Assembly (NCBI GenBank): GCA_937901475.1
Contig: CALGTL010000143.1
Location: forward strand, 1 to 32,187
From: an uncultured Dehalococcoidia bacterium
GTDB taxonomy: Bacteria; Chloroflexota; Dehalococcoidia; Lucifugimonadales; Australimonadaceae
DNA: 32,187 nucleotides
Reading direction: 5' to 3'
The position numbers and the translations under genes are program-made. Under the pieces are notes generated by a model that ran no database searches, was not told the origin of the DNA, and was given only the letters and a program-made list of their open reading frames with translations. This document shows positions 1 through 32,187 of this stretch, one piece after another. Numbering within the stretch: position 1 is the stretch's first letter; every line of letters starts with the position of its first letter.

Positions 1-714
1 CATCCCGCCAAGGTGGCCGACAAGACCAAAGCCAGTGACGTCGGTAGCTGAGTTGACGCCGACCGAGACCATCGCCTCTGACGCCGCCTTGTTGGAGGTA
101 CGCATTGCTTCAACAGCCGCTGCAATGTAGGAAAAGTCGGCAATACCCGCCTTGCCAGCAGTCGTGATAACTCCTGTGCCAATAGGTTTTGTGAGTACCA
201 ATCTGTCTCCAGCTTTAGCAGCCGCATTGGTGACGATGTCTTGCGGGGCAATGATGCCAGTGACAGCCATGCCATACTTTGGTTCGGCGTCCTTAATCGT
301 GTGCCCGCCCGCGATAAGTACTCCCGATTCTGCGGCAACATCAGACCCACCCTGTAGGATGCGTCCAAGGATTGCAATGTCGATGTCTTCGGGGAAGCAC
401 ACAATGTTCAGCGCAAGTATTGGCGTCCCCCCCATGGCATACACATCGCTGAGTGCGTTCACAGCAGCGATAGCGCCGTAGTCATAAGGATCGTCAACGA
501 TGGGCGGGAAGAAATCCAAGGTTTGAATTACGCAAAGTTCATCTGTCAGCTGATAGACGGCCGCATCATCGCCTGTCTGAAACCCCACAAGCAACTTAGG
601 GTGTTGCACGTGAGGGAGGTGGCTCAGAACCTCTCCGAGGTCCTCAGGACTGAACTTACCTGCTCAACCGGCGCATGTAGCCAGTGATGTTAAGCGGAAT
701 GTATCTTTTCGCAT
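1..714 (-). CDS. selD: Selenide, water dikinase SelD, partial (C-terminus beyond the left edge), with an in-frame TGA read as selenocysteine
   Basis: Reverse-strand frame from ATG 714..712 gives MRKDTFRLTSLATCAG(U)AGKFSPEDLGEVL...GDDAAVYQL...QTLDFFPPIVDDPYDYGAIAAVNALSDVYAMGGTPILALNIVCFPED...GGHTIKDAEPKYGMAVTGI...TKPIGTGVITT...VNSATDVTGFGLVGHLGGM. This is canonical SelD, open to position 1 apart from TGA at 666..664. Confidence 0.93.
626..644 (-). promoter_or_regulatory. Candidate bacterial SECIS hairpin downstream of the selD UGA
   Basis: Minus strand AGGACCTC-GGA-GAGGTTCT: 8-bp stem with one G-U, GGA apical loop, loop starting 27 nt after the TGA and beginning with G. Confidence 0.6.
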
Positions 715-801
715 ACAGTGAAGTATAACTCTGGAGTTCTAGCGGCTCTCCGGGAAGTATCGATGCGGAAAGTATTGCGTAGTTAGACCGGGATGCGATG
801 C

Positions 802-865
802 CCGTAACCTAGAAATGACACAGGGCCCTGCATGTGCAGGGCCCTGTGTCATTTCTAGGTTACGG
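802..865 (-). terminator. Long perfect palindrome just after the ftsH stop, probable terminator
   Basis: 31-nt arm ccgtaacctagaaatgacacagggccctgca (802-832), 2-nt centre tg, exact reverse complement 835-865; 4 bp from the ftsH stop codon. Confidence 0.75.
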
Positions 866-869
866 TGAG

Positions 870-2729
870 CTAAGCGCCAGCGGCCACAGCACTATCCGGT
901 GGGACATCAGACTCGAACAATGCATCAAGGTCTTGACCCTCAACCATTTCATTGGCCATAAGATATAAGGCAATCTGGTGGAGCTTGCCAACGTTCTCGT
1001 TGAGGATACGCTTACAGTTCGTGTAAGCCTCAAGGATTATGCCCTCGACCTCATCGTCTATGTTCTGAGCAACCTTGTCACTGTAGTCGCGTTGCTCGGT
1101 AATCTCACGTCCGAGGAAGACCATCTCTTCACGTTTACCGTAAGTTCGCGGCAAAAGCTTCTCGCTCATGCCGTAGCGCGTGACCATAGCCCGCGCTACG
1201 CCTGTGACGTGCTCTAAGTCGTTGCTAGCCCCGGTGGTTACTTCGCCGAAGATGAGCTCTTCAGCAAGCCTCCCACCAAGTGCCATGGTAATGCGGTCCA
1301 TTAGCTGCGGTCGCGACATGAACATGCGGTCTTCAGAGGGCAAGGACTTGGTGTAGCCAGCAGCCATACCACGAGAGATTATGGAAATCTTCTGAACCGG
1401 GTCAGCGTGCTCCAAGAGGTGCCCCACAAGTGCGTGACCACCTTCATGGTAAGCGACTATTTCTTTCTCGTGCTGGGAGATGACCCGAGAGCGGCGCTCC
1501 GGTCCCATAGTGACGCGGTCTACCGACTCCATGAGTTCTTCGTAGCCAATCTCCTTCTTCTTGCGTCTCGCGGCGAGGATGGCCGCCTCGTTTACGAGGT
1601 TAGCCAAGTCTGCACCTGAGAAGCCGGGAGTCTGGCGAGCTATCGCTTCTAGGTCAACATTATCGGAAAGAGGTTTGCCGGTGATATGGACCTTCAGGAC
1701 TGCAACTCTGCCGTTGATGTCAGGTGAGTCCAAAATCACGCGGCGGTCGAATCGACCTGGACGCAGTAGTGCCGGGTCGAGGATGTCTGGTCGGTTGGTT
1801 GCGGCGATGACAATAACGTTAGTACTGGTGTCGAAGCCATCCATTTCGACGAGAATTTGATTCAGCGTCTGCTCGCGCTCGTCGTGCCCGCCTCCGAGGC
1901 CAGCACCACGATGTCGCCCCACGGCGTCAATCTCGTCGACGAAGACGATACAAGGAGAGTTACGCTTAGCCTGTTCGAATAGGTCACGCACGCGAGAGGC
2001 CCCCACGCCCACGAACATCTCAACGAACTCAGAGCCGCTAATGGAAAAGAATGGGACTCCGGCCTCACCAGCCACTGCGCGACTGAGCAGTGTTTTACCA
2101 GTACCCGGAGGCCCCACCATCAGGACACCCTTAGGGATATGCGCTCCGAGGGAAAGAAATCGTTCGGGGAATTTAAGAAACTCTACGACTTCTTGGAGCT
2201 CAGCTTTCGACTCCTCGACACCTGCTACATCGTCGAAAGTGACTGTGGGTCGATTGCCGGTAGACATACGAGCCTTGCTGCGCCCGAAACCCATGGTTTG
2301 GTTATTAGATCCCTGGGCTTGGCGCATCATGAAAACCAAGATAGCACCAAAGAAAATGAGCGGAAGGAATTGCAAGAGAACGCCGAACAGCGCCCCCAAG
2401 CCAGACGAGGACTGAACCTCAATCTGAATACTTTTCTCATTAGGATTAATATTCGCGGCTTGGAAGAGCTCAAACACACTCGTGCCAGGCTCCTTTGATG
2501 CAGTAAGTAGTTGGGTTGGGTCATTCCGCGGCGTAACTGTTAGTTGATCGCCATTGACACTGATCTTGGAAATCTGCTCATTTTCAGCCATCTGCAAAAT
2601 TGCTGAAAGATCAACCTTCTGAGAGCTGCTCCCAGAGGAGAACAACGTGAAGAATATGGCAATCACGGCCACGAAAATGATCAGGTATACGAAGGAGTTA
2701 CTAACCCACTTATTACCCATTTGCTCCAT
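870..2729 (-). CDS. ftsH: ATP-dependent zinc metalloprotease FtsH
   Basis: Two N-terminal TM segments, Walker A GPPGTGKT, Walker [19 protein letters not shown] region, HEGGH zinc motif. Confidence 0.97.
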
Positions 2730-2847
2730 CCGCTCCCGGGCCCTTAAGAAAGCAGGCCATGGGGCATAAGAAAGGTTACCAGCTTGAAGGGAAAATCGGG
2801 CAAGCGTGACAATCTCTGCGTCGTTGCTATGCCTTAAACGGGATTCG

Positions 2848-2877
2848 TTGACAGCCCGATTCAGCGCAGCCTAGAAT
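2848..2877 (+). promoter_or_regulatory. Sigma70-type promoter for the greA-like gene
   Basis: TTGACA (2848-2853), 18-bp spacer, TAGAAT (2872-2877); upstream of the + strand CDS and divergent from ftsH. Confidence 0.6.
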
Positions 2878-2933
2878 CGACTCTAGGACATCGTGAGCTG
2901 CATTTTTAGCTTCATGGTGTGTGGGAGACAAAC

Positions 2934-3707
2934 GTGACACTGTCCGAAGCATTAATTCAATACCTCGCCAATAACGCCGCTAATCTAGATTCCTACGCAC
3001 ATCAGGAGCTCCATCGATTTGGTAGGACTGTTGGCCTTGAACGACAAGTGGAGACCCTCGCCCCGCCGACCGTCGCTGATTACGCGGAGGCTGTTGTCGC
3101 AGCCGGTGGCGATGTTCATGGGAGGCTCTCCCCGCTAAAAGATTTCTTGGCGTATCTCAAGAAACATAATTTTTCCTCTCACAGTCTCGCCCCTCACGTG
3201 AAAATTCCCCGAGCCACTCAACGTGCGATGCTTGCCTCCAAAGCAGCACAAGATTCTATCCCTATGACCAAAGAAGGGAAGAAGCTTCTTCAGGACGAGA
3301 TGGATACAATCAAGTCTGGTCGAACCGGCGTAATCGACGCGATTCGCCTCGCCGCCGCAGACGGTGATTTTAAAGAAAATGCGCCCCTAGATGCAGCTCG
3401 TGAGGTTCAAGGCAAGGCTGAAGCACGCGTCCGGGAACTCGAAGAGACCCTCCGCCGTTCTATCATTCTGGATCCCAAGCAAGGCAAGGGCGTTCGCGTT
3501 GGAAGCGTTGTGGTTCTACAGGACTTGGGTAGTGGTAAGAACGTTACCTATAAGCTGACGGACTCAGCGGAAGCTGACCCTCTAGGTGGTAAAATTTCAA
3601 TCGTATCTCCCGTAGGCGAAGCTCTGATGGGCCACAATCCCGGCGAAGAGATCGCGGTACAGACTCCCAAAGGCGAGCGCAAGTACTTTCTCTCGACGAT
3701 TAAGTAG
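2934..3707 (+). CDS. greA: GreA-family transcription elongation factor with an N-terminal SAM-like (recombinase core-binding-type) domain
   Basis: C-terminal ~160 aa: MTKEGKKLLQDEMDTIKSGRTGVIDAIRLAAADGDFKENAPLDAAREVQ...GSVVVL...GEEIAVQTPKGERKYFLSTIK. N-terminal ~100 aa resembles a XerC/D-type N-terminal domain. GTG at 2934 has gggaga upstream; the track starts at GTG 2919. Confidence 0.82.
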   Translation: MTLSEALIQYLANNAANLDSYAHQELHRFGRTVGLERQVETLAPPTVADYAEAVVAAGGDVHGRLSPLKDFLAYLKKHNFSSHSLAPHVKIPRATQRAMLASKAAQDSIPMTKEGKKLLQDEMDTIKSGRTGVIDAIRLAAADGDFKENAPLDAAREVQGKAEARVRELEETLRRSIILDPKQGKGVRVGSVVVLQDLGSGKNVTYKLTDSAEADPLGGKISIVSPVGEALMGHNPGEEIAVQTPKGERKYFLSTIK

Positions 3708-3719
3708 GAACGGACCGGC

Positions 3720-4733
3720 GTGAGCCTTCGCTTACCACTACTGTTACTCGCCCGAGTGCCTTGGTATCGGTTGTTTATCCGTCCCATTTTGTTTCGCTTC
3801 GCTCCTGAGCCTGCGCAGCGGGTCGCGGATCATGCCCTTACTGTTAAGCCACTATGGCGCGCTTACGCAAAATTCTCCAACGTCCCTGATAACACTTTCA
3901 CCCTAGCTGGCATCACCCTCCGTAATCCTGTAGGCCTTGCGGCAGGCCTAGATAAGCAATGCGCCTATCTGGATAGCCTCGGGAACATGGGCTTCGGGTA
4001 CGTGGTCGGCGGCACGGTTACCCGCAATGCGAGACCTGGCAACCCCAAGCCTCGCGTGCTCCGTCTACCCGCACAATCCTCGTTGATAAACGCCCTTGGT
4101 TTTCCTAGTGAAGGGCTTAGATCTGCTGAGGCACGGCTTCGCAGGCTAACCGAAAGGCCAGCGAAGGTCCTCGTAAGCATCGCAGCTCTGGATGAGCACG
4201 AAACTCTCGAATGCCTCAGTACCCTCGAGCCGTTGGTTGACGGTATCGAAGTCAATATCAGCTCACCCAATACTGCTGGATTGCGCAAGTTTCAGGAGCC
4301 CGTCGCTCTCCGCGGATTACTCGATATCTTGAATGGGACCAGGGGAAAACCTCTGTTCATCAAAATCCCTCCTTACATGAACCAGGCTGAACATGACAAT
4401 GTGCTTAGTTTGGTGGCTGTGTGTCGTGATACAGGGGTGACGGGCATCACCGTCATGAATACCATACCCGTTAATGACTCTCGACTCGCAATGGGGCGAG
4501 GTGGACTAAGCGGGTTAGCGGTGCGAGAGGATATGCTCCGCATTGTTCCGGAGATTCGCGCAGAGGTCGGCAATGAGATGGTCATCAATGCATGCGGAGG
4601 AATTGCCACCGCAGAGGATGCCAGGCGATCGCTGGCGGCGGGCGCAAACACGGTGCAAATATACACATCGATAGTCTACGGTGGGCCCGGTGTTGTAGGC
4701 GAAATCGTGAAAGGTCTGGCCACGCAATCATGA
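3720..4733 (+). CDS. pyrD: Dihydroorotate dehydrogenase (class 2-like)
   Basis: NPVGLAAGLDKQCAYLDSLGNMGFGYVVGGTVTRNARPGNPKPRVLRLP, VNISSPNT, IKIPP, TVMNT, INACGGIATAEDARRSLAAGANTVQIYTSIVYGGPGVV. Confidence 0.93.
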   Translation: MSLRLPLLLLARVPWYRLFIRPILFRFAPEPAQRVADHALTVKPLWRAYAKFSNVPDNTFTLAGITLRNPVGLAAGLDKQCAYLDSLGNMGFGYVVGGTVTRNARPGNPKPRVLRLPAQSSLINALGFPSEGLRSAEARLRRLTERPAKVLVSIAALDEHETLECLSTLEPLVDGIEVNISSPNTAGLRKFQEPVALRGLLDILNGTRGKPLFIKIPPYMNQAEHDNVLSLVAVCRDTGVTGITVMNTIPVNDSRLAMGRGGLSGLAVREDMLRIVPEIRAEVGNEMVINACGGIATAEDARRSLAAGANTVQIYTSIVYGGPGVVGEIVKGLATQS

Positions 4734-5047
4734 CTGAACGCTCACGTAATCCTGCCCGTGAAGATGCTGTCGATGAGTTGGCGAAGCTCCCTCCTCTTAG
4801 CGCTATCGCTGAAGAGTTGCGCAATTATCCCGTCCGCTTGCTGGAACAAGTGTGCGAGCAGGCCGAGCGTCGTAAAGGCCCTGTCCCCGACCATACGCTA
4901 ACGTTCATTCCATACCTCGGTGAGACCGCAATCCGCGCGCTGGTGGATGGAGGCTACATTCAACGGCTTGATGACGTACCCTACACAATCCTCGCCTACC
5001 TACCCACGGACAAGGGGAATGCGCTCGCAGCGTTATTACGCGGATAA
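4730..5047 (+). CDS. Small conserved-looking protein of unknown function (105 aa)
   Basis: ATGA overlap with the pyrD stop (4730-4733) suggests translational coupling; MTERSRNPAREDAVDELAKLPPLSAIAEELRNYPVRLLEQVCEQ... Confidence 0.65.
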   Translation: MTERSRNPAREDAVDELAKLPPLSAIAEELRNYPVRLLEQVCEQAERRKGPVPDHTLTFIPYLGETAIRALVDGGYIQRLDDVPYTILAYLPTDKGNALAALLRG

Positions 5048-5142
5048 TCAAAGCGATCGCGTTAGGTCTGCTTGCTAGCTAAGCTCGAAAACTAAGCCCA
5101 AAATGGCATATAGTCCCTGCTAACATACCCACTGCCGTCCTA

Positions 5143-6105
5143 GTGAGCCAGCTTATGAAACTCGACCAGATACGCAACCAGATAACCAAACGTCGTATTG
5201 TAATCACCGCAACTGTAATCACCATTCTCCCGGTCCTCTACTTCAGTATGTCTTGGTATATTGTGACCCAGGCTCTCAAAACCAATGATGTTTTCACTGA
5301 ATTCACATACCACCCCGATGAATGGAACCTCACTTACGAAGATGTCGAATTTCATCCACGCGGCGATGAGCTAATCACCCTTCGCGGTTGGTGGCTCCCA
5401 GCTGAAAATGCGGTTGGCTCAATCATTTGGGTGCATGGGGTAGATAAGGACCGTTCAGTATCATTGCCTCTACTCCGTGATTTGATACAGGAAGGTTTCT
5501 CGGTCTTGGCCTTCGATCTTCGGGGCCATGGCCAATCCGACATCGTGCCCCTAGGTGCGGGGTACAAAGAGCCCGCAGATGTCCGAGGTGCTATAGATTT
5601 CCTGCTTGCAGAGAAGGAAGTGCCTCCCGGAAATGTACTCCTTATGGGGAGCAGTTTTGGCGCTTCCATCGTGCTGATGGCTGGAGTCGGAGAACCTGCG
5701 GTTGCAGGGGTTTACGCCGATTCACCATTCGCGTCACTGCCTGACCTGATGATCGCGGAGATCGAGATGCGAACACCGGCCCCTAGCTGGCTTGCGTCCA
5801 TGCTGCGCCCTGGCATTCTGAGGGTAGGGAGTTTCATGGGTATCGAGCTCGATCAAGTGCGCCCCGAACATGCAGTAGAGGGTTACACAGACGTGAGTAT
5901 TGGCCTCGCTCATTGCCGCGAGGATGAGCGCATCCCGATGGAGCACTCTGTCCGGATTCGTGCGGCGAGTCCTCTCCCTGTCTGGTTCAATCTTTACCCC
6001 CGGTGTGCCCATGACGACGCATACTGGGATTTCCCCGAACAATACGTTGCGATCGTCACTGATTACTTCCTAGATCAACTGGCTTGGCACGAGACGCAGC
6101 CTTAA
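5143..6105 (+). CDS. Alpha/beta hydrolase with N-terminal membrane anchor
   Basis: N-terminal TM, then SIIWVHGVDKDRS, VLAFDLRGHGQSD, VLLMGSSFGASI (nucleophile elbow GSSFG), YADSPFASL. Confidence 0.88.
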   Translation: MSQLMKLDQIRNQITKRRIVITATVITILPVLYFSMSWYIVTQALKTNDVFTEFTYHPDEWNLTYEDVEFHPRGDELITLRGWWLPAENAVGSIIWVHGVDKDRSVSLPLLRDLIQEGFSVLAFDLRGHGQSDIVPLGAGYKEPADVRGAIDFLLAEKEVPPGNVLLMGSSFGASIVLMAGVGEPAVAGVYADSPFASLPDLMIAEIEMRTPAPSWLASMLRPGILRVGSFMGIELDQVRPEHAVEGYTDVSIGLAHCREDERIPMEHSVRIRAASPLPVWFNLYPRCAHDDAYWDFPEQYVAIVTDYFLDQLAWHETQP

Positions 6106-6663
6106 ATGATGAATCGTGTATTTGTAGTCGCGCTTTTGGCATCCTTGGCTATGGCTTGCGGTGGGCAATCGGGCCATAACGTGCAAGGGGCTATCGGCAC
6201 TGAGAACGTAGCATTTCTCTTGACTGAGTCTGAAATCGAGGCCCACGGCCGAGATGGGCTAGATGTTTATGGCGATGTATTTGGGTTCATGGATCGCGCG
6301 AGAGAAAGTGGCGCCAACATCGAGGACGTCGAAGCATGGGTAGGGATTGATTACGCGGAAAGCGTCGATAGCTCTCGAGTGAATTTTGCGTTGATGGACA
6401 TGGTCGACCTGCTCAGTGCCCATGCTCGCTTCGACGAAATCACCCAAGATTTTCTTCTTGTTGAATCTGAACAGGGAATAGGGGATCGTTTCGCTGGCCT
6501 CGCTCCGAAGTCAGGCAACGTAGACACCATCGTGATGTTCCTAGTCGCAGACAAGGTGGTTGTAATCACCACAACCACTTCGCTCGTGGACCGTCATCCT
6601 TTAATGACATCAGAGCAGCTCGTCGAGATTGCTCGGCTTGTCGCTCCTCGCATTATTTCTTGA
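6106..6663 (+). CDS. Putative lipoprotein of unknown function
   Basis: Signal peptide with lipobox-like LAMAC; MMNRVFVVALLASLAMACGGQ... Confidence 0.7.
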   Translation: MMNRVFVVALLASLAMACGGQSGHNVQGAIGTENVAFLLTESEIEAHGRDGLDVYGDVFGFMDRARESGANIEDVEAWVGIDYAESVDSSRVNFALMDMVDLLSAHARFDEITQDFLLVESEQGIGDRFAGLAPKSGNVDTIVMFLVADKVVVITTTTSLVDRHPLMTSEQLVEIARLVAPRIIS

Positions 6664-7211
6664 TTAGATGCATCGTCGCAGCAGGGTTTCTCATAGCTTT
6701 AATCTCGGCCTGCGCAAGCGAGGAGATTCCTGTGCGCATAGGCAGCGCGGTAATCACTGAAAATATCATCGAACGCCTACTTACCAAGTCAGATATCGAG
6801 CAGTCTGGAGGAGATGGTCGAGGTCTTAACCAATCGATTGAAGATCTACTGGCCTTCGCCATTGCGATTGACAACCAGCTTGCCACGACGGCAGAGGCTC
6901 TGTGGAGCGTGCGCTGGACCGCGAGCGGAAAACCGGGCATGTTAATGACGGTGACTCGCTTTTATGAGGCTACAGATGCTGATGCTGCGCTAGATCAGAT
7001 TGAGCGTGGTACAGCTTATCGGAGTATGGAAAGTACAATCGGTGAGCGCTCAACGCTTGCACCTGCAAATGCCGATGTCGGTGCAGCAATCACTTTCGTG
7101 CGTGATCGTGCGATGGTATCTCTGCAATTACCTCTGGCAAGTGATGGGTCAACACTACTCAACGAGCAACAGCTTTTGAGCCTAGCCATTACAATCGAGG
7201 CGAGGCTCTAG
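6660..7211 (+). CDS. Putative lipoprotein, apparent paralogue of the preceding gene
   Basis: TTG start overlapping the upstream TGA (TTGA); signal peptide ALISAC; shared segment ITENIIERLLTKSDIEQSGGDGRGL versus GTENVAFLLTESEIEAHGRDGLDV. Confidence 0.65.
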   Translation: MIRCIVAAGFLIALISACASEEIPVRIGSAVITENIIERLLTKSDIEQSGGDGRGLNQSIEDLLAFAIAIDNQLATTAEALWSVRWTASGKPGMLMTVTRFYEATDADAALDQIERGTAYRSMESTIGERSTLAPANADVGAAITFVRDRAMVSLQLPLASDGSTLLNEQQLLSLAITIEARL

Positions 7212-7231
7212 CATATCGTTCCTAAAATTCA

Positions 7232-7283
7232 AACAGTAAAAGAGAGAGGCATGCTTAGTCGCATGCCTCTCTCTTTTACTGTT
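7232..7283. terminator. Bidirectional terminator between convergent genes
   Basis: Perfect 23-bp inverted repeat aacagtaaaagagagaggcatgc / gcatgcctctctcttttactgtt with 6-nt loop ttagtc. Confidence 0.85.
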
Positions 7284-7296
7284 CATTAGCATTGAT

Positions 7297-8034
7297 CTAG
7301 TGCAGCAAGCCTCCGCCGTCACAGACGATTGACTGCCCAGAAATCATAGCGCCATCGTCGCTGGCCAAGAAGGCGATGAGGCCTGCCAAGTGCTCAGGGT
7401 GCACGCGTTTCTTAATGGCTTGGTTGAGCATAGTTCGCTCGAACATGTCCTCTCCGTTGTACTCAAGCGTGCCCTCGGTCGCGACCTGACCAGGCATGAC
7501 CGCGTTCACCGCGATGCCGTCACCGCCTAATTCTTTGCACATATTCCAGGACAATCCGACAACCGCTCCTTTGGCAGAGACGTAGGGCGTCTGTCCTACG
7601 TTGCCCATGAAAAAGGTACGCGACGCGACGTTGATCACTCGACCATTCTCGCTCTGCTTCAACATGGGGTATGCGGCTTTAATAGCAAGGAAGTACCCGA
7701 TGTAGTTGATCTCGGCGAAGCGCTCGAGATCTCCCTTCGTCCAATCCTGCCAGTCGCGGCGTGGAGCGATGATTCCCGCATTATTGACCAAAATATCGAG
7801 CCCCCCGTACGTGGCTTCGACTCCCTTAAATGCCTCAGCTAACAAGCCTTCGTCAGTGGTGTCCACCATGAACGCGGAACCACCGATTTCCTTGGCGACG
7901 ACCTCTGCTTCATCCAAACGCAGGTCAAGGATCGCGACCTTAGCGCCTTCTTCTGCAAGTCGGGTCGCTGCGGCCTTGCCGAGTCCGCGAGCTCCGCCAG
8001 TAACCACTGCTATACGGCCGTCCAGTCCTCGCAT
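7297..8034 (-). CDS. Short-chain dehydrogenase/reductase (SDR)
   Basis: VVTGGARGLGKA, NNAGI, YVSAKGAVVG (YxxxK), C-terminal GQSIVCDGG. ATG at 8034 has gggaga upstream; the track extends to 8052. Confidence 0.92.
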   Translation of the reverse strand: MRGLDGRIAVVTGGARGLGKAAATRLAEEGAKVAILDLRLDEAEVVAKEIGGSAFMVDTTDEGLLAEAFKGVEATYGGLDILVNNAGIIAPRRDWQDWTKGDLERFAEINYIGYFLAIKAAYPMLKQSENGRVINVASRTFFMGNVGQTPYVSAKGAVVGLSWNMCKELGGDGIAVNAVMPGQVATEGTLEYNGEDMFERTMLNQAIKKRVHPEHLAGLIAFLASDDGAMISGQSIVCDGGGLLH

Positions 8035-8104
8035 TTTACTCTCCCTATCCAATGTCCTGGTTTTGTTTATGTGGTTACATAACCCACTGCATGAAAGTCA
8101 ATTA

Positions 8105-9298
8105 CTACTCGCCTAATATCCGCTCACGGAAGATGGCGAATGAGCTTGTGTACCCGTGAAGGTAAGTTGTGTCACCTACTGGGCCAATCTCTCCATTACA
8201 GAAGAATCCCCCCATCGGCAAAGTTCCCATCAACTCATTGAACACGTCTGTGTCATGTCCTTGGCGGCCATACAGGTAATTACCTCTACCTGTGCATTGA
8301 AACATCAACGCCGCCTCCGCATGCCTATTCCCTACTCGATGCAGGTAATTCGCGAAGGCATCCCGTAGGTCTACAGCCGACGTTTCTGCATCCCGAACAT
8401 GGAATTGCACCAGCAGTCCTTCTCTCAGGTCTGCACCAACCGCAACTGCACCTCTCTCGGCGTCAGCACCAACGATATTACGAATGAGGAATTCGCCCGC
8501 GCCCGCGTGCTCTTGAAGCTGGTCCATGGCTACACCCATGAATAGATTGTGTTGCATCAAATCTCGATCATGTTCGTTGGAATTCTGGAACAGATCCTGC
8601 AGCTCTTCCAGCGGGGGGCGGTCGTCCGCAGTCAGCAACATGTTTCCTTCCGCAGCAGTCACGCGCATAGCGTGGCCTACGGGGCGACAGCCTTGGGCAA
8701 CCACGGTGTCCACGACGATCTCGCCGGACAGTGCCACGCCGACCGCGCCGTTTTTATGAGTCACTCCGTTCACATATAGCGAATGTGACCCCGTTCGAGA
8801 GTTTCCGCTCGCGAGACCGCCGATTTTTGCAGCCGCAGGGAATGCATAGTCGAGGCCCGCCAGAAGTGCTTCGCTGTCGACCGTAAACGGATCTGCTAAC
8901 ACGATGAAATGTGGATCAGCAGCGGCGGGTGTACCCACTTGCTCTTCCCAAACATCGGGCCCGGCATCAGGCGATGGCAACGCTCGCCCGGTGATGTGGA
9001 ATGTAGAGAGCACAACCCCCGGTAGGTGCGCTGCGGTAAGTGACAGGGCAGGAGTGGCTTCGATCTCCTTGCCTCCCCCTATCACTCCTGCACCGGTACA
9101 CCCGAGAACAGTGGCGCCAGGGAAGAAGTCGGAGACAAGTTCCGCCAGCGAGTCGACCTGGTAGTCGAAGGCCACATCGGTGAATACGACAACGAGGTCA
9201 GGCGCAAGCCCGTCAAGTCCAACACGAAGCGCTGCCTCACACTCGGCCAGAGCATGATGGAGTAAAGGTTCAGTGGAGATGCTAGATGCCCAACGCAT
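8105..9298 (-). CDS. FIST domain-containing sensory protein (FIST_N/FIST_C)
   Basis: DLVVVFTDVAFDYQVDSLAELVSDFFPGATVLGCTGAGVIGGGKEIE...ALSLTAAHLPG; C-terminal ALMFQCTGRGNYLYG...FNELMGTLPMGGFFCNGEIGPVGDTTYLHGYTSSFAIF. Confidence 0.87.
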   Translation of the reverse strand: MRWASSISTEPLLHHALAECEAALRVGLDGLAPDLVVVFTDVAFDYQVDSLAELVSDFFPGATVLGCTGAGVIGGGKEIEATPALSLTAAHLPGVVLSTFHITGRALPSPDAGPDVWEEQVGTPAAADPHFIVLADPFTVDSEALLAGLDYAFPAAAKIGGLASGNSRTGSHSLYVNGVTHKNGAVGVALSGEIVVDTVVAQGCRPVGHAMRVTAAEGNMLLTADDRPPLEELQDLFQNSNEHDRDLMQHNLFMGVAMDQLQEHAGAGEFLIRNIVGADAERGAVAVGADLREGLLVQFHVRDAETSAVDLRDAFANYLHRVGNRHAEAALMFQCTGRGNYLYGRQGHDTDVFNELMGTLPMGGFFCNGEIGPVGDTTYLHGYTSSFAIFRERILGE

Positions 9299-9443
9299 AA
9301 CTAATCGTCAAACCCTTGGAGAGCAGTGGATTACATACCCGATGGGCTAGCCCATGGACGGTGAGTATAGTGCATATGGCTCCTACCTTAGGCGTGTATC
9401 AGGTTGGACAAAGTCTCTCAAACAGAAGTAAGATAGAGCGGTC

Positions 9444-9470
9444 GAAGGAGTGGGCACTGCCCACTCTTTC
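9444..9470 (+). promoter_or_regulatory. Strong leader hairpin upstream of nusA
   Basis: GAAGGAGTGGGC-ACT-GCCCACTCTTTC: 12-bp stem (one G-U) with triloop, ~83 nt before the nusA ATG. Confidence 0.6.
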
Positions 9471-9552
9471 GTTCTTCAAGCAGATTTGCCGTATCGAATT
9501 AGTCGTATTGGGGCACCCCAAACGCGGCAGTAGAGTAGGACGAGGTAGGCAC

Positions 9553-11184
9553 ATGAAGAGCGAGTTCTTGATTGCAGTTACGCAGTTGGCGGCAGAACGC
9601 AATTTGCCGCAGGATATGGTCATATCTGCAGTAGAGGCGGCCCTAGCATCCGCGTATCGGAAAGACAGCGCATCTGGGGGTCAGAGCAATGTACGCGTTC
9701 ACCTCGATGCGGGTAGCGGTGACATAGACGTATTTTTGCTAAAGACTATCGTCGATGAAATTACCAACGACCTCGCCGAGATTACTATGGCCGAGGCCAA
9801 AGCGCTTCGACCGAAAGAAACTCACGAGATCGGAGACATCCTAGAGTTCGAAATGGAACCTCAGGTGGCTGGTCGTATCGCCGCTCAAACCGCGAAGCAA
9901 GTCGTAATTCAGCGACTGCGTGAGGCGGAACGCGAACTGGTCTTCGCAGAGTTCTCCGAACGCGAAGGCGAAGTGTTCACCGCAACGGTTCAACGTGGTG
10001 ACTCCCGCTACGGCGGTGTAGTTACTCTGGACCTTAATGGCCGAGCCACGGCGATTCTGCCCGCTTCAGAGCAATCCCAGGCTGAGCGTTACAGGCCAGG
10101 TATGAAAGTTAAAGTGATGATTCTTGAAGTCAGCCGTACCCCGCGCGGCCCTGAGATCATCGCTACACGTACACACGCAGATCTGCTGCGTAGGCTCTTT
10201 GAGATGGAAGTGCCTGAGATCTACAACGGCATTGTTGAGATTCGAGGGATCTCTCGTGAGGCCGGCTCACGCGCTAAGGTTGCAGTACTCGCCAAGCAGG
10301 AGGGCGTCGATCCGGTCGGCGCATGCGTTGGTCTTCGTGGCATTCGCATCCAGAATATTGTCAATGAGCTACAGGGTGAGAAGATAGATGTCATCCAGTG
10401 GTCTACGGACGACTCGGTGTTCATCTCGCACGCCTTGAGCCCGGCACAACCGTTGCGCGTAGAACTTAACAATGACGACCTAACGGCAACCGTAATTGTT
10501 CCTGATCGCCAGCTTTCATTAGCGATTGGTCGTGAGGGGCAAAATGCACGGTTGGCAGCGAAACTCACCGGCTGGAAAGTAGACATCAAGAGCTCGACTG
10601 AGATCGAGATCGAGCGCATGAAGCAGCAGATTGATGGAGATGTCGCGGAGCGAGCCGCTACTGCCGCTGCAGAGACACCACCTCCCGCCGATATTGAGGA
10701 ACTGGTCACTGCGGTAGTCGAGTCTGCCGAGGCACCGATTCCTGCTAGTGCTCCTGAAATTCACCCGGAACCCCAGACAGCAGCCATAACTGCTGCTGAA
10801 GAAGCAGCGGTCATGGCACAGCTGGAAGCCGAGGCTGCTGCGGCAGCGGCAGCAGCACCGGGCGCAGGCCTTTCCGCCGAAGAGATGCTCGCATACGAGT
10901 CGCTGGATCTCGAGCCCATGATTGAAGAAGAAGTAATCATCGAGGAAGAGGTCACTGTGACCGAGTCTCCTGATGACGATGTATGGAATATTGGCAAGGC
11001 TACAGGTCGTGGCCCGCAGATTAGATTCGCCGAGGACATACTTGGTAATCAACCTGCACGGCGTGCCCCTAGTGGCCGGAGACGTGGTGGTGGTAACCGG
11101 CCCCCAGCGCGTGGCCCAGCGCGTGGCCCAGCGCGTGGCCCGGCGCGTGGCGGTCCCGGTTCAGGAGGAGCCCCTAGCTCCTAA
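9553..11184 (+). CDS. nusA: Transcription termination/antitermination protein NusA with low-complexity C-terminal tail
   Basis: [39 protein letters not shown]1 region; KH regions [25 protein letters not shown] and [25 protein letters not shown]; tail Ala/Glu-rich then ARGP-rich. True start is 9553 (track begins at 9316). Confidence 0.93.
11107..11154 (+). repeat. 12-bp tandem repeat (about 4 copies) encoding ARGP units in the NusA tail
   Basis: gcgcgtggccca x2, gcgcgtggcccg, gcgcgtggcggt; encodes [17 protein letters not shown]. Confidence 0.85.
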
Positions 11185-11201
11185 GGCTTGAGGTTTTACA
11201 A

Positions 11202-11477
11202 GTGATGCGCGAACGACACGTGCCAGAGCGCTCCTGCGTCGTATGCAATAAAAAAATGCCTAAGCGTGATCTGGTTCGCGTTGTACTTACTCCAGCCGGC
11301 GTGTGTACGGTCGATGAGACAGGCAAGCTGGCCGGACGCGGTGCTTATCTGTGTCATCAACTAGCTTGCTGGGGACGCGCAGTGAAGGGTGGTCGACTTG
11401 CTCATGCACTTCGGGGCGAGGTCACAGCAGACGACAAGGCGAGGCTCACGGAGTTCAGTGCCACCCTGATTGCATAG
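11202..11477 (+). CDS. ylxR: YlxR family (DUF448) RNA-binding protein
   Basis: RHVPERSCVVCNKKMPKRDLVRVVLTPAG...GKLAGRGAYLC; located between nusA and infB. Confidence 0.92.
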   Translation: MMRERHVPERSCVVCNKKMPKRDLVRVVLTPAGVCTVDETGKLAGRGAYLCHQLACWGRAVKGGRLAHALRGEVTADDKARLTEFSATLIA

Positions 11478-11534
11478 CCGGCGCAGTCAGCCCTGTAAGA
11501 TTAATGGGACAGTATTTGAGAGAGAGGTTTCTGC

Positions 11535-13319
11535 ATGGTTGAGGAAGCGCAAGATCAAACCGCTGCTACACGAACAGTAACGCTGCGTGCTCTCCCCCTG
11601 GGAGAGGCGATTTCCGTTGGCGCGTTGGCGCAGCGCATGCAGGTTGAGTCCGTAGCCGTAATCAAGCAGTTGATGCGCGTAGGTATCTTCGCAAGCATCA
11701 ACGAAGTTATCGATTACGACACAGCAGCTGGTATCGTTCGGGCCTTCGGGTTCGCAGCTCGAAAAGCTGAAGATACCGCCTCTGCTGCAGCGGGATCGGT
11801 AGCAGAAGACGAGACCGCTGACCTCACACTACGCCCCGCTGTCGTAACCATCTTGGGGCACGTAGACCACGGCAAGACAACCCTACTAGACGCAATCCGC
11901 AGTACCAGCGTTGTCGACAACGAGGCCGGGGGCATCACGCAGCACATTGGCGCTTACCAAGTGGAGCATGATGGCCACGCAATAACTTTCATCGACACCC
12001 CTGGTCACGAGGCGTTCACTGCGATGCGAGCACGTGGTGCCCAAGTAACTGACATCGCGATTTTGGTTGTGGCTGCTGATGATGGCGTCATGCCACAAAC
12101 GGCTGAGGCTATCGACCATATCAAGGCTGCAGGGGTGCCTATTATCGTTGCCATCAACAAGATGGATTCCGATAACGCAGATGCAGAGAAGGTCCGTCGC
12201 CAGCTCTCCGAGCGCGAGCTGCTCGTTGAGAAATGGGGCGGGGATGTGATTGATGTGGAAGTCTCTGCCAAAGCTCGCACTGGCCTCGATGATCTCCTAG
12301 AAAACATACAACTCGTTGCAGAGGTCGCAGAGCTCAAGGCTAATTCGGAGCGCCCTGGAGTCGGAGTAGTCCTCGAGTGCCGTATGGACAAGAGTCGCGG
12401 AATATTAGCCACTGTGCTCGTACAAACCGGCACACTCAACGTAGGTGATCATCTCGTAGTTGGGTCTGTTCGTGGCCGTGTCAAGGCACTAGTAGACGAC
12501 AAAGGCGCGCGAGTGAAATCAGCGGGCCCTTCTACTCCTATCGAGATTCTTGGCCTCAATGACCAGCCAAGCGCTGGCGACCGCTTAGTGGTAGTTCCAG
12601 ATGAGAAAACTGCTCGGGACACAGTCGCAGAAGTTCAGCGCAGGCAAGTCATCCACAAAGCTCGCGGAACCAGCCTAGAAGAGGTCGGGTCACGCGTATC
12701 TAACGGTGAGGCAAAAGAGCTCGCGTTGGTCGTGAAAACTGATGTGAACGGGAGCATCGAAGCTGTACGCCAGGCATTGGAACAACTCAGCTCTGAGGAA
12801 ACTCAAGTTCGAATTATCCACGCTGCTACAGGCGCTATCACCGAGAGTGACGTGCTACTCGCAGTCGCCTCCAATGCAGTCATCGTCGGTTTCAACGTTG
12901 GCAGTGACCAGGGTGCACAGCGCTTGGCCGCACAAGACAGCGTTCAAATTCGCTCGTACAACATCATATATCGTCTCATTGAAGATATAGAGGCCGCTCT
13001 AAGCGGCATGCTTGAGCCCACTATGGTCGACGTTATCGAGGGCACAGCAGAGGTTCGGGCTGTTTTCAACTTACCCCGCAATCGCCAAAGCGCCGGTTGC
13101 TATGTAAACAACGGGAAAATTATTCGGGCGGCCATGGCTCGGGTTATCCGTAACGGCGAAATCATGTTCGATGGGCCAGTGGCAAACCTACGACGATTCA
13201 AAGACGATGTCCGAGAAGTAGCAACCGGCTACGAGTGTGGTCTGTCCATAGAGGGCTTCCACAGTTTCGAAGAGCAAGACGTCATCGAAATCCATCGCCA
13301 GGTCCAGACCAGCGCTTAG
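11535..13319 (+). CDS. infB: Translation initiation factor IF-2 (short N-terminus)
   Basis: IF2_N-like QRMQVESVAVIKQLMRVGIFASINEVIDYDTA; GTPase GHVDHGKTTLLD, DTPGHEAF, NKMD; IF-2 domains 2-4. Confidence 0.97.
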   Translation: MVEEAQDQTAATRTVTLRALPLGEAISVGALAQRMQVESVAVIKQLMRVGIFASINEVIDYDTAAGIVRAFGFAARKAEDTASAAAGSVAEDETADLTLRPAVVTILGHVDHGKTTLLDAIRSTSVVDNEAGGITQHIGAYQVEHDGHAITFIDTPGHEAFTAMRARGAQVTDIAILVVAADDGVMPQTAEAIDHIKAAGVPIIVAINKMDSDNADAEKVRRQLSERELLVEKWGGDVIDVEVSAKARTGLDDLLENIQLVAEVAELKANSERPGVGVVLECRMDKSRGILATVLVQTGTLNVGDHLVVGSVRGRVKALVDDKGARVKSAGPSTPIEILGLNDQPSAGDRLVVVPDEKTARDTVAEVQRRQVIHKARGTSLEEVGSRVSNGEAKELALVVKTDVNGSIEAVRQALEQLSSEETQVRIIHAATGAITESDVLLAVASNAVIVGFNVGSDQGAQRLAAQDSVQIRSYNIIYRLIEDIEAALSGMLEPTMVDVIEGTAEVRAVFNLPRNRQSAGCYVNNGKIIRAAMARVIRNGEIMFDGPVANLRRFKDDVREVATGYECGLSIEGFHSFEEQDVIEIHRQVQTSA

Positions 13320-13346
13320 CCTCGGCTCAGCCCATGGAGATATCAG

Positions 13347-13709
13347 ATGAGCCGGCGCACAGAGCAGGTTAGCGGGTTGCTGCGCGAAGAGATTAGTCGC
13401 ATGCTGCTCGAAGAAATACAGGATCCACGCCTCGGGCGATTGGTCACCATCGCACGCGTGGAGCCAAGTTCCGACCTTGAGCACGCCCTGATACGCGTAA
13501 CTGTATTTGGCGACGCGGAGGCAGCGGACAACGCACTTGCAGGCCTAGAAGCCGCAACAGGCTATCTACGCCGCAAGCTTGGCCTACGTCTCCAGCTCAG
13601 GAAGACTCCAGAACTAAAATTTGTCCTAGATGAGTCAATTCGAGAAGGAGATCGCGTGCTAGATCTACTCAACTCTCTGAGAGACCAGGAGACTCTTGAA
13701 AATGGCTAA
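13347..13709 (+). CDS. rbfA: Ribosome-binding factor A
   Basis: MSRRTEQVSGLLREEISRMLLEEIQDPRLGRLVTIARVEPSSDLEHALIRVTVFGD...LRRKLGLRLQLRKTPELKFVLDESI. Confidence 0.95.
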   Translation: MSRRTEQVSGLLREEISRMLLEEIQDPRLGRLVTIARVEPSSDLEHALIRVTVFGDAEAADNALAGLEAATGYLRRKLGLRLQLRKTPELKFVLDESIREGDRVLDLLNSLRDQETLENG

Positions 13710-14643
13710 TGGTTCTCGGCCGACGGCCGACGGCATTCTTGTGTTGAACAAGCCCAGAGATGTGACCTCCATGGAGATGGTCCGACTTGCTAAGCGTGTC
13801 AGTCACGTCAAACGTGTGGGCCATGCAGGCACTCTCGACCCCATCGCTACAGGCGTGCTCCCGGTTTGTTTCGGCCAAGCGACACGCTTGATGGAGTTCA
13901 TGGTGGATGGTCGCAAAATCTATCGCGCAGAGTTCACGTTAGGATCCGCAACCGATACCTACGACTCTTTCGGCGCTAAGACACACTCCGGTGATTGGTC
14001 CAGCATCACTAGAACAGATGTTGAGGCTCTTTTCCCTGGTTTCACGGGCGCGGTGCTGCAAACCCCTCCAATGTACAGCGCCCTCAAACATGAGGGGAAA
14101 CGCCTGTACGAGCTAGCACGGGCGGGCATTGAGGTCGAGCGCGAAAGCAGGGAAGTTATTGTCTACGAGATTAGGTTAATGGAGTTCGCCCTTCCTAAGC
14201 TCGTAATCGAGGTCGAGTGTGGCCGAGGTTTCTACATGCGCACGTTTGCCCATGATGTGGGGCTCGCGCTGGGTTGCTACGCTCATCTCACCGAGCTTCA
14301 GCGCCGCAAGGCTGGTGCATTCACAATCGAAAACACGCTCGCTCCCGATGCGTTCGAAGCAGCAGCAGATGAGGAAGCGTGGCGCGAGTTGCTACTGCCG
14401 CCTGACGCTGCATTGCAGGCGCTGGAGTCTCTAGTGTTGGATTCAGCCGCGGAGCGCCACTTGCGTAACGGGCAGACCGTTACGCTGCCGGCCTCATCCA
14501 CCTACGCCAAGCACTTGGACACTCGTCGCGCTTACACCTCAGATGGCAAGTTCCTCGCTATTGTTCGCTTCAACCGAGCAGAGAGTACCTGGCAGCCTGA
14601 GCGTGTCTTCAATCTTTCCGAGCCCTCGCGCTACGCCCCTTAG
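13702..14643 (+). CDS. truB: tRNA pseudouridine(55) synthase TruB
   Basis: GILVLNKPRDVTSMEMV, KRVGHAGTLDPIATGVLPVCFGQATR, TPPMYSALKHEGKRLYELAR, GRGFYMRTFAHDVG. Overlaps the end of rbfA. Confidence 0.95.
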   Translation: MANGSRPTADGILVLNKPRDVTSMEMVRLAKRVSHVKRVGHAGTLDPIATGVLPVCFGQATRLMEFMVDGRKIYRAEFTLGSATDTYDSFGAKTHSGDWSSITRTDVEALFPGFTGAVLQTPPMYSALKHEGKRLYELARAGIEVERESREVIVYEIRLMEFALPKLVIEVECGRGFYMRTFAHDVGLALGCYAHLTELQRRKAGAFTIENTLAPDAFEAAADEEAWRELLLPPDAALQALESLVLDSAAERHLRNGQTVTLPASSTYAKHLDTRRAYTSDGKFLAIVRFNRAESTWQPERVFNLSEPSRYAP

Positions 14644-14650
14644 GCCGGAC

Positions 14651-14691
14651 TGGGCCCCCACTTTGGGCCCGCGATTGGGTCCCAAGGCCCA
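14651..14691 (+). terminator. Hairpin terminator candidate after truB
   Basis: Nested stems TGGGCC/GGCCCA (14651-14656/14686-14691) and TTGGGCCC/GGGtCCCAA (14663-14670/14677-14685). Confidence 0.55.
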
Positions 14692-14753
14692 TGCGCCCAA
14701 GCCGCTAGTCGGTTAATCTCCATGCACACAGTTCCAAAGCACGGAGGTTTCCC

Positions 14754-15821
14754 ATGGGCAAGATCAAAGTAGCGATAGTCGGAGTAGGCAACTGCTCGTC
14801 GTCGTTCGTACAAGGACTCCACAAATATGCAGACGTAGCTGAGGATGGTTTCATCCCAGGTCTGATGCACAACAGTCTTGGCGGCTACTCCATCGGTGAT
14901 ATTGAAGTCGTCGCTGCGTTTGATATCGATAAGGAGAAGGTCGGTAAAGATGTTTCTGAGGCCATCTTCTCAGGCCAGAACAACACCGCAAAGTTCATGG
15001 ATGTCCCCCATATGGGAGTCACCGTCGAGCGTGGTATGACCCACGATGGCCTAGGTAAGTACCTGTCGCAGGTGATTGAGAAGGCCGACGGCCCCACGGC
15101 CGACATCGCTAGCATTCTTAAGGAACGCGAAGTGGATGTACTCATCAACTACTTACCTGTCGGCTCGGAGGAAGCAACTAAGTGGTACGTGGAGCAGGCG
15201 CTGCAGGCCAAGGTTGGCGTTGTCAACTGTATACCTGTTTTCATCGCCCGCGAGCCGTACTGGCAGAAACGATTCGAAGATGCTGGTGTGCCGATTGTCG
15301 GGGATGACATCAAATCTCAGGTGGGCGCAACGATTACTCATCGTGTGCTCACGAATTTGTTTAAGAACCGCGGAGTGAAGATTGAACGTACGTACCAGTT
15401 GAACTTCGGTGGCAACACCGACTTCATGAACATGCTTGAACGCGAACGCTTGGAATCTAAGAAGGAGTCCAAGACCAACGCAGTCATCTCTCAACTCCCC
15501 TACGACATCGGCGCAAAGAACGTCCATGTCGGACCTTCGGATTACGTGCCTTGGTTAGAGGATCGAAAGTGGTGCCACATCCGTATCGAAGGACGGACCT
15601 TCGGTGATGTTCCCTTGAACATGGAGCTCAAGCTCGAAGTTTGGGACAGCCCCAACTCAGCTGGCGTCGTTGTTGACGCTGTCCGCTGTGTAAAGCTTGG
15701 ACTCGATCGTGGTATCTCCGGCCAGTTGGATGGTCCCAGTTCATACTTCATGAAGTCCCCTTTCCACCAGCACTCGGACGACATTGCCTACGAGTTGGTG
15801 GAGGAGTTCTCCAAGGGGTAA
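14754..15821 (+). CDS. ino1: myo-Inositol-1-phosphate synthase
   Basis: [73 protein letters not shown]. Confidence 0.93.
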
Positions 15822-15959
15822 TACTTACATTCTGAGCACGTGTTCCCCAAGGAGGAGCACGTGCTTGAAAGCGCTTCTAGTTCGTGCCGTATTTACGTAT
15901 CGTAAGACCCGCGCTGGTTGTTTGTTCACGCAGCTAGTCAAATCTTTAGGGGAGGCCTC

Positions 15960-17153
15960 GTGGCGGAGTCAGTCACGGCACCGAAACCACTGCAAACTGC
16001 AGCTGGCAAACGTCAGCTAAAAGTCGCCCTCGTGTCACCGTACGATTACGGTGCCCCTGGCGGGGTCAATGACCATGTCACCAATCTGGCGACACAGCTC
16101 CGCAAGAAGGGCCACATCGTCAAGGTAATCGCCCCCATCGCCGATGCGAGTCACCAAGACCTCGGACCCGATTTCATCCCCATGGGACGACCTGTTCCTA
16201 TCCCTAGTGGGGGTGCCGTTGCCCGTGTCTCAGTATCCGTTTGGCTAGAACCGCGCGTAAAGGAATTGCTCGAGCAGGAAAATTTTGACATTGTCCATTT
16301 GCACGAGCCCCTCGCTCCCGCGCTTCCGCTTACTGTGTTGCACTCCTCGACTGCCATCAATATAGGCACTTTTCACTCATTCAAAGGCACTCGCTTCTAC
16401 CGGGTCTGGCGCTACGTAAGTCGACGTTGGTTCAAAAAGCTAGACGGGCTCATAGCGGTATCAGCACCTGCCCGGGACTTCGTGTCGAAGTTTTACCCCG
16501 GCGAGTACGAGATTATCCCAAACGGCGTGGATGTCGACCGTTTCACCACGCCACTCCCACCCATCGAGAAATTCAAGGATGGGAAGATCAATATCTTGTT
16601 CTTAGGGCGCATGGAGCGTCGCAAGGGCTTAAAGTACCTATTGATGGCTTATAGCCGACTCAAGTGGCGATACCCGAACATCCGGTTGATTGTTGTCGGT
16701 GCAGGGAACCCCGGGGAAGAGGTACTCACGCTGATCAGCGAGCGTAACCTCACCGATGTGGAGCTCGTGGGCCCAGTGCCTTACGAAGACCTCCCGCGCT
16801 ACTACCAAACCGCTGATATCTTCTGCGCACCTAATACCGGGCGAGAGAGCTTTGGCATCGTACTTGTTGAAGCCATGGCAGCAAGCAAACCGATTGTAGC
16901 CACTCGTATCGACGGCTTTAGTAAAGTTCTCTCCAACGGCGTCGAAGGGCTTTTGGTCCGGCCCAAAGACGACGCGGAGTTGGCTTTCGGGCTGGAGCGA
17001 TTAATCAAAGACGCGGACATGCGTCGTGAGATGGGCGCTCGCGGTCGTATCACGGTTGAGCAATATCGCTGGGATGTAATCGCAGATCGCGTGCTCAATT
17101 ACTACGAGACCATAATGTGGCGTAAAGGGCGCCTTGAGGAGCAAATCGCGTGA
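15960..17153 (+). CDS. GT4-family glycosyltransferase (PimA/PimC-like)
   Basis: [98 protein letters not shown] 15960 preceded by aggggagg. Confidence 0.88.
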
Positions 17154-17758
17154 GTAAGTTTAAAGATGAATTCGTCCCGCTGAGAATTCGAGCTAAGGGA
17201 TGGGCAACCCGCTACTTTAGCGGCCCGATTGCGCGGGGACTTGTCGCGCTCCACATCTCTGCAAACGCCATCACTATCGCAGGTTTCTTTGTCGCAGTAG
17301 GAGCAGCTTACTTGTTATCTCAGGGTGAGTTGGTCATCGGCGGCATCGTCATGCTGGCCGGTGCCATCATGGATATGTTCGATGGAGCGGTTGCTCGCAT
17401 CACCGGTAAGGCATCGACGTTTGGAGCCTTCCTTGACTCAGTTCTTGACCGCTTAGGTGAAGCTGCGGTGCTGTTCGGTCTGCTCGTCTTCTACATTCGC
17501 GAAGGCAATGAATTGGGCGCATTTCTCGCGTTCGGCACCGCCGTGCTATCAATTATGGTTAGCTATTCACGAGCTAGGGCCGAAGGGCTCAGCGTGCAAG
17601 GCGACGTAGGTTTGATGGGAAGACCTGAGCGCATCATCGTGATGGGCATCGGCCTGCTCTCGAAGTACCCGCAATACGCGATGGGCGTCATCATGGCGGT
17701 CTCAGCCATAACCATCACGCAGCGGGCAGCCCATGTTTGGCGCAACGCAGATCACTAG
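17150..17758 (+). CDS. CDP-alcohol phosphatidyltransferase (phosphatidylinositol-phosphate synthase-like)
   Basis: CDP-OH-PT motif [27 protein letters not shown] fits D-G-x2-A-R-x8-G-x3-D-x3-D; multiple TM helices; GTG start overlaps the upstream stop. Confidence 0.92.
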
Positions 17759-17881
17759 CATCTAGGTGCACACGTTGAATCATTGCCCGTAGAATACATT
17801 TAACATCCCTAACACTCTACCGCTAATTCCCTCAGCGACAGAGCGACAACGACCACTAGTATGACCATCCCGGAGATAAGA

Positions 17882-18637
17882 ATGGCCCTTCTCAGCGAAG
17901 ACGACCGAAAGGTCCTCACAGAAAGATTCCGAGAAACACTAGAGAAAGACGTCAAAGTCAGGCTCTTCACCCAGTCAGATGCTCGAGGGCTTTTGCTCCT
18001 TCCAGGGCAAGAGCAGGCGCCTAGCAACGAGTCCATGAAGATGACTCGCGAATTGATGGAAGAGCTCATTGGCATGTCTCCCAAGCTAAGTCTCGAAGTT
18101 TTCGATGCTTTCAACGAGGGTGCTGATGAAGCTAAACGCCTACAGATAGAGCAAATCCCTGCGATCATCCTAGGTGATGATGATGAGGGCAGGATTCGTT
18201 TCTATGGTGCGCCAGTCGGCAACGAATTCCCGACCATTCTTACGGGGATCGAGGCCTTGTCCAAGGGCGGCCCTATGTTGAGGGGCGCAGTGGCGGATGC
18301 GGCACGTAATCTCATCGACCAACAGGTGCACCTGAGAGTGTTCGTCACCCCTACCTGACCGCACTGCCCTCGTGTGGCCCGTGCGGCCCACGCAATCGCA
18401 ATGGCGAACTCCAATGTCAAGGCAGAGGTCGTTGAGTGCCAGGAGTTCCCTGAAATGGCTCAGGCCTTTCAGGTGTCTGGTGTACCGAAGACTGTGATTA
18501 ACGATAGTGCTGAATTCGTTGGTGCTATTCCTGACGAGCTATTCATCAATGCAATTCTTCAAGCCATCGGTAAGGAAGAGGTTGACTGGGCGGCCGAGGA
18601 AGAGGATGACGCAGAGAAGCCCTCGTCCATCAGTTAA
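17882..18637 (+). CDS. Protein disulfide oxidoreductase (PDO, two thioredoxin folds), predicted selenoprotein with UPHC active site; TGA 18356-18358 read as Sec
   Basis: In-frame join of track ORFs 17861..18358 and 18374..18637: ...IEQIPAIILGDDDEGRIRFYGAPVGNEFPTILTGIEALSKGGP...QVHLRVFVTPT(U)PHCPRVARAAHAIAMANSNVKAEVVECQEFPEMAQAFQVSGVPKTVINDSAEFVGAIPDELFINAILQAIG. ATG 17882 preceded by GGAG. Confidence 0.88.
18372..18393 (+). promoter_or_regulatory. Candidate bacterial SECIS hairpin downstream of the PDO UGA
   Basis: GTGTGGCC-CGTGC-GGCCCACGC: 8 bp with one bulged C and one G-U; loop starts after 21 nt from the TGA, with G at the second loop position. Confidence 0.55.
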
Positions 18638-18662
18638 TCCTCAGCGCAGTTGATAGAACATA

Positions 18663-18694
18663 AAAGCGCCCCGGTTGATTAACCAGGGCGCTTT
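18663..18694. terminator. Bidirectional terminator between the convergent PDO and Rieske genes
   Basis: AAAGCGCCC...GGGCGCTTT 9-bp stem, one mismatch, inner GGTT/AACC, loop gatt. Confidence 0.8.
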
Positions 18695-19986
18695 GGCATT
18701 GCTATGTTCGTCACAGCCGTGGGGTCCGTAGGTTTAGCATCTTTCCACGTAGCGATAACTTCGTTAATAATGGCGATTGCGTCCTCGGGTTCTCCATGCT
18801 GAAAGGAAATGTGTGTAGTGTTCTGCGCACCGGGACCAACAGCGATGGTCCCGAAGAAATCATGTACCGGCAAAGGAAGTGATACGTTGGTCGCCGGGTC
18901 GCGCACGATACACATCGGGTCTTTGTTTTCCGCAACAAGCGCTGCTTGCTCTTTCAACATCCGACGCAGAAGGATTACTCCTGTGTCGCTCTCACCCAGA
19001 GTTTCCTTAGTGCGGTCGACAACCCTCCCCTGACCTATCCACGCAACGATGTCTTGGTTGACCACGTGGCTCGTCCGAAGCAGGCCTTTCTCGTCGTACA
19101 TTGCACCGTACCAATAGGGAATGCTCGATTGATGCGGCGGCTCATGGCCAGGCGCCACGCGGTTGAGGAACCACATAACACTAAGGGTGTTCTCGTCGTC
19201 GATAGGCACACGCCACTCGAAGTGGCAAGAATACGTATGCCCTATGAACAACGCGTAGGGGAACAGGCAAACCCGTCCCCTAACCCAGTTTTCATCCTCT
19301 TCGCTCGAACCCTGCACCACTCGCCGGTAGATCATTCCGTAGTCGAATGGGTCAGCACCGATTTTGAGGTGAGGAGGGGGTTTCCCAAATACAGTGTCTA
19401 CATTTAGCTGCTGTGCCCAGTAGGCATGGAGCCACTCCACATGCACGGGGTCGATCGAATTCTCCTGCGCTTGGAACCAATTGCAGGGCAAAAGGGTGAT
19501 GCATATATCCACAAATCCGTCATCGTGCATAAACGGAGACCAGTTCGGAACCAGAGGCGCAGGCTGTGGCCCCAGGTACGCCCAAAGTAAACCAGCCTTG
19601 GGCTCCACGGGGTAACCCACGACCTTCACCTTCTCTTTGAATCTTCCTTCAGGGCGTACCGTTTCCTCGAACGGTTGCTCAATACATTGGCCTGTCTTAT
19701 CAAACATCCATCCGTGATACATACAACGGAGGCCGTTTTCTTCGGGGATTCCATAGCTCAAATCCACCCGGCGATGCGGGCAAAAGCGGCCGAGCAAACC
19801 ATAAGCCCCTGAACGGTCGCGATATAGCACTAAATCTTCGCCAAGCAAACGAACAGCCTTGGTAGGGCGCTCGTCCAACTCAGCAACCGGCGCAATCGGG
19901 TGCCAATGTCTGCGCAAGTACTCACCCATGGGAGTGCCTGAGCTAACCTCAGTAAAGAATTTGTTTTCGGCTTCCGTAAGCATCAT
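18679..19986 (-). CDS. Rieske [2Fe-2S] aromatic ring-hydroxylating oxygenase-like protein
   Basis: CPHRRVDLSYGIPEENGLRCMYHGW Rieske motif (CxH...CxxH); mononuclear iron-site-like QENSIDPVHVEWLH. Start assigned to MMLTEAENKF (aggaggg just upstream); the 20229 track start runs into the tRNA. Confidence 0.9.
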   Translation of the reverse strand: MMLTEAENKFFTEVSSGTPMGEYLRRHWHPIAPVAELDERPTKAVRLLGEDLVLYRDRSGAYGLLGRFCPHRRVDLSYGIPEENGLRCMYHGWMFDKTGQCIEQPFEETVRPEGRFKEKVKVVGYPVEPKAGLLWAYLGPQPAPLVPNWSPFMHDDGFVDICITLLPCNWFQAQENSIDPVHVEWLHAYWAQQLNVDTVFGKPPPHLKIGADPFDYGMIYRRVVQGSSEEDENWVRGRVCLFPYALFIGHTYSCHFEWRVPIDDENTLSVMWFLNRVAPGHEPPHQSSIPYWYGAMYDEKGLLRTSHVVNQDIVAWIGQGRVVDRTKETLGESDTGVILLRRMLKEQAALVAENKDPMCIVRDPATNVSLPLPVHDFFGTIAVGPGAQNTTHISFQHGEPEDAIAIINEVIATWKDAKPTDPTAVTNIAMPKRPG

Positions 19987-20137
19987 CCCTCCTGCGCGAG
20001 AATGGCCATTATCAGGATAGGCATGGGCACGAACAAGCCTCTCAGCCGGTGATACGTGGCAAATAGAGTAGACGACATCTTTGCTTTGAGTGCGCCTGGA
20101 GGCAACGAGATGTATTGATTCGGGAGTCATAGCAAAC

Positions 20138-20170
20138 AAAAAAGCCCTCGTCGCGAGGACGAGAGCTTTT
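20138..20170 (-). terminator. Intrinsic terminator of tRNA-Pro
   Basis: Minus strand AAAAGCtCTCGTCctcgcGACGAGgGCTTTTTT: GC-rich stem with terminal T-run. Confidence 0.75.
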
Positions 20171-20184
20171 AAACTGCTAAAAAA

Positions 20185-20261
20185 TGGTCGGGGTGATTGG
20201 ATTCGAACCAACGGCCTCCTGCACCCCATGCAGGCGCGCTACCGGGCTGCGCCACACCCCG
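20185..20261 (-). tRNA. tRNA-Pro (anticodon GGG)
   Basis: Minus strand CGGGGTGTGGCGCAGCCCGGTAGCGCGCCTGCATGGGGTGCAGGAGGCCGTTGGTTCGAATCCAATCACCCCGACCA: cloverleaf with acceptor CGGGGTG/CACCCCG, anticodon stem CCTGC/GCAGG, loop ATGGGGT, GGTTCGAATCC T-arm, encoded CCA. Confidence 0.96.
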
Positions 20262-20349
20262 ACTAAGCTCTCACTGTAGCACAGAAAACGTGGACCCTTC
20301 AATGCTGGCCTATCAGGTCATTGCCTGCTTCCCGATGCTATAATTGTCA

Positions 20350-20391
20350 CTCCGTGGAGTTACTGATGCTCCACTATCAACCCGGACGGAG
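20350..20391 (+). promoter_or_regulatory. Possible structured prfB leader
   Basis: Nested stems CTCCG/CGGAG (350-354/387-391) and TGGAG/CTCCA (355-359/369-373); the outer 3' arm overlaps the GGAGAG Shine-Dalgarno. Confidence 0.4.
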
Positions 20392-20397
20392 AGCACT

Positions 20398-21499
20398 ATG
20401 GACGAGCTTCGCGATGCACTCGCCAACCTAGTTCAGCACATCGCCGGGATTATGGTGCGACTTTGACATTGCTAACAAGGTCATCGAAGCCAATCGGCTC
20501 GAGAAGCTAGCCTCTGAATCCGATTTCTGGAACGACTCACAGCAGGCGCAGGCAACCATGCGGCACCTCGCCCAGCTCAAGGGAACTATCGAAGGCTGGA
20601 GTGGTTTTGAAGAGCGGCTCAGGACCACCCATGAATTCATCGACCTAGCCATTGAATCCAGCGACAGCACCATGCTTGCCGACCTAGCCCTTGAAGGAGA
20701 GGCACTTCTCGCGGAAGCCGAAGAGCGCGAATTCGAGCTTGTCCTCTCAGGGGAATTCGACACTCGTAATGCCATCTTGGCCATCCATGCGGGTGCTGGA
20801 GGCACTGATTCCCAAGACTGGGCTCAGATTCTTTTCCGCATGTACATCCGTTGGGCTGAGCGCAGCGGCTACAAAGCAGAGATTCTGGATCTGTCTGAAG
20901 GTGAAGAAGCCGGAATCAAGAGCGTCACTATCGAGATTACGGGGAAGCATGCCTACGGCTACGCCAAGGCAGAGCGTGGCGTTCACCGACTCGTACGACT
21001 ATCACCGTTCGACTCTGCCCATGCCCGCCACACCTCGTTCGCGCTAGTCGAGGTTCTCCCGGAAGCCGAGGGCGAAGTTGATGTTCAAATCAATCCAGAT
21101 GACCTCAAGATTGATGTCTTCAAAGCTTCTGGCGCAGGCGGGCAGCACGTTCAAAAGAACTCCACCGCAGTCCGTATCACCCATGGACCAAGCGGACTTG
21201 TAGTCTCTTGCCAGAATGAGCGCTCCCAGCTCCAGAACAAAGAAGTTGCGCTCAGGATCCTTCGATCTCGCCTGATGGAGATTGCCGTACGTGAGCGCCT
21301 AGAGGAACGCGCCAAACTCAAAGGCGACCACATTGCCGCAGGATGGGGCAACCAGATTCGCAGTTATATTCTCCACCCATACAAGATGATTAAAGACCAC
21401 CGCACGGGGTTTGAGAGTACCAATCCTGAATTGGTGCTCGATGGGGAACTCGATCCCCTAATGCGAGCTTACTTGTTATTGAGCGTGGAAAGAGAATAA
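20398..21499 (+). CDS. prfB: Peptide chain release factor 2, +1 programmed frameshift at CTT TGA C (20461-20467)
   Basis: Frame 0: ATG at 20398, MDELRDALANLVQHIAGIMVRL then TGA 20464-20466; +1 frame from GAC 20465: DIANKVIEANRLEKLASESDFWNDSQQAQ..., GGQHVQKNSTAVRITH, SPF motif RLSPFDSAHARHTSF. Confidence 0.95.
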
Positions 21500-21518
21500 A
21501 TTTCTCTGCTATACGACA

Positions 21519-21553
21519 GGTAGCAGGATATTTTCTTATTACTGCCTGCTACC
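21519..21553 (+). terminator. Inverted repeat downstream of prfB, possible terminator
   Basis: GGTAGCAGG (21519-21527) and CCTGCTACC (21545-21553). Confidence 0.45.
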
Positions 21554-22182
21554 GCCCACGCGCTTTTTCTCAAAACCCAGCTCATCTTGAACCTGGAGTT
21601 CCCGTAATAAACGGCCGTGCTTATGGTCGTTATCAAGTCCAGCAAATCTGGTGTGGAGCAAGCGCGGCAATTTCCCTCTGCTATCACGCTCCGGGTTACG
21701 TACTGGCGAAGGAGAGAATCCCGCGTTCTTGATTGGCTCGATAGCTGCTTTTTTCTTATATAAAGAAGTCATAGGAGAATGCGGGTAATAATACAAAAAC
21801 AGGACATCCATAATGAGTCGTCTCTCTCAGACTCGTAGTTCTGGGTCTCAGGCAGAGCCCCTGACTAACCTAGAAGCGTCGTATTGCTGTTCTGAATCTC
21901 CTATGCAATCGAGATGCTCAGGGCCATGTCCAGGCCTATTTGCTCCAAAGGCAGGTTTTCGACGGCCTATATTCCTGAATGATCCGCAGGGCTCCTTATA
22001 GGCAAGGTGCTACCAGTACCGAACTGACCCCAACTATCGGGTCCCACGATGGGAGTGAGACACCTAGACAGTTGCCTCTTGTATACCATCATACTAGTGG
22101 GAACAATCACTCCAAGTTCTTTTTCGCTCGCGGGCTTAAACGACTTGTGTGGCTCACTTTTCGAACCGCTACCGGACATTGC

Positions 22183-23946
22183 ATGCAGAAGTTACTGAAG
22201 CTGGCATTCCTAAGCCACCCTACACTCGTCGCGACTACAGTCGTCGTGAGCGTCCTTGTGGCATTTATTGAAGGGGCAGGTCTTGCGTTGATTTTGCCAA
22301 TCATCGAAGGCCTCGGGAAGCCAGAGTTAGTTAGACCAGAGCATCCGTTTTCCGAGGTAGTTTTCCGCGTTTTGACGCCCCTCGGCATACCATTTTCGAC
22401 CACGGCCCTAGTACTAGTTGGCTTAGCATTGTTCAGTTTCCAGAGTTTCTTGCTGTTCGTGAAGACAGTAACGACTGTCAAAGTTAGAGTCGCACTCGAG
22501 GCAAAGATGAGAACGAAATTGTTCGCGTCTTTGATGGCAGCCCCGATTTCCTACTTCGACAGTCAGCACCTCGGGCGTTTCACCAACGCTATCACTACCG
22601 AAACAAACCGTGCCAGCACCGCAGTGTTACAGCTCCTGAATGCGCTAGTCGCCGCGATGCTCATATCCGTATACCTGGCAACAGCAATCATCATTTCCTG
22701 GCAGCTTTCAATCGTTGCTGTGGGGTTAGTGGGGGCAATAGCACTCGTCGCACGCCAAACAGGGGATCTTAAGCAGCGCGGTAAGCGTATGACCGAAGCG
22801 AACACCGCGTTGAAAACCACTACGGTGGAGTACTTATCTGCGGTGCGTGACGTCAGTGCCATGGGACTGGAAGATCACGCCAACAAGGTTTTCATGCGAG
22901 TATCGCGCGGAGTCGCGCATGAACTCGTGGCTATTGAGCGGGTCATTGCAGGTTTCCGTTCTGTCTACGAAGTAGCAGCTGTCGTAATCATCGCGACGTT
23001 ACTTGCGCTGGCAGTTTTGGTGCTAGATATTCAAACGGCTGCAGTGGTTGCCTTTTTCATACTTCTATTTAGGCTTTCTCCTCGGCTTATTCTCCTGCAG
23101 AGCAACTTGTATCAATACGTAAGCGCAGTCCCAGGGTATAGGGAACTCGAACGTCTCCATGCGGAGGCACAGACAAATTGGGAGCCCGGCCAAGTTCACA
23201 CTAAGCCCGCAAAGCTTTCCGATGCCATCGAATTTCGAAAGGTGACATTCAGCTACGATGGCCTTAGTAATGCTCTTGATACGATAGACCTCCTCGTGCA
23301 GCAGGGGACAACGGTGGGGATTGTTGGCGGATCAGGGGCAGGCAAATCCACTATAGTAAATCTACTACTCCGGTTCGATGACCCCACCGCTGGCCGTGTT
23401 TTAGTAGATGGTGTAGACCTGCGTGAAATCGATGTTTATTCCTGGCGTTCCCTCATTGGGTTCGTTGGCCAGGAGCCTTTTCTTTTCCATGAATCCATCG
23501 CTCACAATCTCTCACTGGCTAATCCGACAGCAACAAACGTAGACATTCAAGCTGCTGCCAAGCAAGCAGGAGCTCATGCGTCCATCCAAGAACTTCCCGA
23601 TGGCTATGCAACCGTCCTTGGGGATAGGGGAGCACTGCTCTCGGGCGGCCTACGTCAACGCCTCGCAATTGCGCGTGCTCTAGTGCGCAATCCACAGGTA
23701 CTTTTACTCGATGAAGCGACCAGTAATCTTGATGCCCATTCTCAGGATGCGATTCAAGAGGCCATTCACGCCATGCATGGAAAGCGTACGGTGATTATCG
23801 TGGCGCACCGGCTTTCCACTATTCGTGCCTGCGATGTCATCGTCGTTTTAGAGAAGGGGAGGATTCTAGAAACAGGCACTCATGAATCCTTGCTTCGCAA
23901 GGGTGGTCAATATGCCAAATTCTATTCAGCCGAAACAGGAGAGTAG
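22183..23946 (+). CDS. ABC transporter, fused permease/ATPase (MsbA/LmrA-type exporter)
   Basis: N-terminal TM domain; Walker A GIVGGSGAGKST, signature LSGGLRQRLAIARAL, Walker B VLLLDEATSNLD, H-loop VAHRLSTI. Start at 22183 (MQKLLKLAF) is likelier than 21979. Confidence 0.93.
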   Translation: MQKLLKLAFLSHPTLVATTVVVSVLVAFIEGAGLALILPIIEGLGKPELVRPEHPFSEVVFRVLTPLGIPFSTTALVLVGLALFSFQSFLLFVKTVTTVKVRVALEAKMRTKLFASLMAAPISYFDSQHLGRFTNAITTETNRASTAVLQLLNALVAAMLISVYLATAIIISWQLSIVAVGLVGAIALVARQTGDLKQRGKRMTEANTALKTTTVEYLSAVRDVSAMGLEDHANKVFMRVSRGVAHELVAIERVIAGFRSVYEVAAVVIIATLLALAVLVLDIQTAAVVAFFILLFRLSPRLILLQSNLYQYVSAVPGYRELERLHAEAQTNWEPGQVHTKPAKLSDAIEFRKVTFSYDGLSNALDTIDLLVQQGTTVGIVGGSGAGKSTIVNLLLRFDDPTAGRVLVDGVDLREIDVYSWRSLIGFVGQEPFLFHESIAHNLSLANPTATNVDIQAAAKQAGAHASIQELPDGYATVLGDRGALLSGGLRQRLAIARALVRNPQVLLLDEATSNLDAHSQDAIQEAIHAMHGKRTVIIVAHRLSTIRACDVIVVLEKGRILETGTHESLLRKGGQYAKFYSAETGE

Positions 23947-24166
23947 GCAGCAGTTAGCAGTGGATACTCCGCATCCGGATGCGATGAACCGGCAAGTCAA
24001 GCTCCAACGCAGCGGGGTATAAGTTCCTTGCCTCTGTTGCCCAATAAGCGCTACTCGTGCGCCCCGGAGTACCAGCTCAATAGGGTTCTTTCACCTCGGT
24101 GTACCGTCCCGTTTCACAGGAACGCAGCGTAGACTGTTGCTCCAAAGTCTTGCACTGGAGTTACTC

Positions 24167-25252
24167 ATGTCTGCAATTGAAGGCATAGTCGTCGTCGTTA
24201 TCGCGCGCGACGCCTCGCCCCAGGATGTTGAAAAAGTTCAATCAGTTTCGCCTGAGCAGTTAGAGGTCGTTCCTCTGTGGCGAAGCTTGCGGCCTGATAC
24301 GGCTCGGTATTTTCCAGAAACTCACATCAAGCGGTTTGAACGTCCTGATGTCTGGATGCCAGATCTGCCTAAAGAGGAGCTCGATCGGGTTCTTCGGGAA
24401 GCGCAGGTGGCGTTCTGTGGCGGAGTCCACCCTTCTGATTTGCTCAGTCGGATGCCGAATGTGCAGTGGGCACACTTCAGCATGGCTGGACTTTCCAGCA
24501 TCCAACATTCCCAATTCTGGAGGTCCAAGATAGACGTTACGACGTCCCGTGGGTATACGGGAGCCAGGTCCATCGCAGAGATGGCGGTATTCGGTGGGAT
24601 GATGATTGCCAAAAGCTTCCAAGTAGCAGTGCGGCAGACGGATGTCCAGCATTACGACGGGAAAGCGTTCCCGCCTGCAAAGTTAGCCCAAGGGAAAACA
24701 ATGGGGGTAATAGGGCTTGGCGGCATCGGCACCAACGTGGCAAAGCTAGCCACCGGCATCGGTATGCGAGTCGTCGGCAGCAGGCGGTCGACTACGAAGC
24801 GGGGGCCAGATTCTGAAGGTGTGGTCGACGAAGTGTTTCCCCCTTCTGAACTAAAAGAAATGCTGAGCGCCTGCGATTTCGTGGTAGTTTGCGCACCAGC
24901 GACTCCAGAGACTATTGGCATGTTCACCGCGGAAGTGTTCTCCGAAGTCAAGCCAGGATCCATTTTCATCAACGTGGCTCGCGGCGAAATTGTCGACGAA
25001 AGCGCGATGATAGCCGCGTTGGAAACCGGACGCTTGGCCGGCGCCTACTTAGATGTGTTTCAGGGAAGCGAGGAAGGCGAGAAGCCACCGGCAGCGCTGA
25101 TGGCGCTGCCGAATGTGGTAATCACCCCCCACATCGCGGTTCGAGCCGACGTGCCTCAGGCCTTCTCATTAGACTTATTCTGCCAGAGTCTGCGGAAGTT
25201 TCTAAACGGAGAGCAGATTGACAACTTGGTGGACTGGGATCGTGGGTACTAG
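24167..25252 (+). CDS. D-isomer-specific 2-hydroxyacid dehydrogenase
   Basis: MGVIGLGGIGTNVAKLATGIGMRVVGSRR, ATPETIGMFTAEVFSEVKPGSIFINVARGEIVDESAMIAALETGRLAGAYLDVF, NVVITPHIA. GGAG upstream of ATG 24167. Confidence 0.92.
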   Translation: MSAIEGIVVVVIARDASPQDVEKVQSVSPEQLEVVPLWRSLRPDTARYFPETHIKRFERPDVWMPDLPKEELDRVLREAQVAFCGGVHPSDLLSRMPNVQWAHFSMAGLSSIQHSQFWRSKIDVTTSRGYTGARSIAEMAVFGGMMIAKSFQVAVRQTDVQHYDGKAFPPAKLAQGKTMGVIGLGGIGTNVAKLATGIGMRVVGSRRSTTKRGPDSEGVVDEVFPPSELKEMLSACDFVVVCAPATPETIGMFTAEVFSEVKPGSIFINVARGEIVDESAMIAALETGRLAGAYLDVFQGSEEGEKPPAALMALPNVVITPHIAVRADVPQAFSLDLFCQSLRKFLNGEQIDNLVDWDRGY

Positions 25253-25274
25253 GAAAGCGCCCGCGTTTAATTAA

Positions 25275-25601
25275 TCAGTTTGTAACGCTTACAACCATAG
25301 GCAGGGGTTCCTGTGCACGGCGCAAAGCCCGGTGAACCGTTCGGGGGCTGACGTGAAACCGTTTTGCCACCTGGAACACGCTTAATTTCTCTGATTCGTA
25401 CGCCTTCTGAAGTTCGAGATCTCTCCCCTGGCGACGGTAAGCCTGGTACCAGGCGGGGTTGTCGAATTTGCACTGCGGAAGCGTGCATGAGAGGCATGAT
25501 GCGGATGCTTCGCACCCTGTGTCGGCATAGTGCACTTGCTCAGGTAGGCCATCGAGCAAAGGATCGTGGCGGCTGCGGTAGGCTTTGGGATAGTTGCGCA
25601 T
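25275..25601 (-). CDS. Small protein with Cys cluster and C-terminal helix-turn-helix
   Basis: YADTGCEASASCLSCTLPQCKFDNPAWY (C-x5-C-x2-C-x4-C) then LSVFQVAKRFHVSPRTVHRALRRAQ HTH. AGGAGG upstream of ATG 25601. Confidence 0.75.
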   Translation of the reverse strand: MRNYPKAYRSRHDPLLDGLPEQVHYADTGCEASASCLSCTLPQCKFDNPAWYQAYRRQGRDLELQKAYESEKLSVFQVAKRFHVSPRTVHRALRRAQEPLPMVVSVTN

Positions 25602-25682
25602 TTGTGGTCTCCCTCCTGTCATTCATTCGGTAGGCAACAATTCTTGGCTCTGTACTAGTGTGTCGTCGCTTTAGGGGCAGAC

Positions 25683-27026
25683 TCATGACGCAAGTGCAAT
25701 TTCCTTACTCTCGTTGAGCCGCTGAGCATTAGCGGTTGTCCGCGCAATCAACATGAGCCCTCGTAGGAATCCTTTTTCACCCGTCGGCATGTCTATTGTG
25801 CGCAATCCCTCGCTGTATCCAATTTCGGCGGTAGCCAGCTCATGACGCAGAGCGCGGTGTTCTGGTGAACCATCGAATCGGTAGATGGACAGACGGCCGC
25901 TGTGCAGTGCCGCCAGGAGATCGGACAAGCGGCGCGACTCTTTAATTGAATCGCTGCTAATCCAAGCAATCGGTGTAGACCTCATCGCGCAAGTCAATAA
26001 TTCGCGAAATATGGAGTCGTTGCCCGTCTTGGCCTGTGCTGCGATACGGGCAGGGTTCCATATCGCTAGAATCCTCGCAACGCGCTTAGCGAGAGTCACG
26101 ACGTCTGCAGCCTCAACCCATCGATGCTTGATGACATGCAACGCGCCGTCCGGATCACGTTCGGCGATGGTGACCACGGACGTTACAGTAGTCCTACCGA
26201 AAAGCTGGGTAATCGGAGTGACTTCAATGCCCGGCAAGCGTGTGGCCACTACCGAAGCAACGATGTCACTTGAGTCTTTGAGCTCGCGGGACTGACACCT
26301 GCGCTCGACAGCGTTAAGGAGATCAGGCGACAACAGAGGCGCGCCGGCGATAGAGGGGCGTAAGAGGTACGCACTCTGAAAGTCAGGGTGTTCATTACCC
26401 AAGTAGGCTTCGGCCTCGGCCATCTCGCGGGCGAACTCAGGTATAGCGAGGGCAATCTCATCAGAAGCGACACGAAAGTGGCGCGTGATGCCATCACAGA
26501 GTTCAGCTTCACGGTTCCGCTGTTTAGTTAACTCAAAAGGAGTTTCGCCATTCAGAGGTTGGCCGTAGAGAACGATAGTTGCGCCTGAGGCGTCACCAAG
26601 GGGGCGTATCCAACTCTCGAACACCTGCTCGGAGACCAATTGGGCATCAGCAACCTCAATGAGGCCAAGGCCATGCTGGAGTACTGTGGGCCCGAGTTCA
26701 TCGGTGCTCAGGAATCGGAGGAAAGAGCGCCCTAACCGGACAGACTTACGCTCCGCAGACCAGAGCCCTTCGGGAGCGCAATCCTGCAGTGCATCCATGA
26801 CACGCTCGCGGGTGTCTGCGGAGCCAGGTGGTGCAATGCGCAGTAGGTTTGCGCCATCGTTTAAATGCAGGGTGAGGAGCATGTGCTCAATCTGCGATGA
26901 AAGCTCTCGGACGCCCCCACCTCGAGCGATTTCTACCGTGAACGTGAGGCCTTGTTCCCTCAAGACGCTGTCTAGAACGGCGCGAGCAATCTCAGATTGA
27001 TATGTTGTTAGTTGACGCATTGTCAT
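25683..27026 (-). CDS. Terminase large-subunit-like protein with degenerate ATPase and nuclease motifs
   Basis: LTTYQSEIARAVLDSVLREQGLTFTVEIARGGGVRELSSQIEHMLLTL (Walker A region altered), GLIEVADAQLVSEQVFESWIRPLGDASGATIVLYGQPLNGETPFEL, EHPDFQSAYLLRPSIAGAPLLSPDLLNAVE, SDLLAALHSGRLSIYRFDG. Confidence 0.6.
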   Translation of the reverse strand: MTMRQLTTYQSEIARAVLDSVLREQGLTFTVEIARGGGVRELSSQIEHMLLTLHLNDGANLLRIAPPGSADTRERVMDALQDCAPEGLWSAERKSVRLGRSFLRFLSTDELGPTVLQHGLGLIEVADAQLVSEQVFESWIRPLGDASGATIVLYGQPLNGETPFELTKQRNREAELCDGITRHFRVASDEIALAIPEFAREMAEAEAYLGNEHPDFQSAYLLRPSIAGAPLLSPDLLNAVERRCQSRELKDSSDIVASVVATRLPGIEVTPITQLFGRTTVTSVVTIAERDPDGALHVIKHRWVEAADVVTLAKRVARILAIWNPARIAAQAKTGNDSIFRELLTCAMRSTPIAWISSDSIKESRRLSDLLAALHSGRLSIYRFDGSPEHRALRHELATAEIGYSEGLRTIDMPTGEKGFLRGLMLIARTTANAQRLNESKEIALAS

Positions 27027-27057
27027 CAATAACCTTAGGGTGAATAACGAAGACAAT

Positions 27058-27071
27058 AGAACATAAGTTCT
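27058..27071. promoter_or_regulatory. LexA/Cheo-box-like palindrome AGAAC-ATAA-GTTCT
   Basis: Matches GAAC-N4-GTTC; lies ~32 bp upstream of the terminase-like ATG. Confidence 0.4.
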
Positions 27072-27319
27072 ACTACGTCAATAGTTTAATAGCACGCATG
27101 TTCTCTTCATATAACGACCGCGGCGGTTAGGTTGGCGCTATGGTACTTTTGGTAATCCCTCTCCAGTCTGTGCAGGAAAAGAGGGAGTGGCCAAAATATA
27201 GAGCGTAGGAATCTTCGCTTTCTTCTGGAGGAAAAGGCCTGCTGCTCTAGAGTTAGTTGTAGGTACGTAGGCGCGAGTGAGCACAAGTTTATGAATGAGC
27301 AGGCTCGGGCTGAGTTGGT

Positions 27320-27907
27320 TTAGCAGCCGAAGGCGCCGAGGAGAAGAGCGTTCCGGCTCTCCGTACATAGGGGGTGGATAAGGTCTCCGTTATCCATGTG
27401 GAGGCGGAGCATCTCGTCGAGGAATGTGAGGGATCCTTCGTGGAGGTCGCGATACGCGGCAGCTCGGACGGTTTCCTGGAATGGGTAAGCCCTGAGTTTA
27501 TGCGGGTCGAGTTTATCGGCAATAAAAACCACTTGCCCTACCGGTGCAAGGTCTGGATGCGCAGTGGTGTGCCAACGCACACCTTCGATGACGCCAGGGT
27601 CATCGAGGGCGCCTTCTTCAGAAAGCCATCCTGCTCCAACGGGACCATGCAGGAGGACGGGGACGCTGCGTTCGACCGAGTTGATAGGGAACCCCATCCG
27701 TTCGGCTTCTTCGATTAACTGCGGGCCGGGAATGTGCCGTGCGATGTCATGGGCGGCTGCAGTGAGCTCCGCGAGGTCTTCGTTGATGGCATGAGCTCCT
27801 GCGAGATCGCGGGCGATCACGCGGACGCGATTGATGTGGTTACGGAGTCCTTCTGGTAGGGCTTCAAGCCGTGTCTGGAGCGGTGCGGGAAGGGTGAGGT
27901 CACTCAA
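27320..27907 (-). CDS. yqeK: HD-domain hydrolase, YqeK-like (diadenosine tetraphosphatase family)
   Basis: NRVRVIARDLAGAHAINEDLAELTAAAHDIARH...VPVLLHGPVGAGWL...VRWHTTAHPDLAPVGQVVFIADKLDP. Confidence 0.82.
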   Translation of the reverse strand: MSDLTLPAPLQTRLEALPEGLRNHINRVRVIARDLAGAHAINEDLAELTAAAHDIARHIPGPQLIEEAERMGFPINSVERSVPVLLHGPVGAGWLSEEGALDDPGVIEGVRWHTTAHPDLAPVGQVVFIADKLDPHKLRAYPFQETVRAAAYRDLHEGSLTFLDEMLRLHMDNGDLIHPLCTESRNALLLGAFGC

Positions 27908-28242
27908 CCCATAGCTCCTAGAGGGCGGCCCCCCAGGATGTGCAGGTGGAAGTGCGAAATCTCCTGCCCAGCATCGACACCTTGGTTGGCAACGAGTCTG
28001 TAGCTTTGAGCGCCAACACTTTCGGCGATTTGAGGGGCAACTGCGAGACAGTGCGCGACCACAGCGCGTTGGTCATCGTCAGCGTCGGTGAGCGCTTCAA
28101 TGTGATGGTATGGGATTACGAGCAGGTGCAACGGCGCCTTCGGGCTGATGTCCCTTATGGCAAACGCGGTACTGTCGCCGAATACTTTCTCTGAACGTAT
28201 GTCGCCGCTGCCTATTTTGCAGAAAATGCAGTCAGATAGCAT
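27904..28242 (-). CDS. HIT-family (HinT-like) nucleotide hydrolase
   Basis: DCIFCKIGSGDIRSEKVFGDSTAFAIRDISPKAPLHLLVIPYHH...HFHLHILGGRPLG; overlaps the downstream yqeK start by 4 bp; aggaga SD. Confidence 0.95.
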   Translation of the reverse strand: MLSDCIFCKIGSGDIRSEKVFGDSTAFAIRDISPKAPLHLLVIPYHHIEALTDADDDQRAVVAHCLAVAPQIAESVGAQSYRLVANQGVDAGQEISHFHLHILGGRPLGAMG

Positions 28243-28636
28243 GAAATCGTCTCCTGCATATGCTTAAATCTAATGCTAAATCTATACCATTTAAGTTCAT
28301 TTGGCTCTAGGGACACAAGCACCGGGGAGCAGTTGGATGATAGCGGTGGCACGGAAGGACAGGCCAAGGTTACGTTTGCTTAGCTATACGATGTGGTTTT
28401 CAGGACGATAGTACGAAGGATGATTGGTTCAGTTTGAGTAATCGAGTCTCTTCCGCGCCGCGCCAAGAATACTCAATCCCACCGAATATGCACGTATCAA
28501 CTCTTCACGCTCTACGTCAGGCATGACGGGCAAGCAAGGGCAAACACTTCGTAAAATCGGCGACGGTTATAGGAAAATAAGCGCACCTCCGTGAACCTCC
28601 GCTTTCAATAGACCTCAATGGGCACCCACGCTCCTA

Positions 28637-28873
28637 CTAGTTAACTGCAATGCATGTTTGAGTGCGAATGATACCGGGAATTGTGTGGATGTGGTTGGTG
28701 ACGGCGTCGCCGAGGATCACGAGGTCGGCGGCTTCGACGATGGTGATGATGTCATATCCCCCAGTAACGACATTCACAGAGTGAACGCCGCTAATCTGGT
28801 TGAGTGCGCTTACGACTTCTTTGGTTTTCCCGACTGACGTTTCTATCAGTATGAAGGCTCGGGTCGCTGGCAT
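28637..28873 (-). CDS. Stand-alone Lrp/AsnC ligand-binding (RAM) domain protein
   Basis: AFILIETSVGKTKEVVSALNQISGVHSVNVVTGGYDIITIVEAADLVILGDAVTNHIHTIPGIIRTQTCIAVN; no HTH. Confidence 0.85.
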   Translation of the reverse strand: MPATRAFILIETSVGKTKEVVSALNQISGVHSVNVVTGGYDIITIVEAADLVILGDAVTNHIHTIPGIIRTQTCIAVN

Positions 28874-28987
28874 AGTGGTGTCCCCTTTTTGCCAAGCCTC
28901 TCGACGGGCTCGGCTGCGTGCGGATTATGGAGCCTCTGTTATCAGTTCAGCACGGCTCTTTGTGGTGCTGAGAGGCTGGGTCGTGCG

Positions 28988-29953
28988 TTACTTAGCTGAT
29001 AGCTCAGTTATAAGGTCGAGGGTTCGGGCACGAGATCCTGCGGTGTCTGCTCCGGCGGTGACGATGTGAATGATGAGTTCGCCCATGCCCCATTCGATCA
29101 GCTCGGCGATTCGGGCGGTGACTTGCTCTTCGTTCCCCCAGGCGACGACAGCGTCACGCATGCCTGCGCTCCAAGTCTGCTTTTCCCCCGCTTCAGGGAA
29201 GCCTGATTGGGCAAACATGGCTTGATAGAAAGGTGCACGGGGGTAGTGGGCGAGTTGCTCGCGGATGGAAGCTAAAACTTCAGTCCCATTCTCATGGACG
29301 CACACTGGCAGGTGCATAACGAGCGGAGGTGCAGCGCGGCCTGCTTTGTCTGCCCCTCGCTGAATAGCTGGTAGCGCTTTGTCGCGCAGGTAGACGGCGG
29401 GGCTCACCCAGGATATGGCACCGTCGGCAATCTCACCGCAGAGCTCATAGGACTTGGGGCGCAAGGCCGAGGCCATAATAGGGGTGTTGGGTACGGGACC
29501 GGGAAGAGCATAGTTGGCGCTGAAAACGCTGCCCTCAAACTCCACTGCGCCGGTATCGAAGAGTGAGCGGGTGATACCAATGTACTCTCGGAGCGCAGTG
29601 AGGGGCGTCCGGTAGTCCGCACCGTAGGTTTTAGCCATGCCTGCGATGTGGCCGGGGCCGATGCCGAATCGGAGCCGACTTCCGGAGAGCTGGGCGATAG
29701 CGTTGACCTGCTGCGCGGCGATGACGGGGTGCCGCGGCCAGATCGTTACAATGGATGTCCCAAGCTGGATACGTTCAGTGGCCGTCGCAGCTGCAGAGAA
29801 CATGGTGAGGTTATCGATGCCGCCTGCGCCAGCGGTGAGCCACGCGGTTTTGATACCTCGTTGCTCAAAGTCTTGAATTGTTGATACTACTTCTTTGGCG
29901 TCGCCACCCATCGCGGCTACCCCAATCATTCCATTACCCGTTGCATGTGCCAT
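28988..29953 (-). CDS. LLM-class (F420-/flavin-dependent) oxidoreductase
   Basis: AAATATERIQLGTSIVTIWPRHPVIAAQQVNAIAQLSGSRLRFGIGPGH, ALRPKSYELCGEIADGAISWVSP. ATG 29953 with GGAG upstream. Confidence 0.88.
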   Translation of the reverse strand: MAHATGNGMIGVAAMGGDAKEVVSTIQDFEQRGIKTAWLTAGAGGIDNLTMFSAAATATERIQLGTSIVTIWPRHPVIAAQQVNAIAQLSGSRLRFGIGPGHIAGMAKTYGADYRTPLTALREYIGITRSLFDTGAVEFEGSVFSANYALPGPVPNTPIMASALRPKSYELCGEIADGAISWVSPAVYLRDKALPAIQRGADKAGRAAPPLVMHLPVCVHENGTEVLASIREQLAHYPRAPFYQAMFAQSGFPEAGEKQTWSAGMRDAVVAWGNEEQVTARIAELIEWGMGELIIHIVTAGADTAGSRARTLDLITELSAK

Positions 29954-29991
29954 GTTCCGCTCCTCAATATGGGTGCGGTTATAGTACACGG

Positions 29992-30819
29992 CTATTCGGT
30001 AGAGAAGGGGCGACGGCGGTCACGAAGTACTGCGTAGCCTTGCGCTACGAATAGAAAGACCACGGAAGTCAGGACGATGGCTCCACCTGCGGAGAGGTCC
30101 TTGTAGAAGGCGACAGTGAGACCGATTATCGCGCTGGCAACGCCGACAGCGACTCCCACTCCAAGGGCAGCGCGTAATCCGGATACCAGGCGTTCACCCG
30201 CTAGTACGGGGATGACAAGAAGCGCTCCAACGAGCAGGACACCGACGACACGCATGGAGAGGGTGATGGTGGCTCCGGTGAGGATAGCGAGGCCAAGATT
30301 AATCCAACCCACGCGGACGCCAGTAACACGAGCGAGCGCCGGGTCGAATGACGCTTGGGAGAGTTCAGAGAAGAATACAGTGACGTAGACGAGGACTGCG
30401 ATACCTAGGCCAGCTAAGAGGAATAAGTCTAGTTCGCTGACGCTGAGGATGGAGCCGAACAGGAAGGAGAAGAGGTCGACACTGAATCCTCTTGCACCAC
30501 TAATGATAACGACCGCGACGGCAAGGGAGCTGTAGAGGACGATAGCCAGAGTGACGTCACCGGGGAGTCGCTGCCGTGAAGAGAGATATTCGATGGTGAT
30601 GGCACCTGCTGACGCAGCAGCAAGGGCTACAAGGGACGGATGGACGCCAGTAGCCAGGCCGATAGCAACACCCATGAGGGCGACGTGGGACAGAGTATCA
30701 GCAATCAAGGAGAAGCGACGCAGCACCAAGAACATGCCGAGCACAGGGCCAAGTGCACCAACAATAGCGCCAGCAGCAAGCGCTCGGATCATGAAATCGA
30801 ATTGCAAGATTAAAGGCAT
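29992..30819 (-). CDS. znuB: Metal (zinc/manganese-type) ABC transporter permease
   Basis: FMIRALAAGAIVGALGPVLGMFLVLRRFSLIADTLSHVALMGVAIGL, multiple TMs (ABC-3 family). Confidence 0.9.
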   Translation of the reverse strand: MPLILQFDFMIRALAAGAIVGALGPVLGMFLVLRRFSLIADTLSHVALMGVAIGLATGVHPSLVALAAASAGAITIEYLSSRQRLPGDVTLAIVLYSSLAVAVVIISGARGFSVDLFSFLFGSILSVSELDLFLLAGLGIAVLVYVTVFFSELSQASFDPALARVTGVRVGWINLGLAILTGATITLSMRVVGVLLVGALLVIPVLAGERLVSGLRAALGVGVAVGVASAIIGLTVAFYKDLSAGGAIVLTSVVFLFVAQGYAVLRDRRRPFSTE

Positions 30820-30821
30820 GG

Positions 30822-31592
30822 CTAACGGTGCTCGTGAAGCGCGTCGTGTAATAGGACTTCGACGGGGAATCCGTATAGCTTACCAAGCTCGTTTTGTGTG
30901 AGTTCGTGAGGCTGACCGTGGAACACGAGGCTGCGGTTGATGCAGGCTACCGTGTTGGCCTGGCGCATCACTGCGCCGATGTCATGGGAAACAATTAGGA
31001 CACTGATACCTTGCTCATGGTTAAGGCGTTGCAAGAGGTCGTTGAGGGCTTCCTCACCAGCCGCATCGATGCCTGCAGCAGGCTCATCAAGCACCAATAA
31101 ATGGGGTTCACCGACAAGAGCACGGGCAACAAGCACTCGTTGTTGCTGACCGACGGACAACTCACCGATACGGCGGTCGCTCAAGTGGGCTACCCCCGCC
31201 GCTTCGAGCGCTGCCATGACCTCAGCGGTCTTGGTGCGCTTCCAGAAACGGAGAGGAGCGAATCCGGAGTAGCTGCCATGGGCAACTATCTCGGCTACGG
31301 TCGCGGGGAAGCGCTCTTGAATACCAGCAGCAACCTGGGGGACGTAGCCTACCCGATGCCAATCAAGGAAGTCCCCGGGTTCATGATCAAAGAGCCTGAT
31401 TCGACCGCCAGAGGGTTTCAAAAGGCCTAAAGCAAGCTTAATTAGTGTGGTTTTCCCGCTCCCATTAGGGCCGACGACAGCCATGAAATCACCTGCACTC
31501 ATCGTTAGGGTAATGTCATCCACCGCTACAGTACCTGAGTATCGGTAGCTAACCGAGCGAAATTCGAGGATGGGGGTGCCTTTGTTCCTCAT
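30822..31592 (-). CDS. znuC: Metal ABC transporter ATPase
   Basis: VGPNGSGKTTLIKLALGLLKPSGG, ELSVGQQQRVLVARALVGEPHLLVLDEPAAGID, IVSHDIGAV. MRNKGT start overlaps the znuA stop. Confidence 0.93.
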   Translation of the reverse strand: MRNKGTPILEFRSVSYRYSGTVAVDDITLTMSAGDFMAVVGPNGSGKTTLIKLALGLLKPSGGRIRLFDHEPGDFLDWHRVGYVPQVAAGIQERFPATVAEIVAHGSYSGFAPLRFWKRTKTAEVMAALEAAGVAHLSDRRIGELSVGQQQRVLVARALVGEPHLLVLDEPAAGIDAAGEEALNDLLQRLNHEQGISVLIVSHDIGAVMRQANTVACINRSLVFHGQPHELTQNELGKLYGFPVEVLLHDALHEHR

Positions 31593-32187
31593 ATTACACA
31601 TCCGAGTGCAATGGTCAGGCTCTCGAGGTTTGATTGCATGAGCCCGAGGTAGTCACCATGTTCAGTTAGTTCAGATAGGGTAACGCTTTCCAGCTGGTGA
31701 ATAGGTAGGACATCAATGTTCGTTTCTGCAGCGAGAGTAAGAGCGATAGCTGAATTAAGAGAGGGCTCAACAAGAACGTGTGTGAGACCCAAGGTCCGCA
31801 CTTGATTGACAATATTCGCAAGGTCACGAGGAGACGGCGCAATTTCGGCGCTGAGGCCTGTAATCGAAAGTTGCTCAAGGCTATAGCGATCCGCTAGGTA
31901 GCCGTACGCGGAATGAGTAGTGACGAAATGACGGCGTTTGCAATCCGTCAACTGAGAAGCGTAGGCAGCGTCCAACGATAAAAGGTCCTCTATAAGTCCT
32001 GATGCACCGACTCGATAGCTCTCAGTGGAGTTCGGGTTAGCCACTACAAGGGCTTCGCTAATCCGCTCAACCATTTTGGCGGCAAGAGTGGGGTCGAGCC
32101 AAACGTGAGGGTCGGATAAGTAGAGGGACTGCTCGTCATCATGCCCCTGCTCGTCATCATGCCCCTGCTCATCATCATGCCCCTGCT
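31589..32187 (-). CDS. znuA: Metal ABC transporter substrate-binding protein (ZnuA-like), N-terminus beyond the right edge
   Basis: ...QGHDDEQGHDDEQGHDDEQSLYLSDPHVWLDPTLAAKMVERI...HFVTTHSAYGYLADRYSLEQLSITGLSAEIAPSPRDL...; open frame to the window end. Confidence 0.9.
   Translation of the reverse strand, partial: QGHDDEQGHDDEQGHDDEQSLYLSDPHVWLDPTLAAKMVERISEALVVANPNSTESYRVGASGLIEDLLSLDAAYASQLTDCKRRHFVTTHSAYGYLADRYSLEQLSITGLSAEIAPSPRDLANIVNQVRTLGLTHVLVEPSLNSAIALTLAAETNIDVLPIHQLESVTLSELTEHGDYLGLMQSNLESLTIALGCVI
32130..32187 (-). repeat. 18-bp tandem repeat (3+ copies) encoding the metal-binding loop GHDDEQ
   Basis: tgctcgtcatcatgcccc x2, tgctcatcatcatgcccc, then tgct at the edge. Confidence 0.92.

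Follow-up and report, generated by a model that had tools for sequence, protein, structure and literature searches.

The window, by which we mean the whole stretch of 32,187 nucleotides that was analysed, belongs to the draft genome of an uncultured Chloroflexota bacterium (2.31 Mb in 208 contigs, 97% complete) and harbours a gene for a protein disulfide oxidoreductase (PDO) that the ORF caller had cut in two. The open reading frames 17861-18358 and 18374-18637 share one frame, and the sole stop codon between them is the TGA at 18356-18358; the joined translation reads ...VFVTPT-U-PHCPRVARAAHAIAM... and ends at a TAA codon (18635-18637). The initial annotation had taken the two frames for one hidden selenoprotein, and this reading was borne out by the selenocysteine (Sec) machinery in the genome, the same TGA in independent assemblies and a SECIS-type hairpin after the UGA. 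Very probably, the locus encodes a PDO of two thioredoxin (Trx) folds, in which UGA is decoded as Sec by SelA, SelB, tRNA-Sec and SelD via the downstream hairpin, and which would function as a single-site redox carrier, most likely reduced by TrxB. The reading frame, the two-sided homology, the aligned Cys/Sec pair, the Sec machinery and the conserved SECIS-like element were all computed. The features are listed in Table 1.

Table 1. Features of the window discussed in the text, with strand and basis of assignment.
Feature	Position	Strand	Basis or remark
Sec-containing PDO (TIGR02187)	17882..18637, including stop codon	+	251 aa, two tandem thioredoxin folds, Sec = residue 159
In-frame TGA as selenocysteine, U159 of UPHC	18356..18358	+	aligned codon census
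N-terminal thioredoxin-fold stretch (residues 25-48), CxxC lost	17954..18025	+	alignment
Predicted bacterial SECIS hairpin, CGUG-u-GGCC-[CGUGC]-GGCC-CACG	18371..18392	+	isolated-element fold and comparative test
selD, 5' portion, truncated by the contig end; likewise a Sec form, with TGA 664-666 within CAGUAGK	1..711	-	
GT4 glycosyltransferase and CDP-alcohol phosphatidyltransferase (inositol-lipid type)	15918..17758	+	syntenic genes upstream of the PDO gene

Gene, neighbourhood and family

The true start of the gene is most likely the ATG at 17882, because the N-terminus is conserved in relatives (MALLSEDD or MALLAEDD, within MALL(S/A)EDDRK) and a GGAG motif is situated just upstream. From this start the coding span without stop codon covers 17882-18634 and the TGA becomes residue 159, the number given previously, while the GTG at 18374, the called 'start' of the second frame, is internal to the gene. 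The gene follows a family-conserved block of IF2, TruB, INO1, GT4 and CDP-alcohol phosphatidyltransferase genes (11535-17758). On its other side, a 516-aa frame on the minus strand (18679-20229) comprises a Rieske domain and a LigXa C-terminal-like domain; since this frame, as called, overlaps a tRNA gene (20188-20261), its true start probably lies further in.

The gene order GT4-CDP-alcohol phosphatidyltransferase-PDO is shared across the family and with many further members of the order, in Sec and Cys forms alike, so that the PDO could be a genuine Sec protein with a role in the adjacent inositol-lipid pathway, e.g. in redox control of its enzymes, and not a general TrxB-linked reductase. 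We consider such a role improbable: no redox step is known in those pathways, and the linkage may merely mirror a conserved housekeeping block (IF2-TruB-INO1-GT4-PT-PDO-prfB). The synteny suggests a link with inositol-lipid genes and offers no redox partner.

The general, TrxB-linked PDO that we favour is a clear member of NCBIfam TIGR02187, which matches residues 13-235 of the 258-aa translation that starts at 17861 with 204.1 bits (cut-off 185; model positions 2-209 of 209), and it is the only copy of this family in its genome. One match runs over both halves and across the TGA, in agreement with the earlier claims that a single gene had been split and that homology continues on both sides. 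The (C/U)xxC of the C-domain is present as UPHC (residues 159-162), and the second Cys of the motif is indeed kept. Pfam Thioredoxin_3 on the C-domain likewise spans the TGA, and PF00462 (Glutaredoxin) falls below its gathering score (22.2 vs 22.9). An AlphaFold2 model (48 rows, i.e. the loci and the window) displays two Trx folds at a mean pLDDT of 94; its best PDB matches are PDOs of Aquifex, Pyrococcus and Aeropyrum, with 2ayt, 1j08 and 1a8l among them, followed by the AhpF N-terminal domains 5h29 and 1zyn.

The UGA codon and its downstream hairpin

Classification of 132 homologues at the catalytic codon yielded 46 with TGA, 56 with TGC and 30 with TGT. The 86 Cys forms have their Cys at the aligned position, and the TGA stands for the N-terminal catalytic Cys of CxxC, as the initial annotation had proposed. 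The 46 TGA loci correspond to 44 distinct genes (two loci are the same records), 43 of which belong to the window's order. Within its GTDB family the TIGR02187 gene exceeds the cut-off in 5 of 16 genomes, each time with exactly one TGA at the same codon; the other 11 are devoid of it, so the gene is not essential to the lineage. In the order as a whole, a match above the cut-off was obtained for 57 of 197 genomes, in most cases with one TGA, and the same TGA recurs in independent assemblies. A quick tree requires 10 changes between Sec and Cys, at least four of them forced by well-supported branches, so repeated exchange of the two residues in this family is likely. Six loci from other members of the order encode TIGR02187-type proteins whose catalytic Cys/Sec position is occupied by Asp or Ser (e.g. 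TPTDTFCP, TPGSEVSAG), and one Cys-form PDO gene (G069:C1:7695-8327) has an in-frame TAG within the match, which probably reflects damage to the gene or an artefact of the frame.

The genome of the window encodes SelA (506 bits), SelB (354 bits), SelD (306 bits) and a tRNA-Sec (71 bits with Infernal, confirmed by ARAGORN, anticodon TCA), i.e. selA, selB and selC are all present, and selD does lie in the window, as had been noted, at its left edge. The rest of selD corresponds to the terminal part of contig C66 (20077-20259); this contig therefore probably precedes that of the window, which would put trxB (C66:12335-13231) in the same neighbourhood. The presence of SelA (over the cut-off in 25 of 28 genomes with a Sec-PDO vs 12 of 16 with a Cys or other PDO) does not separate the two groups; it is compatible with the Sec reading and adds little to it. 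The same genome holds 13 AhpC-TSA (PF00578) matches, six of which contain a single in-frame TGA (contigs C120, C128, C11, C104, C26 and C112) in contexts such as DFTKGUTIES and RWUPFCRTQ, and these TGA-bearing matches suggest a Sec-rich thiol proteome.

Decoding of the UGA would be steered by the hairpin just 3' of it. The stem of this element consists of eight base pairs, all Watson-Crick, with a single 1-nt bulge, and its apical loop (CGUGC, 18380-18384) starts 21 nt past the UGA, with G and U as its second and third nucleotides. The bacterial SECIS model calls for a loop of 3-9 nt with G in the first two positions, 16-37 nt after the UGA, on a stem of 4-16 bp (PMC13188914), and the hairpin agrees with it in every respect. 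Folding of the 56-nt stretch gives a different minimum free energy (MFE) structure, a CCGCAC/GUGCGG hairpin adjoining the UGA that is not unusually stable (z -0.33), and the identification of the SECIS element is therefore based on comparison, not on the stability of a single sequence.

Constraint on the RNA was separated from constraint on the protein by reshuffling synonymous codons within each gene. Among the 44 Sec genes, 239 of 264 stem pairs can form vs 199 +/- 4.8 in the shuffles (maximum 212), the loop begins with the G[G/U] signal in 43 genes vs 20.3 +/- 3.1, and the summed MFE amounts to -435 vs -336 +/- 17. All three values lie outside every shuffle; the sequences share ancestry and do not constitute independent samples, for which the Cys genes are the fitting control. 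In the 86 Cys genes the loop signal (25 of 86 vs 28 +/- 3) and the MFE (-467 vs -449 +/- 21) are at the null, with a small excess of pairing (343 vs 322 +/- 6.7) that is perhaps a remnant. Moreover, 10 of 12 codons for invariant amino acids just after the UGA are identical within the window's family, vs 13 of 36 and 11 of 36 on the two flanks. The hairpin is thus SECIS-like, and its conservation exceeds that expected from the choice of synonymous codons.

These comparisons also bear on the alternative that the UGA is an authentic stop, which separates a truncated N-domain protein from a separately started C-domain (ORF 18374-18637). Two ORFs do exist in a mechanical sense, and a degree of termination is to be expected at Sec UGAs, yet the second ORF would begin inside the active-site helix, beyond both U and the resolving Cys, the N-domain by itself would be without a catalytic Cys, and the TGA recurs only where homologues carry Cys and is followed by SECIS constraint; we regard this alternative as very unlikely. 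A negligible chance is left for a broken TGC/TGT codon, i.e. a pseudogene or a sequencing or assembly error, as a lone TGA splitting a gene in a draft genome of many contigs might suggest, given that the same codon is TGA in five genomes of the family and many members of the order from separate assemblies (the recurrence at 46 of 132 loci by itself rules such a reading out), that the protein is conserved on either side of it, with mainly synonymous differences from a same-genus relative, and that the SECIS signal is found in Sec forms and absent from Cys forms.

A single redox site and its possible partners

The Sec-containing PDO of the window displays a further feature, on which the initial annotation was silent. 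Where its relatives have PGRECxxC in the first fold, the window protein reads PGQEQAPSN, and no Cys is left in that fold. The N-domain CxxC is kept in 39 of the 44 distinct Sec genes and in 84 of the 86 Cys homologues; the five Sec genes without it are exactly those of the window's family, which form a fully supported clade on a long stem in the quick tree. Owing to this loss, the clade has a single-site Sec PDO that resembles the AhpF N-terminal domain. A more tentative scenario, which we consider possible at best, is that the clade turned a two-site PDO into a one-site selenoenzyme by losing the N-terminal centre after Sec had taken the C-terminal one, and that the product now stands alone as a Sec counterpart of the AhpF N-terminal domain, devoted to supplying electrons to the clade's partly Sec-containing peroxiredoxins. 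In a non-exhaustive search of the literature, we found no description of N-domain site loss in a Sec PDO.

Following incorporation of Sec by SelA, SelB, tRNA-Sec and SelD, Sec159 would attack substrate disulfides or accept electrons, in a selenenylsulfide cycle with Cys162, and without an N-domain CxxC the protein would operate as a carrier with one redox site, like the AhpF N-terminal domain. In Sulfolobus, PDO is supplied with electrons by thioredoxin reductase and returns peroxiredoxin to its reduced form (PMC7278568). Because of this relay, and because the window's own genome possesses a full-length trxB and several peroxiredoxin-family genes, we infer that the Sec-PDO is most likely reduced by TrxB, and, with somewhat better than even probability, that it hands electrons on to the disulfides of peroxiredoxin-type or other proteins.

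Comparison with known Sec-PDO, PDO and AhpF proteins

The family itself is not new, and the locus is a further member of it in uncultured Chloroflexota. Sec forms of PDO have been catalogued since the mid-2000s (PMC1794560, PMC9312934, PMC13188914), with Carboxydothermus and Symbiobacterium in the census of 2006, and the short name of TIGR02187.2 in NCBIfam is 'PDO_seleno_TRX'. The catalogued proteins (e.g. ABB15282.1) share with that of the window the NCBIfam family, UxxC in a PDO-like protein and bacterial Sec decoding; they derive, however, from Carboxydothermus, Symbiobacterium or Asgard archaea, whereas the lineage of the window is an uncultured one of Chloroflexota, in whose clade the N-domain CxxC is absent. 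In a large uncultured order of Chloroflexota, the Sec form, known from a handful of cultured anaerobes, is the common form of this PDO. ORF callers split the gene there, and annotation should apply TIGR02187 across the TGA. In addition, the syntenic Sec and Cys orthologues, together with a clade that has dispensed with the second site, provide a natural test case for the way in which Sec alters a two-site redoxin.

Like the PDOs of Pyrococcus furiosus (1a8l) and Aquifex aeolicus (2ayt), the window protein consists from end to end of two tandem Trx folds (~230 aa, TMq ~0.8), and their FVTPTCPYCP region aligns with its Sec site; they have Cys in the C-domain where it has Sec, and the classical P. 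furiosus PDO possesses two CxxC, one per Trx fold (CQYC in the N-domain), the first of which the window protein lacks. The N-terminal extension of AhpF likewise consists of tandem Trx-like folds with one Cys pair, which passes electrons from the TrxR-like domain to AhpC (PMC8945050). Like this domain (1zyn, 5h29), the window protein carries one redox pair, in the second of two Trx folds, although its sequence match to AhpF is much weaker than that to PDO and Sec is present in place of one partner of the Cys pair. Whereas AhpF is fused to a TrxR-like flavin domain, the domain search detected no pyridine nucleotide-disulfide domain (the C-terminal FAD/TrxR-like part of AhpF) in the 251 aa of the window protein, which is free-standing.
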